Made by a program: the position numbers and the translations under genes | The notes under the pieces: model-generated | The model's database searches: none | Seen by the model: the letters and a program-made list of their open reading frames with translations, nothing else | Told to the model about the DNA's origin: nothing | Part shown: piece by piece, positions 1 through 64,000 of the stretch | How the letters are laid out: every line of letters starts with the position of its first letter | Numbering within the stretch: the stretch's first letter is position 1 | Assembly (NCBI RefSeq): GCF_004766055.1 | Contig: NZ_SPQR01000005.1 | Coordinates: 1-64,000, forward strand | DNA from: Desulfosporosinus sp. Sb-LF | GTDB lineage: Bacteria > Bacillota > Desulfitobacteriia > Desulfitobacteriales > Desulfitobacteriaceae | Reading direction: 5' to 3' | DNA length: 64,000 nucleotides

Positions 1-26
1 GATGATGACTTGCTCATTGTTTCTTT

Positions 27-44
27 GAAACTCTTGCGAGTTTC
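27..44 (-). other. Hairpin in probable rRNA leader
   Basis: GAAACTC (27-33) and GAGTTTC (38-44) pair around a four-base loop. It lies downstream of boxA and two promoters on the minus strand, where precursor rRNA processing stems are found. The mature rRNA itself would start left of the window, so the assignment is inferred from context. Confidence 0.4.
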
Positions 45-68
45 TCTCATTGGCTGTCCTTGTTGTTT

Positions 69-83
69 AGTTTTCAAAGACCA
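69..83 (-). promoter_or_regulatory. boxA-like antitermination element
   Basis: Read on the minus strand this is TGGTCTTTGAAAACT, close to the Firmicute rRNA leader boxA (TGTTCTTTGAAAA). It lies 44 bases downstream of a near-consensus promoter. Such elements load NusB/NusE onto rRNA transcripts. This is the main reason for proposing that a 16S rRNA gene begins just outside the left edge. Confidence 0.6.
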
Positions 84-126
84 TGGTTTAAACTTTGTTT
101 CCAGCACCCGTTTGGGCCGGAATCAC

Positions 127-155
127 ATCTTAGCATTTTCAACTCACGTTGTCAA
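127..155 (-). promoter_or_regulatory. sigma-A promoter P2 of probable rRNA operon
   Basis: On the minus strand TTGACA (155-150) is followed after exactly 17 bases by TAAGAT (132-127). It is the second of two promoters reading leftward toward boxA, the tandem arrangement usual for Firmicute rRNA operons. Confidence 0.65.
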
Positions 156-242
156 TCACTAATTTGTTTTGTCTCGATTGAAAAGTTCGGGAGTTTTAAT
201 CTCTTTACTTTTCCGTTCAGTGCGTCGTTTAGGCGCTTTGTT

Positions 243-271
243 AGTATACATCCTTTATCTCGAGCTGTCTA
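243..271 (-). promoter_or_regulatory. sigma-A promoter P1 of probable rRNA operon
   Basis: On the minus strand TAGACA (271-266) is followed after 17 bases by TATACT (248-243). It lies 116 bases upstream of the P2 promoter in the same orientation. Confidence 0.55.
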
Positions 272-675
272 CTGTTTTTTTATCCAGTTGACCCTGCAGG
301 ATCTCCGAGTTGCTATGTAACCATATAGCATGCCTGGCTATTTGACCCTGGGGAAGCCCTAGTCCACTCGCTTATACGTGTGTAGGATTTGTCTTCCAGT
401 GTTTCGAATCCGTCCTTCCCGGTTTACTCGTTTAGTGGCTCAATCACTTTCAGGCCTGCTATCTGACTGTCTACTCTTAATAGCTAGGATTGCCCCTAAT
501 CATCCAAGACTCGTTATCGGTGACGTGGCTTGCGTCTTACCGGACGGGATTTCACCCCCTAAATACACAACCTATGGTCGTCGTGATCAGAATTTGAGAT
601 AAATATAAATGTATAAGAAAAGAAGCCGAAGCACTTGCTACGACCTCTTTTACCAATTTTATTTTCCAGAATTAT
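272..675. other. No gene recognised (upstream of rRNA promoters)
   Basis: Short open frames exist here but lack a ribosome binding site and any family likeness. The part near 310-600 has a fairly even base composition, as structured RNA or element remnants do, but I could not match it to a known RNA or insertion element. Confidence 0.4.
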
Positions 676-1299
676 TTAAAAACTCATCACCAAACCGCCG
701 TTTGGGCTGATAATTTGTCCAATCATATAATTGCCATCATCTGATGCTAGGTAGACTGCAAGAGCAGCATTTTCTTCCACTTTCCCTATGCGCCCTACCG
801 GAATTAACTGCATGAGAAAACGATTGCGATTTTCAGGAGTCATACTATTAAGCCCCCTCATAAACGATTCCGTCTCGATATAACCAGGAGCTATACAATT
901 AACACAGACTCCCGAACCGGCTACCTCGTGAGCCACAGATTTAGTGAATGATACTACGGCACCCTTTGCTGCAGAATAGTTTGGACTATGTGAGCTCGCA
1001 GCGGATATTCCAGCGATAGATCCTATATTTATGATCTTGCCATATCCTTTGTCTTCCATTATCTTCAGTGCCTCACGTGTGCAATAGAACACGCTATTCA
1101 CATTAACATCAAACATCTTCTGCCAATTTTCATCGGACATATTTCGTGTTATATGCAAAGAATCTCTTGGTACAGGGGTGGTTACCAAATTAAGATGCTT
1201 TATTCTATTATTTACACCCTCCTCGTCAGACCGAAAAATGCCAGCGTTATTAACTAAAATATCTAGTGTGCCAAATCGAGTTAATACTTTCGCGAACAC
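676..1299 (-). pseudogene. SDR-family oxidoreductase, 5' truncated
   Basis: The 207-residue frame contains the middle and end of a short-chain dehydrogenase/reductase. It has NNAG near residue 17, the catalytic Ser in NIGSIAG, the YxxxK pair in NYSAAK, and the IAPGYIET segment. Intact family members have about 250 residues and start with a TGxxxGxG NAD(P) motif, which is missing. An in-frame TGA lies just upstream of the first possible start (GTG at 1299), and the break falls within about 30 bases of the neighbouring kinase gene's stop. The head was probably lost in a rearrangement, so the product should not bind cofactor. Confidence 0.7.
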
Positions 1300-1326
1300 T
1301 TCACGTCATCGCTCTATATCCCTCGG

Positions 1327-2445
1327 TTAACCGAAGGGCAATAATATCTCCACCCGAACCCCTCGCTCACTTCGATTCGCTGCAGATATCTTCCCCCCGT
1401 GCTGATCAAGGATGCGATGAACAACAGATAAGCCTAACCCAGTCCCTTTTTCCTTCGTCGTGAAAAACGGATCATAAATGTAAGGAATGGCATCCGGCGC
1501 AATACCAGGTCCCTCGTCACTAACGGCGAAGCCTATAAAGCCTTCCTGCTGGACTCCCTCTAGCCGGATCGCACCTCCTTCTCCCTGGGCATCGATGGCG
1601 TTGAGCAAGATATTCAGGATTACTTGCTTCATCTGATCCTGGTCCACCTCAACCTCTTTCTCGTCAACTAGGCTTCGCACTTGCTTTAACTCAATATGAT
1701 GTTGCCGCAGGGCGGGCTGGATCAAGATAACGCCTTCGTCCAATAGTTTTCCTAAAGCAGCCCGCCTACGTACTGGTTCCTTGGGACGGGCAAAGCTCAA
1801 AAACTCGCTCACCAAGCGATTTAACCGTTCACATTCTTCCAGAAGCACCCGGCAATAGTCTGAAACCACTCCATCGTCAACTTTTTCCTGAGCCAAGAGT
1901 TGGATACTCACTTTCATAATCCCCAAGGGATTGCGTATTTCATGAGCCAATCCGGCACTCATATGCCCTAGAGCCGTTAAGCGTTCCGTTTGTCGGATTT
2001 CCTCTTCTAATCGTTGACGTTCTAGACCTTCTTGCTTTAACTTCTCAACTAATTCCTTTTGAACAGTTAAAGCGATTTGATATTTGCGTTTCGCTCTCCT
2101 CTCCTGTTCAATTAGGAATCCTGTTAACCAGCCAATGACGTTGATCAGGCCAATTTCCACCCATTGTGTATAGATGGCAGATGGGTTCATGGCATGAAAA
2201 TGCGTCATAAACGGCATGATGAGGAGCGTAATGACCAAGCCAGATAAGATCCCTCCAGCAGGACCAAAACGCATGGCTGCGTAAATTACGGGAAGATAGT
2301 ATGCGAATTGCAATAGAATGTGGTAATTCATTTCATAATGGTAATTCGTATAGTGAATAGCGGTTAAAATAGCCACAACAAGTCCGATCGCGCTGAGGTC
2401 AAAAAGGGTACGTGTACGATTTTGGTCAAGGAGTTCGTGATTCAA
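1327..2445 (-). CDS. NtrB-like membrane sensor histidine kinase
   Basis: 372-residue kinase, downstream of and 16 bases from its response regulator. The first ~115 residues hold about four hydrophobic segments. A coiled linker follows, then HisKA with the phosphoacceptor His in GLAHEIRNPLG (about residue 167) and a HATPase domain with ILLNAIDA (N box), DEGPGI (G1) and KGTGLGLSVV (G2). There is no PAS or large extracellular domain, so the signal is probably sensed in or through the membrane. The start is TTG at 2445, preceded by GAGGAGGT. Its partner is a sigma-54 activator and both genes diverge from a sigma-54 promoter, so it probably controls the ytkA-like/polyferredoxin operon. The signal is unknown. 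Confidence 0.85.
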   Translation of the reverse strand: MNHELLDQNRTRTLFDLSAIGLVVAILTAIHYTNYHYEMNYHILLQFAYYLPVIYAAMRFGPAGGILSGLVITLLIMPFMTHFHAMNPSAIYTQWVEIGLINVIGWLTGFLIEQERRAKRKYQIALTVQKELVEKLKQEGLERQRLEEEIRQTERLTALGHMSAGLAHEIRNPLGIMKVSIQLLAQEKVDDGVVSDYCRVLLEECERLNRLVSEFLSFARPKEPVRRRAALGKLLDEGVILIQPALRQHHIELKQVRSLVDEKEVEVDQDQMKQVILNILLNAIDAQGEGGAIRLEGVQQEGFIGFAVSDEGPGIAPDAIPYIYDPFFTTKEKGTGLGLSVVHRILDQHGGKISAANRSERGVRVEILLPFG

Positions 2446-2461
2446 GAAGCGGACCTCCTCT

Positions 2462-3829
2462 CTAAATACCCCAGTGTGGATCTATTCCGTATTTTTCCAA
2501 ACGGTATAAAAAGGCATGCCTGGAAAGTCCTAACCGCTTTGCCGCCCGACTTTGGTTTCCTCCTGTTTGTTCCATTGCCTGCTGAAGAAAGGATTTCTCG
2601 ATCTCTTCTAAGGAAACTCCCTCAGGCGGTAGTACAAAGGATCCAGTGCTCTTGGCTAACTTTGAAGAAGTATCAAAGAGGGGCAAACTCTCCATCCCAA
2701 TCACTGCCCCTTGAGAAATAATCACCATGCGTTCCACGACATTTTCCAGTTCACGCACATTTCCCGGCCAGGTATAAGTCATAAGTTGAGACAGGACTCC
2801 TAAACCAAGGGTCTTACTCCCCCCATAGGTCCTCAGTTTCTCCAAGAAATATTCGACAAGGAAGGGAATATCCTCTTGACGTCCTCGCAAGGGAGGCACG
2901 GAAATTGGAAAGACATTGAGTCGGTAATATAAATCCTCTCGAAAGCGTCCTTCTTGTGCCTCTTTAAGTAAATCTCGGTTCGTTGCCGCAATAATCCGCA
3001 CGTCAACCTTGATGGTTTTCTCTCCACCGACCCGCTCAAACGTCCGTTCCTGAAGTACCCGCAACAATTTAGCTTGAACATTAAACGACAGCTCGCCTAT
3101 CTCATCGAGAAAAAGCGTCCCACCATCGGCCAATTCAAACCTCCCTGTTTTACGTACATGGGCTCCCGTAAAGGCACCTTTCTCGTGTCCAAATAGTTCG
3201 CTTTCTAAGATCGTCTCAGTCAATGCGGCACAATTCACACGGACAAAGGGCCCGTCAACTCGCGGACTTAAACTATGAATGGCCTGAGCCACCAGTTCTT
3301 TTCCCGTACCTGACTCCCCTTGAATAAGTACAGTTGCTGGCGTCGGGGCGACCCGTTCGACTAGATGTTTGATGCCTTGCATCTTCTCACCGTTACCCAC
3401 CAACTGCCAACCACCGTGCTGAGCCTCTCCTTTCAAATAGTTCACATGCTCGCGCAAGCTTTCCACTTCAAAGGCCTTAGCCACCGTGATCAGCAGTTCA
3501 TCTATATCAAATGGTTTCATCAAATAATCATGTGCCCCGGCCTTCATAGCTTCAACCGCTGTGGCTGTACTTCCATGTGCCGTCATCATGACGATCATCA
3601 AATCCGAATAATGCTCTTTCAACGTGCGTAGGACAGTTAAGCCGTCCATTTTCGGCATTTTTAAATCCACAAGGATGAGATCCGGACGCTCCGCAAGAGC
3701 CCGATCTACAGCGAGTTGTCCATCCTCCGCCGTCTCCACTTCGTAACCGGCTTTTGTTAAGGCCCGTTCTAGAACCCAGCGCATATTTGCTTCGTCATCC
3801 GCGACTAAAATTCGACGCAGCTCTCCCAC
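2462..3829 (-). CDS. NtrC-family sigma-54 response regulator
   Basis: 455 residues in the classic three-domain order. The receiver has DD near residue 11 and phosphoacceptor Asp55 in ILVDLKMPK. The AAA+ domain has Walker A GESGTGKE and the GAFTGA loop that contacts sigma-54. A C-terminal Fis-type helix-turn-helix (about 425-449) contains [16 protein letters not shown]. It activates sigma-54 polymerase when phosphorylated. It is the first gene of the pair with the NtrB-like kinase. A promoter with correct -24/-12 elements lies 300 bases away, in front of the divergent operon, and a second lies at 13559. The GTG start at 3829 sits very close to an AAGGGG sequence, so the exact start is less sure. 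A decayed copy of its first codons lies near 13275-13355. Confidence 0.9.
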
Positions 3830-3837
3830 TCCCCTTA

Positions 3838-3862
3838 AAGATCAAACTTATTGTTTGATCTT
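3838..3862. promoter_or_regulatory. 10-bp inverted repeat, candidate activator site
   Basis: AAGATCAAAC (3838-3847) and GTTTGATCTT (3853-3862) form a perfect palindrome around five bases, just upstream of the ntrC-like start and about 265-290 bases from the sigma-54 promoter. That is a normal place for an enhancer-binding-protein site. The role is inferred. Confidence 0.4.
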
Positions 3863-3921
3863 ATTTTTTATGCGTTAGTTTGACCCGATTTATTGGTCGA
3901 TTGCTTGGTATAAGACGCTTA

Positions 3922-3959
3922 TGTTGGATATGACGCACTACACTGTGTTTTATCCAACA
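3922..3959. promoter_or_regulatory. Spaced inverted repeat, candidate upstream activating sequence
   Basis: TGTTGGATA (3922-3930) and TATCCAACA (3951-3959) are perfect inverted 9-mers 20 bases apart, 170-205 bases upstream of the -24 element. A GTGTTGGA...TCCCAC version occurs near 13379 in front of the second operon. The conservation in both copies suggests a binding site for the NtrC-like activator, but no binding site has been shown. Confidence 0.4.
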
Positions 3960-4126
3960 CTAATGTTAAACTAAGTACCTCTTGAGAACCTTTTAAATTA
4001 CCTTTTTAAGTGTTTTTCTAAGCATCAAAACCTTTTTCTCAGACACCAAAAATTCCATCAGATCCTGGCTGGAGTAGTCTCTCAAGACTATCACTATTAC
4101 ATCATAATTAATAACCAAGCGCAACT

Positions 4127-4142
4127 TGGCATCGCTTTTGCA
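4127..4142 (+). promoter_or_regulatory. sigma-54 promoter (-24/-12) of first ytkA-like operon
   Basis: TGGCA, six bases, then TTGCA matches the TGGCACGNNNNTTGCA consensus with invariant GG and GC at correct spacing. It lies 41 bases before the ATG at 4183 and next to a divergent NtrC-type gene. The same element with the same spacing is found at 13559-13574. Confidence 0.8.
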
Positions 4143-4182
4143 TATAGATTGCCTGTACAATATTTTTTGAGGAGTGTGTTTT

Positions 4183-4770
4183 ATGAATTACCAAAGAAAA
4201 TCCATGAAGAAAATTCTTCTTTCCCTATCTCTCTTACTCTTAACTCTCTTATTTGCCACGAATACCCTAGCTTCCTCTGGTAAAATTGAACAAGACGCTG
4301 GCCCTTATCATGTGATTATGCAGACCAATCCAGAAAGCCTCATGGCTAACCAAACAGGAACAATGACGATAATTATTAAGAATAAGGCTACCGGACAACC
4401 CGTAACAGGTGCCAAAGTAATGATGAGCAAATCAACAATGGTGTCCAGTAGCACTGGGGATAGCGGCATGGCTGGCATGGACATGTCTTCCAGCATGGAT
4501 AAACAAGGGGGTACAGCTATGCAAGAACAATCCTCAATGGGTGGCATGGCTATGGACCCTGGCTCCTATATGGCAGAAGGGATGAAATTTAACCAACCTG
4601 GGCAATGGAACCAATCTGTTACTATCTCTTCATCTTTGGGCGAAAGCACCGTTAAATTCCCCATCACTGTCGGAAAATCCGGACCCAATCTAGTCCTCAT
4701 TGGCAGTGTCGCTGGTGTCGTTGTGATTGTCGGACTACTTGCAGCCATGTTGAAACGCAAGAAAAGCTAA
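4183..4770 (+). CDS. YtkA-like, Met-rich membrane-anchored protein (copy 1)
   Basis: 195 residues starting at the ATG at 4183, with GAGGAG eight bases upstream. It has an N-terminal signal segment, a YtkA/FixH-type beta domain (PYHVIMQTNPE and IIIKNKATGQPVTGAKV), and a long Met/Ser-rich insertion with GMAGMDMSSSMD and MGGMAMDPG. A C-terminal transmembrane helix ending in KRKKS follows. The bulk should be outside the cell. Clustered Met motifs of this sort bind Cu(I)/Ag(I) in copper proteins, so metal binding is likely but the metal is inferred. It lies 20 bases before the polyferredoxin gene and is driven by a sigma-54 promoter. The paralogue at 13616 has its Met motifs at different places in the chain. 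Confidence 0.75.
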   Translation: MNYQRKSMKKILLSLSLLLLTLLFATNTLASSGKIEQDAGPYHVIMQTNPESLMANQTGTMTIIIKNKATGQPVTGAKVMMSKSTMVSSSTGDSGMAGMDMSSSMDKQGGTAMQEQSSMGGMAMDPGSYMAEGMKFNQPGQWNQSVTISSSLGESTVKFPITVGKSGPNLVLIGSVAGVVVIVGLLAAMLKRKKS

Positions 4771-4790
4771 GAAAGTAGAGGGTATTAGTT

Positions 4791-6143
4791 ATGTCTGCTA
4801 AAAAGCAACCGATAAACCTCCTTAATTACCCATGGCTCAAACGGTTTCTTAAGAGCTCACTATTCCCTCGAATATTTCAATGGATCACTGTATTGGTTTT
4901 TGCAGTCATCATGGTTGAAACGTTAGCAGGACCCTCAGTCGCCCATGATAACTTTGGCACAGCCGCCACTTGGGTTCTTTGGTGGCCATTAATCCCTTTC
5001 TTCTTTTTTCTGCTTGGACGGTTTTGGTGTGGAATTTGCCCCTTTGCTTGGGTGAGTGATTTGACACAAAAGTTATTTGGGGCTAATCTCAAGGTTCCGA
5101 ATTTTATCCGCAAGAACGGTCTCTGGATCATCGATATTACCTTCATCTTCATCACCTGGTCTGATCACGTTTGGGGAATTGTAGAATCGCCCCGAGGATC
5201 CGGGACCCTCCTCTTACTCATCTTAGGTGGCGTTATGGTCACCGCTCTGCTTTTTGAACGTCGTACCTGGTGCCGTTATCTCTGTTTCCTGGGTAGTTTA
5301 TCTGGCAACTACTCCCGAGCCGGTATGTTAGAGCTGAGGACTGACAAAGACACTTGTAAAACCTGTAAAACAAGGGATTGCTATAAAGGGAATGATAAAG
5401 CGCCTGGCTGTCCTATGTTTGAATTTCCAATGGCCATGGAAAATAACGCTAACTGCAACCTCTGTGGGAGTTGCATTAAAAGCTGTCCTCATGACTCCAT
5501 TCGCCTAACCCCCCGCATCCCCACCAGTGAATTTTGGTCCATGACCAGAGCTCATTTCGAAGAATCGTTCTTAGCCATTGTCATCGTTGGAATTGTATTT
5601 GTTCAAAACATTACGATGTTAGACTTTTACCCCACCTTCCTGAAGTGGGTGGAGCAGACATTAGGGATTGCTAATCAAGATATCGCTTTTACGATCATCT
5701 TTATTTTCGCAATGACTACTCCGGTTTTACTCCTTTTCGCAGCCACTGCAATTTCCAAGCGTTTCACGGGCGATACATTGCGTAATGCCTTTGCACGTTT
5801 TGGGTATGCCGTTATTCCATTGGACCTTGCTTCCCACATGGCCCACAACTTGTTCCATCTTCTGGCTGAAGGGAAGTCAGTCTACTACACCTTCATGGGA
5901 CTCTTCGGGGCTCATCTGGACGGACCGACCGACTTTGTTTCCGATCCGGCGATTCAAATATTGCAATATTTCTTGGTCATCGCCGGAACGATTGCTTCCC
6001 TTTACACTGCCTACAGAATTGCTAAAAAGAACTATGGTGTGAGCAAAGCCTTGTCCGTCTCTATGCCATATCTAGTTGTCATCTTGATCTTCGGTATATT
6101 AAACATTCTTACCTTCACAGTAAGAATGTCCATGCGGATGTAG
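4791..6143 (+). CDS. Membrane polyferredoxin, FtrD/NapH/CcoG-like (copy 1)
   Basis: 450 residues with several transmembrane segments around Cys-rich loops. CGICPFAW and WCRYLCF are paired Cys motifs at membrane borders. CKTCKTRDCYKGN...GCP and CNLCGSCIKSCP are ferredoxin-like 4Fe-4S ligand sets at about residues 196-235. Proteins of this class (NapH, CcoG, NosR C-terminus, FtrD of FtrABCD iron uptake) pass electrons across or along the membrane. It is paired with a YtkA-like Met-rich protein and is upstream of DUF2318 and ABC genes, which suits a metal-reduction or metal-transfer role. It is nearly identical over most of its length to the product of 14248-15615, so the pair is a recent or gene-converted duplication. 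Confidence 0.8.
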   Translation: MSAKKQPINLLNYPWLKRFLKSSLFPRIFQWITVLVFAVIMVETLAGPSVAHDNFGTAATWVLWWPLIPFFFFLLGRFWCGICPFAWVSDLTQKLFGANLKVPNFIRKNGLWIIDITFIFITWSDHVWGIVESPRGSGTLLLLILGGVMVTALLFERRTWCRYLCFLGSLSGNYSRAGMLELRTDKDTCKTCKTRDCYKGNDKAPGCPMFEFPMAMENNANCNLCGSCIKSCPHDSIRLTPRIPTSEFWSMTRAHFEESFLAIVIVGIVFVQNITMLDFYPTFLKWVEQTLGIANQDIAFTIIFIFAMTTPVLLLFAATAISKRFTGDTLRNAFARFGYAVIPLDLASHMAHNLFHLLAEGKSVYYTFMGLFGAHLDGPTDFVSDPAIQILQYFLVIAGTIASLYTAYRIAKKNYGVSKALSVSMPYLVVILIFGILNILTFTVRMSMRM

Positions 6144-6305
6144 CAAAAATCCAAGATTTTCATCTTTAAAAACCCGCTAAAAAACCCTATAATAAGCAGG
6201 TCGTCTTTGTTTCATATTTGTTTGCAACCATATTTAAGGTGGGTTTATTATTCCACTTGAAGCCTGATTCCCAGCTTAAGTATCTTCAACAAGGAGGATC
6301 TTTAA

Positions 6306-6878
6306 ATGAAAAACGATCGTGAAGCGAAAAAACAAAAATTCACCCAACCAAAGAAAAGCAAAGCAGGCCTTTACAGTCTTGTTGGCATTGTAGCAGTTGT
6401 TGTTATGATAAGTTCCTATTTTTTGTTGAGTAATAGCAAACCAAATACCGCGCTCGCCGATACGGGACAAAAAGTGAATTATAGTTCGAACGCTAAATTA
6501 GAGCAAACGATAGTTCCAAGCAAGGTTGAAAACGGAAAAGAAGTTGTCACTACACTAGGTACAGTTAAAGAAAAGCAGTTCATAAAGACAGAGTACAAAG
6601 CCAACGGTAAGGTGGTTCCCTTGACAGCATTTATTCAACCTAACGGTAAAGTGATGGTGGCTGTAAGCTATTGTGAACCTTGCAAAGGAGACTCGTTTCA
6701 TATTTCCGGCAATCAAATCATTTGTGACACTTGTGGAACAACCTGGGATCTTCAAACACTCAAAGGAACAAGCGGTGGTTGTCAAGACTATCCACCCCAA
6801 GCACTGACCTACTCCGTAAACGGTGATAACCTTGAGATTCCCCAAGCCGCCCTAGATACCTGGGCACCTAGAGTTTGA
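6306..6878 (+). CDS. DUF2318 protein, FetA/Cj1660-like
   Basis: 190 residues with a short basic N-terminus, one membrane anchor (about 22-44), then an external domain. The C-terminal part has the DUF2318 signature: YCEPCKGDSFHISG, ICDTCGTTW and GGCQDYPPQ. This gives two CxxC pairs plus one Cys, probable metal or redox ligands. DUF2318 proteins occur in iron-transport operons (FetA of the E. coli FetMP system, Cj1660 of the Campylobacter P19 system), which usually add a long membrane domain. This version has only one anchor. Start ATG at 6306 follows AAGGAGGATC. The gene lies between the polyferredoxin gene and the ABC genes, 163 bases after the former. Confidence 0.75.
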   Translation: MKNDREAKKQKFTQPKKSKAGLYSLVGIVAVVVMISSYFLLSNSKPNTALADTGQKVNYSSNAKLEQTIVPSKVENGKEVVTTLGTVKEKQFIKTEYKANGKVVPLTAFIQPNGKVMVAVSYCEPCKGDSFHISGNQIICDTCGTTWDLQTLKGTSGGCQDYPPQALTYSVNGDNLEIPQAALDTWAPRV

Positions 6879-6916
6879 TCCCAAAATAGAACTAGCTACA
6901 ACCTAATAAATATTTA

Positions 6917-6943
6917 AACGCACTCGTTTTATACGAGTGCGTT
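6917..6943 (+). terminator. Hairpin after the DUF2318 gene
   Basis: AACGCACTCG and CGAGTGCGTT pair around seven bases, but no clear T run follows. Almost the same stem (AAACGCACTCG) follows the second polyferredoxin gene at 15641-15668, one more sign of shared ancestry of the two blocks. Confidence 0.5.
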
Positions 6944-7095
6944 CATTCTAATGCGTAATGTTATTTTTCCACTTGCTTTGCTCTTACCTTACAGCATACT
7001 AATAGTCTAAGTTCGGGGTAAAATAACCCTAGATGTACGCCCTGCAGAGTTAAAACCCCTTCTATTGAATATTTCGGGTTAGGAGGAGATTCCCA

Positions 7096-7779
7096 GTGTC
7101 TTTGATAAAAGTGTGTGAGGTTACCAAGATCTATAAAGGTGGAGACGGTGTCGTCGAGGCCCTGAAAGACATTAATTTTGAAATCGCTGAAGGTGAATTT
7201 TTGGCCTTAATGGGTCCTTCCGGTTCTGGAAAAAGTACCTTACTTAGTATTCTTGGAGGGTTAAATCCGCCTACCTCTGGTAAACTTATCATCGACGATA
7301 TCGATGTTTATGCATTAGAAGCCGAGCGGTTAGCCGATTTCCGGCACGACTATGTTGGTTTTGTCTTTCAACAATACCAATTAATACCTTATCTCACCGC
7401 CTTGGAAAACGTCATGTTACCTTTGGCAATCTCATCCCGCCCCGGCAAAGAACAGCGAGATATGGCTCAGAGCGTTCTAGATAAAGTCGGCTTAGGTACA
7501 AAATCTCTACGCCTCCCCAATCAATTGTCCGGTGGTGAACAAAATCGGGTAGCTATTGCTCGGGCCATCGTTAATCAACCAGCAATCGTTTTCGCCGATG
7601 AACCCACCGGAAGTCTGGACTCGAAAACGGCGACGGAACTGTTGGAATTGTTTCAAACCCTTAACCAGGACGGTTTAACCATCATAATGGTGACTCATAA
7701 CAAAGAAAACCTAGAATGGGTCTCCCGCGCTGTTTATATTCGTGATGGAATTTTAGCTCTAACTTCTCACGAGACCTAA
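7096..7779 (+). CDS. ABC transporter ATPase, LolD/MacB/FetD type
   Basis: 227 residues with Walker [11 protein letters not shown]-loop FVFQQYQLIP, signature LSGGEQNRVAIARA, Walker B IVFADEPTGSLDS and the switch His in VTHNKE. This is the ATPase class that works with FtsX/MacB-type permeases rather than with solute importers. GTG start at 7096, with AGGAGGAG eight bases upstream. It is followed after 12 bases by the first permease gene. In the Fet/P19 iron loci an ATPase of this class accompanies two FtsX-type permeases and a DUF2318 protein, as here. Confidence 0.85.
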   Translation: MSLIKVCEVTKIYKGGDGVVEALKDINFEIAEGEFLALMGPSGSGKSTLLSILGGLNPPTSGKLIIDDIDVYALEAERLADFRHDYVGFVFQQYQLIPYLTALENVMLPLAISSRPGKEQRDMAQSVLDKVGLGTKSLRLPNQLSGGEQNRVAIARAIVNQPAIVFADEPTGSLDSKTATELLELFQTLNQDGLTIIMVTHNKENLEWVSRAVYIRDGILALTSHET

Positions 7780-7791
7780 AGGGGTGAGTAA

Positions 7792-8955
7792 ATGCGTTTA
7801 ACAGATATTTCGATTCAAAACCTGCGCCGCCGTAAAATGCGCTCCGCTTTACTAGTGATCAGTGTAATTATTGGGATGGCTTCGATTATCTTCCTCTATA
7901 CAACAACCCAAGCCATGAAAGAAGATGTCGCCAACAAACTAGATCAATTCGGGTCAAATATCCTCATCCTTCCGGATACTGGAGAAGCCATGACCTTTGG
8001 AGGTATAACAGTCGAAGCTCCCATTCAGACCAATGAACTAAACATGTCCCTTATTCCACTGATGAAAACGATTAAAAATAAGGAAACGTTGGCCACAATA
8101 GCTCCCAAACTTTTAGTAGACACTAAAATCGAGGGACAAGAAATTCTATTGCTCGGAGTTGATTTTCCTCAGGAATTGCGCCTCAAAAAATGGTGGAAGC
8201 TCGATGGCCTTGCCAAAAACCAAATCCCAACGGCCAACGAAGTTATCTTAGGGAGTGAAGTTGCTCGTTCCCTGGGTTTAAGTCCTAAACAAACTATAAC
8301 GATTAAAGGACAAGATTTTACAGTGGCAGGGATCGTCCAACCGACCGGTTCGACAGAAAATGACCAAGCTGTGTTCATCGACTTAGCTGTGCTCCAAAAA
8401 CTGTCTAATCGACCAAACGCTATCAGTCTCATCGAAGCCGCAGCTTTTTGCTATACTTGTCCGATCGATGAGGTCACCAAACAGTTAACAGCCATCCTGC
8501 CCGGGACCAAAGTTACCGCCCTAAGATCAACCCTAGAGTCACGAAATGATACGATCAGTAAGTTCAACTTATTTGCCAGAAGCGTATCCTTAATACTCTT
8601 CCTAGCCAGTAGTTTAGTGATAACTATGACTATGAAATCCTCTGTTGAGGAACGAACCCGAGAAATCGGTATCTTACGAGCTATCGGTTTTAGGAAAAGG
8701 CACATTATCCAAATCGTTCTTACTGAGGCGGGATTATTAAGTGTTTTGGGTGGGTTATTAGGTTATCTTATTGGAATGGGTGCGGCCGTAAGCTTTGGAT
8801 CAGTTTTGGTCAACGCTCAAGTTCAAATCCCTTGGCAATTTAATTTGCTCGTCTACGGATTAAGCGCATCCTTTTTGATAGGTTTCATAGCAAGTCTGTA
8901 TCCGGCTTGGAAAGCAGCGAGACTTGACCCGACTGACTCTTTGCGTTACATCTAA
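7792..8955 (+). CDS. FtsX/MacB-type permease 1
   Basis: 387 residues. An N-terminal helix follows RRRKMRSALLVIS, then comes a large extracytoplasmic MacB-type core, then three C-terminal helices. The conserved ERTREIGILRAIGFRKRHI segment precedes the last helices. Such permeases do not channel solutes; they drive extracytoplasmic conformational work on proteins, lipids or metals. A lone CYTC motif in the core (about residue 221) is unusual and could be redox-active beside the CcdA/TlpA genes. It is in an operon with the ATPase (12-base gap), and the second permease follows at 9072. Confidence 0.8.
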   Translation: MRLTDISIQNLRRRKMRSALLVISVIIGMASIIFLYTTTQAMKEDVANKLDQFGSNILILPDTGEAMTFGGITVEAPIQTNELNMSLIPLMKTIKNKETLATIAPKLLVDTKIEGQEILLLGVDFPQELRLKKWWKLDGLAKNQIPTANEVILGSEVARSLGLSPKQTITIKGQDFTVAGIVQPTGSTENDQAVFIDLAVLQKLSNRPNAISLIEAAAFCYTCPIDEVTKQLTAILPGTKVTALRSTLESRNDTISKFNLFARSVSLILFLASSLVITMTMKSSVEERTREIGILRAIGFRKRHIIQIVLTEAGLLSVLGGLLGYLIGMGAAVSFGSVLVNAQVQIPWQFNLLVYGLSASFLIGFIASLYPAWKAARLDPTDSLRYI

Positions 8956-9071
8956 TTCCTGAGGTTGGAATCAGAAGCTAGAGATCCGAACAAAAATGAG
9001 CACGATGAATTTTCGGTGTTCGATGCGTGAAGCTAGAAGTCGAAACATCGGACCTCTTATAGGAGGAAACT

Positions 9072-10208
9072 ATGACTTTAACAGATATTGCCATCCAAAA
9101 CTTGCGCCGGCGTAAAGGGAAAACCATCTTTTTACTGCTTACTTTTATATTAGTAGTCGGTATAACCGTCTCGCTGAATACATTGGCTAAAAGTATGCGA
9201 GACGATTTACAAAAAAGTTTAACTCAATATGGTGCTAACGTCGTAATTACTCCTAAGTCTGAACATTTTACACTCAGCTACGGCGGTCTTTCCGTTTCAG
9301 GAGTAAATTACGAAATCAAACGTCTAAACTATGACGTTTTAACTAAACTTAAAACTAGCCAAGATCTTGCGATCAGCGGGATTGCCCCAAAAATTATCGG
9401 TTCTGTCGCGGGGATTAATAAGCGTTATCTTATCATCGGAGTGGACTTTCCCAGTGAACTAAAAATGAAACCGTGGTGGCATATTAACGGACAACAGCCA
9501 GGTAACCAAGAAGTTATTATCGGTTCGGACCTTGCCCGCAAAGAAAATCTAGTGATTGGGAGTACTCTGGAACTCAACCACCATAACTATCCAGTTGTCG
9601 GGGTAATGCAGGCAACAGGCGGCTCAGAAGACAATGGAGTTTTTACGAATTTTAAGACTTCTAGCATCATCACCGGAATAGACTCTTGGTCCATGATCGA
9701 ACTCAATACCGCTCAACCGGATAATACAGCGGCCCGTTTAAGTCAACTCTTACCGGAAGCCAAGGTCGCCGAAATATCCCAACTGGTTCAGGGGACCAAA
9801 GAAAGTGTTGACCGCTTTTCAAATTTCTCCTTTATAGCTTCCACTTTATTAGGAGTTATTGGTGTTTTGATTGTCTTAGTTACGACGACAGGTAACATCA
9901 ATGATCGTATTGCGGAAATTGGGATCTTTCGAGCCATCGGTTTTCGCCGTCGCCATATCCTTTCCATTCTAATCAGGGAAATTTCCTTAATTAGTCTATC
10001 CGGAGGGGTTCTCGGATATCTTTTAGGTGAACTCACCCCGACTCTACTCGGTCCAATTGCTTTCCACAAAACCGTTACTTTCCAATTTCATCCCTTGATG
10101 GCCTTGACTGCTATAAGCACTTCTGTCTTAATAGGTATTATCTCTATTGTTTTTTCGGGAAAGCGAGCCGTTGAGTTAGATCCTTTAGCGGCACTTTCCT
10201 ATATCTAA
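9072..10208 (+). CDS. FtsX/MacB-type permease 2
   Basis: 378 residues, homologous to the upstream permease from the first line (TDIAIQNLRRRKGKT) to the last (DPLAALSYI). It has the same one-plus-three helix plan and the conserved DRIAEIGIFRAIGFRRRHI segment. It lacks the CYTC motif of the first. The two probably form a heterodimer with the ATPase at 7096. Start ATG at 9072 follows ATAGGAGGAAAC. The 116-base gap before it contains no obvious terminator. Confidence 0.8.
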   Translation: MTLTDIAIQNLRRRKGKTIFLLLTFILVVGITVSLNTLAKSMRDDLQKSLTQYGANVVITPKSEHFTLSYGGLSVSGVNYEIKRLNYDVLTKLKTSQDLAISGIAPKIIGSVAGINKRYLIIGVDFPSELKMKPWWHINGQQPGNQEVIIGSDLARKENLVIGSTLELNHHNYPVVGVMQATGGSEDNGVFTNFKTSSIITGIDSWSMIELNTAQPDNTAARLSQLLPEAKVAEISQLVQGTKESVDRFSNFSFIASTLLGVIGVLIVLVTTTGNINDRIAEIGIFRAIGFRRRHILSILIREISLISLSGGVLGYLLGELTPTLLGPIAFHKTVTFQFHPLMALTAISTSVLIGIISIVFSGKRAVELDPLAALSYI

Positions 10209-10258
10209 AAAGTTGATCTTATGAGATCTAAATATGTGCCCAAATGAGGAGGATTTCT

Positions 10259-11071
10259 ATGCAAGGGCAACGCCTCCGGACCATCGTTGGTACAGTGGGC
10301 GTGATTGCAGCCGTTGTGGCGTGTGTTTTGTTTGTTTCTCGGTATGCGTCCGAAATCAACACAGGCATCCACCCGACTCTTTGGCTGGCTTTCAGCGCTG
10401 GGCTGCTTTCTTTTGTTTCCCCGTGTTGTCTGCCACTGTATCCCTCGTATATTTCCTATATTTCCGGAATGACTTTTTCAGGGAACGAAAAACACGTCTT
10501 GACTCACCGATTAAAGGCGTTGACCCACACGCTTTTCTTCGTGATCGGATTTTCGATTGTCTTTTTAGCGCTAGGGTTGTCTGCGACCGTGCTCGGGCAG
10601 GTTTTTATCACCCATCGAACTCTAATACGAATTATCGGAGGCGGCATTGTCATTCTCATGGGGCTGTCCCTGAGCGGATTGCTAAACCCCCAGTGGCTGA
10701 TGATGGAGAAGAAGTGGGAATACCGCCAAACGAGAGTGGGCTATGGCGGTTCCGTTTTAGTTGGCATTAGTTTCGCTGCCGGATGGACGCCGTGTATAGG
10801 GCCCATACTGGCTTCGGTTTTGGTCATGAGCGCCAACCAGCCCTCCGCAGGGTTAGCTTTGATTCTGGCCTACATCACCGGGTTTTCTATTCCTTTCTTT
10901 GTTTTGGCGTTCACGCTGAGCTCAGTACGGAAATTAGTTCCCTACGGGGCATTGCTTTCCAAGATCGGCGGTTATCTGATGATTGGGTTAGGAATATTGT
11001 TGATAACTAATCTGATGACCACAATCACCGTTGGGTTGATTCGTTTGTACGGAGGGTTTACTGGCTTTTAA
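10259..11071 (+). CDS. ccdA: CcdA-type thiol-disulfide membrane transporter
   Basis: 270 residues, about six to seven helices. It has the paired membrane Cys sites of CcdA/DsbD-beta: SFVSPCCLPLYPSYIS in the second helix and AAGWTPCIGPILAS later. It carries electrons from cytoplasmic thioredoxin to an outside thioredoxin-like protein, here presumably the TlpA-like product of the next gene. The start chosen is the ATG at 10259. An upstream ATG at 10244 overlaps the GAGGAGGA ribosome site and is therefore not used. The doubled Cys (PCCLP) is a variation seen in some CcdA proteins. Confidence 0.85.
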   Translation: MQGQRLRTIVGTVGVIAAVVACVLFVSRYASEINTGIHPTLWLAFSAGLLSFVSPCCLPLYPSYISYISGMTFSGNEKHVLTHRLKALTHTLFFVIGFSIVFLALGLSATVLGQVFITHRTLIRIIGGGIVILMGLSLSGLLNPQWLMMEKKWEYRQTRVGYGGSVLVGISFAAGWTPCIGPILASVLVMSANQPSAGLALILAYITGFSIPFFVLAFTLSSVRKLVPYGALLSKIGGYLMIGLGILLITNLMTTITVGLIRLYGGFTGF

Positions 11072-11098
11072 GAATTCATGAGAGTAGAGGAGAAATAT

Positions 11099-11632
11099 AT
11101 GTCCAAACGAATAGTTTTGGTCGTCCTTGGGATTGTTTTCGTAGCACTTTTTGCCACTTTAGAGCTAAAGAGTAGTCTTCCACCATCAGCAAACCAAGCA
11201 ACAGGACCACAGATTGGATTAACAGCACCAGATTTTACCCTCAAAGATCTCAATGGCAATACCGTCAAATTGAGCAACTTTCGAGGCAAACCCGTTTACC
11301 TTAATTTTTGGGCTAGCTGGTGTCCACCGTGTAAAGCCGAAATTCCAGAGATTCAAAACTTCTACCAGATAAATAAGGCTAATGTTACAGTCCTAGCGGT
11401 GAATATAACGTTTAACGACAAAGTCTCAGACGTAGTTAACTTATTGAAATCAAGTAATGCCAATTTTCCGGTACTCTTAGACACGAACGCTAATGCTTCT
11501 GTAGCAGATGCTTACCAGGTGTACGGAATACCAGCAAGCTTTTTTATCGACAAGAACGGAATCATTAGGGCAACCCATGTGGGTGGAATGACGTTAGCTA
11601 CGCTCCAAGAAGCATTGAATAAGGCTCAATAA
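11099..11632 (+). CDS. TlpA/ResA-type membrane-anchored thioredoxin
   Basis: 177 residues: N-terminal anchor (about 4-21), then a TlpA-like AhpC/TSA fold with APDFTLKDLNGN, the active site WASWCPPCKAEIPE, and the cis-Pro region YGIPASFFID. It acts outside the membrane as a disulfide reductase and probably receives electrons from CcdA, 27 bases upstream. Start is ATG at 11099 with AGAGGAGA upstream; an earlier ATG at 11078 lacks a site. Thioredoxin-like proteins also end the Fet/P19 clusters (FetE/F, Cj1664/1665). Confidence 0.85.
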   Translation: MSKRIVLVVLGIVFVALFATLELKSSLPPSANQATGPQIGLTAPDFTLKDLNGNTVKLSNFRGKPVYLNFWASWCPPCKAEIPEIQNFYQINKANVTVLAVNITFNDKVSDVVNLLKSSNANFPVLLDTNANASVADAYQVYGIPASFFIDKNGIIRATHVGGMTLATLQEALNKAQ

Positions 11633-11669
11633 TTTTATCAACTTGGACTCTTTTCTAAAGGAGCATAAG

Positions 11670-12075
11670 ATGACTTTATTTAGTCAATGGTACGCTTTCC
11701 TCGGACAAGCAAATAACTTATTAAATCCTTATTTGTCAGGTCTGTCACGGCAGCTCCACATTCCGGTATTATCGGCTCTACTTTGAGATTACTTGGCTCC
11801 ACCTCTCCATGTCAACTATCCACAAACTTTAGTGCTTTAGGTTAGTTCACCCCAAAAATCGCCAAAAGAAAGAGTGTTTATCAGCAGCCTTTTCATTTAC
11901 GCTAGGTAAAATAATTGTTTACACGTTAATAGGTTCACTGACGATCTTGTTGGGAATTAGGCTTAACCAGGAAGTGATTCCTATTGTACAGGTGGTCAGA
12001 AAGGCCCTTAGCCCATTGATGTTAATCGTGGGTCAATATTTACTTGGATTGTTTAAGACAAAGTTATCGCTGTAG
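11670..12075 (+). pseudogene. Decayed second CcdA/SafE-like membrane gene
   Basis: An ATG at 11670 with AAAGGAG upstream opens a 38-codon frame ending QLHIPVLSALL, then TGA at 11784. Right after, in another frame, LLGSTSPCQLSTNFSALG continues the family sequence (SPCQL membrane Cys motif) to a TAG. From about 11895 a further frame gives FTLGKIIVYTLIGSL and IPIVQVVRKALSPLM, then YLLGLFKTKLSL and a stop at 12075. Together these are the first half of a CcdA/TauE-SafE-type redox membrane protein broken by frameshifts and a stop, with the second half lost. Confidence 0.7.
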
Positions 12076-12182
12076 TGCCAATACCCCAAGTAATAAGACA
12101 CCGTAGTTCTTCCTTCGTCCTTGAATTAAGATGATCCATCCTAGGTTTGATGGACGGGAAGGTTAGAAACACGATAGTCAAT

Positions 12183-12249
12183 TGGTTATCTATATCAAAG
12201 AAGAGAGAAGTCGTAATGGGGCTTCTCTCTTCTTTGATATAGATAACCA
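12183..12249. repeat. 28-bp perfect inverted repeat
   Basis: 12183-12210 and 12222-12249 are exact reverse complements around an 11-base loop, beginning TGGTTATCTATATC. There is no T run after either arm, so it is not an ordinary terminator. It lies in the decayed stretch just after the CcdA-like remnant. Confidence 0.75.
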
Positions 12250-12508
12250 CCTTGCCAAAATTATAGCTTTAATATACTTGTTCTGCTTACGATTAGCCAC
12301 TTTATCTTCCCATATCATTGATCATACTCAATAACTTTCATTCTAAGGATCTCAATAAGAGTACTACAGCATTATGAATTTACCTTGAAGTTGAGATGCG
12401 TGCTGGTTCGTGATTTTGGCTTAAACCCTAACTTAAAAAAGTAGGACAGGTGCCCATTGAAAGCCTACGCTAGCCTCATCTCTTTTTACTAGCCCCGTTA
12501 CCGTAATA
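12250..12508. other. No gene seen
   Basis: No frame with a ribosome site or family likeness. It sits between two recognisable remnants and is probably eroded sequence of the duplicated block. Confidence 0.4.
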
Positions 12509-12556
12509 GAGTTTATCGTCAAACTTCCTAAAAACATAAAAGTGGCTGAGGATTAA
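12509..12556 (+). pseudogene. 3' tail of a second histidine kinase gene
   Basis: The last 15 codons read EFIVKLPKNIKVAED then TAA, almost the same as the end of the intact kinase at 16502-17905 (EFIVKLPKDLKVAED). The overlapping terminator is shared too. Nothing upstream resembles the rest of the gene, so only the tail of a former copy survives. Confidence 0.75.
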
Positions 12557-12572
12557 ATCCTCAACCACTTTT
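12538..12572 (+). terminator. Terminator of the lost kinase copy
   Basis: AAAAGTGGCTGAGGAT and ATCCTCAACCACTTTT pair around TAA, the former stop codon. The same hairpin with one base difference ends the intact kinase gene at 17887-17921. Confidence 0.7.
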
Positions 12573-12861
12573 ACTTATTTGTCTAAACCCATGTCCCAAA
12601 ATTCGTCCTCGTCGTGTCTCGCCCTTAAACCCCGTCAGGTCTAGGATGCTAGAAGGAGAAGTCCTTCTATTTTAAAACGTACCACTATAGATGTAGGAAG
12701 TTTATCTAGGTACGTACTGGGCTAGGGTGCTCCAGCTTACTTATTTTTCGTATCCGACAAGAATTGAGTACATCAACTAGTCAGACCGAACGATATTAAT
12801 AGAAATCACTACCCCATGATGATCGATACTACTATAATATAATACCCTTCAGGAACCCTTC
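12573..12861. other. No gene seen
   Basis: Decayed or non-coding sequence between the kinase remnant and the repeat-containing promoter. A small hairpin (AGAAGGA...TCCTTCT) lies near 12650-12668. Nothing else is recognisable. Confidence 0.4.
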
Positions 12862-12915
12862 TTCATAAGAAATTCACAACTTTTTCATTAGTTAATCGTA
12901 TCAGAGAGTTACACT
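12862..12915 (+). promoter_or_regulatory. Direct-repeat promoter, copy C
   Basis: TTCATAAGAAATTCACAACT (12862-12881) continues as TTCATTAG. This gives heptamers TTCATAA, TTCACAA and TTCATTA exactly 11 bases apart. TACACT follows at 12910-12915, 48 bases from the first repeat. The same layout recurs at 19814-19761 and 22688-22635 on the minus strand. Repeats with one-turn spacing abutting a -10 without a good -35 are typical of OmpR-family activated promoters. No intact gene follows; a GAGGAGGAA sequence near 12961 may be the ribosome site of a lost one. Confidence 0.6.
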
Positions 12916-13274
12916 AACGACATGGGACAACCAATGAGACAAAGATATAAATCAATTCATGAGGAGGAATTAAACGTAAATATATAAAAAATTAATATGT
13001 GGTATAAGGCACAACACAGACCCACATATAATCGCAATTTCTTGCAATTATGTAAAGAGCTCATTCGCTTAGTCGTCGTTTGTTTGAAGAAAATGCCGTT
13101 AAATACTGATCAGACTCGAATCCAAAGCTAAGAATTATATTTTCCTAAGTGTAATAAAACTGGGGGGCATATAAATTGCATCTAAGAATATTCGACAATA
13201 TTTTTAGATGCGGACGTTCAGACAATGATCGAACTAACGGCAATTGAGCATCTGTTTCCACATCATAGCTAGCT
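12916..13274. other. No intact gene; hairpin at 13178-13211
   Basis: The promoter-like copy C reads into this stretch. GAGGAGGAATT near 12961 is followed by an AT-rich run without a start codon in position. A 15-bp inverted repeat with one mismatch (13178-13192 with 13197-13211, loop CGAC) follows. I see no protein frame. Confidence 0.4.
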
Positions 13275-13355
13275 TCACTTAATGCCCGTTTTAAACCCAG
13301 CGTATATTCGCTTCATCATCTGCAATTAACCCCCTTCGTACACCTACCCTCTTCA
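13275..13355 (-). pseudogene. Remnant of the ntrC-like gene head
   Basis: On the minus strand this reads GVRRGLIADDEANIRWV then a stop, matching the first codons of the intact activator ([18 protein letters not shown]). The match continues at DNA level for about 80 bases. It faces away from the second sigma-54 promoter exactly as the intact gene faces away from the first, so the activator head was duplicated together with the promoter. Confidence 0.75.
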
Positions 13356-13558
13356 ACTGTAGAATTTCCTACACCATAGTGTTGGAAATCCCACAGCTTT
13401 AAACTAAAATCCTACTAAATTCGTCCATAAACGATTGGTATTATTAAAAACTTATGTAAGCTGGAATTTTAAATAAAGGACTTTTGAGAGCCTAGCACCG
13501 CAATTTAACGCGGTTAGTCATCAAATAAATCCTGAAGATTTGAGACTCATTATAAACT

Positions 13559-13574
13559 TGGCATGGACTTTGCA
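13559..13574 (+). promoter_or_regulatory. sigma-54 promoter (-24/-12) of second ytkA-like operon
   Basis: TGGCA, six bases, then TTGCA, in the sequence CTTGGCATGGACTTTGCATA. Spacing and core match the promoter at 4127-4142. It lies 42 bases before the ATG at 13616. The only sigma-54 activator gene in the window is at 2462-3829. Confidence 0.8.
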
Positions 13575-13615
13575 TATATTCTTATTCAGAATAGAATTTC
13601 AAGGAGTGTTCTTTT

Positions 13616-14245
13616 ATGAAAAAGAAATTATCACTTATGGTTTTAACCCTAATCTCTATATTAATATTTAACCTTCCTGTGTTAGCTGATTCGAAATCGG
13701 CCTCATCCAATAACATGCCGGGCATGAACATGTCTGACACCCCTTCTTCTACTTCTGAACAAGGTGATAAGCCTATGGATACTACCGATAGCAAGTTCCA
13801 AGTAGATGTAAAATCTACTCCTGAGAACCCTGCCCTGAATCAACCCGTCAGCCTCATGATTACCGTGAAAAACAAGGCAACTGGACAACCTGTCCTCGAT
13901 GCATCCGTGAATGTGGATATGATGCTCATGGACGGTAATAAGAACAGTAGCATGCCTGGGATGAGCATGTCCTCAGACACTTCTATTCAAGGACAAGCTA
14001 AACTCGACAATATGGAACCAGGAATGTACACGGTTACCCTTACACCCACGAAACAAGGGAATTGGACCCAGGACATTCATATCAGTTCTCCAACTCTTGG
14101 GAAAACAACCGTGACTGTACCGCTTAATGTCTCTCAGTCCGGCCCAAACTGGATTCTCATTGGTAGTGTTGGCGGATTGGTAGTACTGGCCGGAATTTTT
14201 GCCCAAATCCTCAAACGTAAGCAAAGTCGTACAAAGGAGGCTTAA
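13616..14245 (+). CDS. YtkA-like, Met-rich membrane-anchored protein (copy 2)
   Basis: 209 residues with a signal segment and an N-terminal Met motif (NNMPGMNMSD) in the mature chain. The YtkA-type beta domain (VDVKSTPENPALNQPV and VKNKATGQPVLDASV) carries an inserted second Met motif (SMPGMSMSSD). A C-terminal membrane helix ends KRKQSRTKEA. Start ATG at 13616 follows AAGGAG by nine bases. It is clearly paralogous to 4183-4770, but the Met motifs differ in number and position, so they have diverged while the pattern was kept. It ends two bases before the polyferredoxin gene. Confidence 0.75.
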   Translation: MKKKLSLMVLTLISILIFNLPVLADSKSASSNNMPGMNMSDTPSSTSEQGDKPMDTTDSKFQVDVKSTPENPALNQPVSLMITVKNKATGQPVLDASVNVDMMLMDGNKNSSMPGMSMSSDTSIQGQAKLDNMEPGMYTVTLTPTKQGNWTQDIHISSPTLGKTTVTVPLNVSQSGPNWILIGSVGGLVVLAGIFAQILKRKQSRTKEA

Positions 14246-14247
14246 TT

Positions 14248-15615
14248 ATGAATCAATCAGTAAAGGCTAAGTCCCTGCAAAATAGGAATCTTCTTAAGAT
14301 TAAACCCCTCAAATGGTTTTTGCAAAGTTCCCTTTATCCGCGAATTTTCCAATGGGCTGCCGTGCTTGTTTTCGCGGTTATCATGGTCGAAACTCTTGCT
14401 GGACCCACGAGTGCCCACGATAATTTTGGTACTGCCGCCACTTGGGTTCTTTGGTGGCCACTCTTGCCTCTCTTCTTCTTTCTGTTTGGACGGTTCTGGT
14501 GTGCCGTCTGCCCCTTTGCCTGGGTGAGTGATTTAACACAGAAGTTTTTTGGGGCTAAACGCAAAGTCCCAAATTTTCTAAGGAAATATGGGCTTTGGAT
14601 TATTGATATCGCCTTTATTTTCATCACCTGGTCTGACCACGTCTGGGGTATCGTTGAATCTCCAAGAGGGTCAGGCACCCTCTTGCTACTCATCTTAGGC
14701 GGTGTCATGGTTACCGCAATGCTCTTTGAACGTCGTACCTGGTGCCGTTATTTATGTTTCCTCGGTAGTTTGTCCGGTAACTATTCCCGAGCCGGTATGC
14801 TAGAGCTTCGTGCAGACAAAGACACTTGCAAAACTTGTACAACGAGAGATTGCTTCAAGGGCAATACAAAAACACCAGGCTGCCCTATGTTTGAATTCCC
14901 GATGGCTATGGAAACCAATGCCAACTGTAATCTTTGTGGCAACTGCATTAAAAGCTGTCCCCATGATTCTATCCGACTAACTCCTCGTAAACCCACCAGT
15001 GAATTTTGGTCTATGACTAGGGCACATTTCGAAGAATCTTTCTTAGCGATTGTCATTGTTGGAATTGTGTTTGTCCAAAATATTACGATGTTAGACTTTT
15101 ACCCGTCCTTTCTCGTATGGGTAGAAAGAACATTGGGGATTGCTAATCAAGATATTGCTTTTACAATTCTCTTTATTTTTGCTATGACTACTCCGGTATT
15201 ACTACTTTTTGCAGCGACTGCAATTTCCAGGCGTTTCACCGGTGAGACTTTACGTAATGCCTTTGCACGTTTTGGTTATGCCGTCATTCCACTTGACCTC
15301 GCTTCCCACATGGCCCACAACTTGTTCCATCTTCTCGCCGAAGGAAAATCAATCTACTACACGTTTATGGGGCTATTTGGAACGCATCTCGAGGGACCTA
15401 CCAACTTCATTTCTGATCCGACCATTCAAATCATGCAGTACTTCTTGGTTATTGCCGGAACTCTCGGTTCACTTTACACGGCCTACAGAATTGCTAAAAA
15501 GAACTATGGAGTGGGCAAGGCCCTATCCGTCTCTATGCCATATTTAGTAGTTATCTTGCTCTTCGGCATCTTGAACTTTCTTACCTTTACTGTAAGAATG
15601 GGAATGAGAATGTAA
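14248..15615 (+). CDS. Membrane polyferredoxin, FtrD/NapH/CcoG-like (copy 2)
   Basis: 455 residues, the close twin of 4791-6143. The same Cys sets are kept: CAVCPFAW (one residue changed from CGICPFAW), WCRYLCF, CKTCTTRDCFKGN...GCP and CNLCGNCIKSCP. Differences concentrate in the first 20 residues and are otherwise scattered, while the DNA differs at many third positions. Selection has therefore kept both proteins functional rather than the copies being brand new. It is co-transcribed with the YtkA-like gene from the sigma-54 promoter and followed by a hairpin. Confidence 0.8.
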   Translation: MNQSVKAKSLQNRNLLKIKPLKWFLQSSLYPRIFQWAAVLVFAVIMVETLAGPTSAHDNFGTAATWVLWWPLLPLFFFLFGRFWCAVCPFAWVSDLTQKFFGAKRKVPNFLRKYGLWIIDIAFIFITWSDHVWGIVESPRGSGTLLLLILGGVMVTAMLFERRTWCRYLCFLGSLSGNYSRAGMLELRADKDTCKTCTTRDCFKGNTKTPGCPMFEFPMAMETNANCNLCGNCIKSCPHDSIRLTPRKPTSEFWSMTRAHFEESFLAIVIVGIVFVQNITMLDFYPSFLVWVERTLGIANQDIAFTILFIFAMTTPVLLLFAATAISRRFTGETLRNAFARFGYAVIPLDLASHMAHNLFHLLAEGKSIYYTFMGLFGTHLEGPTNFISDPTIQIMQYFLVIAGTLGSLYTAYRIAKKNYGVGKALSVSMPYLVVILLFGILNFLTFTVRMGMRM

Positions 15616-15640
15616 CTTAATATTTTCAGTGTTGACGCGT

Positions 15641-15668
15641 AAACGCACTCGCGAAATCGAGTGCGTTT
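15641..15668 (+). terminator. Hairpin after second polyferredoxin gene
   Basis: AAACGCACTCG and CGAGTGCGTTT pair around CGAAAT-type loop bases. It sits 25 bases after the stop codon and closely resembles the hairpin at 6917-6943. Confidence 0.6.
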
Positions 15669-15807
15669 ACGCTATCATTTCCCTGTATAACTCTTGTCAT
15701 GCTGTTATAATGACTTATGTACTCATTACTTATGAACTTGCACATGGGTTACTTTAATTATACTCCTTGGAACGTACATAATAAAATTTGGAAGGAGTTT
15801 ATCCATT

Positions 15808-16500
15808 ATGCGAATTTTACTCGTTGATGACGAAAAAAAGATTACAACCGTACTCAAAGCCTACCTTCAACAAGAAGGGTTTCATGTCAGCACGGCTATT
15901 AACGGTCTTGTCGCTCTAACCATGTTTAAAGAAAACCCATTTGACCTGCTCATCTTGGATTTAATGCTCCCTGGAATATCCGGGACCGAAATTTGCCGTG
16001 AAATTCGAAAAATATCCTCCGTACCCATCATCATGCTCACCGCTAAAGTCGAGGAGGAGGATCGCATTAATGGATTGAGTATTGGTGCGGATGATTACAT
16101 TACGAAACCTTTTAGTCCTCGTGAAGTGGTCGCCCGTGTCCGGGCTGTTTTACGCCGAACTAGTATTGAAACTGCACCGCTGGCAGACGTGATCTCCTAC
16201 GATAACGGTCTTACCATCGATAATATACAACACGAGATCCGGCTTCATGATCAAGAGATCTCTTTAACCCCAACAGAGTTTAAGGTCCTTGGAGCTTTGG
16301 CGAAACACCCTGGACGAGTGTACTCACGGGGGCAGCTGGTTGAGATCGTTCAGGGATATGACTTTGACGGAGATGACCGCGTGATCGATGCTCATATTAA
16401 GAAGATCCGCCAAAAAATCGAAGCCATCCCTAGCGATCCACAAATTATTATGACCGTTTATGGCGTTGGCTACAAATTCAATGCAAGTGCAGGGGGCTGA
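15808..16500 (+). CDS. OmpR-family response regulator
   Basis: 230 residues. The receiver has DDEKK near the start, phosphoacceptor Asp in LLILDLMLPG (about 51), Thr in MLTAK and Lys in ITKPFSP. The C-terminal winged helix has LTPTEFKVLGAL and DDRVIDAHIKKIRQKI with VYGVGYKF. It is an activator or repressor phosphorylated by the kinase encoded right after it (one base between stop and next ATG). It is the natural candidate to bind the 11-bp direct repeats found at three places within 10 kb. Start ATG at 15808 follows GGAAGGAG. Confidence 0.9.
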   Translation: MRILLVDDEKKITTVLKAYLQQEGFHVSTAINGLVALTMFKENPFDLLILDLMLPGISGTEICREIRKISSVPIIMLTAKVEEEDRINGLSIGADDYITKPFSPREVVARVRAVLRRTSIETAPLADVISYDNGLTIDNIQHEIRLHDQEISLTPTEFKVLGALAKHPGRVYSRGQLVEIVQGYDFDGDDRVIDAHIKKIRQKIEAIPSDPQIIMTVYGVGYKFNASAGG

Positions 16501-16501
16501 G

Positions 16502-17905
16502 ATGCGTAGAAAACTATTTCTTTCCACACTGATCATTTCGCTGATTACTTTAACCTTTAGCATGCTCGCCGTGAATCTTGTCTTCCATCAACAATTCAGC
16601 GATTATCTAACCAAGACAAACGAAACAATCTTGGAACAATTGCCTTCTCGTCTAAGTGACCTTTATCAAAGTAAAGGAACTTGGGATGCTACGGCTTTAG
16701 ATGAAATCAGCCATACCCTTCCGATCGGTACGGTCGTCACTCTGACAGATCCGACCGGTAAACTTATCGCCACGTTGAGTAACGTGATGGAAGACATGAT
16801 GCACGGTCAAGGCGGAATGAGCATGAGCATGAGCATGAGTATGGGCATGTCCTCTTCTTCCACTACGAGTTGGAAAACGAAAACTTTAACTGTAACAGGA
16901 ACTCACGGAACTTTAGCCACAGCACTAATCCGCTACCCGGCGACCGCACCGATTCTCAATCCTCAGGATGTTCTCTTTCAGTCCTCAGTTTTTCGTTCTC
17001 TCCTCTTCGCTGGAGGGTTGGCGCTTCTATTTGGGATTATCCTCAGTTACTTCACAAGCCGCCGTCTCGTCGCACCGCTGAAGCGTTTAACTCAAGCCGC
17101 CGAACGTATTGGCCAGGGACACCTTGATGAACGCGTTGTTATTCAAGCCAAAGACGAGGTGGGGCAATTGGCCACCGCTTTTAACGCAATGGTCGACAAT
17201 TTAAATCGCCAAGAAACCCTCCGCAAACAATTTACCGCAGACATCGCCCATGAACTGCGTACTCCATTAACCTCAATTAAAAGCTATATCGAAGCCTTCC
17301 AAGACAACGTCCTGCCTGCCGATGAGGAAAATCTCTCCTCCATTCATGAAGAAATTGACCGCTTGGTTGACCTATCCAGTGACCTCAAAGACTTAAATGT
17401 AGCGGAAATAGGTGCTTTAGCGTTAATCCACGAACCAGTAGATTTAAAGCATCTTCTTGGAAAAGTGATCCATAGTCTCCAGCCGCTTATTCAAGAAAAA
17501 GAATTAATCATGAGTTGGAACGCTCCCTTAGAACACGTGACTACGACGGGGGACGCGCGCCTTCTGACAAGGCTCTTTTATAATCTCGTGCACAATGCCT
17601 ATCGGTACTCAAATGTTGGCGGACAAATCACCATCACGCTTATACAAGAACCTGATTTCGCCGAAATCAGAATAAAGAACACAGGCATCGGCATCCCTAA
17701 AGAAGATCTACCTTTAATATTCGAGCGTTTTTACCGTGCCGACAAATCTCGAACCCGCGAAACCGGGGGAACGGGCATTGGTCTGGCGCTGGTCCAGCAA
17801 ATCACAGCTCTTCATCATGGGACAATCTCCGTGCAGAGTGACGTCGGGAAAGAGACTGAATTCATCGTCAAACTTCCTAAAGACCTAAAAGTGGCTGAGG
17901 ATTAA
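16502..17905 (+). CDS. Sensor histidine kinase with Met-rich sensor loop
   Basis: 467 residues from the ATG at 16502. Helix at about 7-27; external sensor domain to about 165; second helix; HAMP (about 190-240); HisKA with FTADIAHELRTPLTS; HATPase with NLVHNAYRYS, KNTGIGIP and GGTGIGLAL. The sensor domain contains MMHGQGG followed by five MS/MG dipeptides (about 99-121), coded by a tandem six-base ATGAGC-type repeat at about 16819-16848. Such Met clusters bind Cu(I) or Ag(I), and the neighbouring YtkA-like proteins have similar ones. A copper-type signal is likely but inferred. The stop codon lies in the loop of the terminator hairpin. Confidence 0.85.
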   Translation: MRRKLFLSTLIISLITLTFSMLAVNLVFHQQFSDYLTKTNETILEQLPSRLSDLYQSKGTWDATALDEISHTLPIGTVVTLTDPTGKLIATLSNVMEDMMHGQGGMSMSMSMSMGMSSSSTTSWKTKTLTVTGTHGTLATALIRYPATAPILNPQDVLFQSSVFRSLLFAGGLALLFGIILSYFTSRRLVAPLKRLTQAAERIGQGHLDERVVIQAKDEVGQLATAFNAMVDNLNRQETLRKQFTADIAHELRTPLTSIKSYIEAFQDNVLPADEENLSSIHEEIDRLVDLSSDLKDLNVAEIGALALIHEPVDLKHLLGKVIHSLQPLIQEKELIMSWNAPLEHVTTTGDARLLTRLFYNLVHNAYRYSNVGGQITITLIQEPDFAEIRIKNTGIGIPKEDLPLIFERFYRADKSRTRETGGTGIGLALVQQITALHHGTISVQSDVGKETEFIVKLPKDLKVAED

Positions 17906-17921
17906 ATCCTCAGCCACTTTT
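17887..17921 (+). terminator. Terminator overlapping the kinase stop codon
   Basis: AAAGTGGCTGAGGAT and ATCCTCAGCCACTTT pair perfectly around the TAA stop, followed by TATTATCTTT. Confidence 0.8.
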
Positions 17922-18051
17922 ATTATCTTTCTGACCATCAGTAAGAATCAACTTATTGCAGAAAGAAACTTAGAATTACCCTATATTAACAGTGGTGTTT
18001 GGATGATGAAGTTGTAGATTATAAATCAGAACTTATATACTTTAGAAATCT

Positions 18052-18211
18052 TTAAATAAATAAATTTACATTCGATTCTTCGGCTTCACCTAAATAATAG
18101 CCAACTCCACCAATTTTAATTCCATCAATAAGTTCTTCCTGCTTTAAACCCATAAGATCGATGGTCATTGAACATGTAACTACTTCCACACCACTATCCA
18201 TTGCTGAAAAC
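18052..18211 (-). pseudogene. DsrE/DsrF-like protein, 3' remnant
   Basis: Read leftward from about 18211 the frame gives FSAMDSGVEVVTCSMTIDLMG, KQEELIDGIKIGGVGYYLGEAEESN and VNLFI, then stop. This is the C-terminal half of a DsrE/DsrF/DrsH-like sulfurtransferase-type protein, including the conserved Cys of the VTCSM segment. No start or first half remains. It joins directly, in another frame, to a thioredoxin remnant. Confidence 0.65.
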
Positions 18212-18460
18212 ATTCACATCCGTTAGAGAGTCCTGAAAAGTCAAATTCACCCCGATAAACTGGACTTTATCCCCATATCTAAAGTAGGCCTTGACCAAGT
18301 CCAGGCTTTCAGCTTGGCAGGGCGGACACCATGAGGCCCAAAAGTCAATAAAGACTGGCTTACCTTGATATTCTGCCAGAAAAATTGGTTGATTATCCTG
18401 AGATTTCGGCAGAGAAAACGGACGTACGTGGCACCGTAGGAAACTAATTTCCGCACCGCT
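18212..18460 (-). pseudogene. TlpA-like thioredoxin, broken
   Basis: The minus strand reads PIFLAEYQGKPVFIDFWASW, then CPPCQAESLDLVKAYF and VQFIGVNLTFQDSLTD. This is a TlpA core with an intact CPPC active site. The frame has no start codon (TAA upstream) and runs into DsrE-like sequence in a different frame, so a deletion fused the two remnants. It is related to, but not a copy of, the intact TlpA gene at 11099. Confidence 0.7.
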
Positions 18461-18498
18461 TACTGAACATTTTTAGCTTCCCTTCAATTCATAGTAAT

Positions 18499-18538
18499 GA
18501 AAAGTGCAGTGTCTCCCTGAGGAGACCCTACACTTTTC
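18499..18538 (-). terminator. Terminator of the SHOCT operon
   Basis: GAAAAGTG...GTCTCC pairs with GGAGAC...CACTTTTC with small internal mismatches. It lies 46 bases beyond the stop of the last SHOCT gene and would end leftward transcription. Confidence 0.6.
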
Positions 18539-18583
18539 TTGTATCCATTGTTTATTTCACAACGTAATTTTCTTCTACCCAAA

Positions 18584-18874
18584 TTAGCTCAAATCCTGTT
18601 TGCGGCTTTGATACTCTGCTGAATCAATCTCGCCACGCGCATAGCGTTCTCGCAAAATGTCTAATCCACTATTCTGTTTGCCAAATCCGTTTGTATGAAC
18701 TTGTGAAGAATTACGACGAAATAAGTAGATACTCAGTAGAATGATCCCGATTCCGAAGATAAGAGGCATGATTATTCCCATCATACCTATCCACCCATAT
18801 CCGCCTCCGTAGCCACCATAACCGTAACCACCGTTTCTCCATCCGCCCATCATATTACCCCAGCCACCCATCAT
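18584..18874 (-). CDS. SHOCT-domain small membrane protein
   Basis: 96 residues, starting at the ATG at 18874 with GAAGGAGGG upstream. A Gly/Tyr/Trp/Met-rich N-terminus (MMGGWGNMMGG, then YGYGGYGGGYG) precedes one membrane helix (about 30-52) and a SHOCT motif (LDILRERYARGEIDSAEYQSRK). SHOCT is a short oligomerisation helix pair found at the ends of many small bacterial proteins. It is the last gene of a leftward trio with another SHOCT protein and a Met-rich secreted protein. Function unknown; a link to metal or envelope stress is inferred from neighbours. Confidence 0.7.
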   Translation of the reverse strand: MMGGWGNMMGGWRNGGYGYGGYGGGYGWIGMMGIIMPLIFGIGIILLSIYLFRRNSSQVHTNGFGKQNSGLDILRERYARGEIDSAEYQSRKQDLS

Positions 18875-18964
18875 GTGAATCCCTCCTTCAAAAAATACCA
18901 ATTTAATGCCAGAACATAATCTTAACAAAGTTTAACCTCTAACAAATTAATTCAAAGCACTTGA

Positions 18965-19186
18965 TTATCCCTTTTTAATTGATATTGTTTGCTTTTGTCC
19001 AGACAGTTCTTGTTTCCGCTCAAGGTATTCCTCACGATTAATCTCACCCCGTGCATATCGATCATTCAAGATATCCATTGGAGAATGCGCCTGGGATTGA
19101 TGGTTCGTGCAGCATAACCCTCCAGCATGGGATGAATTGAACATATAATATGCTACAATGACTAAGATGATTAAACCAAACATCAT
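18965..19186 (-). CDS. SHOCT-domain small membrane protein
   Basis: 73 residues: one N-terminal membrane helix (about 2-18), a short loop with a CC pair (GGLCCTNH), and a SHOCT motif (MDILNDRYARGEINREEYLERKQEL) nearly the same as that of its downstream neighbour. ATG at 19186 follows AAAGGGGGAAT. It begins 14 bases after the end of the Met-rich protein gene, so they are co-transcribed. Confidence 0.75.
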   Translation of the reverse strand: MMFGLIILVIVAYYMFNSSHAGGLCCTNHQSQAHSPMDILNDRYARGEINREEYLERKQELSGQKQTISIKKG

Positions 19187-19200
19187 TTGAGATTCCCCCT

Positions 19201-19695
19201 TTAGTTATTTGATTGAGTTGCCATTCCTCTACCAGAACCCATCATATTACCACCCTTATTTGCAGCTCTGGTTCCACTCCCAATCCTACTCCCGTTCATC
19301 ATCGTTCCTCGAGAACTAGTGATACCACCACCGTTTGTCATCATGCTCCCTCCGGCGTTACTCATGAATTGGTTCATTTTATCAAGGTTGTCTTGCCCAA
19401 TTTGAGCCTTTACAGCTGGGTCTGAATTCATAAGATTTTGCATTGCCTTAACATCACCCGTTTGCATAGCGTTCTGCATCCCTGCTGAATTATGCAGATT
19501 TTGCATGGCAGGCGAATTCACAAGTGCTTGATGTTGTCCTGGTGAAAAGGTTTGTTGCATGAATCCCTGCATTTGACCAACCCATCCATTACCTGGTTGC
19601 TGAGTCGTTCCAGCGAGAGCTGGTAAAGCCATGAGCCCTACTGCTAACGTTGCGGTTCCGAGGATTGCCGTGACCTTTTTACTTAATTTTTCCAT
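19201..19695 (-). CDS. Secreted Met/Gly/Asn-rich protein
   Basis: 164 residues. A good signal peptide ends in LPALAG. The mature chain is rich in Met, Asn, Gln and Gly (MQGFMQQTF, MQNLHNSAGMQNAMQTG, GGSMMTNGGG, GGNMMGSGRGM) and contains no Cys. The middle resembles the short alpha-helical domain of small secreted hypothetical proteins of clostridia. Many Met residues and the nearby Met-rich kinase suggest a metal-related or stress role, but no function is known. Start ATG at 19695 with GGGAGGAAT upstream. It is driven by direct-repeat promoter copy A. Confidence 0.7.
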   Translation of the reverse strand: MEKLSKKVTAILGTATLAVGLMALPALAGTTQQPGNGWVGQMQGFMQQTFSPGQHQALVNSPAMQNLHNSAGMQNAMQTGDVKAMQNLMNSDPAVKAQIGQDNLDKMNQFMSNAGGSMMTNGGGITSSRGTMMNGSRIGSGTRAANKGGNMMGSGRGMATQSNN

Positions 19696-19760
19696 TGTAT
19701 ATTCCTCCCTAAAATTTTAAAGTTAAGATTCTTTGTTGTATTTGTTATTTCCATGACCTT

Positions 19761-19814
19761 AGTATAACTCTAGTATCCGTTATTCTCATGAAGAAGTTGT
19801 GAATTTCTTATGAA
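19761..19814 (-). promoter_or_regulatory. Direct-repeat promoter, copy A
   Basis: On the minus strand TTCATAAGAAATTCACAACT starts at 19814 and is followed by a third repeat TTCATGA, all at 11-base spacing. TATACT lies at 19766-19761, 48 bases from the start, with no -35 hexamer at 17 bases. The ATG of the Met-rich gene is 66 bases further on. It has the same geometry as copies at 12862 and 22688. Likely bound by an OmpR-family regulator; the nearest is at 15808. Confidence 0.7.
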
Positions 19815-19874
19815 TTTAGAGACAAACTTACTTGCTTCATGGTATTCTTGAAAAGAACTAAATAGTTAGGAATA

Positions 19875-20036
19875 AGTGATTTCTTCTTGAGGGAAGGAAT
19901 TGAAAAGGAAAGTCAGTAGAAGGCTGACGCGGTACCCGCCACTGTAAGAGGGAATCAATTCACATCATGTCACTGGGACTTACCTGGGAAGACGTGAATT
20001 GATGATGATCTTGAGCCAGGAGACCTGCTTATTCTA
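19875..20036 (+). ncRNA. Cobalamin riboswitch
   Basis: The segment holds the conserved adenosylcobalamin-aptamer parts in order: a purine-rich left part with GGGAA, GCTGACGCGGTACCCGCCACT near 19931, GTCACTGG near 19969, CCTGGGAAGAC and GAGCCAGGAGACCTGC near 20015-20034. A terminator follows at 20124. It precedes a nickel/cobalt transporter gene and a cobalamin synthesis gene, which are known targets. The left boundary is approximate. Confidence 0.9.
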
Positions 20037-20123
20037 AATGTGAAAACTACCTACGGGAATGTTAGGGGGTGTATACTTGTGTCGATATTTCAACTCCGGT
20101 TGTCTGATACATGTTAAACTTTT

Positions 20124-20155
20124 AACCCTTCTATGGTGAAGGGTTTTTATTTTTG
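20124..20155 (+). terminator. Riboswitch expression-platform terminator
   Basis: AACCCTTC (20124-20131) and GAAGGGTT (20138-20145) pair, followed by TTTATTTTTG. Its place between the aptamer and the transporter gene suggests transcription termination control when cobalamin is bound. Confidence 0.75.
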
Positions 20156-20217
20156 TATTCCTAAACTGAATCTGGTTAACGTTCTTTTTATAGACAGTGG
20201 ATCAGGAGGAAGAAAAG

Positions 20218-21234
20218 ATGAAAGATATCACTCAAACAATGAAAAGTCGCCCTAAGTGGCTGGGTTATGGCGCAGCAGTGACTGGGTTACACCTTTTAGG
20301 CATCATAATGATGTTTCTAAATATCAAGCAACACCCTCAATTACTGGGATTTGCCTTTCTTTCCTATACGCTGGGCTTACGTCATGCTTTTGATGCTGAT
20401 CATATTGCCGCCATCGATAATACTGTGCGCAAAATGATTCAGCAAAAGCAAGACCCTCTGGGGGTTGGCTTTTTCTTCTCGATTGGTCATTCTACAGTTG
20501 TATGTATTATGGCGATAATCACCGCACTCTCCATGCACTGGGCGCAGCAAAATATCCCACAAATACAAAATGTCGCAAGTGTGATAGGCACAGCGGTTGC
20601 CGGAAGTTTTCTCCTTCTAATAGGACTATTTAATCTTTACATTTGGTTTGATATATATGGTTTTTTTCGTAAAATGCGTCAGGGTGAGTTTGATGAGGAA
20701 AATCTTGATCAACTACTCTTAAGTCGCGGTTTCGTAACCCGTTTCTTTAAGCCACTCTATCGATTAATTAACAAGAGCTGGCATGTATATCCCCTGGGTT
20801 TTCTCTTCGGGCTAAGTTTCGATACTGCATCGGAGGTAGCCTTATTGGCTATTTCTGCTACTCTTGGTACCAAAGGTATGCCAATTACAGCCATTTTATC
20901 TCTACCCATTATATTTGCTGCTGGCATGAGCTTGATGGACACTGCAGATGGAATCTTTATGACCACTGCTTATCATTGGGCTTTTTCCACTCCGCTTCGC
21001 AAAATTTACTATAATCTATCGGTTACAGGTCTATCCGTAATCGCTGCACTAGTAATTGGCTCCATTGAACTTGCACAGATTATTTCAACAAAGCTTGGAT
21101 TTCATCGCGGCTTTTGGGGATGGATCCAAAGCCTAAACTTCGGCTCGATCGGCTATCTACTGGTAGGTCTTTTTATCTTAACTTGGGCAATATCTTATTC
21201 GCTCTGGAGGATCTTAGGTTTCGAAAATGCATAG
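20218..21234 (+). CDS. NiCoT-family nickel/cobalt transporter
   Basis: 338 residues with about eight helices. The NiCoT signature in helix II is complete: LGLRHAFDADHIAAIDN (HX4DH). Other family motifs are FSIGHSTVV and LGFLFGLSFDTASE. It imports Ni2+ or Co2+ across the membrane; the cobalamin riboswitch upstream and cbiJ downstream point to cobalt. The ATG at 20218 is chosen because AGGAGGA lies seven bases upstream; a GTG at 20197 does not have one. Confidence 0.9.
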   Translation: MKDITQTMKSRPKWLGYGAAVTGLHLLGIIMMFLNIKQHPQLLGFAFLSYTLGLRHAFDADHIAAIDNTVRKMIQQKQDPLGVGFFFSIGHSTVVCIMAIITALSMHWAQQNIPQIQNVASVIGTAVAGSFLLLIGLFNLYIWFDIYGFFRKMRQGEFDEENLDQLLLSRGFVTRFFKPLYRLINKSWHVYPLGFLFGLSFDTASEVALLAISATLGTKGMPITAILSLPIIFAAGMSLMDTADGIFMTTAYHWAFSTPLRKIYYNLSVTGLSVIAALVIGSIELAQIISTKLGFHRGFWGWIQSLNFGSIGYLLVGLFILTWAISYSLWRILGFENA

Positions 21235-21283
21235 TGTATGAATTATTTCAGTGATTCGGATTCAATACGGAGGTCAACAATAA

Positions 21284-22024
21284 ATGATTATTCTTTTGGG
21301 AGAATCTGCAGCGGCACGTGAGCTTAGTACACAATTAAAAGCCAGGGGACTCGATTTAATACGAAAACAGAGCTGGACTGATGAAACCAGCTTGACCCCT
21401 TCAGTGGTCATTGATGCTAGCCATCCCTCTTCTAGTATAAAAATTCCCCCATTACGACAATGGTGTGAACAACGAGGGATTCTTTATATAAGGTTAGAAA
21501 GACCGGAAACCAAAGTTCCGTCCAGTCCCTTAATTTTCCCAGTCTACACTTGGGAAGAGGCTTTGCTCCAACTTGAACAACGCGTTGACACCTTATACCA
21601 CCTAAAAGGTCGTCTGATTACGATCTTTATAACGACTGGCAGCCATCAACTACACAGTATTGTTAACAGCTCCTTCTCCCGCTCAGTTCGTCTGGTCGTG
21701 CGTATCCTTCCGGAAGGGCGATTGGTGCAAAAATGCAATGATGTTGGCATTCATCCACGAGATATTGTCGCTATGCAAGGCCCATTTTCCAAAGAGATCA
21801 ATAGAGCCTTATTTAAGTTTTACGGAGCAGATATTCTCTTGACACGAGACAGTGGTCTCGCTGGTGGGACGGATACAAAAGTTTCGGCCGCTTTAGAACT
21901 CGGATTAGAAATCGTGCTGGTCAAAAAAACTAAAACTAACACTGGTTTGACAGTATGCAGCACTCACGAATTACTAGATTGGGTAGATCATAATTTTGTT
22001 GATAGTCCAATCAACCAACTTTAG
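21284..22024 (+). CDS. cbiJ: Precorrin-6A / cobalt-precorrin-6A reductase
   Basis: 246 residues with the CobK/CbiJ pattern: ASHPSS near 50, FITTGSHQL in the middle, VRILPE, VAMQGPFSKEINRALF, and a C-terminal TRDSGLAGGTDTKVSAALELG. It reduces the macrocycle during corrin synthesis using NAD(P)H. It follows the cobalt transporter under the same riboswitch, yet no other cob/cbi gene is in the window, so this is a detached piece of the pathway. Start ATG at 21284 follows GGAGGTC. Confidence 0.85.
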   Translation: MIILLGESAAARELSTQLKARGLDLIRKQSWTDETSLTPSVVIDASHPSSSIKIPPLRQWCEQRGILYIRLERPETKVPSSPLIFPVYTWEEALLQLEQRVDTLYHLKGRLITIFITTGSHQLHSIVNSSFSRSVRLVVRILPEGRLVQKCNDVGIHPRDIVAMQGPFSKEINRALFKFYGADILLTRDSGLAGGTDTKVSAALELGLEIVLVKKTKTNTGLTVCSTHELLDWVDHNFVDSPINQL

Positions 22025-22056
22025 AAAGTAACGTTTTGCAGGGAACGTGAAATCGA

Positions 22057-22097
22057 TAAAAGAGCAGATGCCCTTAGATGTAGCAACTGCTCTTTTA
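22057..22097 (+). terminator. Terminator after cbiJ
   Basis: TAAAAGAGCA (22057-22066) pairs with TGCTCTTTTA (22088-22097) around a 21-base loop, 33 bases after the stop codon. Confidence 0.65.
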
Positions 22098-22575
22098 TAC
22101 GAACAACAACTTTAAACTATTCCTAGCTCCGTGTCATAATGTTTTACTTTGCATGACAGTTGAATTCATCATCGTTTGACGTTGCTCCGATGAAAGGTCA
22201 CTTCCTCGTCTCTCCATATACTTTCTCGGACACCGATTTTACTTTCAATTTATTGTTACTGGAAAGAGTAATGTAGCATAATCCATAACCCAAAATAGAG
22301 AAGCATATGGCTGTTACCAAGAAATCTAGTCCTCTGATATAAACTCCCCCCCAAAAATCCATCTTTTATTGTAATACGTATATAAGGCTTGTTTTCTGAC
22401 GGTCTGTTACTCAAACATGCCTTTTTTTAAGAACAATTTCCGATTAGGTTATATTCCGAATCCAAATAAGAACTAATCCGCACTCTTCTTATTAATTAAC
22501 GGAGCTGGAACTATTTCTATTGATAGGCTCATTAGTACCTGATATAAAAGAAACTAATTAATTACAGATAATGAA
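22098..22575. other. No gene seen
   Basis: AT-rich stretch with no frame that has both a ribosome site and family likeness on either strand. It is the region into which direct-repeat promoter copy B would read if transcription passed the 22576-22621 hairpin. Confidence 0.4.
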
Positions 22576-22621
22576 AACAGACAAAACCCGTCGGACCTCA
22601 CACCCGAGAGTCTTGTCTGTT
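22576..22621 (-). ncRNA. Possible short structured transcript
   Basis: AACAGACAA (22576-22584) and TTGTCTGTT (22613-22621) close a 46-base stem-loop rich in G and C inside. On the minus strand it starts only about 14 bases beyond the -10 of promoter copy B and is followed by TTTC. A very short RNA could start here, or this is a terminator or attenuator. Existence of the RNA is inferred. Confidence 0.3.
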
Positions 22622-22634
22622 ACCATGTTTTCTT

Positions 22635-22688
22635 AGTGTAACCTTTGGATACGATCATCCCATTAAAAAGTTGTGAATTTCTTATGAA
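22635..22688 (-). promoter_or_regulatory. Direct-repeat promoter, copy B
   Basis: On the minus strand TTCATAAGAAATTCACAACT starts at 22688 and TACACT lies at 22640-22635, again exactly 48 bases from the start. The first two heptamers are identical to copies A and C; the third is degenerate (TTAATGG). No protein gene lies directly downstream. Confidence 0.6.
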
Positions 22689-22729
22689 CAAAGCATTCTG
22701 CAATTTGTAGTGAAGTAAAATCGATAAAA

Positions 22730-22764
22730 AGGCTGACCTGGTTCAGTTAGACCAGATCAGCCTC
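22730..22764 (-). terminator. Terminator of the permease gene
   Basis: AGGCTGA...GGT pairs with ACC...TCAGCCT; on the minus strand TTTTTATC follows. It lies 37 bases past the stop of the leftward permease gene. Confidence 0.7.
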
Positions 22765-22801
22765 ACCTTATTAACTTATGCCTTTTCCCTTTTGTTAGCT
22801 T

Positions 22802-23857
22802 TTAGAATACCAACATAGCAACTACACCACTAAGAATACCTACTAGCGCTACTGCACTCCCTACAAAAAGCAGGACCTTTGTGGGGAAGACATGTTTGAC
22901 CATGAGTAGGGATGGTAAACTTATAGCGGGCAATGTCATTAGTAAAGCAACTCCCGGCCCAACACCTAAGCCAAACGCCATTAAAGACTGAACTATGGGT
23001 ATCTCGCCTGCGGTTGGGATAATAAACAAGGTTCCAGCAATGGCCAGCCCGATCACAGCAAGAAGGCTGTTAGCCCAAGCTGCACCAATCGCTGGAAACA
23101 ACCATGCTCGAACAGCCCCTAGAATCAGAACCACAATAAAATAAGCTGGAATAGTGTCTCGAATAAGGGGGAAGAGTGCCCTCATCCAACTTATAAACAG
23201 ATTGCTTTCTTCCTCGTTGTTCAGAGCATCCGGCACCAAATCCTCAGGGACACCATCATTTTTTGCCCAACGATTAGCAAAATAACCAATTCCGAAAACC
23301 ATTATGATTCCCGCAATAATTCTGAAAAAAGCTAATTTCCAGGAAAGTACAAAGCCCATAAAAATAATCGTTGCAGGATTAAGAACAGGATTCCCGAGCC
23401 AATAGGCCACTGCTGCACCAACGGAAGCCTTTCTTTCTCGCAAGCCGACTACAACTGGAGCGGAACAACAGGTACACATCATAGAAGGAATGCCAGCAAC
23501 CCCAGCTAGTGCAGTACTTCTAAAATCAGATCCCCCAAAGATCTTTGAAATCCAATTTTTGGGTAATAATATCTGTACCAAAGAACCCAATAAGAGCCCT
23601 AAAATTACAGCCTTCCATACGGAGTTAAAATAGGCAATTGCATAATTCCAGGCTGCGGACCATGATGGGTCTGGTGGAATAGCCGCTTTGCCTGAAATAA
23701 TGGAATCCCCAATAGAATGTTTGCTGGCTGCCAGAAACGCTTTGTGATAATATGGGTTCCATTTAACATACCAAACACCTATAACAAAAATAATTGCGAA
23801 TAAAAGGACATAGGGAAAATAATTGCGAATTTGCCTTTTGGCCGTTTGCACTTGCAC
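22802..23857 (-). CDS. Permease of the ArsP/YraQ (DUF318) family
   Basis: About 351 residues and roughly eight helices in two repeats. The family core MCTCCSAPVVVGLRERKAS, then AAVAYWLGNPVLNPATI, is present, with three close Cys residues at a membrane edge. Relatives include ArsP, which exports organoarsenicals, and others of unknown substrate. GTG at 23857 is preferred because GAGGGA lies nine bases upstream; an in-frame ATG at 23890 has none. A large palindrome sits 43 bases upstream. Substrate unknown; neighbours do not settle it. Confidence 0.8.
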   Translation of the reverse strand: MQVQTAKRQIRNYFPYVLLFAIIFVIGVWYVKWNPYYHKAFLAASKHSIGDSIISGKAAIPPDPSWSAAWNYAIAYFNSVWKAVILGLLLGSLVQILLPKNWISKIFGGSDFRSTALAGVAGIPSMMCTCCSAPVVVGLRERKASVGAAVAYWLGNPVLNPATIIFMGFVLSWKLAFFRIIAGIIMVFGIGYFANRWAKNDGVPEDLVPDALNNEEESNLFISWMRALFPLIRDTIPAYFIVVLILGAVRAWLFPAIGAAWANSLLAVIGLAIAGTLFIIPTAGEIPIVQSLMAFGLGVGPGVALLMTLPAISLPSLLMVKHVFPTKVLLFVGSAVALVGILSGVVAMLVF

Positions 23858-23899
23858 GAACACGACTCCCTCTCTTTTTGCCAAAATCAACTTAACTCT

Positions 23900-23939
23900 T
23901 GATCAGCTCAGATAATATTTGTATTATCTGAGCTGATCA
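23900..23939. promoter_or_regulatory. 17-bp palindrome upstream of the permease gene
   Basis: TGATCAGCTCAGATAAT (23900-23916) and its exact complement (23923-23939) flank ATTTGT. It lies just upstream of the permease start, without a T run, so an operator or a 5' leader hairpin is more likely than a terminator. Confidence 0.6.
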
Positions 23940-24061
23940 CTCCAAGGTTATATAATAAATGTAAATCTAACATTTAGCAACAGTAAAATATTAGTTGAAG
24001 TAGTCCTCTCTATACAAGGTTATAGCATACTTGATAAAAACTTAACTAGTAACCTTTTGCC

Positions 24062-24108
24062 TTTCTTTTTCATTTATTTCATTATTAATGAAATAAATGA
24101 AAAAGAAA
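24062..24108. repeat. 23-bp perfect palindrome
   Basis: 24062-24084 and 24086-24108 are exact reverse complements around a single base. The sequence is AT-rich (TTTCTTTTTCATTTATTTCA). It lies between the permease promoter region and the dsrC stop, next to a normal terminator. Such a long gapless palindrome is prone to deletion and is therefore notable. Confidence 0.75.
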
Positions 24109-24146
24109 AGTGGCAGTGTTCAAATCCTTTGCCACTTTTCTTTTTA
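24106..24146 (-). terminator. Terminator of the dsrD-rsbRD-dsrC operon
   Basis: AAAAGTGGCA (24106-24115) pairs with TGCCACTTTT (24130-24139). T-rich tracts flank both sides, so it can work in both directions. Confidence 0.65.
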
Positions 24147-24233
24147 ACCAACTTGTTTTTAAAATGCGGTTTGATCAACATTGGAAAGAACATTGTGGTA
24201 ACTACCTTGCGAGAGTTTTTGTTTCAGCTAGGG

Positions 24234-24551
24234 TTATACGCAGCCTGTTGGTTTCGGTAGACCTGCTATCTTACAAGCACCCTTCCCTGGACCAGCTGGA
24301 AATAAATCATAGATCTTCTTCTGGTCAAAACCAGAATCCTTAACCATTTTACGAACCATGGGAGCGACACCAAACTGATCATAATAGCCCCTGAGGTAAT
24401 TGATCAGCTTCCAATGTTCCTCTGTAAGCTCTTCCACCTCCTCGGTGTTAGCGAGTGCTCTCGCTACATCTTCAGTCCATACTGAATGATCCTCGAGAAA
24501 GCCATCTTCATCCAGTTCTACTGTTAAATCTCCAACTTTAAGTTGTGCCAT
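24234..24551 (-). CDS. dsrC: DsrC sulfur carrier protein
   Basis: 105 residues, full length for the DsrC/TusE family. It has DGFLEDHSVWTEDVA near the start, the helical EELTEEHWKLINYLRGYY, and the flexible C-terminal arm GACKIAGLPKPTGCV. The arm has both redox Cys residues at the canonical spacing of ten residues, with the last one second from the end. In sulfite reducers these Cys carry the zero-valent sulfur formed by DsrAB and pass electrons to DsrMKJOP. It is third in a leftward operon with rsbRD-like and dsrD genes. dsrAB is not in the window. Confidence 0.95.
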   Translation of the reverse strand: MAQLKVGDLTVELDEDGFLEDHSVWTEDVARALANTEEVEELTEEHWKLINYLRGYYDQFGVAPMVRKMVKDSGFDQKKIYDLFPAGPGKGACKIAGLPKPTGCV

Positions 24552-24569
24552 TTCTTCTACCTCATTTCT

Positions 24570-25121
24570 CTATTCATTATTTTTAGTCACTGTGTTCAAC
24601 TCATCGAACGGAATTTCGTACGCCAAATTTGCTTTTTTCAAGAGCGTATGAGTCATCCTTTTGAGCTCTTCAGATTTAAGTTCATAAAGTTGTTCCCGAC
24701 ATTTGACATAGATATTAAATGCAAAAAGAGCTAGCTCATCGACCTTTGATTCAAAATCTAATAACTCATCATATATTTGGTTTTGCCTTATTTCCTCGAT
24801 TAGCGTTTCTCGAACTGTTCGTTTAAGAAGAAAGATAAAACCCATTGCTTGGGCGGAGGTAAAATCTTGAATTGCCCTTACTTTGATAATATCTTCAAGA
24901 AAAGGTAAGCCCTCGGCAAAGTCTTTCTCGCCGAGGAGTGCCCCGAAAATACCTTGAATTCCCTGGGAGATCGAATGTCCAACTGGGTTTGCAAACCTAT
25001 CTTTTTGCTTTTTCATAAAACCCGACGTATCCGTCGGATACGTCCCCAGAATCCCATCGAACCACTTCTCCAAAATAATGGATCTCTTTTCTTCCAAGAG
25101 GGCTGTGAGATTCATACCCAT
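24570..25121 (-). CDS. RsbRD N-terminal-domain protein
   Basis: 183 residues that match the RsbT co-antagonist RsbRD N-terminal (globin-like) domain: LLEEKRSIILEKWFDGIL, then YPTDTSGFMKKQKDRFANPVG. No STAS domain follows, so it is not a stressosome subunit of the usual type. Stand-alone proteins like this occur next to dsr genes in sulfate reducers and may be sensory. It is mostly helical with one Cys near the end. It lies between dsrD (30-base gap) and dsrC (18-base gap). Confidence 0.75.
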   Translation of the reverse strand: MGMNLTALLEEKRSIILEKWFDGILGTYPTDTSGFMKKQKDRFANPVGHSISQGIQGIFGALLGEKDFAEGLPFLEDIIKVRAIQDFTSAQAMGFIFLLKRTVRETLIEEIRQNQIYDELLDFESKVDELALFAFNIYVKCREQLYELKSEELKRMTHTLLKKANLAYEIPFDELNTVTKNNE

Positions 25122-25151
25122 TTTGCAACTCCTTGTAAAAAATATTTTGGA

Positions 25152-25373
25152 TTAAACTGGCGGTGGAACTTTGTCTTTTAGAGCGATATAGGTGGTGGTT
25201 ATATAAAGATACTCCACTTTGTCTTCAGCGGTGAGTTCCTTGACAGCCAGATCAACGCTACTCTTCTTCTCGCCAATCGCAACTGCCACATCCCTACTCT
25301 TTGCCTTCGTCACTGTATCCAAATACGCAAGAACTTTCTCTTTAATAATCGGATCCGCAGCTCCTTTATCCAT
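25152..25373 (-). CDS. dsrD: DsrD, activator of dissimilatory sulfite reductase
   Basis: 73 residues, winged-helix type: IIKEKVLAYLDTVTKAKSRD, VAVAIGEKKSSVDLAVKELT and DKVEYLYITTTYIALK. DsrD is known to stimulate DsrAB activity and normally lies directly after dsrAB. Here it is the first gene of an operon with rsbRD-like and dsrC, with no dsrAB in the window. It may be a second copy or a displaced one. ATG at 25373. Confidence 0.85.
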   Translation of the reverse strand: MDKGAADPIIKEKVLAYLDTVTKAKSRDVAVAIGEKKSSVDLAVKELTAEDKVEYLYITTTYIALKDKVPPPV

Positions 25374-25525
25374 AATGTTGACCCCGCTTTCTTTACCACA
25401 TTAGTTTAATCAACATACCTTAATTCAAACAATTTATGATCCTGAGTTAGTATATCCCTTTTTAGGATTTTCAATTATTGTTCAATGAAGCCCTTTTCGT
25501 GAATACATATCGTTCAATAGAAAAA

Positions 25526-25548
25526 GCTCCGATTTTTAAAATCGGAGC
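25526..25548 (-). terminator. Terminator of the amino-acid ABC operon
   Basis: GCTCCGATTTT and AAAATCGGAGC pair around one base, and on the minus strand TTTTTCT follows. It lies 76 bases after the last permease stop. Confidence 0.75.
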
Positions 25549-25623
25549 CCGCACTTCAATTCGTTTCCAGAGACGCTTACCTTTTAAGCTATAAAGCTTT
25601 ATAGCTCTTAACATTAGAATTCT

Positions 25624-26274
25624 TTAAAAACTTTGGTGCACCATCTTAAGTTGTTGACGACGAGCCAAAATCGAAAGTGAATAATTCAGTGCGAAATACG
25701 TTAAGGCGATCATCCCGAAGACGGTGAAGACCTGACCTGTTGAACCGTATTGGCCTAGAATAATCATTCCCTTACCCGTAAGATCTTCCACACCCACAAC
25801 CCAGACAAATGATGTGTCCTTAATTACCGTGATAAACTGTGATACCAACGGTGGAATCATCTTGTGAAAGGCCTGAGGTAAAATAATATGCACCAAGATT
25901 TGGCGATAGGAAAAACCCTGAGCCCTGGCGGCTTCCCACTGTCCTTTGTCAATGGAGTTCAACCCACCACGGACAATTTCAGCAATGATAGCTGAAGTGA
26001 AGACGGCAATCGCTACGATTCCTGAATTAACGGGTTTCATCGTCGTCATAAACCGAAAGACTAAGATGAATAGCAACATTGGGATGTTACGGACACTCTC
26101 AATGTACAACGCAGCGATTCTTCCTAAGATAGCCTGTTTTGAATACCGCGCAATACCCAGAAACGTTCCAAAGACAAAACTAATCAAAATAGCCATGACG
26201 GCAATATAAAGTGTCGTTAAAAATCCTTGCCCTAGAAACCTGAATATCTCTGGCTTTAATACCTCTTGAATCAT
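25624..26274 (-). CDS. Polar amino-acid ABC permease (GlnP/GluD type)
   Basis: 216 residues with about five helices, HisM/GlnP family. The EAA loop reads [31 protein letters not shown]. It forms the membrane channel with the permease encoded just before it (four-base overlap) and is powered by the ATPase at 27865. It is the last gene of the four-gene leftward operon. Confidence 0.9.
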
Positions 26275-26942
26275 GCCGACACCCCTCCCTTAGATTCCAA
26301 GCGACGGGTCAGTGTTGCTAGAGGCAAACAGAGAAGGAGATAGAGCAGTCCAACAGCCACATAGGCAGGACCATAATAGAGATTGTCACTCGACCATGAA
26401 TCGGCATGATACATCAAGTCGCCACCGGCGATCATAGCCAGAACAGATGTGTTTTTAATCATGTTAACAGCTTGATTAGTGAGCGGAGGCAAAACCAATC
26501 GCGCAGCTTGAGGCAAAATAACATGACGCATAGCTCCCCAAAAACTAAATCCTTGCGACAGTGCAGCCTCCATTTGCCCTCTATGAATTGAATTAATTCC
26601 GGCTCTGACCACTTCGGCTATATAAGCACCATGATATACTCCGACACCCAAGACACCCACCACCATAACCGGTAGCATAATGCCCATATGTGGAAGCCCA
26701 TGATAGAGGAAGAAAACCTGGATGACGAGTGGCGTATTTTGAATAAATTCAACATAGATGCGATTGAAAACTTTTGCGAGTGTCCACTGAGAGGTTCCTA
26801 ATACCCCAAATACAACCCCTAATATAAGGGCCAGTAAAAGGGCGAGAACGGAGGAAATAATGGTATTTTTGAACCCTTCAACAAATACCGCCTTATCTTG
26901 GAAAAGCGCTACCCATTTAAACCAGGCAAAAGGTCCAACCAC
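26271..26942 (-). CDS. Polar amino-acid ABC permease (GlnM/GluC type)
   Basis: 223 residues, same family as its partner, with EAA loop [35 protein letters not shown]. Its start codon overlaps the stop of the binding-protein gene and its end overlaps the next permease start, so the three are translationally coupled. A heterodimeric channel is expected. Confidence 0.9.
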
Positions 26943-27760
26943 TATTTAAGACCCCACTTTTGGATCATTTTATCGAGTTCCCCAGATTTCTTCAACTCTG
27001 CAATTGTATCATTAACCACTTTAGCAACTCCGTCATTTCCCTTTTTAGAGGCGACTCCATATTCCTGAGGACTAAAACTATCCGGCAGGATTACCGTCGA
27101 ATCATCTAAATATCCAAAAAGGATAGAACCATCAACTGAGAAACAATCAACCCGTCCAGAATCCAGGGCCGTTTTAATCTCCGGATAGGTGCCAAACTCT
27201 AAGAAAGTAATCTTAGCTCCAACCTTGTCAGCTTCTGCCTGAACAGCCTTTTTACTGGTTGCACTTTGCGCTACCCCAATTTTTTTGCCGTCCAAATCCT
27301 TCAAGCTCTTAATTCCAGCACTCTTCTTAACCAATAATCTCACACCATCGGTAAAATAAGCATCCGAGAAATTATAACTCTTTTTGCGTTCTTCCGTTAC
27401 GGTAAACGTCGATATATCCATATCAACGTCCCCACTATCTAAGACTGGACCCCGTGTTTTAGCGGTTACAGCTGTAGTTTCGATGTTTTCAGTTCCGATG
27501 ATTTTCTTAGCCATGGCTTTAGCCAAATCAATTTCAAAGCCATCAATTTTACCCGTTGCAGGATCTTTATATCCGAATTTCGGGACATCCACCTTAACCC
27601 CTACTTTGAGCACGCCACGGTCTTTGATAGCCTTGACATCAGCAGGGACCGCAGTGGCGCTGCTTGACGGAGTCGTTGACGCTGCCGGCGAAGCCCCACA
27701 TCCGCTGACCAAACCCACTACTAATAATAGACTTGATAAAACCATTCCAGCTTTCTTCAT
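26942..27760 (-). CDS. Amino-acid ABC transporter solute-binding lipoprotein
   Basis: 272 residues. Signal peptide with lipobox VSGC, then family 3 solute-binding domain: VLKVGVKVDVPKFGYKDP, GFEIDLAKAMAKKI, and GKKIGVAQSATSKKA. It is anchored to the outer face of the membrane and delivers a polar amino acid, probably glutamine or glutamate by family likeness, to the permeases encoded downstream. The exact ligand cannot be read from sequence. Confidence 0.9.
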   Translation of the reverse strand: MKKAGMVLSSLLLVVGLVSGCGASPAASTTPSSSATAVPADVKAIKDRGVLKVGVKVDVPKFGYKDPATGKIDGFEIDLAKAMAKKIIGTENIETTAVTAKTRGPVLDSGDVDMDISTFTVTEERKKSYNFSDAYFTDGVRLLVKKSAGIKSLKDLDGKKIGVAQSATSKKAVQAEADKVGAKITFLEFGTYPEIKTALDSGRVDCFSVDGSILFGYLDDSTVILPDSFSPQEYGVASKKGNDGVAKVVNDTIAELKKSGELDKMIQKWGLK

Positions 27761-27864
27761 TCTAAAATCCTCCTCTTAAAATCCTCTAGTCGCAGGACTA
27801 CTGCGCTCTTCTTTTTAACCACTAGGAATTAGTCCTATTTAATAACCCCTACCGAATTCGTTTC

Positions 27865-28590
27865 TTAGCGTAGAATCCGGCTTAAAAATGACTTGGTACG
27901 TTCGTGGGTTGGATTCGCAAAAAAGTGTTCGGGAGAATTTGCCTCTACAATCTGCCCCTCATCCATAAAGATGACACGGTCGGCAACCGTTTTGGCAAAT
28001 CCCATTTCATGAGTGACTACGACCATTGTAATTCCCTCATGGGTTAGATCTACCATAACGTCGAGAACTTCCTGAATCATTTCTGGGTCCAAAGCCGATG
28101 TTGGTTCATCAAAGAGCATAATTTTGGGTTTCATAGCCAAAGCTCGTGCGATAGCTACACGTTGTTGCTGACCTCCTGAAAGTTGCGAGGGATAAACACC
28201 TGCTTTTTCTTTTAGTCCAACACGACTAAGATAAGCCATACCGGTCTCCGTTGCCTCATCCTTAGAGACTCCTTTAATTAGCATAGGAGCAAGTGTCAAA
28301 TTTTCCAGAACCGTTTTATGAGGATAGAGGTTAAATTGTTGAAAAACCATGGCAACTGATTGACGTACTTTAGCCACCTGGGCCTTGTGGGCTGTAATAT
28401 CTACTCCGTCAACCGTCACCTTACCAGAACTAGGCTTCTCCAGAAGGTTCATACACCGGATTAAAGTGCTCTTGCCTGATCCACTAGGGCCAATGACGAC
28501 CAGTTTCTCCCCCGAATTTACCGTTAGATTAATGTCTTTGAGGACATGTAAATGTCCGAAATGTTTGTTTACCCCTTCTAATTGAATCAA
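27865..28590 (-). CDS. glnQ: Polar amino-acid ABC ATPase (GlnQ type)
   Basis: 241 residues with Walker [24 protein letters not shown], Walker [15 protein letters not shown] and [10 protein letters not shown], the GlnQ/HisP pattern. TTG start at 28590 follows GGAAGGAG. It is the first gene of the operon, followed by binding protein and two permeases. Upstream (28591-28740) is AT-rich and probably holds the promoter. Confidence 0.9.
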
Positions 28591-28776
28591 GCGGGTGCTC
28601 CTTCCATTTTTCTGTTTTTTTCTTTTTTGTTATTTCTATAATAGAACAGTTATGTTTTTAAATTTCGTCATAACTATACGAATTCCTCTATTGAATTATT
28701 TATAATACTGTATACATGGTCTTTAGTTGACAAATACTTGTCCATGTTTTAAACTAAAAATGAGCTGACATTGAGA

Positions 28777-28794
28777 TCGCGCCAATTGGCGCGA
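28777..28794. repeat. 18-bp GC-rich palindrome
   Basis: TCGCGCCAATTGGCGCGA is a perfect gapless palindrome in an AT-rich gap between glnQ and the mobile region. It could be an operator or the trace of an element boundary. The rest of 28591-29026 holds a small hairpin (GGAGAGG...CCTTCTCC, about 28888-28913) and no supported gene. Confidence 0.5.
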
Positions 28795-29026
28795 CACCAA
28801 AAATGGAGAAAGCACCTGCTATGGACTGCATGTTTGTAAACGATACTATCTATGCAAACATGTATGCAGGTTGTTTTCAAACGAAAGGAGAGGGCGTAAT
28901 TGCCTTCTCCTTTTCGCGTTCCTTTGCGAACAATAACCTTAAATCCGTTTGCCTTGACACGTCCGCGAGCCTTGCGATGACCGCACCATACATAATATAA
29001 CGAAATATTGTAAGAGAACAACTATT

Positions 29027-29287
29027 AGAGACAATAGTATTCCCCCACATACATTTCGCCTTTCGTTTGCCATTGAGTTCTTACGTAATGGCGGCAGTAC
29101 CGCAAGTTTAAGAACGCAACTCGGGCATATGAGTATTGCCACGGTTGAAAAATATTTATACTTTGCGAATACACACATTATTTCAGATACTAAACGGTTT
29201 AATCCGTTGGATAAATCTTTCTATTTAAGTATCGCTATACCCCTCTATTACGTAGTTGATTTGGTGAATTCTTCGTTTAAAAGCTGA
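29027..29287 (+). pseudogene. Tyrosine recombinase, C-terminal remnant
   Basis: The frame reads SIPPHTFRLSFAIEFLRNGG, STASLRTQLGHMSIATVEKY and onward to TGA at 29285. It contains the catalytic HxxR (HTFR), the GH box (LGHMS) and the nucleophile Tyr region (VEKYLYF) of phage-type integrases. The first two thirds, with the first catalytic Arg, are missing. It marks the left end of the mobile-element region. Confidence 0.75.
29186..29232 (+). repeat. Direct repeat, copy 1 (within integrase tail)
   Basis: GATACTAAACGGTTTAATCC begins a 47-base segment that recurs with a few changes at 29719-29763, bracketing the 103-residue gene at 29337. Confidence 0.65.
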
Positions 29288-29336
29288 TACTAATGAAAAG
29301 GAATCTAGATATAATGACATCATAGGAGGCGACAAC

Positions 29337-29648
29337 TTGGAAAACAAATTCTGTATCGGAAATGAGTTAGAGGAAGAAAAGCCTTTATACAATGCACTAA
29401 AAAAGCTATACCCCGAGGGGTTAAAAATGGAGAGTATAACACCAACGCAAATGCGACAATTATGGTGGGTTGAATGTTGTTTTGATTCGATGCTCGCTCC
29501 GTTATGTAACGTTACCATAAGCAAATTTAAAAGTTACCGTTTGTATACGTTGAACATTAAGGCGCAGTACATGGAGGCACTTGACCGCATGTATTTGGCA
29601 GGGCAAGATGTCGAAGGTTGGGAAAAAATGATTCAACGTTTAGAATAA
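29337..29648 (+). CDS. Hypothetical protein of the mobile region
   Basis: 103 residues, not recognised. TTG start at 29337 with AGGAGG seven bases upstream. Mostly helical, acidic N-terminus (NELEEEKPLYNALKKLYP), a WWVECCFD segment with a Cys pair, and a charged C-terminus. It lies between two copies of a 45-base repeat taken from the integrase tail, which suggests it came in with, or was captured by, a recombination event. Confidence 0.55.
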   Translation: MENKFCIGNELEEEKPLYNALKKLYPEGLKMESITPTQMRQLWWVECCFDSMLAPLCNVTISKFKSYRLYTLNIKAQYMEALDRMYLAGQDVEGWEKMIQRLE

Positions 29649-29718
29649 CTAAAGAGACGTGGGTAAGCTTACAAACGATTTTCTCTGCACACTTTCCGCA
29701 TCATCTACCGATTTCATA

Positions 29719-29763
29719 GATACTAAACGATTTAATCGGTTGAATAATCTTTCTATTTAAATA
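29719..29763 (+). repeat. Direct repeat, copy 2
   Basis: GATACTAAACGATTTAATCG through CTATTTAAATAT matches 29186-29232 with a few substitutions and small indels. It lies after the 103-residue gene, separated from copy 1 by about 490 bases. Confidence 0.65.
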
Positions 29764-29775
29764 TTTACTACTTTT

Positions 29776-29809
29776 CCCGCTCAATCCATTGTGATTTGGG
29801 CGGGTTTTT
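29776..29809 (+). terminator. Terminator-like hairpin
   Basis: CCCGCTCAA pairs with TTGGGCGGG around a 12-base loop, followed by TTTTTC. It ends rightward transcription of the 29337 gene. The remaining gap to 30049 shows only a possible promoter zone and the GGGAGGAGAT ribosome site of the next gene. Confidence 0.65.
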
Positions 29810-30049
29810 CACGTTTACCCCGAGGTAATAACACTTAATTCAAATCATTTTAGTTGACCGTATTCCAAAAGAGGTGTGCCCTCTCATCGGTGTGAACTCC
29901 TCCTCTCGTCAAGTGATTAAATTGTCGTATAACCATTATGATTGTCACATAGAAGGGATACCAACTAAAATATTGAAATTACAATATTGCGTTTATAGAA
30001 TGCCTAGGTGCTGCAATTAGTGTTTGGGAGTTAAGGGAGGAGATAAATT

Positions 30050-31003
30050 GTGGATTTCGTAGCTATTGACTTTGAAACGGCGAATTCGAAAAGAACAAGT
30101 GCATGCTCTTTGGGTATAATCTTGGTAAAAAATTCGCAAATTGTTGAGAAAAAATCTTGGCTAATCTATCCTCAACCTTTTGAATTCGACTACTTCAATG
30201 TATTGGTTAATGGATTCAGTGAGAAGCAATTACAAGATAAACCGCGATTTTGTGATTGTTGGGAAGAAATACAACCCTATCTTGAAAACCAAACTATTGT
30301 TGCCCATAATGCCTCTTTTGATATTTCCGTTTTACTTAACACATTGAATTACTATGACATCCGCTACCCTCGTTCTAAATACCTTTGTTCTTATAAAGCG
30401 AGTCGTATGGTTTTCAGTAACCTACTGAACTATAGCCTAGACACCATAGCAAATAGCATTGGTATCTCCTTCAACCATCATGATGCGCTTGAGGATGCTG
30501 AAGCAACTGCAAAGATATTAATACATATGGTTAACTCAACAGGTTGTACTTGTGTCGATGATTTTGCCAAACATATCGACTTAAAATTTGGAACGATTAG
30601 CGACTCCTATTATTCTACTTGCCAACATATTAAAGGCGAGCCTGCTCGTTTAACCAAGTCTAAATCTGTTCCACTTTCAAAAAGAATTACGGCTGTCGTT
30701 AATGAATTTGATAACAGTAATGAATTTTATCAGAAAACTGTTGTATTCACGGGTGCGCTCGGTGGCTTGAGTCGCGCGAATGCCTATCAAATCATCGCAA
30801 ATTTGGGTGGACAACTTGCAGAAAGAATTACCCGAAAGACCGACTTCCTAATACTCGGTCAGCAAGACTACAGATTACTTAAAGGTCAGACTTCTAGTTC
30901 TAAAACTAGAAAAGCAATTGAATACGCAAACGCAGGAACGGGGATACAGATTATCTCCGAGGCTGACTTTTATAAGATGATAGGTGATGAGAACTGTGGA
31001 TAA
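30050..31003 (+). CDS. DEDD exonuclease fused to a BRCT domain
   Basis: 317 residues. Residues 1-165 form a DnaQ-like 3'-5' exonuclease with all acidic motifs: AIDFETAN (Exo I), VAHNASFDISVL (Exo II) and HHDALEDAEATAKI (Exo III, DEDDh type). Residues about 225-312 are a BRCT domain (KTVVFTGALGGLSRANAYQI, KTDFLILG). BRCT modules bind DNA ends or nicks, so the enzyme may be directed to broken or nicked DNA. GTG start at 30050 with GGAGGAGAT upstream. The next gene overlaps its end, so the two are probably translated together. Confidence 0.85.
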   Translation: MDFVAIDFETANSKRTSACSLGIILVKNSQIVEKKSWLIYPQPFEFDYFNVLVNGFSEKQLQDKPRFCDCWEEIQPYLENQTIVAHNASFDISVLLNTLNYYDIRYPRSKYLCSYKASRMVFSNLLNYSLDTIANSIGISFNHHDALEDAEATAKILIHMVNSTGCTCVDDFAKHIDLKFGTISDSYYSTCQHIKGEPARLTKSKSVPLSKRITAVVNEFDNSNEFYQKTVVFTGALGGLSRANAYQIIANLGGQLAERITRKTDFLILGQQDYRLLKGQTSSSKTRKAIEYANAGTGIQIISEADFYKMIGDENCG

Positions 31004-31493
31004 TTTAACTCCTTCCGAGATTTGCAATGAAATAGCCGCCATGATTAAAGCGGAAAAAGGCTCCGACGCTGAAATTGAAATAATTGATAATCTCGCATAT
31101 TCTTCCATCAAATTTTTGGGGATACACTCATTAAGGGTGCGGTGCGGAAAAACAAACTATATTGGATTAAAGAATTCTTACGAACACCTATGGGCAAATG
31201 ACGATTCTATTAAGACGGAACGTTTACAATCAGACGAATTGTGGAGCAGAGTTTCATTTAATTCAGTTGAAGAGTTGAAAACCCTTTATCCATTATTCTT
31301 ACAGTTATACGACGAGGCTTTCTCGCTGTTGAACGTTGAACTGTTTAGCTGTTGCTCAAGATATATCCAATGTTCTGACGAGAAAGTTTGCATTCAACCT
31401 GACAAACGTTTATCAGTTGGTTGCCAATACAGGAAAAATTTAATAAGCGGAAAGATCTTTTATGGGTTAAATAAGAGTTCACATATGGATTAA
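30987..31493 (+). CDS. Cys-motif protein coupled to the exonuclease
   Basis: 168 residues, not assigned to a named family. It starts within the last codons of the exonuclease gene (17-base overlap). The C-terminal third has a striking pattern, CCSRYIQCSDEKVCIQPDK followed by GCQYRKNLISGKIFYG: five Cys in about 28 residues, as in iron-sulfur or zinc sites. The N-terminal part is a mixed alpha/beta segment (IEIIDNLAYSSIKFLGIHSLRV). I recall similar C-terminal motifs beside or fused to DnaQ-like nucleases, but cannot verify this here. Translational coupling implies it works with the exonuclease. Confidence 0.65.
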   Translation: MRTVDNLTPSEICNEIAAMIKAEKGSDAEIEIIDNLAYSSIKFLGIHSLRVRCGKTNYIGLKNSYEHLWANDDSIKTERLQSDELWSRVSFNSVEELKTLYPLFLQLYDEAFSLLNVELFSCCSRYIQCSDEKVCIQPDKRLSVGCQYRKNLISGKIFYGLNKSSHMD

Positions 31494-31604
31494 CTTACGC
31501 CATTGCGGAACCTTAATGAACTGCGCCGTAGGTAACTTTTGTAATTCATCCTCGAACTCGGCAACGGTCATTTCAGAAACGAAACTTGGCACGCGTGAAG
31601 TCAC
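31479..31604 (-). CDS. Possible small protein (41 residues)
   Basis: Minus-strand frame from GTG at 31604: VTSRVPSFVSEMTVAEFEDE then LQKLPTAQFIKVPQWRKLIH and M. It is amphipathic and well composed for a protein, and its tail overlaps the end of the convergent gene. The ribosome site (AAAGGGG) is rather far. No family recognised. Confidence 0.3.
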   Translation of the reverse strand: MTSRVPSFVSEMTVAEFEDELQKLPTAQFIKVPQWRKLIHM

Positions 31605-32255
31605 TTGCCCCCAACCCCTTTAACGTTTGATGCTTTTACACAACGCAAAGGGGGGAACGTGTGACAGTATGAATTTAGAAGTTGGTGGCAATATATCTTG
31701 GTGTTGATTAGTAGCAATTCCGCGCCCGTTGAACCCTTACATAAGCACTCACGAAAATTGCCTCGGCAATTATACTCTGTTATGCCCTCGCGAGGCGTAA
31801 GGGGGAATTTAGGCGTAACTCACCCAGGGTTACGCCTATTCGTGTTGATCAAAAAAGCAAAAAAAATAAGCGGGAGGTTTTCGCCTCTCGCTTTTTCTAT
31901 GTCCTTTTATTGAATTTGTGAGTAGTCGGCTCGGTTAACAATGTTCTCGCCAACCCATTCCAACGCCGCAATTCGGTTCTCTTGTGCTGCCTTGGCGAAC
32001 ATCTTTGGGCAAGCCTTGGCGAACACGGTTGGCTAGAAAGAATTCCCGAAGCCGCTAACCGAAAAGGTTCGAGCTCCCCTGTATGACAGTATGGGTCTTT
32101 AGCGAAGTAAAAATGCTTTATTCATCATAATCTTACCCCCTTTGCTTTTTGAAATTTGTATTTTATTTGTATTAATCTAACTGAATAACTTTATTTACCA
32201 TGTGTAATTAGAATTAATTAGATACAAAATACTCGACAAAGGAGGTTTTATTACT
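31605..32255. other. Non-coding stretch with two hairpins
   Basis: AGGCGTAAC/GTTACGCCT (31811-31837) and AGCGGGAGG/CCTCTCGCT followed by TTTTTC (about 31869-31896) look like terminators. A repeated CTTGGCGAACA phrase occurs near 31990 and 32012. No gene with support on either strand. Confidence 0.45.
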
Positions 32256-32858
32256 ATGGCAAAAATTAAGGATAGAAACACTCTGGCAATCGTATCGGGG
32301 ATGATTGGTTTAGCCGGATTAATGTTGGTTGACATACCCTCACATATGGCAGGTATCTCTAAGAGGTCATATAGGGAGGCTGCGGCAGGAATGTTTGTTT
32401 CAAAAAGTGAAGCGAAGACGTTGAGGGGGCATATCCTTGGATTCATAATGAATTCCGCTGTGAGCATTTTAGGAGCCAAATATATAATCAATGATATGTC
32501 GAAAAATGGGCGGGATAAAATTTTAGCAAAAGGCGTACTAGCCGGGATTGGCATCGGAGCCATAGCTACAGCCATTCCAAATGTTGTTCCTCAGAATAGC
32601 GTTAAACCTAAAGATGCAGCAAGTAACCTTTCTTACGTTTTCAGCAATATGGTATATGGGCTACTTACTACCTTCTCAGCCTCTAAATTGGGTCACGATT
32701 CACTTTTCGATACTCCTCCACAAAACGATTACTTGAAGCCGACTGAGCAAACAAGTGAGCAAATTAAATTAGCTCCTGTCTCACGAAATACGGTTCAACC
32801 TATCTACTCAGATGTGAATTCCAATGCAGGAAATACGGTGCCAATGAACCCGTCCTGA
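32256..32858 (+). CDS. Hypothetical membrane protein
   Basis: 200 residues, not recognised. Hydrophobic segments at about 8-30, 65-82, 90-110 and 125-145; the C-terminal 50 residues are polar and Pro/Asn-rich (TPPQNDYLKPTEQTSEQ). ATG at 32256 with AAAGGAGG upstream. Monocistronic: a strong terminator follows at 32875. The mobile context suggests an element gene of unknown role. Confidence 0.6.
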   Translation: MAKIKDRNTLAIVSGMIGLAGLMLVDIPSHMAGISKRSYREAAAGMFVSKSEAKTLRGHILGFIMNSAVSILGAKYIINDMSKNGRDKILAKGVLAGIGIGAIATAIPNVVPQNSVKPKDAASNLSYVFSNMVYGLLTTFSASKLGHDSLFDTPPQNDYLKPTEQTSEQIKLAPVSRNTVQPIYSDVNSNAGNTVPMNPS

Positions 32859-32874
32859 CATCTATGAATTCTCA

Positions 32875-32911
32875 GATGCCCTCCCGCGTTTATATAAAGT
32901 AGGAGGGCATC
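32875..32911 (+). terminator. Terminator after the 200-residue membrane protein gene
   Basis: GATGCCCTCC (32875-32884) and GGAGGGCATC (32902-32911) pair perfectly, 16 bases after the stop. The gap on to 33241 holds a second hairpin (TGCCGCC...GGCGGCA, about 33037-33066) and no gene I would support. Confidence 0.75.
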
Positions 32912-33241
32912 TATTGATGAGAATATTGTTTTTGATGTTTGTAGTCAAACTTGTCCCCATCACCGTTGCAGTTTCTACGTTTGAAGTAATTTGGTTCGCT
33001 AAACTCCCATTTAGTGAACATCCAGTTATCTACGAATGCCGCCCAACACTGAGGTTAGGCGGCATCATTTATACTGAAGGGTTTAAGAATTGCACTAAAC
33101 TATGGTCTCAGCTTTGATTTGCATTATTTGGTTGGCTACCCCAAGGTTAATTTGTGGTGTATCCTGAAAATATTTATATGGGTTATATAGGTAATATTAG
33201 GTTATAATACCAGGAAAGTGCTGGGTAAGGAGAGAGGTTGC

Positions 33242-33688
33242 TTGGGATTCGTTCAACTAGTATTACTAGAAGAGCTGTTACTTATCTCATCTGGTATGAT
33301 TTTTTTTGGAGGGATTTGGGGTACAGTTGCGGCAACTGTAGTTTTAAGTGGAATTAACTTTTTTAGCCATGATTTAGCATTGTTTTGGCGATGGGAAATA
33401 CCTCTTTTGCTTCGGGGAATGGCAGGAATGTTGCTCCTGCTTGTTGTCGGGCGAATTGCAAATAAAAGTAAAGTTATAACCAGCTTGGCTGGTGGGCTGA
33501 TCGGCTTAGTTATCTTTGGAGCATTTGTCACGCCCGTTTTAGCAATAATCCTTGCAGCCTTAGTGTTCGGAGCTGGTATTATTCCTAAAAATGAAAAGAG
33601 CCATGTTCTTTGGAGCTTTGCTCCAACGATAGTGCGTTTGATTTTAGGTCTCGGAGGGATTATCTACGGAAATATTTTAACACTCTAA
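33242..33688 (+). CDS. Hypothetical polytopic membrane protein
   Basis: About 148 residues with four to five hydrophobic segments (LLLISSGMIFFGGIWG, LLLRGMAGMLLLLVVG, ITSLAGGLIGLVIFGAF, ILAALVFGAG). Start is uncertain: TTG at 33242 after AAGGAGAG, or GTG at 33218 without a site. No family recognised. The low-complexity hydrophobic composition resembles small phage or plasmid membrane proteins. Confidence 0.5.
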   Translation: MGFVQLVLLEELLLISSGMIFFGGIWGTVAATVVLSGINFFSHDLALFWRWEIPLLLRGMAGMLLLLVVGRIANKSKVITSLAGGLIGLVIFGAFVTPVLAIILAALVFGAGIIPKNEKSHVLWSFAPTIVRLILGLGGIIYGNILTL

Positions 33689-34298
33689 GCCGAGTGAAAT
33701 CGTTCAGTTAAGGGTTAAATAGCGTGGCTTCGGTGACGAAAGTCTCCTATCCCAAAAGAAATACTTCGCGACGAAGGGGGTCCTCACCTGTTATGACTTA
33801 TCTTATTTTTGTCTTTAGTCGATAAGTGGGATTTTGGTAAACTCCCATTTAAGGAATAGCTTGGTCAAAGCCATTTGTTGCAAGGTTGAAGGAAAGATAT
33901 GTTCTAAACGTTGAATTTGGTATCGATTCGCTTTTAGAACAAGAACGGCGTTCAATGTTAGACATTACATCCGTAAAATAAACGTTATTATCGAAACACA
34001 GAGCGTATAGGAAGCAGAAGGCATTTGTAAGTGAATCTCTTCTTCCCATTATCCTACTAATATGAATTAAAACAGGTTTAATAGGGTGGCTCATTCTGAG
34101 AGACAGTGGCATAGTACAGGGCGTACTGGTGTCGCTGCAACGTCGAAATATTCAGGTGCTTTTTTTTCGCTCAAAACTACTGTATTGCCACATTTCGTAA
34201 TCGCCGTAAATTGTTTTTGAGAATGTGTATAAAAAAAAGCGGGTTTTCCTTTTGGGGGTCCCGCGTTTGGCTATTCTACATATTTTACGAGTTTTTTT
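33689..34298. other. No intact gene; short orphan frame
   Basis: From about 33855 a plus-strand frame reads AWSKPFVARLKERYVLNVEF and GIDSLLEQERRSMLDITSVK before a stop. It looks like the end of a lost gene and has no start. Just before it KWDFGKLPFKE echoes VIWFAKLPFSE near 32988. Nothing else is recognisable. Confidence 0.35.
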
Positions 34299-35297
34299 CT
34301 AAACCCAACTCAATTCCTCAACCGCTCGCGCCAAATCCTCTTCGCTCGGTGCGGTATAGATTAACGTTTGCTGTATGTTCGGGGATCCGTCCTTTTTCAT
34401 ATGCCCCGCCAATCTCGCGACAACATCCAACGGCACTTTGCGCCCTACGAGTTCATGGCAAAACGTATGCCTCAACGTGTGCGCGGTTAAATCGTCTATG
34501 CCCGTGAATTGTTGGTACTTTGTAAAGATATGTTGAACCCCGCGAGTGCTTAACGCGGCGGATCGTTGGGATCCAAAAAGGAACTCCGTCGGATTGTGTT
34601 CCGCGATGTACTGAGTTAGGATCCTGCGGCAATCCACGTTTAACGGGATCTCGCGGTAACGGTTCCATTTACCTTTGCGAACAATCAACTTACCCTTGCG
34701 CTCGGTTAACTCAATATCGTTCATTCGCAAATCACAAAGTTCCTGCACCCGTAAACCCGTGTGTAACAACAAAGTAATAATTGTATACTCGCGGAGGTCG
34801 CCAAACTTGCGAACGAACCGTATCAACGTATTTTGTTCTTGCGAGTTTAACCATTTTGGTGCGAGGGTTCCAACAATAACGGGGTCAACGTGCTTGCATG
34901 GATTGTCGATGATCTCGCCGCGGTCAACAAGGAATTCGAGGTATGCCCGCAATTGCGTTAAGCGTTGGCGTGCTGTGTTAGGTTTCCAATTTGCTGTGGC
35001 GAATCGTTTATAGTTCGCAACATCCTTTTGTGTAGCTTGGCGAACTATAAACGTTAGATTTTCGAGGGGATCCGATGGGGTCGCGTTGGGGTTCGATTGG
35101 GTTCCAATAGATTCAAAAAATTGTATGTTTATTTTATGCTCTAGCTTGGGAGCCTCAAAGGGGGTGGGGGGGTGTTGGGGGGTATCGCTTGAGTTCGCGC
35201 TCATCCATTCGCAAAAACGTTTGATGCTCGATTTGTATTGCCGAACCGTTAACTCGCTTTTGCCCTGCGCCCTTATGTTGTCAATAAATTGTTCCAT
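34299..35297 (-). CDS. Tyrosine recombinase / integrase
   Basis: 332 residues of the XerC/D-phage integrase class. An N-terminal SAM-like core-binding domain (FIDNIRAQGKSELTVRQYKSSIKRF) is interrupted by an unusual 60-residue polar, Pro-rich insertion. The catalytic domain has all residues: Arg in HTGLRVQELCDL, HTLRHTF (HxxR), LAGHM and the nucleophile Tyr in TLIYTAPSEED. It can cut and join specific DNA sites. It is the only intact tyrosine recombinase here and may move the element or resolve its multimers. ATG at 35297. The repeats at 35317-35400 lie just upstream. Confidence 0.85.
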   Translation of the reverse strand: MEQFIDNIRAQGKSELTVRQYKSSIKRFCEWMSANSSDTPQHPPTPFEAPKLEHKINIQFFESIGTQSNPNATPSDPLENLTFIVRQATQKDVANYKRFATANWKPNTARQRLTQLRAYLEFLVDRGEIIDNPCKHVDPVIVGTLAPKWLNSQEQNTLIRFVRKFGDLREYTIITLLLHTGLRVQELCDLRMNDIELTERKGKLIVRKGKWNRYREIPLNVDCRRILTQYIAEHNPTEFLFGSQRSAALSTRGVQHIFTKYQQFTGIDDLTAHTLRHTFCHELVGRKVPLDVVARLAGHMKKDGSPNIQQTLIYTAPSEEDLARAVEELSWV

Positions 35298-35316
35298 TAT
35301 GTCTGCGCCTCCTTAG

Positions 35317-35400
35317 TGATATACGACAAGAATTTAGCGTGATAATGCACTATAATCGGTTAATATAAGCACATTATATCGCGTATCTCGTCGTATATCA
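35317..35400. promoter_or_regulatory. Inverted repeat upstream of the integrase gene
   Basis: TGATATACGAC (35317-35327) and GTCGTATATCA (35390-35400) are exact inverted 11-mers 62 bases apart, with a related AAGATATACGCC at about 35404. They flank the probable promoter of the integrase gene and may be an operator or recombinase arm-binding sites. Confidence 0.5.
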
Positions 35401-35615
35401 ATTAAGATATACGCCAATTAAAGTGTATGTTCAATAGCTCGGCGGCGGTTATCCGTTGCCTTCTCGCAACGCAAAAAGCGGATTAGGGTTTATACCCCGC
35501 ATGCCTTTATAAGCTCTTAAAACAAGCTCTACGCCTCTCTACGCATATACAAAAGTAAGGGATAGCTTGCGATTATCTGCGGCAAATAACTTTATTTGAT
35601 ACACCACCTCGTTAT

Positions 35616-35689
35616 AGGGAAAGAACGTTCCTGTGGCCATAGGAAAGCTTGTTCCTGTAGCTTTAGGAAAGCTCGTTCCTGTGGTCGTT
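35616..35689 (+). repeat. Three tandem ~24-bp repeats (iteron-like)
   Basis: Units at 35616, 35641 and 35665 follow the pattern AGGAAAGCTYGTTCCTGTRG. Each contains GGAA...TTCC symmetry. Together with the CGCAA repeats 130 bases on, they resemble iterons of plasmid-type origins or binding arrays. Confidence 0.65.
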
Positions 35690-35816
35690 AATTATTAGAT
35701 TCACTCAATAACGGAATAACCTTTTCTTTCTCAACAATAGCCAATTCGTTATTATGTAATCGAATGTTGTCTCTCTTTATTGTTAATATGGTTATTGTTC
35801 AACTGTTTATTGTTTA

Positions 35817-35890
35817 TACGCAAGTTTCTGCGTAGGTACACACGCAAATTCCTGCGCCTGTTCACCTATTAACACACGCAACTTTCTGCA
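35817..35890 (+). repeat. Three ACGCAA-TTYCTGC repeats
   Basis: TACGCAAGTTTCTGCG (35817), CACGCAAATTCCTGCG (35841) and CACGCAACTTTCTGCA (35875) start at intervals of 24 and 34 bases. They lie in an AT-rich, gene-free stretch. Candidate origin or segregation site, with the 35616 array. Confidence 0.6.
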
Positions 35891-36404
35891 TATGTGAACT
35901 TAAAAAAGGCGGGGTTATACGCCCTCACCTAGACAAATAGTATCTAAGCCAACATCCTTGGCCTTATAGGGTAATATGGATTAGTTTGCTTACGCTTGCT
36001 CAAAACGTGGTGATGTTACGTGGACTTAACGAGGTAACAAACGATGTTAAGTGAGTTCTGCCGATTTAAAATTCCTTTCGATAATACGAATGAACGAAAA
36101 GCCCGCAACCCGCATGACAAGCGTTTTTTGCGAATGGTATAAGTCTCTTTTTGTGATGTTGAAACTAGCGTTTCTGTTTGCCGATTACCTCTACTCATAC
36201 GTGTTTACGTAATTCCGTAATAACCAACAAACTCGCCTACCATCGCAGTTTTGCGAACGATGGACGGGTTTATTTTTCTCCGAACGTTCGAGGAAGTTTT
36301 TCAGGAATCGGACGATAGGTGCTGTTTGCCCGTGATTATACGTTCATATGATGACAAAGTGAGGCGGGCGTTAAAACCTCACCGTTAGCTTTTAAGGCGA
36401 AACA
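35891..36404. other. No gene seen
   Basis: Gene-free stretch between the repeat arrays and the small membrane protein gene. I see no frame with a ribosome site. The whole of 35298-36404 is more than 1 kb without a gene, unusual for this window and in keeping with a replication or control region. Confidence 0.4.
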
Positions 36405-36617
36405 TTATGCAAAAATCGCTACCATAATAAGTCCGATACCAATTAAAACCGCACCTACTAATTCATAGTTATCCAAGATGAAAAAAAGCCTACTGTATTT
36501 TCGCTTAAAATCAAATCGTTGATAATTTCGTCTCAACAACCAACCAAAAAACACAATGAATGTGATTCCAAATATCATGAGCACGGGAGTATCTTTTACA
36601 TACGTTGTTCCATGCAT
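36405..36617 (-). CDS. Small two-helix membrane protein
   Basis: 70 residues with helices at about 11-27 and 50-69 separated by a basic loop (RRNYQRFDFKRKYSR). ATG at 36617 with AATGGAGC upstream. No family recognised. It stands alone in a gene-poor part of the mobile region. Confidence 0.5.
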   Translation of the reverse strand: MHGTTYVKDTPVLMIFGITFIVFFGWLLRRNYQRFDFKRKYSRLFFILDNYELVGAVLIGIGLIMVAIFA

Positions 36618-37250
36618 GAATAATGCTCCATTCTTATAAGGATGATTTCTATATTAATTAGTATACCTTATCATGAGTAAGGAATACGGCTGTTGTTTTA
36701 ATGGCCTGCCGTATTTAATGCCAACGATAAACTGTTTTTGCATCTCGAAGTGTGGTCTATGATAATCGAAATTTAGTGGGTGGTTTCCCTCTTGAATTCT
36801 TTAAACCGCTTAAAAGGGCATTTATACGACTATGGTGACCATCTATTTCTTTCACCTCTCATTACGTTAATTTGAACCCGTTAACCTATAAAACGTTTTC
36901 TTTCGTAATTTTGACAACAACGTATTAAAGGCTACAAACGTTAAGCACTAAAATAGCGGCAACCATCGTTAACTACGCGGCTCTTATCGCCCCTAACGGG
37001 GCATGGCTCGCTTTGCTCACCATCGCACTATTCAACATTAACGTTGTATCTCAACAATAGTGTTATTATCTATAGAGTATGTGCGAAGGGGGAACCCCGA
37101 GCAAACCAAAGGGCGAATGCCCGAGGTTATCCATTCGCAAAAATTACCCTATTTATTCTTAAGAAAAAAACGCCGAAACCAGCATTATAGGCTGAATCTT
37201 TGACGATTTTACTAACTTTTATTTAGTAACGGTGGCCTCGAACCCCCGCA
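36618..37250. other. No gene seen
   Basis: Contains a short hairpin (GCCCCTAACGGGGC near 36992) and no supported frame. It separates the small membrane protein gene from the end of the leftward phage-like operon. Confidence 0.4.
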
Positions 37251-38495
37251 TTAAGTCTCGTTGTTTAACCACGCACTCAACAAATCTCTCATTCGTTTAG
37301 AGGGAATGTAAATGTCTACGGGTTTACCGTCGCGAATAGCTGAACGAAAAATCCATTGAAGTAAATCGGTTAGTGCAAAAAGTTCCTCGTTAACCTTTAC
37401 GCCACGTTGCGCAAAGAACTGTTCTTCCATCGGGTTCATATAACGATTTAAACAGAAAGCTAGCGTTGTCTTATGCTTGTAACGATTGGTCGCTCGTAAA
37501 TTAAATGGCACGAAACACGCTTTCCCTTTTGAATCCGTGTTGTTCTTCGACTCCTCTTTGCCAAAACCATTACCCGTAATGTGCTTTTTGTAGTCCTTAT
37601 ACGTTGTCCAAATGAAGTCGTCAGCCTTAGAATTGGTATAATTACGGTAATAATTGTAAAGGTTGTTTTTCAGTTGTGAAATCTTTGGAGCATTTTTTTT
37701 ATTCTCAAACCATGATTTTGAAAGTGATTGTTTTTGCCCAATGTCGTTAAGCTTACTGTCATGGATGATTATCAACTGTTTTAGATGCGAGCGGTCGTGG
37801 TATACCCGTGAAACGAGTTCATAACGTTCACCAACTTTTGTAACTTCGCTATAATCGTATTTAATCTTGTGGAGGTCATAGTAATACCGTTGCAATTGAC
37901 CTTCGAACATATACGTCATTATGAATACTTGGTCAAAGAACCCAAAAATCTTAGCGGGAAAGTTCCATAAAAACGCGGTGTTGTTAACGGAAAACAAATT
38001 CCCTGCCAAAGCATAGCTTTTTACCTCGTTGTATTTCGTGTTCAACTTTGGGTCTGCTGTCCAATGGACTTGGATCGTGCGAGGGTCAATTTCGATAGTC
38101 CCCGAATCTTCTAAAATGGTAATATCACCTTTTTTTACGGTTTGAAGAACTGAAATAACTTCCATGACCTCATCAATCATTAACGTGTAATTCTCCCATT
38201 TCAACAAATCCATTAGCTCATCGTCAGCCATTGCAAACAAAGCGTGAGTTGTCGCGATGTCCTCGCCATTAGCAATTAACCGTTTGAGCGAATCTAATTT
38301 GGTTCCGTCTCCGTGTTTAACATCGGGTTCTTTGAACTTGCGGTTAGTTACGCTTTCACGGATACGTTTTACCTCATCGAGGAACGGTGTAACATAAATG
38401 AACTTTTGTGAATCGCCTGCCTCTTGCATTAGTTGAATTGCGTAAGACGTTTTGCCCGTTCCCATCATACTGTCAATCACTTTGACCTTATCCAT
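37251..38495 (-). CDS. P-loop ATPase, helicase-like, phage type
   Basis: 414 residues from the ATG at 38495 (GGGAGGTAG upstream). Walker A is MMGTGKTSYAI at residues 10-20, very near the N-terminus. A Walker B/DExx motif lies in LMIDEVMEVIS. A C-terminal QWIFRSAIRDGKPVDIYIPS resembles helicase motif VI. A long central region (about 190-330) lacks helicase motifs. Some phage and ICE proteins share this plan. It may be a helicase or a DNA-dependent ATPase for element replication. It is last in the leftward gene series. Confidence 0.65.
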   Translation of the reverse strand: MDKVKVIDSMMGTGKTSYAIQLMQEAGDSQKFIYVTPFLDEVKRIRESVTNRKFKEPDVKHGDGTKLDSLKRLIANGEDIATTHALFAMADDELMDLLKWENYTLMIDEVMEVISVLQTVKKGDITILEDSGTIEIDPRTIQVHWTADPKLNTKYNEVKSYALAGNLFSVNNTAFLWNFPAKIFGFFDQVFIMTYMFEGQLQRYYYDLHKIKYDYSEVTKVGERYELVSRVYHDRSHLKQLIIIHDSKLNDIGQKQSLSKSWFENKKNAPKISQLKNNLYNYYRNYTNSKADDFIWTTYKDYKKHITGNGFGKEESKNNTDSKGKACFVPFNLRATNRYKHKTTLAFCLNRYMNPMEEQFFAQRGVKVNEELFALTDLLQWIFRSAIRDGKPVDIYIPSKRMRDLLSAWLNNET

Positions 38496-38781
38496 TTCTT
38501 TTCTACCTCCCGTTAAATTTGTTTTCCAATAGCTAAAACGCAAATAACGAGTTAGCGTGTCATTAACGAAAAATAAACAGTGTAAAATGCGGGGTAAATT
38601 TGCATACTTCCACGATTCAGAATGCTTAGGACGCCCTTTACGCGCTCCTCATACGCATATTTGTACCGATTAAAAGCCTTTACCTCGTGGTTCGTAGATT
38701 CGAATAACTACAAAAAAATACCCCCACACGCTTGTCAGGCGAATGGAGGCATATTTGTATTGTGCAATTATTTTACTCGCG

Positions 38782-38958
38782 TTATTTCTGAGCCTTTTCA
38801 TAATACTCTCGAAACAAATCCAATGGTGGTCTGTTTGGCTTAGTATTGTCAATTATTGTTGATTGTGGTTCCTGTTGTTGCTCCATATTCTTTCTTTGTT
38901 CCTCAAGTGCGGTAAAGCCCTCAATGAGATAAAGATAAGCGGGTTTGTTATTATCCAT
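38782..38958 (-). CDS. Small protein translationally coupled to the coiled-coil gene
   Basis: 58 residues: starts MDNNKPAYLYLIEGFTALEE, has a Gln-rich centre (EQQQEPQ), and ends PPLDLFREYYEKAQK. Its ATG at 38958 lies inside the last codons of the upstream gene (ATGGATAATAA; stop and start overlap by eight bases), which strongly supports translation. No family recognised. The conserved look of the tail suggests a binding peptide. Confidence 0.6.
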   Translation of the reverse strand: MDNNKPAYLYLIEGFTALEEQRKNMEQQQEPQSTIIDNTKPNRPPLDLFREYYEKAQK

Positions 38959-39685
38959 TTGATTTTTCCCCCATTCGTTTGAGTTCCTTCAAACGTTTTA
39001 TTTCCTCTAATCGTTTTCGCGCCTCATTTTCACTTAGGAGTTCTTTATAAAGTCCATACCAAATTACAAAAAAAGGAACCTTGCCAAAATTTAACGCATC
39101 CATTACCTCGTAAGTATTTGGAGCTACGTGGGAAAAAACGCCCTCGTTGTCAGAATATAAATTAACAATCGGATACCCGACCTTACGTGATGGCTTATAC
39201 GTGGCGTGTTGCTCGCTTCCATAAGCAAGACGAACAGCATTTAGAAACTTCCTTTCTAATTCGCCACCTCTAGCTTGAATTTCGCCAATTTCCTTTGCTG
39301 CGAGTAAGAACTCGCAACGTTTACGCTTTAAATTGTCGCTCTTTGTAGTAACCTCATTACAAATATCTTTATGGGCGTTATTCCTAGCGATTTCTAACTC
39401 GAAAATCAGTTCAGCTAATTGGTTCTTATTGTGATATTCCGCAGTCGCAAGAAGTTCTTTTGTAACTGATATTTCGCTTTCAACTTCACGCATCCGGGTT
39501 TGGCATTTTTTGAGGTTAACTTTTTCGCCCTCGATTTCCCGAATTAACATCCGTTGCCATTCTACTTTAAGTTCGGATAACTGTACCTCCAAGGCGCGGA
39601 GCGTGGCTTGAAGATTATTAATAGTTGAAGTTCCTTGTTCGTTTAAATTAGCAAACCTTTTCGAGACTATCTCAAATTCGTTCAT
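38951..39685 (-). CDS. Coiled-coil protein of the phage-like operon
   Basis: 244 residues, not recognised. Residues 10-150 are continuous charged heptads (LQATLRALEVQLSELKVEW and similar), a long coiled coil. The C-terminal part is mixed and ends ARKRLEEIKRLKELKR. ATG at 39685 with GGAGGACG upstream. It starts three bases after the stop of the HTH protein gene and overlaps the next small gene. A structural or scaffolding role is possible but unproven. Confidence 0.6.
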   Translation of the reverse strand: MNEFEIVSKRFANLNEQGTSTINNLQATLRALEVQLSELKVEWQRMLIREIEGEKVNLKKCQTRMREVESEISVTKELLATAEYHNKNQLAELIFELEIARNNAHKDICNEVTTKSDNLKRKRCEFLLAAKEIGEIQARGGELERKFLNAVRLAYGSEQHATYKPSRKVGYPIVNLYSDNEGVFSHVAPNTYEVMDALNFGKVPFFVIWYGLYKELLSENEARKRLEEIKRLKELKRMGEKSNG

Positions 39686-39688
39686 TTC

Positions 39689-40153
39689 TTATTCGTCCTC
39701 CATTTCATTTATATTGGGTTTATCATTCAAGCCTAAACGTTCTTTGAGTTCTTGAATTTCAATATTTATCGTTTCCGTCGACCTATCTATGATCGGTGAA
39801 ACAGAAATTTCGTGGGATTGCAACAGCATTCCGAGAGATTTCAATACTAATTCTGCGGCACGAACATTACCGCTGATGGCGTTTTCTGTGAGGGACGACA
39901 TAATTTGGGGAAGGAGCAAATTGCATTCTACTAATGAGCGGCGGCGAACGTAGTTTTGAAAGTCCTCGTTTTCCAATCGGTAGCGATGTAATTGCCTTGT
40001 GCTAATTCCCGCGGTTTTAGCAATCTCGTCATAGCTTGGACTTTGTCCGCGTTTCTGAATAATCATTTCTGCGCAGATTATCATGGTTGGCGTGAGTGAG
40101 GGTAACCCCTTTATATCCTTAGCGATGCTTGGTATGCGTGTAGGCTTATTCAT
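39689..40153 (-). CDS. HTH protein like phage terminase small subunits
   Basis: 154 residues. A helix-turn-helix at about 35-65 (SPSYDEIAKTAGISTRQLHRYR) is followed by a helical region (LPQIMSSLTENAISGNVRAAELVLKSLG) that resembles the phBC6A51/terminase small-subunit pattern. No large terminase is in the window, so it may act only as a DNA-binding protein. Its ATG overlaps the end of the XRE gene by eight bases. Confidence 0.55.
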   Translation of the reverse strand: MNKPTRIPSIAKDIKGLPSLTPTMIICAEMIIQKRGQSPSYDEIAKTAGISTRQLHRYRLENEDFQNYVRRRSLVECNLLLPQIMSSLTENAISGNVRAAELVLKSLGMLLQSHEISVSPIIDRSTETINIEIQELKERLGLNDKPNINEMEDE

Positions 40154-40376
40154 ATGAGATAATCCCTCCTCCTTCTTGCAGTTCTTCTTTGTCTAGTACC
40201 AATAAATACAGCAATTTTAGCGCGAGTATATTGCCACTTAGATTCCCTTTTTCGATTTTTGAAACGTTACCCTGTGAAATTTGAAGAAGTTTCGCTAATT
40301 CTTTTTGTGTAAGTCGATGCTTGCGGCGAATCATGCGGCAAAGCGTTGCGGTACTCGCTAAAGATTTATTGTTCAA
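40146..40376 (-). CDS. XRE-family small regulator
   Basis: 76 residues with a standard XRE helix-turn-helix: RRKHRLTQKELAKLLQISQGNVSKIEKGN. TTG at 40376 is the apparent start. It is probably the repressor or organiser of the leftward operon and overlaps the next gene, so they are co-expressed. Repeated AGTGACAGT sequences near 40768 and 40794 are possible operators. Confidence 0.75.
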   Translation of the reverse strand: MNNKSLASTATLCRMIRRKHRLTQKELAKLLQISQGNVSKIEKGNLSGNILALKLLYLLVLDKEELQEGGGIISYE

Positions 40377-40431
40377 ATCTATCAGCCGCCCTTTCCGTTT
40401 CTAATGTTGGTCGCGGTGGAATACGGGATAA

Positions 40432-40569
40432 ACAAAAAAGAAAACACCAAATTCACTTGCACGGGAACTCGATTCCTCGTGAGTAATTGGTGTTTTCATA
40501 ATTAAGGAGGAGCATATGAAAATAGAAAGTGACAACGAAAATCACCTTCTCACTCTTATAGTGACGTAA
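40432..40569 (+). other. Hairpin followed by a strong ribosome site and 17-codon frame
   Basis: AAAACACCAA at about 40437 pairs with TTGGTGTTTT at about 40487, with a second pairing inside (GCACGGGAA with TTCCTCGTG). Then AAGGAGGAGC precedes ATG at 40516, opening MKIESDNENHLLTLIVT and a stop at 40567-40569. It could be a leader peptide or a small toxin-like peptide, or chance. It lies opposite the XRE operon leader. Confidence 0.3.
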
Positions 40570-40585
40570 AGGCATATCTCACAAC

Positions 40586-40723
40586 CTAACTAATTATCTT
40601 TTTTGCATTATTTTCAATACGTTTCTCAGCGAAACTAACTATTAATTCTACGAAATCGCGAAAAGCATTATTGGATAAATCATTCTTAACAATTACCTTA
40701 ACTGTGATTTTTGCTTTTTTCAT
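40586..40723 (-). CDS. Small protein upstream of the XRE gene
   Basis: 45 residues: MKKAKITVKVIVKNDLSNNA then FRDFVELIVSFAEKRIENNA and KKIIS. ATG at 40723 with GAAAGGGGCG upstream. Good codon composition and a helix-rich basic tail. It would be the first gene of the leftward operon, 210 bases before the XRE gene. No family recognised. Confidence 0.55.
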   Translation of the reverse strand: MKKAKITVKVIVKNDLSNNAFRDFVELIVSFAEKRIENNAKKIIS

Positions 40724-40767
40724 TACTATCGCCCCTTTCACTGTTAAAAACGCTTTCCGCTAAATCA

Positions 40768-40802
40768 GTGACAGTTCAATTAGCGTAAAAACATAGTAAA
40801 GT
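40768..40802. promoter_or_regulatory. AGTGACAGT repeats in the divergent promoter region
   Basis: CAGTGACAGTTC and AAGTGACAGTAA lie about 30 bases apart between the leftward operon and the serine recombinase gene. They may be operators of the XRE regulator; inferred from repetition and position. Confidence 0.35.
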
Positions 40803-40897
40803 GACAGTAAATGATTACCAACAAACAAATCGTTCGCCTTGTGCTATAATCGACTTGTCCCAAAAACACTAGCAATGATAAAGGGTTGTGAACGATA

Positions 40898-42385
40898 ATG
40901 GATATTTGTTTGTATTTGAGAAAGAGTAGGGCAGACTCGAAAGAACAAAGTGTGGAAGATGTTTTGGCTAGACATGAGCGGTCTTTACGCGAATTAGCTG
41001 AACGAAACGGATATAGAATTGTCGATGTATTCCGCGAAGTTTGCTCGGGTGAATCGATCCAATCCCGCGAACAAATGAAAGCTATGCTCACCAACGTGCA
41101 AGCTAAAATGTATGATGGAGTGTTGGTTACGGAGCAATCGCGATTGACTCGCGGAAACATGAAGGACGGCGGGATAGTTCAAGAAACGTTCAAAGACTCA
41201 AACACTAAAATTATTACGCTTACAAAAACAATTGATTTCAACGAATCCAACATGTACGACTTTGAACATATCATCAACGCCCGCGAACTTGAGAACACAA
41301 AGCGGAGGCTTAACGATGGTGTAAATAGATCAGCGAAATTAGGCTATTGGGTGAGCGGTGTTCCTCCGATTGGCTACCTTTATAACTCATCTACCAAAGG
41401 TCTTGAAATCGTAGAAAGTGAGGCTGTTATCGTGCGTGAGATATTCGCTCGGGTTCTAGCAGGGCAGAATTATCACGAAATAGTTGCTTGGCTAAATATT
41501 GGAGGTATAGCAACTCGCAAGGATGGCAATTGGCATGTAAATCAGATTAAGCGAATCCTCCCAAATGAAACATATATCGGATACGCTGTTCACGGTCGAA
41601 CTCGTTGGGAGAAATTTACTGATAGTAATGGCGAAGAAAAGCGCAGAGAGATTGCTCTCCCTCGGGAACAATGGACTGTAGTTCCTGACTCGTTCCCCGC
41701 AATTATTGACAAAGAAACGTTTGATAAGGTTGCCACGCTCCTAGCGGCTAGAAAGCAGTTGCCTAAACGTTCGCGAGAGGGTCGCCATCCCTTGTCGGGT
41801 GTTGTTAGTTGTGCAAAGTGCGGCCATTTACATCAAATACAAAAGAACTCTAACGGTAACTTGCTCAAGGCATGCAACTACCGTAGTCCCGAGGGCGTAC
41901 GTTGTGAGAATAAGGGCGTTAGTTTGTCGGAAGTATACAAGGCAATCAGAGCCGAACTAGGCAAGTTGCAGGAAACACTAGTTAACGCTCCTAAAGCCAC
42001 GAAATCTAGTGGACAACGTAAGTCGTTAGAACGTCAACTCCAACGCAAACAAAGCGAACTAACAAAGCTCACAGGGGCAGTACAAAGGATTAACGACTTA
42101 TACGAACTTGGCGATATTGCCCGCCTTGAATATCTTGAACGAAAGGCGAAACGCCAAGGAGAGATAGTTAGCAAACAACGTGAGATTTCCGAGATACAAA
42201 ACTCCATTCGCAATACTAGCGGGTTGACCAACGAACAGCGTTTAGAATATATCGAGGAATTTTGTAGACAATGGACTGAAGAGGTTAACGATAACGAATT
42301 GAATCGGGCTTTTCACAAGTTGTTCGCCAAAGTCGAATATTTACGGGAGGGCGAAGAGGTTACGCTAACTATTGAATTGAACTGA
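40898..42385 (+). CDS. Large serine recombinase
   Basis: 495 residues. N-terminal resolvase domain with nucleophile Ser10 in LYLRKSRAD and the conserved TEQSRLTRG. Next come a recombinase domain (GYWVSGVPPIGYLY, HEIVAWLNIGGIATRKDG) and a zinc-ribbon (CAKCGH, then a Cys pair at CNYRSPEGVRC). A C-terminal coiled coil (about 365-430) ends the protein. It integrates or excises elements at specific att sites. It is intact and is the best candidate for mobility of this region, but the att sites are not identified. No strong ribosome site: AAGGGTTG before the ATG at 40898. Confidence 0.9.
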   Translation: MDICLYLRKSRADSKEQSVEDVLARHERSLRELAERNGYRIVDVFREVCSGESIQSREQMKAMLTNVQAKMYDGVLVTEQSRLTRGNMKDGGIVQETFKDSNTKIITLTKTIDFNESNMYDFEHIINARELENTKRRLNDGVNRSAKLGYWVSGVPPIGYLYNSSTKGLEIVESEAVIVREIFARVLAGQNYHEIVAWLNIGGIATRKDGNWHVNQIKRILPNETYIGYAVHGRTRWEKFTDSNGEEKRREIALPREQWTVVPDSFPAIIDKETFDKVATLLAARKQLPKRSREGRHPLSGVVSCAKCGHLHQIQKNSNGNLLKACNYRSPEGVRCENKGVSLSEVYKAIRAELGKLQETLVNAPKATKSSGQRKSLERQLQRKQSELTKLTGAVQRINDLYELGDIARLEYLERKAKRQGEIVSKQREISEIQNSIRNTSGLTNEQRLEYIEEFCRQWTEEVNDNELNRAFHKLFAKVEYLREGEEVTLTIELN

Positions 42386-42399
42386 TTAAAAAACAAAAA

Positions 42400-42460
42400 A
42401 GCGACAACCATTCGATTGGGGTACGAATTAAGTTCGTATCCCAATCGAATGGTTGTCGCT
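42400..42460. terminator. 28-bp hairpin after the serine recombinase gene
   Basis: 42400-42427 and 42433-42460 are inverted repeats with one G-T type mismatch; the stem starts AGCGACAACCATTCGATTGG. An A-rich tract precedes it. It is far longer than needed for a terminator, and may serve leftward and rightward transcription or mark the element end. Confidence 0.65.
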
Positions 42461-42625
42461 GTGTTTACGCAATATGAAAGTGAGGCTGCCAATGGGCATT
42501 TATATTTACAGTGCGATATTATCGTTTACAATATAGCGATGGACGGCGGGTGCTTTCGTTTTATTCACTTGTCGTCGATGATTGAAGTGCTTCCCAAATT
42601 CTTCGGAAGGTTATGCACAGTACAT

Positions 42626-43336
42626 CTAATCAACACATGCTTTGACAAAGCCACTCAACAAAGCCTGGCTATGCACTTCCGTCTCCATCATACTCTCCGG
42701 GTGCCATTGAACCCCTAGACAAAACTTTGCGTTGGACTTTTCGATTCCTTCAATGATCCCATCGGAAGCAAACGCACATTGAATAAATTCTGGCGGGATT
42801 TCTGATACAGCTTGATGATGTAGGCTGTTGACTCCAATTTTCGTCTTATTAAAAAGATGATAGAGAATCGATTCCTCTGAGATCGTCACATCATGCCAAG
42901 CGTATTGTCGTGGGGCGGTTTGGCTATGTTGCATTGAGCTAGGATACTGACTAGGAATGTCCTGATAAATTCTTCCCCCAGCTGCCACCGCCAAAACCTG
43001 AATACCACGGCAAATTCCCAGAAGGGGGAGATTCTTCTCCAAGGCTAGCTGAGTCAATAAGATTTCGCTGAAATCCCGTTCGGGAAAACATTCGCCAATT
43101 CCGATGTGAGGAACCTCTTTTAGATATAGGGGAGAAATATCCCCTCCGCCCGTTAAAAGCAAGCCATGTACGAGGTTCAAAACGTCAGTCGCCTCTTCTA
43201 GTGTCTGGACGGGTGGAACGATCAAAGGTATCCCACCCATTTTTCGAATGCTTTCTACATAATAATGCCTTGGAAATGTCTTTAGTTCTTCTGTACAATG
43301 AGCCGCTGTAATACCAATCACAGGTTTTTTTAACAT
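42626..43336 (-). CDS. Class I glutamine amidotransferase, PuuD/C26 type
   Basis: 236 residues with the triad of gamma-glutamyl hydrolases: Cys in LLGICRGIQVLAVA, His and Glu in GVQWHPES, plus LLTGGGDISPLY. It hydrolyses gamma-glutamyl amides such as gamma-glutamyl-GABA in PuuD; the natural substrate here is unknown. ATG at 43336 with GAAGGGGACGG upstream. It is the first housekeeping gene to the right of the mobile region. Confidence 0.85.
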   Translation of the reverse strand: MLKKPVIGITAAHCTEELKTFPRHYYVESIRKMGGIPLIVPPVQTLEEATDVLNLVHGLLLTGGGDISPLYLKEVPHIGIGECFPERDFSEILLTQLALEKNLPLLGICRGIQVLAVAAGGRIYQDIPSQYPSSMQHSQTAPRQYAWHDVTISEESILYHLFNKTKIGVNSLHHQAVSEIPPEFIQCAFASDGIIEGIEKSNAKFCLGVQWHPESMMETEVHSQALLSGFVKACVD

Positions 43337-43416
43337 CCGTCCCCTTCTCCCCTCTCAACACAAAAACAGCGTCGGTTTTGCGCCGCAACGCTGTCTCTCT
43401 TGACTGAAGCTATATA

Positions 43417-43767
43417 TTAAATATCCGCAAGTCCTAAACTAATTTCAATGGCTTGGTCAACCCTTAGCATCACTTCTTCATCCAAAACAGCTACCTTTTC
43501 CTTAAGACGACTTTTATCAATCGTCCGAATCTGCTCCGTGAGTATGACGGAATCCCGTTCCAAGCCGCTTCGTTTAGATCTTACTTCGACGTGAGTAGGT
43601 AATTTAGCTTTTGCAATCTGTGAAGTGATCGCGGCAATTATTGTCGTCGGACTGAATTGGTTCCCTATGTCGTTTTGAATCACAAGGACAGGACGAGTCC
43701 CTCCCTGCTCTGAGCCGACAACGGGGTTAAGCTCTGCGTAGTAGATTTCCCCGCGTTTTATGATCAT
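43417..43767 (-). CDS. mazF: MazF/EndoA endoribonuclease toxin
   Basis: 116 residues, exactly the usual size: [35 protein letters not shown], and [16 protein letters not shown]. It cuts mRNA at short sites when not bound by its antitoxin. The ATG at 43767 overlaps the antitoxin stop codon (ATGA), hence this start. In Bacillus and many relatives this pair follows alr; here alr is 13.6 kb away. Confidence 0.9.
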
Positions 43768-44042
43768 CGCCGACACTCCACCATCGTTTCTTCATAATAC
43801 TCTAATACTTCTTGTTCCGTTGAAAACAACTCCTTGGCTATTGACAAATTCAGCTGCGCCATTTCTTGGTATCCTTTGCGCATCTGCTCGTGGATTCCTT
43901 TCTTTCTGCGTTCGTGAAGGATACTGTTCAGCGCTTCTCGAATAAATTCGCTACGATTCCGCTTCTCTACAGTAACAATGCCATCCACTTCTGCAAGCAA
44001 GCTCTCCGGCAAACTGATCATAATCCGTTTACTTTCTGCCAC
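43764..44042 (-). CDS. mazE: MazE/EndoAI-type antitoxin (ribbon-helix-helix)
   Basis: About 92 residues from GTG at 44042 (GGGGGTG six bases upstream). An RHH fold reads [19 protein letters not shown] with [19 protein letters not shown]. The tail [25 protein letters not shown] is the toxin-binding part. It represses its own operon and neutralises MazF. An in-frame start at 44060 is possible but lacks a site. Confidence 0.85.
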
Positions 44043-44229
44043 ATTAGCACCCCCAGTCATTTAGCCGAAGCTATACTCTATTATAGACAGTAAAGCAAAA
44101 AAGTGTCAACGAACTAGAAAGGTAAATGAGCCCAAACCCCCTGAAAATAAGGCTATTTAGCCATGTAAATTATGGAAGGTAGTAAATTTCAAGATAATCT
44201 TACGATTAAATCGTTCATTGATGATAGTA

Positions 44230-44259
44230 TAACAGTATATCACGCTTGATATACTGTTA
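44230..44259. terminator. Hairpin between GatD and MazE genes
   Basis: TAACAGTATATCA and TGATATACTGTTA pair perfectly around CGCT, with TTTTG after it on the plus strand. Leftward transcription from the MurT-GatD operon meets it 58 bases after the stop. Confidence 0.6.
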
Positions 44260-44317
44260 TTTTGCACAAGTCAGAAAGTATTTTAAGCAGGTCGTCTAAG
44301 CCAATATCGAATTGTCT

Positions 44318-45064
44318 TTAAGCGTGTTTCAGTAGCCTTTTAACCATGGCCTCATGCGCTAATTCTTCCAAGTGATCGTCAAGTTTAGGTAAACAAGTGT
44401 CAGATCCGCGCCTTTTCATAGCCAATTCCAACAACAAATCGGCAAAGTGTGGATTCTTCGGGAGAAGTGGGCCGTGTAAATACGTTCCAAAGACATTCCT
44501 GAACCGCACCCCTTCCTGATGATCATCTCCATTATTTCCCTGACCAAAGAGGACTTTACCCAAAGGCATAACCCCTTTACCTAAATAAGTTTTGCCTGAG
44601 TGATTCTCGAACCCAACCAATGTCCGAAATTTAGCGGCACTTAAGACTTTTTCATCAAGCTCCACAACCACATTTCCGATTAAACGCTTCGTACCGGCGA
44701 TCGTCCAAATATCTAAGATACCCAACCCTTGAATTTTTTCTCCACCTGCCATTTGATAGTATTTTCCTAACATTTGATAGCCACCACAAATAGAAAGCAC
44801 CACAAGGCCTTGCTCTATGGCACTTCGGAGGTCACTTTCCCGACGCATCAGGTCTTGGACAAGAATTCCTTGTTCACGGTCCGACCCTCCGCCAATAAAT
44901 AGAATGTCCATTCCCATAAAATCCAAGTCGTCACCTAGCGAGGCTTGTTGAATCACTGGTTCAATCCCACGCCAACGACAACGGGCTGCCAATGCCATAA
45001 TATTACCCCGATCTCCATAGAGATCGAGCAAATCCGGATACAGATGGCAAATAGTCAGTTTCAC
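44318..45064 (-). CDS. gatD: GatD, lipid II amidotransferase glutaminase subunit
   Basis: 248 residues, CobB/CobQ-like class I amidotransferase: FIGGGSDREQ, nucleophile Cys in VLSICGGYQMLG, and the C-terminal His in GTYLHGPLLPKNP. With MurT it amidates D-Glu of lipid II to D-isoGln using glutamine. Its ATG overlaps the murT stop (ATGA), so they are translationally coupled. Confidence 0.9.
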   Translation of the reverse strand: MKLTICHLYPDLLDLYGDRGNIMALAARCRWRGIEPVIQQASLGDDLDFMGMDILFIGGGSDREQGILVQDLMRRESDLRSAIEQGLVVLSICGGYQMLGKYYQMAGGEKIQGLGILDIWTIAGTKRLIGNVVVELDEKVLSAAKFRTLVGFENHSGKTYLGKGVMPLGKVLFGQGNNGDDHQEGVRFRNVFGTYLHGPLLPKNPHFADLLLELAMKRRGSDTCLPKLDDHLEELAHEAMVKRLLKHA

Positions 45065-46467
45065 GCGTTGGCCTCCTCTCCGCGGTCTTTTGCTTGGGAA
45101 GTGGATAATCCCGCACCATTTTGATGACGTTCTAAAATTTCGCGAAGTGGAAATAGTAAAGTATACGTGGGTAATATAAAAACAGCCGCTTCTTCAGCAC
45201 GATTCGCTTGCAAGCAATTAAGTGCTTCTGTCAAGCTATGTTCAAGGACAATCTTCTCTTCAGATACGCCTGCATATTTCAGCCTCAAAGCCATATCCTC
45301 AGCACGAAGTCCTGCACAAACTACCTGGTGTATGCGCTCCTCTTGCATTCCTAATCGTTCAAAATTGACATCCCAAAGCCAGGAAATATCTCGTCCATCC
45401 GCAGCCAAGTCATTGATTCCGATCAAAATCCGCAGGGGTTTTTCAAAGCCAAGCATTGTTTGAATGACTTGATCAAACCCTGTTGGGTTTTTCACCAGAG
45501 TTAAGGTGATCTCCCCCTCTGGTAAATAAAAACGCTCCATCCGTCCTGCTTGCGGAATAAACTCTCGCAATCCTTTTTGAATCGAAACTTCGTCTAGTCC
45601 CAGTTGACGAGCAGCCGTAAGAGCTGCTAACGCGTTATAAAGATTATAATACCCTTGCAAAGCCAGTGCAAACGGAGTTACGCCCACCTGAAACAGAAGC
45701 AGCCCCTCCTCAGGTCGGATATTCTCAGCCAATATTTCAGGCTTAGGCCGATGAAATCCACAGCCTAAACAATTAAAAACTCCTAATTGGCCATAATGAA
45801 AAAGCGTATAGTCAAGAGCAGTTCCACAGATTGGGCAAAATCTTGCTTCCCTAGTTTCCTGGCTCTCACTTCGGCTATCTGGGGTACGTTCCACCCCATA
45901 ATATAAGGCCTCAGCATGATCCTTGCCAAACTGGGCTACCAAGGGATCATCAGCATTTAACACGAGAACGGATTCTTTAGGCAAAGATTCTCTCACCAGA
46001 CGAACCGTTGTATCGAGCTCACCATAACGATCGAGTTGATCTCGAAAGAAATTAGTGATAATCGCTAAATCAGGAGACACTTGCCTACAAAGTTTAGGTA
46101 CCGTCGCTTCATCGACTTCCAATAAAGCCACACTAGCCTGAGAGGTTCCGTTCCAGCATGTGTTTTGGATCAAAGCACCAGTAATTCCGGTTACGAGGTT
46201 CGCACCGGCCTGGTTAAAGGCAAAGACTTTCCCAGCCTCACGCAAAATATTCGCGAGGAGATTGGCAGTTGTCGTCTTCCCATTGGTTCCAGTGACCATA
46301 ATAATCCCATCCGTATACGCCACACTTAAGTGCCGCATGATCTGGGGGTCAAGCCAGTTTGCTATTTTTCCGGGTAACGTCGTCCCATTTTTCCCAGCAA
46401 TCAATAACCCCATAGTAACTATCTTTCCAGCCCATAAGGCAACCCAAAAACGCCACGTTCGTTTCAT
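45061..46467 (-). CDS. murT: MurT, lipid II amidotransferase ligase subunit
   Basis: 468 residues, Mur-ligase-like. ATP loop VTGTNGKTTTANLLANIL, FFRDQLDRYGELD, and a four-Cys zinc ribbon inserted in the central domain (CPICGTALDYTLFHYGQ, then CLGCGF). The C-terminal DUF1727 part includes KNPTGFDQVI and ILIGINDLAADGRD. All are hallmarks of MurT. ATG at 46467 with AAAGGAGC upstream. Found in Gram-positive cell walls with amidated peptidoglycan. Confidence 0.9.
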   Translation of the reverse strand: MKRTWRFWVALWAGKIVTMGLLIAGKNGTTLPGKIANWLDPQIMRHLSVAYTDGIIMVTGTNGKTTTANLLANILREAGKVFAFNQAGANLVTGITGALIQNTCWNGTSQASVALLEVDEATVPKLCRQVSPDLAIITNFFRDQLDRYGELDTTVRLVRESLPKESVLVLNADDPLVAQFGKDHAEALYYGVERTPDSRSESQETREARFCPICGTALDYTLFHYGQLGVFNCLGCGFHRPKPEILAENIRPEEGLLLFQVGVTPFALALQGYYNLYNALAALTAARQLGLDEVSIQKGLREFIPQAGRMERFYLPEGEITLTLVKNPTGFDQVIQTMLGFEKPLRILIGINDLAADGRDISWLWDVNFERLGMQEERIHQVVCAGLRAEDMALRLKYAGVSEEKIVLEHSLTEALNCLQANRAEEAAVFILPTYTLLFPLREILERHQNGAGLSTSQAKDRGEEANA

Positions 46468-46654
46468 GTTAGCTCCTTTACTCGTAATCTCCTCAATTGT
46501 AGCACTCTCTCATTTGTATTATCAACCAAAAAAGGCTTGAAACAAACCTTTCTTATAAATTAATCTAAACCAAGTTGTTATCTTTGTTCTTTAAAGCTTC
46601 CTATTAATATAGCCCTGGGAGAGGTTCACCTTCTTATCTTCCTTTGTGAAATTA

Positions 46655-46689
46655 AAGCGACCGACAAAGAACTTACTTTGCGGTCGCTT
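46655..46689. terminator. Terminator upstream of murT, after the thioredoxin operon
   Basis: AAGCGACC (46655-46662) and GGTCGCTT (46682-46689), plus CAAAG/CTTTG inside, form a strong stem. It ends leftward transcription from the thioredoxin genes. The rest of 46468-46808 shows nothing else. Confidence 0.65.
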
Positions 46690-46808
46690 AAAACTACTAT
46701 ATATATGCGTGTTGCCTCGATTGCTATTCGGGGTTCAAAATACCAGCTCAAGAGTACTACCTTCGAACGTATTGCATCGACATTCCTTCTTGCTCTACAA
46801 GGAGTAGG

Positions 46809-48032
46809 CTAGCATAATTGAGATTTTAGTTTTTCTATATTCATGCTACAGTCCAGCCGTTTGATTTCTTCCCCTTTATCCAATACAACAACTGCGGGTA
46901 CCTTTTCTATTTCATATTTTCCAGCAAGATTCTTCTTTGTTGCCATATCAACTTTGAATAGTTTATATTCATCACCATTTTCACTAATGAGTCTTTCTAA
47001 TAAGGTGCTGAATTCCAAGCTTTCATTGACTAAGACATTGAAGAATAATAATAGTATCTTTTTATTATTTTGTAGAACATTTGAATTAAAATCATTGAGT
47101 TCTCCGATGTATCGCTCAGCAGCTACGGCTGCAGTCGCACCATCACCTGCTGCGGAGACAACTTGTCTTAAATATTTCACTCGATTGTCGCCGACCGCGT
47201 AGATCCCTTCAAGGTTCGTTTCCATAAGGTCATTGACGGGGATATACCCTCTCTTGTCCATTTCAAGTCCGCTTTCGTTTAGAAAATGGGTTGACGGAAT
47301 CATACCAACGAAGAAAAATACACCCTGACAGGTAAGTTCAGATGAACTGCCTGTTTTTAGATTCTTAATTTTTACCCCTTCTACATTTTCTTCCCCAAGA
47401 ACTTCTTCAATCGTTGAGTTCCATATAAACTCCATTTTTTCGTTATTAAATGCTCGTTCAGCGCTGACTTTATTACAGTCAAGAACTCCTTCATCATGCA
47501 AAACAATCACGGTTACTTTTCGAGCAAATTTGGTAATGAACATGCCTTCTTCGATGGCCTGGTCACCACTCCCAACAACGACAACATCTTCGCCTTCAAA
47601 GAACTCGGCATCGCAAGTCGCACAATAGGCCACGCCACTCCCCCGAAGTCTTTTTTCACCGGGGATATTCAGAAGCCTCGGCTCACTACCGCAGGCAACG
47701 ATAACGGCTTTGGCGGTAATTTCCTTTCCCTTTTTGGTCTTAATGATCTTCTCCTCTTGAGAAAAATCAACACTGAGAACCTCTTCTTTTAAAAATTCCA
47801 CTCCAAAACTCACTGCATGCTTATGGAAATCTTTCATAAGATCGGGCCCGCTCACTTGGATATATCCAGGATAATTGACTATTTCCCTAGTTGTATCCGC
47901 TAAACCACCGATCGTCCCTTTATTAATAACTAAGGTCCTAAGCTTAGCCCTACCACCATAAATGGCAGCAGAAAGCCCAGAAGGGCCACCCCCAATAATG
48001 ATCAAATCATAACTATTACCCACGTCTTCCAC
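46809..48032 (-). CDS. Thioredoxin reductase with degenerate thioredoxin-like tail
   Basis: 407 residues; ordinary TrxB has about 310. Residues 1-312 are a full reductase: FAD loop IIGGGPSGLSAA, active site CATC (137-140), NADPH region VVVGSGDQAIEEG, and GIYAVGDNR. Residues ~318-407 form a thioredoxin-like fold (ILLLFFNVLVNESLEFSTLL, EKVPAVVVLDKGEEI). Where CxxC would be it has VNES, so this tail is not redox-active in the usual way. It is next to a separate thioredoxin gene 16 bases upstream. The tail may bind the partner or a substrate. Confidence 0.8.
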   Translation of the reverse strand: MEDVGNSYDLIIIGGGPSGLSAAIYGGRAKLRTLVINKGTIGGLADTTREIVNYPGYIQVSGPDLMKDFHKHAVSFGVEFLKEEVLSVDFSQEEKIIKTKKGKEITAKAVIVACGSEPRLLNIPGEKRLRGSGVAYCATCDAEFFEGEDVVVVGSGDQAIEEGMFITKFARKVTVIVLHDEGVLDCNKVSAERAFNNEKMEFIWNSTIEEVLGEENVEGVKIKNLKTGSSSELTCQGVFFFVGMIPSTHFLNESGLEMDKRGYIPVNDLMETNLEGIYAVGDNRVKYLRQVVSAAGDGATAAVAAERYIGELNDFNSNVLQNNKKILLLFFNVLVNESLEFSTLLERLISENGDEYKLFKVDMATKKNLAGKYEIEKVPAVVVLDKGEEIKRLDCSMNIEKLKSQLC

Positions 48033-48048
48033 ATCCCTTTAAATTTGA

Positions 48049-48384
48049 TTATGCCCCAAGGACTTCTGCGATTTTCTCTTCGATGTTTTCCTCCTCAACT
48101 TTACCAGCGAGTTTTCCCTGATACTCGCCCTCATTGAAAAAGAGGGTCTGCGGAACGCCTTTTAATGAAAACCGTTTAAATAACTCCTGATCTTCTTCAA
48201 CATCCACATAATAAAAACCAAATTTACCTTCATATTGGAGTTGCAATTCTTCTAACATTGGAACGACTTCTTTACATACATGACAGGTTTTCTTAGAGAA
48301 GATCACCAAACAGGGATCACAATTATCATAGATAATTTCTTCGAAACGGTTAGAGTTCAATTGTTGCAAGGACATATTCTCCAC
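48049..48384 (-). CDS. Thioredoxin with CHVC active site
   Basis: 111 residues with a thioredoxin fold and active site CHVC (34-37) instead of CGPC, and the cis-Pro loop LKGVPQTLFF. A second CxxC (NCDPC, 22-25) lies ten residues before the active site, unusual for TrxA. It is probably reduced by the reductase encoded right after it. Atypical Trx/TrxR pairs like this are seen in anaerobic clostridia, often beside amino-acid reductases; none is visible here. Confidence 0.8.
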   Translation of the reverse strand: MENMSLQQLNSNRFEEIIYDNCDPCLVIFSKKTCHVCKEVVPMLEELQLQYEGKFGFYYVDVEEDQELFKRFSLKGVPQTLFFNEGEYQGKLAGKVEEENIEEKIAEVLGA

Positions 48385-48483
48385 TCCTTAAAATTAACAT
48401 TGTATTTAATCAACTATAAAATCATATATCAGCGTTTACACAGTCTTTTCGATGAAGTATGGTCGCTTTCTCTCATTTAAAAA

Positions 48484-48514
48484 GCAGCTATCAGAGTGCG
48501 CTTCTGATAGCTGC
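48484..48514 (-). terminator. Terminator of the phosphodiesterase gene
   Basis: GCAGCTATCAGA and TCTGATAGCTGC pair perfectly; on the minus strand TTTTTAAATG follows. It lies 17 bases past the stop of the leftward gene. Confidence 0.75.
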
Positions 48515-48530
48515 GCATATAACGCTTTGT

Positions 48531-50579
48531 TTAAATATCTTCAGAGAAAATTTGATAAATTGGAGCCCCTTCACACTGCGCAGGGTAACGCAAACCGAGC
48601 AATACCGAGACGGAAGGTGCAACATCAACTTGTCGGATCGTACGATCTGTTGTGAATCCAGACTTAATACCAGAACCTGCTGCTACAAAAATCGGCGAAA
48701 CGGATGTCTCGAAATATCCTTCTGACGTTGAAATACTATCACCATGCAATCGATTGTATCCTTCTTCAACTGAGAAGAAAATATCACCACATTCTGGTCC
48801 ATTAGCACCAATTAACACAGCATCTTTGTTTCTAAGGCAGATGCCGATCACACGTTTACCCGTCCTATCATCTCTGTAATTATATAAATCGGAGATGATT
48901 TGTTCTTCTAAATCATATTTATCGTTAGGATCCACGATACCATTTTTATCACGGCCTTTGAGATTGATATAAATATAGTTACTACGGATCTGTACGGCCC
49001 TTGTCTTTTCCCAATCGACTTCCCTTATGGAATTGCCATTTTCATCTTTTTTCATGACGGTATAACCCAGTTGTTCCATGACCTTTGTATTGAGACCACC
49101 ATACTCTCCAATAATAGGAGGCACGTTTTCTCCAACTATAAGACCATGATCACTAAGGACTAACACAGTCCAACCTTCATCTAATAAATGCATGAATTCG
49201 CCAAGATAATCATCTGTTTGGATATAAAACTTTTCGATAAACCCTTGATAGGTTTTTTCATCTGTGTGGTTCCATGGTTCTAGAGTTTTTCCAAGATGCC
49301 ATAACTGATGACCTGCACAGTCAATATTGTGGAGATGAGAAAATACGACTTCGTATCCTTTTTCCTTGATACAATAATTCATGCAATCAGCTTGCCATTG
49401 GTTGTATTGTACCCAAGATGGTTCAAAGATTTCGCGTACCAATTCAGCATCTTCTCCGCCGATTAAGCTAACCGGTGGAACTTCCCCAACATTTTCACGA
49501 ATATCTTTATAGAGAGATTTCTGATGCCATAATTGGTCATTCGAAATATCGAGAGCATTGCTAATCCAAAGTCTAACTATACTGCCTGCTGGATCAAGTT
49601 CTAAAATTTTCATAGAGCGGCATGCTGGCTTAGTGACTTCTTTCTTTGTAACATCATCGATGATACCTGATACCATTTTATCTTTTTCTAAGGTAACAAT
49701 CGGCACTTCAGCTTTCTTATTCTTATAAATAGCCACTCGATCATATTCGCCAGCTTCATTTTTTAGAATTAAAGCAGGGCGTCTCATGACACCACCCGAA
49801 GTTAGGATCGTGAATTCTTTAGCTCCCTCTGGAGCATTTGCCCAACCCGTAGCATCCTTGAGCGGAGAGTTTACAATATCATAAGCTACCTTACTACCAA
49901 TAACAACTTCTGTATCTTCATCATCCATAACGTAGGTGCGAATTTCGCCACCTTGACGAGCTGTATCGCCCCACCAAAGTTCCATCATTTCATCGTCAAC
50001 ATCAGCGTCTAAAGAATCTTCCAAATCGGTAATGATACAGCCAACACCCGCTGGTTTATCCACTCTCGGTGCATAACGCACATCTTTAATCTCGGGTTTA
50101 GCAACAATTACTTTTTCCCAGTCAAGTTGAGCAACGCCCATATTCACAGAACCTGGTTGCGTGCCATCGACAACGCTCAGATTTTCGCTATGAGAGGTTG
50201 GGGGCCAAGAACTCCCAGGCCAATGCCAAACAAGTGTCTTCAGGCCAGCTTCAGAGGTGATATTCCAAATTTGTTCTGCGGTGCAATTACGAGAGTCCAT
50301 ATTGTAAACAACTGCATCCAGACTTTCCGGCGATTGTCTCCAATAACACGTAATGCCATGGGTTCCTGGATAAGCACCTGTAGCAAGTGTCGTCCAGCAA
50401 GGCGGTGTAATCGTAGGAATTGCCCCGAGTAGATGCAAGTCTTCTCTAGCCGATCCTCGTTCAATAAATTTCTGTAAGTTAGGCATTTTCCCTTCGGCCA
50501 AGAATTTTTTAGTAATTCTTGGATCCATCCCATCGACACCTAATACTAATAATTTATTAGTTAGTGCTGTTCTCTTCAT
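48531..50579 (-). CDS. Alkaline-phosphatase-superfamily phosphodiesterase
   Basis: 682 residues of the nucleotide pyrophosphatase/phosphodiesterase type: metal site LVLGVDGMDP at the N-terminus, nucleophile Thr in TITPPCWTTLATGAYPGTHGI, HLHNIDCAGHQLWH, and VLSDHGL near residue 500. No signal peptide, so it is probably cytoplasmic. The substrate could be a phosphodiester or other phospho compound. It lies 197 bases after an MFS transporter gene read in the same direction, perhaps processing what that transporter imports. Confidence 0.75.
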   Translation of the reverse strand: MKRTALTNKLLVLGVDGMDPRITKKFLAEGKMPNLQKFIERGSAREDLHLLGAIPTITPPCWTTLATGAYPGTHGITCYWRQSPESLDAVVYNMDSRNCTAEQIWNITSEAGLKTLVWHWPGSSWPPTSHSENLSVVDGTQPGSVNMGVAQLDWEKVIVAKPEIKDVRYAPRVDKPAGVGCIITDLEDSLDADVDDEMMELWWGDTARQGGEIRTYVMDDEDTEVVIGSKVAYDIVNSPLKDATGWANAPEGAKEFTILTSGGVMRRPALILKNEAGEYDRVAIYKNKKAEVPIVTLEKDKMVSGIIDDVTKKEVTKPACRSMKILELDPAGSIVRLWISNALDISNDQLWHQKSLYKDIRENVGEVPPVSLIGGEDAELVREIFEPSWVQYNQWQADCMNYCIKEKGYEVVFSHLHNIDCAGHQLWHLGKTLEPWNHTDEKTYQGFIEKFYIQTDDYLGEFMHLLDEGWTVLVLSDHGLIVGENVPPIIGEYGGLNTKVMEQLGYTVMKKDENGNSIREVDWEKTRAVQIRSNYIYINLKGRDKNGIVDPNDKYDLEEQIISDLYNYRDDRTGKRVIGICLRNKDAVLIGANGPECGDIFFSVEEGYNRLHGDSISTSEGYFETSVSPIFVAAGSGIKSGFTTDRTIRQVDVAPSVSVLLGLRYPAQCEGAPIYQIFSEDI

Positions 50580-50686
50580 AATACTTATCTCCTCTTATTA
50601 TGAATTTTTTCGTTTTAGGTTATTTAAATCCTCCGATCTATAAAGGAGGAAATCTGTCTAAGTTAATTTCAAGATCCCTTAATCCC

Positions 50687-50723
50687 TTAGTATGAGGGGA
50701 AGTTTCACGGCCCCTCATACTAA
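50687..50723 (-). terminator. Hairpin between the MFS and phosphodiesterase genes
   Basis: TTAGTATGAGGGG and CCCCTCATACTAA pair perfectly around 11 bases, 53 bases past the MFS stop. Read-through or a second promoter would be needed for co-expression with the phosphodiesterase. Confidence 0.7.
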
Positions 50724-50776
50724 TTTCAGCAACGTTCCTTCCGGAACCAGACACGAACATTTAAGAAAAGATAGTA

Positions 50777-52153
50777 TTAAGCGATTTCATCCAGCGATCG
50801 ACCAGCAGTCTTCTCGCCCCAGATTCCAGTAACAACAGCAGTCAGTAAGAACATAGCACCAATAATGAAGAATAAGATTGTGTATCCAAAACTCTTGTAG
50901 ATCATTGGAACTACGATCATGGCACCGGCAGTTAGAAGCCGACCAGTACTGTAGATAAAACCTGTCCCACTGTTTCGAATATGTGTGGGATAAGATTCTG
51001 CCAAGTAAGACCACATAACAACGAAAACGCCATCCATGAGCACCCTGATAACAAACCCAATCCCTACGATGAGCATTGGGATCTTAAGAGTACCAAAGGC
51101 AATAGTCATAACACCAACTAGCACACTGTATATAACGATGGGGATCTTTCTACCGCCTTTATCAGTTACGGTAGCAGCTAGATAGTTACCGATAGGACTT
51201 CCAAAGGATACTAGAGCTGACATCCACAGAGCATCTTCCAATGTGAAACCAAATTCATTCAATAAGGTAGGCATCCAAGCGAAGAACATAAAGTAACCAA
51301 CGGTAATACAGCAAACCATGGTAATTAACACACTGGTTTTCCGAGCATATTTTTGACTAAATATCTCTTTTAATGCTACTATGGTTCCTGCGTCTTTTTT
51401 GACAACGGCACCTTCTACAGGGATGCTCGCTTCATTTTTAATGTCAACTTTGACGTCTGGCATAAATCTCTGAATTACGACTTCTGCCTCTGCATATCGA
51501 CCCTTGGAGATAAGCCAACGTGGAGATTCTTTTAACCAACCTAAGGCCAAGGCAAAGATAATAAAACCTGTTCCACCGATGAAGAAAATAGTTCTCCAAC
51601 CATCTGGACTACTTGGTACAATTCGTTCAGCAACTTGCCCAATTAACGGTACACTGAGCAATCCTGTTGCCAGAGATATTGCTTGCCATTTTCCTCTTGA
51701 AGCAGCTGGTAATATTTCTGTGATATAGACCATTGCCACAACAACCATGGATAAAATACCAAAACCAGTCAAGGTTCTAAAGACTAAGAATAATTCCTTA
51801 TTAGGAGCCACGCCGTTTAATACCGAAAATGTTGAGAAAAAAGCGACCGAAAACAAAAATGCTTTTCTTCTGCCAATAACGTCAGATAGCCACCCACCGA
51901 ACCAACATCCAAACAACATACCTACGAAAGTACAAGAGTTAACCACGCCGATCCACTCCATTGAAACACCCCAGTGTTTAGTAAGAGCGGGAGCAACGAA
52001 AGAAAACGTAAATAAATCCATTTGGTCAAAAGCATAAGCTAAGGCTAAGATAATCAAAAACTTATAATGTTCCATACACATACGGGCTTCATCAAGGTAA
52101 CGTCTCTTTCCAGGAGTGTTGACTACTGGATCCACACTTGCCGCTACTGCCAT
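50777..52153 (-). CDS. MFS transporter (sugar/aromatic-acid symporter type)
   Basis: 458 residues with 12 predicted helices and the MFS loop motif GGWLSDVIGRRKAFL after helix 2, repeated as VTDKGGRKIPIVIYS in the second half. PESPRW-like KESPRWLISKGRY after helix 6 places it near the sugar porter/AAHS families. The substrate is unknown. It diverges from a LysR-type gene 400 bases away, the usual layout for a regulated uptake system. Confidence 0.8.
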   Translation of the reverse strand: MAVAASVDPVVNTPGKRRYLDEARMCMEHYKFLIILALAYAFDQMDLFTFSFVAPALTKHWGVSMEWIGVVNSCTFVGMLFGCWFGGWLSDVIGRRKAFLFSVAFFSTFSVLNGVAPNKELFLVFRTLTGFGILSMVVVAMVYITEILPAASRGKWQAISLATGLLSVPLIGQVAERIVPSSPDGWRTIFFIGGTGFIIFALALGWLKESPRWLISKGRYAEAEVVIQRFMPDVKVDIKNEASIPVEGAVVKKDAGTIVALKEIFSQKYARKTSVLITMVCCITVGYFMFFAWMPTLLNEFGFTLEDALWMSALVSFGSPIGNYLAATVTDKGGRKIPIVIYSVLVGVMTIAFGTLKIPMLIVGIGFVIRVLMDGVFVVMWSYLAESYPTHIRNSGTGFIYSTGRLLTAGAMIVVPMIYKSFGYTILFFIIGAMFLLTAVVTGIWGEKTAGRSLDEIA

Positions 52154-52555
52154 ATATTTGCCTCCTAATTCATAATAAGTTTAACCAATAAACTATAAGT
52201 TCACGGATTGTTTACATTTAACCCCCTTGCTACTTTAATATTAAAGAATTCCGCTGTTCCCCTTGTGATTTCATGCACTTACAAGTCAGATTATATTCAA
52301 TACATGTTTCTTTGTAAAATACCTAGTAACTATGCCCCGTATAACTAACATAACTATGGGTTAATTCATAATTCCTATTGTAACTATTCTGTATTCGATC
52401 CTTTGTCTTGCAAATGATAGGGAAAATTAAATTTCCTATAAACTTTGTAAATACTTTGTTATTTGAATGACACATAGTATAATGAATTATAATAATGGTC
52501 TATACCCTAGAAGTGGTCTATGAAGTCAATATACTATCAAGGATGGTTAAACACT

Positions 52556-53470
52556 ATGCGATTTGAACAATTATGTTATTTGGTTGCAGTCCATGAATCG
52601 AAGTCGATTTCTTTAGCGGCCGAGCGTACCCATATTTCGCAACCTGCTCTAAGTGCGGCCATCAGTAAACTTGAAGATGAATTAGGTGTGGTTCTCCTGA
52701 AAAGGTCAAATTCTGGCGCCCAGCTTACCGAGATAGGTGAACTAGTCATTATCGAAGCAAAGGTAGTGCTTAATACAATTGATAAGATCAAATCTATTGC
52801 CCACGGTAACTCGATCGAGTTAAATGGAAACATCTCAATTGCCGCAGAACCGAGCATCAATATCACCGTGATGCCTGATATATTGACCACTTTTAAGCAA
52901 AATCATCCTAAAGTTAATGCTCTACTCAAAGTCGGAGAATCCAACAACATATTGCGAGATGTTGAATCCGGCAAAGCCGACTTTGGTATCATCTTGAAAA
53001 CTGATGCATTTAGCAAATCGAAAGATCTTAACTATAAAGAGTTATTTTCCGATGAATTAGTAATCATCACTGGAAGTAGCTCTGAAATTGCTGCAGAATC
53101 ATCAACAATGACACTAGCCAAAGCTCTTTCTTTGCCAATACTGTTGTACAATACCGAGTACCTCACAAGCTGTGGAGTGTCAAGTGTATTGCAGAAATAT
53201 GGAGAACTTAATGTTTTATATCGAGTTGACAACTTAGAGATGATGGAGAAGCTCTTATCTCAGGGCAGAACCATTGCCTTTGTCCCACAATTTATGGCTG
53301 ATGAGTATATAAAATCTAGTAAAATAACTAAGGTGACGATCAGTGACATTAGCTTAGAAATTTCAATAATCTTAATTTGGTTAAACCGTCACCACTTATC
53401 AATGGTCGAAAAAGAATTTATTAAAGTTATCAAAGCTGTATGTTCCAAGTATTCCATGAATAATTTATGA
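52556..53470 (+). CDS. LysR-family regulator
   Basis: 304 residues from the ATG at 52556: MRFEQLCYLVAVHESKSISL with the winged helix AAERTHISQPALSAAISKLEDELGVVLLKRS. A periplasmic-binding-like effector domain occupies the rest. Earlier in-frame starts at 52520 give a tail not seen in the family. It most likely controls the divergent MFS transporter gene or the downstream DMT gene. The long intergenic region (52154-52555) has no gene and should hold the operators. Confidence 0.85.
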   Translation: MRFEQLCYLVAVHESKSISLAAERTHISQPALSAAISKLEDELGVVLLKRSNSGAQLTEIGELVIIEAKVVLNTIDKIKSIAHGNSIELNGNISIAAEPSINITVMPDILTTFKQNHPKVNALLKVGESNNILRDVESGKADFGIILKTDAFSKSKDLNYKELFSDELVIITGSSSEIAAESSTMTLAKALSLPILLYNTEYLTSCGVSSVLQKYGELNVLYRVDNLEMMEKLLSQGRTIAFVPQFMADEYIKSSKITKVTISDISLEISIILIWLNRHHLSMVEKEFIKVIKAVCSKYSMNNL

Positions 53471-53492
53471 AATAAGCACCCTGGCACTTTTC

Positions 53493-53529
53493 GAGGTAGC
53501 AACAAATCTTACCAATTTGTTGCTACCTC
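53493..53529 (+). terminator. Terminator after the LysR gene
   Basis: GAGGTAGCAACAAAT and ATTTGTTGCTACCTC pair perfectly around seven bases and are followed by ATTTTAG. The remaining gap to 53804 holds no gene. Confidence 0.8.
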
Positions 53530-53804
53530 ATTTTAGAAAGAGGTTATATACCATCTGGTGTATGATCCTCTTTTTGTATTTGTGTCTATAGGGGGCATAT
53601 TCAGCAAGTATTTTACACACAATAAACTTTGATCTTATAATGCAAATACTGGGGTAACGGCAGATTGGTACTCTCGGGTTAAGTTAAGAAGCTATGTTAA
53701 ATATTTCTCATAAGAGCAAGACCTTCGTTTTAGGTCTAATGAATCTATATCTGAGCCTCTAGAAATTGCTGTTGAGAAACAGAAAATAAGGAGTTATTAA
53801 GCAT

Positions 53805-54800
53805 ATGGATCAAAAAATACAATTACTTTTACAAAAGAGAGACCTAGCCTTTGCTAAAAAGGGTATAGGCAGCGGTTTATTCACTGGCGCAGCTTGGGGA
53901 CTGGACGGGGTATTGATGGGGATGGTCTTGGGTTTAGCACCCTTCACAAACAACATGAGTATCTTCGCTGCTCCTTTGGTAGGAGCCTGCATACATGATG
54001 GATTCGCAGCACTATGGTTGTTTATTCATAATGTCATTAACGGTAAATGGCGTGATTATGCGCGCACCATGAAAACTCGCCCTGCCAATATGATAATGTT
54101 GGCAGCTATCTTGGGTGGCCCCATTGGGATGTCCGGTAATTTGCTAGGAATTTATTTTGCGGGTGCCTCCTACACTGCAGCAATCACCGCAGCTTATCCT
54201 GCTATTGGCGCTATTCTTGGGTCCATTTTTCTCAAGGAAAAGGTATCGCCCCGTGTATGGGCTGGCATTGTATTAGCCATTATCGGCTCATTTATTGTTG
54301 GGTTTGTTCCACCTGAAGGGTCCGCTTATCCCCACTTTTATCTCGGTATTGGATTAGCTGCAGTTGCCGCCATTGGTTGGGCAATAGAAGGTGTAATGTC
54401 AACTTATGGGATGGATTTAGTGGATTCGGATATCGCCATTGGTATAAGGGAAGCTACTTCATTTTTCGTCTATGTCTTTGCCATTCTACCCTTGTTAGGA
54501 GGAGTTGCTTACCAGATTCTATTCGAAAGTTTTACGACACCCTCTGGCTGGTACATTGCAGTTATCGGCTTGGTTGGTGGAACCTCCTTTTTATCTTGGT
54601 ATCGTGCTATGAATATGACCGGGGTAGGCAGGGCTATGGGTCTCAACGTGACCTTTGCATTATGGTCTGTCTTCTTCGGATGGTTGTTGAACAATTTACA
54701 AATAACATCGAACCTAATTATCGGAGTTGTCATCATTTCCCTTGGCACAATTCTTACTATAGGCAATCCCAAAGATTTAGTTAATTTAAGAAGTCGATAA
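53805..54800 (+). CDS. DMT/EamA-family transporter
   Basis: 331 residues with ten helices in two repeats; EamA repeats are visible (AAYPAIGAILGSIFLKEKVSPRVWAG and the weaker LNVTFALWSVFFGWLL). It moves an unknown metabolite. ATG at 53805 with AAGGAGTT upstream. A small winged-helix gene follows after 11 bases, so the two form an operon. Confidence 0.8.
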   Translation: MDQKIQLLLQKRDLAFAKKGIGSGLFTGAAWGLDGVLMGMVLGLAPFTNNMSIFAAPLVGACIHDGFAALWLFIHNVINGKWRDYARTMKTRPANMIMLAAILGGPIGMSGNLLGIYFAGASYTAAITAAYPAIGAILGSIFLKEKVSPRVWAGIVLAIIGSFIVGFVPPEGSAYPHFYLGIGLAAVAAIGWAIEGVMSTYGMDLVDSDIAIGIREATSFFVYVFAILPLLGGVAYQILFESFTTPSGWYIAVIGLVGGTSFLSWYRAMNMTGVGRAMGLNVTFALWSVFFGWLLNNLQITSNLIIGVVIISLGTILTIGNPKDLVNLRSR

Positions 54801-54811
54801 GGAGGTTCACC

Positions 54812-55078
54812 ATGAGCCAGATACCTGTAAAATTTAGAATTGTACAAGTGATCTCTCAAATCGAAGGAGTTTCAAATCAACAGATATTGGGAATGCTCAA
54901 AATTGAATACCCTCTTGATCGAAGTGTTCATGAAAAAGGCGTTGAAGACTACCTTCTTACCTTAAAGGCTGTCGGCCTTATTGAGCTAACGAATGTTACC
55001 TTAAATAATAAGGGTAAACTTAAACAGTATTATAAAATTACGGATTATGGTGCAAGCCGCATGAAATATATCAGTTAG
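54812..55078 (+). CDS. Small winged-helix protein
   Basis: 88 residues resembling PadR/MarR-type minimal winged helices: FRIVQVISQIEGVSNQQILGML, a recognition-like segment, and LKQYYKITDYGASRMKYI at the wing. ATG at 54812 with AAGGAGGTTC upstream. Lying directly behind the DMT transporter gene, it may regulate that gene. The family assignment is tentative. Confidence 0.6.
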   Translation: MSQIPVKFRIVQVISQIEGVSNQQILGMLKIEYPLDRSVHEKGVEDYLLTLKAVGLIELTNVTLNNKGKLKQYYKITDYGASRMKYIS

Positions 55079-55122
55079 ATAAGAATCCTCATCCCACACA
55101 TGTTCTCTCCGCCTATAAACAA

Positions 55123-55168
55123 CGAAAGCAAAGGCCTTTACGTGACGCATGTAAGGCCTTTGCTTTCG
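55123..55168. terminator. Bidirectional terminator
   Basis: CGAAAGCAAAGGCCTT pairs with AAGGCCTTTGCTTTCG, then CTTTT on the plus strand. It separates the rightward DMT operon from the leftward small membrane protein gene. Confidence 0.8.
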
Positions 55169-55192
55169 CTTTTAAATCACTATCTACTCAAA

Positions 55193-55450
55193 TCAAAACG
55201 CCTTGAAACCGTTGATGCTTTGATTCACCACCAGGTCAAGAATAGGACCCAACACATAGCTTAAGAAAAGTCTAAATCCCTCAGCCAATACCAGAGCCAC
55301 CCCTACACGAAGTAGAATCCGTCCGCCACGAGACGTCGAACGGCGCAAAATTCCATCGTAATCAAGGGCTCCGGCAGCACCCCAGCCGAGTATCAGGCAA
55401 AGAACAAAAAAACCATAACTCATCCACGTGGTTAGATCAATCAAAGCCAT
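55193..55450 (-). CDS. Small integral membrane protein (YwzB/DUF1146-like?)
   Basis: 85 residues with helices at about 8-30 and 48-70. The central DYDGILRRSTSRGGRILLRV loop is basic. Size, two-helix plan and the end of the second helix resemble the DUF1146/YwzB family of Firmicutes, but I am not sure. ATG at 55450 with GGGGGGAG upstream. Function unknown. Confidence 0.5.
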   Translation of the reverse strand: MALIDLTTWMSYGFFVLCLILGWGAAGALDYDGILRRSTSRGGRILLRVGVALVLAEGFRLFLSYVLGPILDLVVNQSINGFKAF

Positions 55451-55642
55451 GGCACTCCCCCCTTGCCAAAACTTATGATATAGTTCGGGGTTTTATGTAG
55501 AGTAATTCACCTTTTCATCTCCAACCTTTGCCCAAGTCTACTGTATTCTTTACTTTATCATTGTTCTTCAATGGTTTTCTGAGCTCCCCAACGCGATAAG
55601 AACTTAACTCTTACATGCCTAACTTCGAAAATGGCTCACACC

Positions 55643-57220
55643 TTAATTGACATGAGCCATCTGGATCATAATATCGTTTATTTTCGAAACTCTATCCTCA
55701 TTCGTTAGGACAATTAAGTAATCCCCTGGGTAAATAACCGTATCCCCTTTGGGGATTATTTCTCGTTCTCCACGTTTGACGGAAACTAGTAAGCAATCTG
55801 ATGGCCAAGTTACTTCTTTGATCTTTTTACCATCTAGCATCGACCCTAGACACACTGCAAACTCTAAGATGGATTTTGTTTTCTCGTTACCCATAACGGC
55901 CCTCTCACCCTGTTTGTGTAAAATCCTATCCAATAAGGACTCATAAATGGGTTTTGAACCTAATAGATCCGCAACAATATAGGCTACAATGGACACAACT
56001 GCCAGAGAAAGCAAATGGCTAAAGGACCCAGTCATTTCAGTAATCAAAATCGTTCCTGTTATTGGAGCCCTAACCACCGCTGTGAAGTAACCCGCCATCG
56101 CCAAAATTATAAAGTTACTCATAAAACCACTCTCGAAATGAAAAAATTGAACAAGGACCACTCCATATACATTCCCGATGATTGCACCGATGGCAAGCAA
56201 AGGAAGGAAGATCCCTCCAGGCGCACCTGATCCAAAGCTCGCCATTGTAAATAAAAACTTCACGAGCAATAAGACAATAAGAATAGTAAGAGAGAAATTT
56301 CCTGTGGTGACAAGCGATACTATCAGTTCATGCCCCCCCCCCAAAACCTGAGGTAATCTCAATCCCAAGACGACAGAAATTAAGAGCGGGATGATAATCC
56401 AGAACCTTTTAGAGAGCCATTTTTGCTCTACATATAAATCCTGTGTTCGTAAAATTGTTTTATTGAAAGCGACCCCTAAGACCCCGGTGATCATTCCTAA
56501 TAGAACAATGTAAGCATAAGACCTAAGTGGCAAGATGGTTAGATTAGTAAAGTTAAAGACTGGCTTTAGACCAAAAAATTGACTGCTTACAAAATCAGCC
56601 GATAATGCCGCGGATAGCGCTGAAAGCAACACGATAGGAGAAAAGTTCTTATGGATTTCCTCGAGGGCAAACATGACCCCTGCCAAAGGGGCATTAAAGG
56701 CAGCAGCAAGACCAGCACTTGCTCCACTTGTAATGAGATATTTTTCTTCTATCTTAATTCTCTTAAATAGTTTACTGAAGCCCTGACCCACCGCTGCACC
56801 TAATTGAACGGAAGGACCTTCTCGTCCCATAGAAAGCCCTGTTCCAATGACCAGAACTCCCCCAATAAATTTACCAAGGATCACCTTCCACCATTCCATC
56901 TCAAGTTTTCTTAACAAAACCCCTTTAACCTGTGGAATACCACTCCCACTGATCATTGGCTCATATTTGACCATCAAACCAACGGAATAGCCTAACACAG
57001 CCAAAACGCATACCCAAATGGGTATCAAAATGGGTCGTTGAGTCAATCCTTGATAAACTTCAGTGAGCAAAATCCCCATTTCTTCGAGGGCATAGCGATA
57101 TAAGACCACTACAAAACCCGTTAAAATCCCAACAGCAATTCCTTCAAAAACTAATTTCAAGCGAAAACTATGCCAATGAAACAATGAATTATAAGTATTA
57201 TTTTTATTATTTGTGTCCAT
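55643..57220 (-). CDS. ClC-type chloride channel/antiporter with TrkA-C domain
   Basis: 525 residues. The ClC core has GSGIPQ (as GSGIPQVKG), GREGPSVQ, and GSGAPGGIFLP. The proton-glutamate position of GREGP is kept, which suits an H+/Cl- antiporter. A C-terminal RCK_C/TrkA-C domain (about 450-522: KKIKEVTWPSDCLLVSVKRGEREIIPKGDTVI) is a regulatory, possibly nucleotide-binding domain. Such domains in other proteins bind c-di-AMP. ATG at 57220. A strong hairpin at 57304-57330 separates it from alr. Confidence 0.85.
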   Translation of the reverse strand: MDTNNKNNTYNSLFHWHSFRLKLVFEGIAVGILTGFVVVLYRYALEEMGILLTEVYQGLTQRPILIPIWVCVLAVLGYSVGLMVKYEPMISGSGIPQVKGVLLRKLEMEWWKVILGKFIGGVLVIGTGLSMGREGPSVQLGAAVGQGFSKLFKRIKIEEKYLITSGASAGLAAAFNAPLAGVMFALEEIHKNFSPIVLLSALSAALSADFVSSQFFGLKPVFNFTNLTILPLRSYAYIVLLGMITGVLGVAFNKTILRTQDLYVEQKWLSKRFWIIIPLLISVVLGLRLPQVLGGGHELIVSLVTTGNFSLTILIVLLLVKFLFTMASFGSGAPGGIFLPLLAIGAIIGNVYGVVLVQFFHFESGFMSNFIILAMAGYFTAVVRAPITGTILITEMTGSFSHLLSLAVVSIVAYIVADLLGSKPIYESLLDRILHKQGERAVMGNEKTKSILEFAVCLGSMLDGKKIKEVTWPSDCLLVSVKRGEREIIPKGDTVIYPGDYLIVLTNEDRVSKINDIMIQMAHVN

Positions 57221-57303
57221 TCGTTCTCCATAATTGCAGGTGAATCCATACCCTGAAATTTTTCCCTCTTATTTGAACATCTAACAATGCATCCAGAAAT
57301 ACT

Positions 57304-57330
57304 AGGCTCACACCTAGTACGTGTGAGCCT
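57304..57330 (-). terminator. Terminator of the acpS-nnr-alr operon
   Basis: AGGCTCACAC and GTGTGAGCCT pair around CTAGTAC, 30 bases after the alr stop. Confidence 0.7.
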
Positions 57331-57359
57331 CAAATATCCGTTATTTAAAAACCCATGCT

Positions 57360-58478
57360 TTAATCTTTCTCAATAGGATCGAGATAAATTCGGGGAACTC
57401 GTTTCGATATTCCACAGATCACCTCATAGTTGATCGTTCCGATCCAATCCGCCATTTCTGTCGCCGTAATTTGTTCATTGCCATCCTTTCCCAGGATCGT
57501 CACGACATCCCCTACTTTTACTCCCTTGATCTTGGTCACTTCAAGCATAGTCTGATCCATGCAGATCCGCCCGATAACCATGGCACGCCGCCCCTGGATA
57601 AGCATTTCACCATGATTTGAAAGAGACCTGCGCAACCCATCCGCATAACCCATCGGGATAGTTGCAACACGGGTCGGGTAAGCGGCTTGGAAAGTACGAC
57701 CATAGCTTACGGTTTCTCCTGTTTTAATAGTTTTGAGATGAGACACTTTCGCTTTCCAAGACATTACCGGTTCCAAGCCAACGTTTCCACCAATCTGCGA
57801 CGACGGCGCAAGGCCATAAAGGCCTATTCCCGGACGCACAAGTTCAAAATGTGATTCTGGAAATTGGAGAATTGCCGCGCTATTGGCTGCATGCCTGATT
57901 GGGATTGTAAGGCCGCCAACCTTGAGTTTGTTATAAATGGACTGAAAACGCTTTAGCTGCTCTCGAGCGAACGACAGATCTTTTTGATCAGACGTGGCAA
58001 AGTGTGTAAAAATTCCTTCGATTAATAGGTTCGGCAAAGCGGCAATACGCAGAATCTCCGCCAAGTCTGTTTCTCGAAATCCAATTCGACTCATTCCTGT
58101 ATCGACTTTAATATGTAATCTCGCAGTTCGATTTTGTTTAACAGCCGCCTCTGAGAGCGCCTGTGCCTGAACAAATTGGAAAATGGCAGGAATTATATCC
58201 TCCCTAACTAGAATATCCGACTGGTCCGGTTCGGTAGCCCCAATGACCATAACCGTAAGCTCTGGAAACGCCGCTTTAATCTCCAGCGCTTCTTCCAAGA
58301 GAGCAACTCCGAAACGCTTTGCCCCGCACGTAATTAACGTTTTCACGACGGTGATCACTCCATGCCCGTAGGCATCAGCCTTGACAATCGGCATCATTTC
58401 ACTCTGGGTATACGCCTGAAGCTTGAAGTAATTTTCTTTTAGAGTTTGTAGATTCACCTCAGCCCAAACCCGTCCCAT
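57360..58478 (-). CDS. alr: Alanine racemase
   Basis: 372 residues. PLP Lys33 in PIVKADAYGHG, HIKVDTGMSRIG, and the second catalytic base Tyr in ETVSYGRTF. It makes D-alanine for peptidoglycan. Its ATG lies inside the 3' end of the nnr gene (20-base overlap). In many Firmicutes mazEF follows directly; here other genes intervene. Confidence 0.95.
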   Translation of the reverse strand: MGRVWAEVNLQTLKENYFKLQAYTQSEMMPIVKADAYGHGVITVVKTLITCGAKRFGVALLEEALEIKAAFPELTVMVIGATEPDQSDILVREDIIPAIFQFVQAQALSEAAVKQNRTARLHIKVDTGMSRIGFRETDLAEILRIAALPNLLIEGIFTHFATSDQKDLSFAREQLKRFQSIYNKLKVGGLTIPIRHAANSAAILQFPESHFELVRPGIGLYGLAPSSQIGGNVGLEPVMSWKAKVSHLKTIKTGETVSYGRTFQAAYPTRVATIPMGYADGLRRSLSNHGEMLIQGRRAMVIGRICMDQTMLEVTKIKGVKVGDVVTILGKDGNEQITATEMADWIGTINYEVICGISKRVPRIYLDPIEKD

Positions 58479-60081
58479 ATCTCCATCTCCTCTTTCCCTC
58501 TAAAGGCGTAAGTTCCAACGCACGCCGCACTTTAGGCAGTTGTTCTGCCACTTCCGATGCAGTAAACCCTGACCATCCATACTCTATCGCTAACTCATCC
58601 GCTGCTTTCCCATGTAAGTATACGCCCAGACACGCCGCTTCCAGCGGGGCAATCCCTTGTGCCAGCCAAGCGAGAATGCAACCTGTGAGGATGTCACCCG
58701 TTCCTCCAGTCCCCAATCCGGGATTTCCAGTTGGATTGAAAAAGGCTCGGCCGTCTGGTGAGGCAATGATGGTCACGGAACCCTTTAAAACAACCACTGA
58801 CTCCCATTCCACGGCTTTCGTTACCGCGATATCCAGTCGGTTTCGCTCAATATCTTCAACACTACATTGACAAAGCCGGGCCATTTCACCCGGATGGGGC
58901 GTAAGGATCCGGGGACCTCCGCTATTCAGCGAACCCAGTAAGCCCGGTACTGAAGATACCAGATTGAGGGCATCCGCATCCAAGACAACCGGGCAACGTA
59001 TGTTTCTCAAGATTTCCTCTAGTACAGTTATAAATTGCGGATTCTGAGCTAAGCCCGGCCCTACTGCCAAGGCTTGGGCCTTCTCGGATTGCTTTAAGAT
59101 CGCTGACCAAGCTTTTTCGTTCAGGGTATCTTCTCCAGGTGCGGACCAAACGGTTGCTTCCGTGATGTTTGCATCAACTTCTTTGGCAATTCCCTCCGGA
59201 GTGATGATCTGCAACAGTCCAATGCCGCTTCGCAAAGCTCCCCGCCCAGCTAGAACAGCAGCTCCACTCATTCCTTTAGACCCTGCCACAAGAATTCCTT
59301 TACCATGGGTTCCTTTGTGACCTTTAAATTGGCGAATGGGCAGCATAGCGCGCACATCGCCATCCGTTAACACAAACGTAGAAATTTCTTCATCTTTAAA
59401 GTAGGGTTCGGGAATAGAAATTGAATCCACCACAACCCGTCCGCTGTATTCTGGCCCTTCGCCCAGAAAAAGACCCCATTTAGGAAGTCCAAAGGTAACG
59501 GTGGTGTGGGCGCGGATCGCAGTACGGTAGACATTTCCCGTGTTGGCCTCCACCCCACTGGGAACGTCGATAGAGATCACACACCCCGATGCACGATTTA
59601 CTTCATCGACATATTCTTCGATCAAACTCGGCAAAGCCCCACGCATCCCAATCCCATACAGGGCATCCACCACGACATCCGCTTGAGTTAATGCCAAACG
59701 CGTCAAACGCCGTTGTTTCTCCCCTTCTATTACAAAGCATCTCCCAGTTGTTCCTTGAAAAAGGCGCAAGTTTAAGGCTGCATCTCCTTTAAATTCCTTC
59801 AGGCCAGCGAATAGCAAAGCCGTGACATCCATGCCTTGGAGAACCAAATGCCGTGCCACAGCCAAGCCGTCTCCTCCATTATTGCCCTTGCCAACTAAAA
59901 TCACTGCCTTTCGGCCGTTCATCCCTCCCCCACTCGACTCGGAGAGACAATGACGAATTTCTTCGACAACAGCCCAGGCTGCATTCTCCATAAGCAGTAA
60001 ACTCGGAATGCCATAATTTGAAATTGCTCTTTCTTCGATCTGCCTCATCTGTTCGGCGCTAACCACACGCACTTTCCCCAC
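58459..60081 (-). CDS. nnr: NAD(P)HX epimerase/dehydratase, bifunctional
   Basis: 540 residues: YjeF N-terminal epimerase domain (about 1-215, VGKGNNGGDGLAVARHL) and ADP-dependent dehydratase domain (about 230-520) with ILTPHPGEMARL and GTGGTGDILTG. It repairs hydrated NADH and NADPH. It lies between acpS (40 bases upstream) and alr (overlapping), the conserved Firmicute order. Confidence 0.92.
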   Translation of the reverse strand: MGKVRVVSAEQMRQIEERAISNYGIPSLLLMENAAWAVVEEIRHCLSESSGGGMNGRKAVILVGKGNNGGDGLAVARHLVLQGMDVTALLFAGLKEFKGDAALNLRLFQGTTGRCFVIEGEKQRRLTRLALTQADVVVDALYGIGMRGALPSLIEEYVDEVNRASGCVISIDVPSGVEANTGNVYRTAIRAHTTVTFGLPKWGLFLGEGPEYSGRVVVDSISIPEPYFKDEEISTFVLTDGDVRAMLPIRQFKGHKGTHGKGILVAGSKGMSGAAVLAGRGALRSGIGLLQIITPEGIAKEVDANITEATVWSAPGEDTLNEKAWSAILKQSEKAQALAVGPGLAQNPQFITVLEEILRNIRCPVVLDADALNLVSSVPGLLGSLNSGGPRILTPHPGEMARLCQCSVEDIERNRLDIAVTKAVEWESVVVLKGSVTIIASPDGRAFFNPTGNPGLGTGGTGDILTGCILAWLAQGIAPLEAACLGVYLHGKAADELAIEYGWSGFTASEVAEQLPKVRRALELTPLEGKRRWRYGTGLG

Positions 60082-60121
60082 CCCGGTTCTTATTCTTATC
60101 TTGCGTCCAATTTTTTGTTTC

Positions 60122-60478
60122 TTAGTCTAAGACCGCAAAGGCCATCGCCTGCGTGCGATTATGGGACAAACTGACTCGAACCGTGGAACCGCCTCTGGCC
60201 CTAACCAAATTCATGGCTCTGGAACTAAGATAAACTAGAGGCTCTCCACTAACATCACTCAATATTTCTATATCATGCCAGGATAATCCGCAGAGCCCTG
60301 TCCCCAATGTTTTAAGAACAGCCTCTTTTCCAGCGAAACGAGCCGCATAACTCTGAATGCCTTTACTTCTAAGGTTCTCTCTCTCTCTAGGTGTGAAAAG
60401 ACGTTCATTCAACTTTGGTTGACGTTTAAACGCTATATCGATTCGTTCTATTTCAATAATATCAATGCCAGGATACAT
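60122..60478 (-). CDS. acpS: Holo-acyl-carrier-protein synthase
   Basis: 118 residues with the AcpS motifs: GIDIIEIERI at the start (metal Asp), RFAGKEAVLKTLGTG in the middle, and a C-terminal VSLSHNRTQAMAFAVL. It transfers 4'-phosphopantetheine to ACP. It is 15 bases downstream of the BusR-like regulator gene. Confidence 0.92.
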   Translation of the reverse strand: MYPGIDIIEIERIDIAFKRQPKLNERLFTPRERENLRSKGIQSYAARFAGKEAVLKTLGTGLCGLSWHDIEILSDVSGEPLVYLSSRAMNLVRARGGSTVRVSLSHNRTQAMAFAVLD

Positions 60479-60493
60479 TTTGCATACTCCAAA

Positions 60494-61096
60494 TCATGTA
60501 ATTAACTGCGTCAACTGAACTTGGCCCTCTGCTGAGCCTGCAACTAGTAAGACATCTTCTGCTTGAAGAACAAAACCAGCCTCCGGAGAAAAATGTTCAA
60601 AACCGTCTCGAACTACTGCAATAATCGTTGTCCCCGTACGCTCTCGAATCCTTAATTCCTGCAAGGTCTTCCCAATCGCCGATGAGGCCTTTTCTAGTTT
60701 GATTTCTCCGACATCTAGCCAACGGGACATAATGCGTTCAGCATATCCACGCATTTTGTTTAGATGGTGTTCAATCTTTAGATCATTCTCACGCCTTTGG
60801 TCCATTAAACTTTTTAAGTCTTCTAGAAAGACTTGGATTTCTCCTTTTTGGTTGAAGGATTTAGTAAATTTTTCTGCCAAAGACTTTGATGTTACGGTAA
60901 TCCCTACCCCTTGACTAACCATAACCACACCGACATTTTGCAGAATTGCAATCGCCCGACGTATAGTTTCTGGTGAGACATTATACCGCCCTGCTAACGT
61001 AGAACGACCATGAATTTTTTCTCCTTCATGATATTCTCCCATCGTGATAGCGTGCGCTATATCAATAGCTATTTCCTGATAGCGTGCTTGGTCCAA
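60494..61096 (-). CDS. BusR-like GntR/RCK_C regulator
   Basis: 200 residues: GntR winged helix (about 1-75, RSTLAGRYNVSPETIRRAIAIL), a coiled-coil linker (about 80-125), and an RCK_C/TrkA-C domain (about 128-200, GKTLQELRIRERTGTTIIAV). This order and length match BusR, which represses osmolyte uptake when its RCK_C domain binds c-di-AMP. TTG start at 61096 with AAGGGG upstream. It diverges from the aminomutase gene, whose promoter carries an inverted repeat. c-di-AMP binding and target are inferred from architecture and context; the protein family (YhcF-like GntR) is clear. Confidence 0.8.
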   Translation of the reverse strand: MDQARYQEIAIDIAHAITMGEYHEGEKIHGRSTLAGRYNVSPETIRRAIAILQNVGVVMVSQGVGITVTSKSLAEKFTKSFNQKGEIQVFLEDLKSLMDQRRENDLKIEHHLNKMRGYAERIMSRWLDVGEIKLEKASSAIGKTLQELRIRERTGTTIIAVVRDGFEHFSPEAGFVLQAEDVLLVAGSAEGQVQLTQLIT

Positions 61097-61161
61097 TCAG
61101 TTCAACCCCTTACCCCATTTGTTCTATTATAACATAGCCAAATGCTGGTGGCATCATGCTA

Positions 61162-61190
61162 TTGACAAGTAACAACTTTAATGTTACTAT
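61162..61190 (+). promoter_or_regulatory. sigma-A promoter of the aminomutase gene
   Basis: TTGACA (61162-61167), exactly 17 bases, TACTAT (61185-61190). The riboswitch starts about 28 bases after the -10. The palindrome at 61170-61200 overlaps the spacer and the -10. Confidence 0.75.
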
Positions 61191-61200
61191 TAAGTTGTTA
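61170..61200. promoter_or_regulatory. Operator-like inverted repeat over the aminomutase promoter
   Basis: TAACAACTT (61170-61178) and AAGTTGTTA (61192-61200) are exact inverted 9-mers spanning the spacer and -10. Placed between the divergent BusR-like gene and its probable target, it is the likely repressor site; binding is inferred. Confidence 0.6.
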
Positions 61201-61217
61201 GTAAAAATAAATAATAG

Positions 61218-61327
61218 ATTGCTTAATTTCCTAAAGGAAAACGGGGGAACCACATCTTGGGGTGAATCGCCAAATGGCGTAGAGCAGTTTCAGCTCGAAC
61301 CCGACAGCTAACCTCGTAAGCGTTGAA
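61218..61327 (+). ncRNA. ydaO/yuaA c-di-AMP riboswitch
   Basis: Conserved parts appear in order: TTGCTTAATTTCC at the start, ACGGGGGAACCA (61241-61252), TTGGGGTGAATC (61257-61268), and CGAACCCGACAGCTAACCTC through GTAAGCGTT (61296-61324). This is the ydaO consensus, as in the B. subtilis ydaO leader. A terminator lies 44 bases on. These RNAs stop transcription when c-di-AMP is bound and mostly control osmotic, potassium and wall genes. Confidence 0.92.
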
Positions 61328-61370
61328 ACACGTTAACGTAATATCGTGATATTCTGCGTTTATTTCTTTT

Positions 61371-61403
61371 GGGAACCGCCATAGTAGAGCGGTTCTCTTT
61401 TTG
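61371..61403 (+). terminator. Riboswitch terminator
   Basis: GAACCGC (61373-61379) and GCGGTTC (61389-61395) pair, followed by TCTTTTTG. It lies between the aptamer and the aminomutase gene, so ligand-controlled termination is expected. Confidence 0.8.
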
Positions 61404-61445
61404 TTTCAATCGTGAACCCTCGAATATAATAAAGGAGGAATCTGG

Positions 61446-62696
61446 ATGGCTGTTCAACTTCTCAATAAACCCGATACATTTCGTCAATTCGCACTGCAGC
61501 GGGGCGCAGTTCTTAAACAAAAAATAACGCCTTATCTTGAAAAATGCAAAACCATCCCAACGGGGTTCTCGAACACAGAAGCTTACCAATTCAACCGAGC
61601 AAACATTCTAAAGCACTTCAATGCAACGCTCGAAGACTGGAATAATTGGCACTGGCAAATGCACAACAGGATCACCGATCCTCACGTCTTGAGTGCTATA
61701 CTTCCCGCCTTAACCACGGAACAATGCCAAGAAATCGAGCGTGTAGGAAAAACCTTCCGTTGGGCTGTATCCCCGTACTATCTGAGTTTGATGGATGTTA
61801 CAGATCCCCTTGACCCTATTCGTCTTCAGGGACTACCTACACAGGATGAACTTTTCGATGATTTTGGCGAAGAAGATCCCATGGGGGAAGCCATTACATC
61901 CCCTGCTCCCTGCATTACCCGTCGTTATCCTGATCGCTTAATTATCAACGTCACGAATATGTGCGCAATGTACTGCCGACATTGTCAGCGCCGACGAAAT
62001 ATTGGTGAAACGGACACCCACGAAGAACGGGCCCGACTTACAGCAGCGCTCGATTATATTCGGTCAAACCCCGAGATTCGGGACGTCTTAGTGACAGGCG
62101 GAGACGCCTTACTTCTCAGTGATCTAACCTTAGATTGGCTTCTTGGGGAACTCCATTCCATTCCTCATGTAGAAATCAAACGCCTCGGGACACGAGCTCC
62201 CGTGACCATGCCGATGCGCATTACGAATGAATTATGTTCTATCTTGGCCAAATATCCACCTTTATATATCAACACACAGTTCAACCACCCCAAAGAAGTG
62301 ACCGAAGATGCCAAAAAGGCGGCTGACAAACTCGTTGCAGCCGGAGTGGTCTTAGGAAATCAGACGGTATTGCTCAAAGGCGTTAATAATCAGCCGGAAA
62401 TCATGAAAAAACTCAATCAAGAACTACTCAAAATTAGAGTCCGCCCCTATTATATCTTTCATGCCAAAAACGTCAAAGGAACACGTCATTTTGTGCCTCG
62501 GATCCAAGACGGACTTGATGTTATGGAACATTTACGGGGATATACTTCAGGGCTTGCGATACCAACCTATATTGTGAATGCTCCCAAAGGCGGCGGCAAA
62601 ACTCCCATCTTACCGCAATATCTTATGTCCCTCCATGAAAACAAAGCGGTTTTGCGTACTTGGGAAGGAAAACTCATCCGGTATGAAACTCCATAA
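61446..62696 (+). CDS. eam: Glutamate 2,3-aminomutase (radical SAM, KamA family)
   Basis: 416 residues. Radical SAM Cys set CAMYCRHC (Cys173, 177, 180) and the PLP Lys in PKGGGK (Lys385). Lysine 2,3-aminomutase uses two Asp residues to hold the lysine side chain. Here the corresponding positions are Lys341 (HAKN) and Asn378 (VNAPKGGGK), the known signature of glutamate 2,3-aminomutase, first described from Clostridioides difficile. It converts L-glutamate to beta-glutamate, a compatible solute in some anaerobes. ATG at 61446 with AAGGAGGAA upstream. The c-di-AMP riboswitch and a BusR-like repressor gene sit upstream. Confidence 0.88.
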   Translation: MAVQLLNKPDTFRQFALQRGAVLKQKITPYLEKCKTIPTGFSNTEAYQFNRANILKHFNATLEDWNNWHWQMHNRITDPHVLSAILPALTTEQCQEIERVGKTFRWAVSPYYLSLMDVTDPLDPIRLQGLPTQDELFDDFGEEDPMGEAITSPAPCITRRYPDRLIINVTNMCAMYCRHCQRRRNIGETDTHEERARLTAALDYIRSNPEIRDVLVTGGDALLLSDLTLDWLLGELHSIPHVEIKRLGTRAPVTMPMRITNELCSILAKYPPLYINTQFNHPKEVTEDAKKAADKLVAAGVVLGNQTVLLKGVNNQPEIMKKLNQELLKIRVRPYYIFHAKNVKGTRHFVPRIQDGLDVMEHLRGYTSGLAIPTYIVNAPKGGGKTPILPQYLMSLHENKAVLRTWEGKLIRYETP

Positions 62697-62728
62697 TAGG
62701 AGATTAACCTTTGAAAGGGGTGTGTAAA

Positions 62729-62923
62729 ATGATGGAACGTCTCAATAACGACCAAATAGCCCAGCGGATTCTGGATGCAAACTCAGATCTGAAACGTTAC
62801 TTGAACTTAGCACCTAGCCTTAATAAACCTGCTCCATCCCAACCAAAAACCACCGTAGGATATTTCCAACGTCCGATTTCCACGACCCCATTTCATAGAC
62901 CTTTGCTAAGACCTTTAGAATAG
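62729..62923 (+). CDS. Small protein in the aminomutase operon
   Basis: 64 residues from the ATG at 62729 (AAAGGGGTG upstream). N-terminal helix (ERLNNDQIAQRILDANSDLKRY), then a Pro/Arg-rich extended tail (PAPSQPKTTVGYFQRPIS). Not recognised. It starts 32 bases after the aminomutase gene and ends at a strong terminator, so it is under the same riboswitch. It may be an accessory of the enzyme. Confidence 0.65.
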   Translation: MMERLNNDQIAQRILDANSDLKRYLNLAPSLNKPAPSQPKTTVGYFQRPISTTPFHRPLLRPLE

Positions 62924-62956
62924 GTCTTGTGAATATCACTTAGTCCTCTCCATTTA

Positions 62957-62980
62957 CTAGCGGTCCTCGGACCGCTAGTT
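62957..62980 (+). terminator. Terminator of the aminomutase operon
   Basis: ACTAGCGGTCC and GGACCGCTAGT pair around TC and are followed by TTTTTGCG. It overlaps the last bases of the convergent gene. Confidence 0.85.
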
Positions 62981-63901
62981 TTTTGCGTTTTTCCCTTGCC
63001 ATGTATCTCTTCGTGCTAATTCCGCGTCAATAGCATTGAGGACCTCCCATTTTTTGCGGCTCCAAAGAGGTCCGATGAGATCGTCCGGTGGTCCATCTCC
63101 TGTCAAACGATGAATCACCATCTCTTGTGGTAAGATCTCCAAAATATCGACGATGAGCGAGACATAGCCTTCTTTCGTCAGAAAATCAAACGGTTCACAC
63201 TGATAAATTTCCTCCAACGGCGTTCCCCTCAATACATGTAACAAATGAAGTTTGATCCCTTGTAAAGGAAGCTCAGCAACCGCTTGCGCTGTTGCCATCA
63301 TTTCTGCTTTTGTTTCTCCCGGTAACCCAAGAATAATATGAGCACAAACCTGTATTCCCCTCGAACGCAACTGATCAAGGCCCCTTAGAAATTGAGCATA
63401 GTCATGACCACGACCAATCCACTGCATGGTTCGGTCATGAATACTTTGTAACCCCAGCTCGACCCACAAATAGGTTCTTTGATTCAATTCCTCAAGATAA
63501 TCCAAGACATCCTCTGGTAAGCAGTCCGGCCTTGTCGATATGGATAACCCTACGACATGCTCCTCGGCTAAGGCCTCTTCATAGACTTCGCGCAACCGTG
63601 TTACGTTGGCATAGGTATTCGTATAGGCTTGGAAATACGCGATGTACCTGGCACCAGGCCATTTTTTCTTCATTCGTTCCTTCACTTCTACAAACTGATC
63701 GTGAATAGACAGCTCCTGATTTCCAGCAAAATCTCCGGACCCCCGTTCACTGCAATAGACACACCCGCCCGTTCCCAACGTCCCATCTCGGTTAGGGCAT
63801 GTAAATCCAGCATCTAACGAGACCTTAAAGATCTTCCCTCCGAACCTTTCACGCAACTGTTCATTAAAGGTATGATAGCGCTTTTGCATAGTATAAGCCA
63901 T
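62975..63901 (-). CDS. TIGR01212/YhcC-family radical SAM protein
   Basis: 308 residues. YHTFNEQLRERFGGKIFKVS, then the family Cys pattern CPNRDGTLGTGGCVYC. The SAM cluster Cys set is spread as CX10CX2C, as in YhcC/TIGR01212. Further motifs are ISTRPDCLPED and HIILGLPGETK. Role not established; relatives resemble Elp3-like enzymes. ATG at 63901. Beyond it, 63902-64000 shows no gene. Confidence 0.88.
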   Translation of the reverse strand: MAYTMQKRYHTFNEQLRERFGGKIFKVSLDAGFTCPNRDGTLGTGGCVYCSERGSGDFAGNQELSIHDQFVEVKERMKKKWPGARYIAYFQAYTNTYANVTRLREVYEEALAEEHVVGLSISTRPDCLPEDVLDYLEELNQRTYLWVELGLQSIHDRTMQWIGRGHDYAQFLRGLDQLRSRGIQVCAHIILGLPGETKAEMMATAQAVAELPLQGIKLHLLHVLRGTPLEEIYQCEPFDFLTKEGYVSLIVDILEILPQEMVIHRLTGDGPPDDLIGPLWSRKKWEVLNAIDAELARRDTWQGKNAKN

Positions 63902-64000
63902 TCTTTCCGTTGGATTAATCCATTAATTTATCCAGGTCCCTCGAAGAAGTTAATGCTCCTTTAAAGCAATAACCTGAGCGCCTAAAACTTTAATAATGAA

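Follow-up and report, generated by a model that had tools for sequence, protein, structure and literature searches.

A BusR-like candidate repressor and a c-di-AMP riboswitch on the glutamate 2,3-aminomutase gene of Desulfosporosinus: a predicted order-wide compatible-solute regulon

In Desulfosporosinus, a sulfate-reducing bacterium, the gene for a glutamate 2,3-aminomutase (eam) has a promoter overlaid by an inverted repeat and, behind it, a ydaO riboswitch, and a gene for a BusR-like regulator diverges from it. The locus raises the question of whether a protein and an RNA both report c-di-AMP to one beta-glutamate gene, as a preliminary description had proposed. We analyzed the whole surrounding stretch of DNA (the window), which consists of bases 1 to 64,000 of contig 5 of a 4.27-Mb Desulfosporosinus genome. 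Every element named in that description was found at its position (Table 1); a conserved small open reading frame (ORF) within the same region had been overlooked. Rightward, the order is promoter, operator, ydaO aptamer, terminator, eam and the 70-amino-acid (aa) ORF, while leftward transcription covers the regulator gene first and acpS next. The 70-aa ORF gave no Pfam or NCBIfam match. Elsewhere in the window, three genes away from the regulator, lies a ClC-type chloride channel gene (55643 to 57220, minus strand) whose product ends in a TrkA_C (RCK_C) domain; we also observed a group II intron piece (RF02005, 87.9 bits; 336 to 553, minus strand) and a cobalamin riboswitch (119.3 bits; 19857 to 20046, plus strand).

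Table 1. Features of the regulator-eam locus, in window coordinates
Feature	Position	Strand	Evidence
BusR-like regulator, GntR winged helix + long helix + RCK_C, TTG start	60494-61096	-	Pfam, Foldseek, eam adjacency
Sigma-A promoter of eam, TTGACA-17-TACTAT	61162-61190 (hexamers 61162-61167 and 61185-61190, spacer 17)	+	TTGAC and TATNAT conserved in 47 aligned sites
Operator, exact 9-bp inverted repeat TAACAACTT-N13-AAGTTGTTA	61170-61200 (arms 61170-61178 and 61192-61200)		Arms conserved across the order
ydaO c-di-AMP riboswitch aptamer (RF00379)	61210-61337	+	99.6 bits, gathering score 38, E 2e-22
Aptamer strand GGGGGAACC, antiterminator partner of terminator 3' arm	61243-61251	+	Duplex -12.9 kcal/mol
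Intrinsic terminator GGGAACCGC...GCGGTTCTC	Hairpin 61371-61397, through TTTTT 61402	+	Hairpin -15.0 kcal/mol
eam, glutamate 2,3-aminomutase (radical SAM, PLP)	61446-62696	+	TIGR04368 703.3 bits; K341/N378
Conserved 70-aa ORF	62711-62923	+	3' of eam; conservation across Desulfosporosinus

Enzyme, operator, regulator and riboswitch at the eam locus

The assignment of the enzyme as a glutamate 2,3-aminomutase was upheld. Eam passed the cut-off of the glutamate equivalog (650 bits) and scored 457.6 bits against the lysine 2,3-aminomutase equivalog, below the cut-off of 525.4. Lys341 and Asn378, the signature residues on which the assignment had been based, align with the two lysine-binding Asp residues of the solved lysine enzyme (2A5H) and are invariant across 12 relatives; the CxxxCxxC cluster motif is also present, with C173, C177 and C180 invariant. 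With both lysine-binding Asp residues replaced and the equivalog cut-off missed, Eam does not classify as a lysine 2,3-aminomutase, and it resembles the TIGR04368 family in score and in the Lys/Asn substitutions without notable difference. Production of beta-glutamate by Eam is well supported by its family, and beta-glutamate would be the osmolyte here.

A search for conserved neighborhoods of regulator, ydaO and eam had also been suggested. Such a neighborhood was found for the regulator and eam, which are divergent neighbors in 48 genomes of the order surveyed (probably Desulfitobacteriales; it also includes Paradesulfitobacterium, Acididesulfobacillus and Desulfitobacterium relatives), but ydaO accompanied only 19 of the 48 pairs (17 recognized by core motif, G022 and G031 by Rfam). 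The exact 9-bp inverted repeat over the sigma-A promoter was present as described and spans the -35/-10 spacer, the -10 hexamer and the probable start site. When intergenic regions were scanned with a weight matrix of the repeat arms, all 48 regulator-eam regions scored above threshold (the weakest being those of G058 and G059); of 48 shuffled controls, all but two stayed below zero, the exceptions scoring 5.8 and 15.7. The operator consensus is RACAACY-N15-RGTTGTY. Forty-seven sites were aligned, 42 of them from eam promoters and 5 linked to the regulator in the absence of eam. Their ACAAC and GTTG arms are near-invariant. The CAAC and GTTG cores do not vary at all, partly by construction since both belonged to the collecting pattern, and the -35 and -10 hexamers lie at a fixed place relative to them. 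Signs of an operator that do not depend on that pattern are this constant spacing, the A/G and Y/R flanks, a trailing AG and where the sites fall genome-wide. We rejected a chance repeat: allowing up to three mismatches, the inverted-repeat pattern has an expected count of 0.04 in the window, the arms are conserved in the aligned sites, all 48 pairs score for the operator, and the exact operator pattern recurs in every Desulfosporosinus genome searched. Since the operator is found in all pairs and ydaO in 19, control at the protein level appears constant and control at the RNA level appears to be an optional layer.

Pfam, a structural model and Foldseek agreed on the BusR-like architecture that had been proposed for the divergent regulator. 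Its GntR winged helix-turn-helix (residues 6 to 68) and TrkA_C/RCK_C domain (131 to 192) both exceeded Pfam cut-offs, and in an AlphaFold2 model (mean pLDDT 87) they are joined by one 57-residue helix (71 to 127). The top 13 Foldseek matches in the PDB were all BusR chains, with TM-scores of 0.37 to 0.53 and a differing domain arrangement, as expected for a hinged monomer model. Among the residues with which BusR contacts DNA, Y13, R38, R53, G70 and G72 are retained in all 56 orthologues of the regulator, K54 is Arg in all 56 and K36 is His in 52. The BusR operator is bipartite and inverted, with GAC half-sites 22 bp apart (PMC8517857); compared with this published description, the RAC/GTY half-sites of the operator here are 23 bp apart. 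We infer that the regulator binds DNA and represses. More distant homologues, at about 42% identity, lie in housekeeping neighborhoods with no operator beside them.

The claim of a ydaO riboswitch with a terminator on eam was likewise borne out, the aptamer scoring far above its gathering score and a run of T residues following the terminator hairpin. In its 5' arm the terminator duplicates the aptamer strand GGGGGAACC, so that the 3' arm, GGTTCTC, is able to pair with either strand, and the same mimicry occurs in most ydaO-bearing eam leaders of orthologues. The expression platform consists of a terminator and a competing antiterminator, an OFF-type leader that is conserved in most leaders, and judged by this architecture the eam leader has the anatomy of a c-di-AMP OFF switch. 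A diadenylate cyclase gene is present in the window's genome. That genome contains four ydaO riboswitches, on eam, a citrate synthase gene and two NlpC/P60 genes; a Na+ riboswitch in the eam leader was rejected, no match being found in the window's genome, eam leader included. The riboswitch is not a constant partner of the regulator-eam pair: besides its presence in 19 of 48 pairs, a decayed ydaO remnant was seen in the eam leader of G027, and when the joined proteins were placed on a tree, 6 changes of the ydaO label were required, of which well-supported branches force at least 5. On other contigs of the window's genome, the citrate synthase gene (2585 to 3967) lies under ydaO (2354 to 2496; L158, contig 8), and its activity could feed glutamate for beta-glutamate; an OLE RNA (397.6 bits; L157, contig 7, 190 to 772) lies about 400 bases upstream of a ydaO riboswitch with an NlpC/P60 gene.

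The explanation that we favor is that the BusR-like GntR-RCK_C protein would bind the 31-bp inverted repeat over the eam promoter and block initiation, and that transcripts escaping this block would reach the ydaO riboswitch and be terminated at high c-di-AMP. Expression of eam, and hence beta-glutamate, would then be possible only with both brakes off, as in osmotic stress. Across the order, the regulator would act as a master repressor of compatible-solute and cell-wall-hydrolase genes, with the riboswitch as an optional second layer on some of its targets. Reading it from sequence, we assign this explanation as a whole a probability of about 0.78. Counting against it are the loss of most BusR pocket residues from the regulator's RCK_C domain, two genomes that retain the regulator but show no exact operator (G037 and G038), three with operator-like sites in which no regulator was found (G043, G056 and G066), and the operator-free surroundings of the more distant homologues.

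Operator sites across the order and the predicted regulon

The control is not limited to the one beta-glutamate gene originally described: the operator marks a wide set of compatible-solute genes, and ehuB and a yopX-response-regulator operon likewise have it paired with ydaO. The exact operator pattern was found in all 30 Desulfosporosinus genomes, and a reversed-pattern control in 1 of the 30. Of the 70 Desulfosporosinus sites inspected, 67 are no more than 520 bp away from where a homologue of eam, ablA, the gene for an ABC binding protein divergent from ablA, ehuB, otsAB, NlpC/P60 or yopX begins, or the regulator alone (three sites, from genomes with eam remnants). One of the three remaining sites has another ydaO riboswitch about 20 bp away, and the pair precedes a small ORF and a cytochrome bd gene (G024, L127). 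The window's genome has three exact sites, at eam and two NlpC/P60 genes, and eam is its sole gene carrying both operator and ydaO.

Outside Desulfosporosinus, the operator precedes genes for ProV-type ATPases of betaine transporters (G003, G004 and G005; an OpuA-type gene is the target in G003 and G004), otsAB (G039, G040 and G043), citrate synthase (G051 and G055), NlpC/P60 genes (G003 to G005) and the gene for a bifunctional mannitol-1-phosphate dehydrogenase/phosphatase (G069). The OpuA-type betaine transporter is the kind of gene that BusR controls (PMC8517857). The families of representative targets were assigned by profile score, and the remainder of those in other genera were judged by eye from their translations; the scores were 295 for EhuB (cut-off 191), 467 and 402 for the ProV-type proteins (327), 972 for OtsAB (634), 631 for AblA (525), 1018 for the bifunctional MtlD (800) and 719 for citrate synthase (426). 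The regulon predicted from these sites follows BusR logic and extends over the order. It would cover the synthesis of beta-glutamate, beta-lysine, trehalose and mannitol and the uptake of betaine and ectoine, together with citrate synthase and wall hydrolases. Such a composition argues that the regulator's signal is osmotic, whichever its ligand. A role for the regulator in the acpS operon only was rejected as its main function, since the operator is absent at acpS and marks solute genes.

The operator and the riboswitch take each other's place on some genes, and at eam, ehuB and yopX they occur together. Genes for citrate synthase, ablA and NlpC/P60 genes carry the operator in some genomes and ydaO in others; for citrate synthase, it is ydaO in the window's genome and the operator in G051 and G055. 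Both devices stand together on ehuB in G004 (L169) and, as a second conserved pair, ahead of a YopX-domain gene and a response regulator in the yopX operons of G013, G016 and G042 (L125, L126 and L165). The L125 operon contains a further large ORF, possibly for a sensor kinase.

Several genomes have lost eam. In three of them (G012, G033 and G034) eam is reduced to fragments, and the regulator is retained along with its operator and, behind the latter, the 70-aa ORF. G021 (L018/L069) and G042 (L068) have lost eam together with the adjacent operator and kept the regulator; operators remain at ablA and NlpC/P60 in the former and at the yopX operon in the latter. G037 (L074) and G038 (L073) kept the regulator without eam, and no exact operator was found in either genome. 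In G037, G038 and G042, the sequence beside the regulator resembles a ytqA-type radical SAM gene.

What the regulator may sense

BusR represses a betaine transporter through its bipartite operator when activated by c-di-AMP (PMC8517857). We compared its pocket residues (I153, G154, N157, W159, H160, A164, T165, I166 and P181) with the corresponding positions in the 56 orthologues. W159 and H160 are replaced by Arg and Glu, respectively, and N157 by Lys, Arg, Gln or Glu, in all 56; G154 is kept in one, most others having Arg or Gln, and P181 in four, with Ala otherwise. T165 is kept, and positions 153 and 166 are conservative. The W159/P181/F182 patch responsible for BusR autoinhibition is likewise absent, the F182 position being varied. 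Because this ligand-pocket comparison failed, we file the regulator as BusR-like and not as BusR.

We consider it close to an even chance that the repressor reads a different osmotic cue, whether ionic strength, K+ or some other ligand bound by an RCK_C cleft of altered shape, and that eam integrates two independent inputs. The cleft carries a non-BusR motif, L-x-E-L-K/R-I/V-R-E-x-T-G-x-T, that is strongly conserved order-wide, and DNA binding by Lactococcus lactis BusR has also been reported to respond to ionic strength (PMC10243994). The presence of two devices on one gene, moreover, makes more sense if each measures something different, and the riboswitch was gained or lost at least five times on the tree while the operator is present in every pair. 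The overlap of the regulator's regulon with that of ydaO speaks against a separate cue.

That same overlap, with both regulons falling on the same gene classes, fits a reading in which both layers sense c-di-AMP: the regulator would bind it in the RCK_C dimer cleft like BusR and repress, and ydaO would stop the transcripts that escape. The retained BusR architecture and DNA-contact residues are consistent with this, as is the Arg at BusR position 159, which equals the canonical Arg of c-di-AMP RCK_C signatures and of KhtT, and homologues outside the order carry D-x-R at the canonical positions. Against it stand the pocket replacements in most of the 56 orthologues and the comparison with the general signature, (I/L)(I/L)X2DX1RX5N(I/L)(I/L) (PMC10117811), of which the regulator has the first hydrophobic position, the Arg and the closing hydrophobic pair but neither the Asp nor the Asn. 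KhtT, a known c-di-AMP binder, has the Arg and Thr165 in common with the regulator but keeps the Asp. Furthermore, of six RCK_C proteins in Streptomyces venezuelae, four failed to bind c-di-AMP (PMC10117811); possession of the domain is therefore in itself no evidence of c-di-AMP sensing. We therefore regard shared c-di-AMP sensing as a serious but doubtful reading.

The remaining alternatives are very improbable. Operator-like sites in three genomes without a detected regulator (G043, G056 and G066; 76%, 82% and 95% complete) might suggest that another transcription factor reads the operator and that the adjoining GntR-RCK gene is incidental, but the operator lies beside the regulator in 48 of 48 pairs and also where eam was lost, its half-sites resemble those of BusR, and G048 and G072, fairly complete genomes with eam in which no regulator was detected, have no operator at eam. 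Equally hard to sustain is the idea that the enzyme makes beta-lysine, or that its beta-glutamate is not for osmoprotection: Eam is homologous to lysine 2,3-aminomutase, but its equivalog score and substrate-site residues point to glutamate, and genes for betaine, ectoine, trehalose, mannitol and beta-lysine have the operator in common with it.

Of the two c-di-AMP controls originally proposed, the RNA layer is supported in its OFF-switch anatomy, and the protein layer is called into question by the replaced BusR pocket; negative control of one gene at both the DNA and the RNA level is supported, and the reading of c-di-AMP by both is not, in the form proposed. Tentatively, and with somewhat less than even odds, we propose an order-wide master repressor whose RCK_C domain would be rebuilt for a signal other than c-di-AMP, with eam expressed under the rule "osmotic signal X off and c-di-AMP low."

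Relation to known systems and significance

The regulator resembles the BusR of Streptococcus and Lactococcus in its winged helix-turn-helix, helix and RCK_C domains and its DNA-contact residues, in the bipartite inverted operator over the promoter and, in two genomes, in an OpuA-type betaine transporter target. It differs in lacking the c-di-AMP pocket and autoinhibition patch, and whereas BusR controls busA, the regulator here is predicted to act also on solute synthesis, ectoine uptake, citrate synthase and cell-wall hydrolases. The riboswitch agrees with the known ydaO/yuaA family (RF00379) in aptamer score, terminator OFF platform and osmolyte and NlpC/P60 targets; unlike in that family, it lies on eam directly behind a repressor operator.

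The closest published parallel is ablA of Dehalobacter sp. CF, which has tandem Na+ and c-di-AMP riboswitches (PMC9337991). There, too, a gene whose aminomutase serves to make a beta-amino-acid osmolyte has two devices, one of them a c-di-AMP OFF switch, and the organism apparently belongs to this order; but both are RNAs, with Na+ as the second input, whereas on eam the partner of the riboswitch is a predicted DNA-binding repressor. We found tandem Na+/c-di-AMP riboswitches on ablA in genus g14 (G051 to G054), which for this reason is presumably Dehalobacter. The novelty of the combination is consequently narrower than first claimed: a ydaO riboswitch on an aminomutase gene and a two-input gate on such a gene had been published (PMC9337991), and BusR is known. 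In the literature searched, mostly without subscription papers, we found no description of the order-wide operator or its breadth over at least five compatible solutes, of a BusR-like repressor that pairs with ydaO and changes places with it, or of the altered RCK_C cleft; for a GntR/TrkA_C osmoregulon beyond BusR, nothing but the two BusR papers of 2018 was found.

To our knowledge, little is known about the control of solute synthesis in strict anaerobes. For such organisms the locus yields a prediction of defined sequence, a repressor and its operator governing an entire osmoregulon, and the prediction is directly testable. It also supplies a natural example of a DNA-binding repressor and a c-di-AMP riboswitch taking each other's place, or acting as each other's backup, at shared genes. 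If the tentative scheme is true, a repressor with a rebuilt RCK_C domain and an RNA would together gate eam and a few other genes, and if the ligand is not c-di-AMP, a new RCK_C signal would be indicated.
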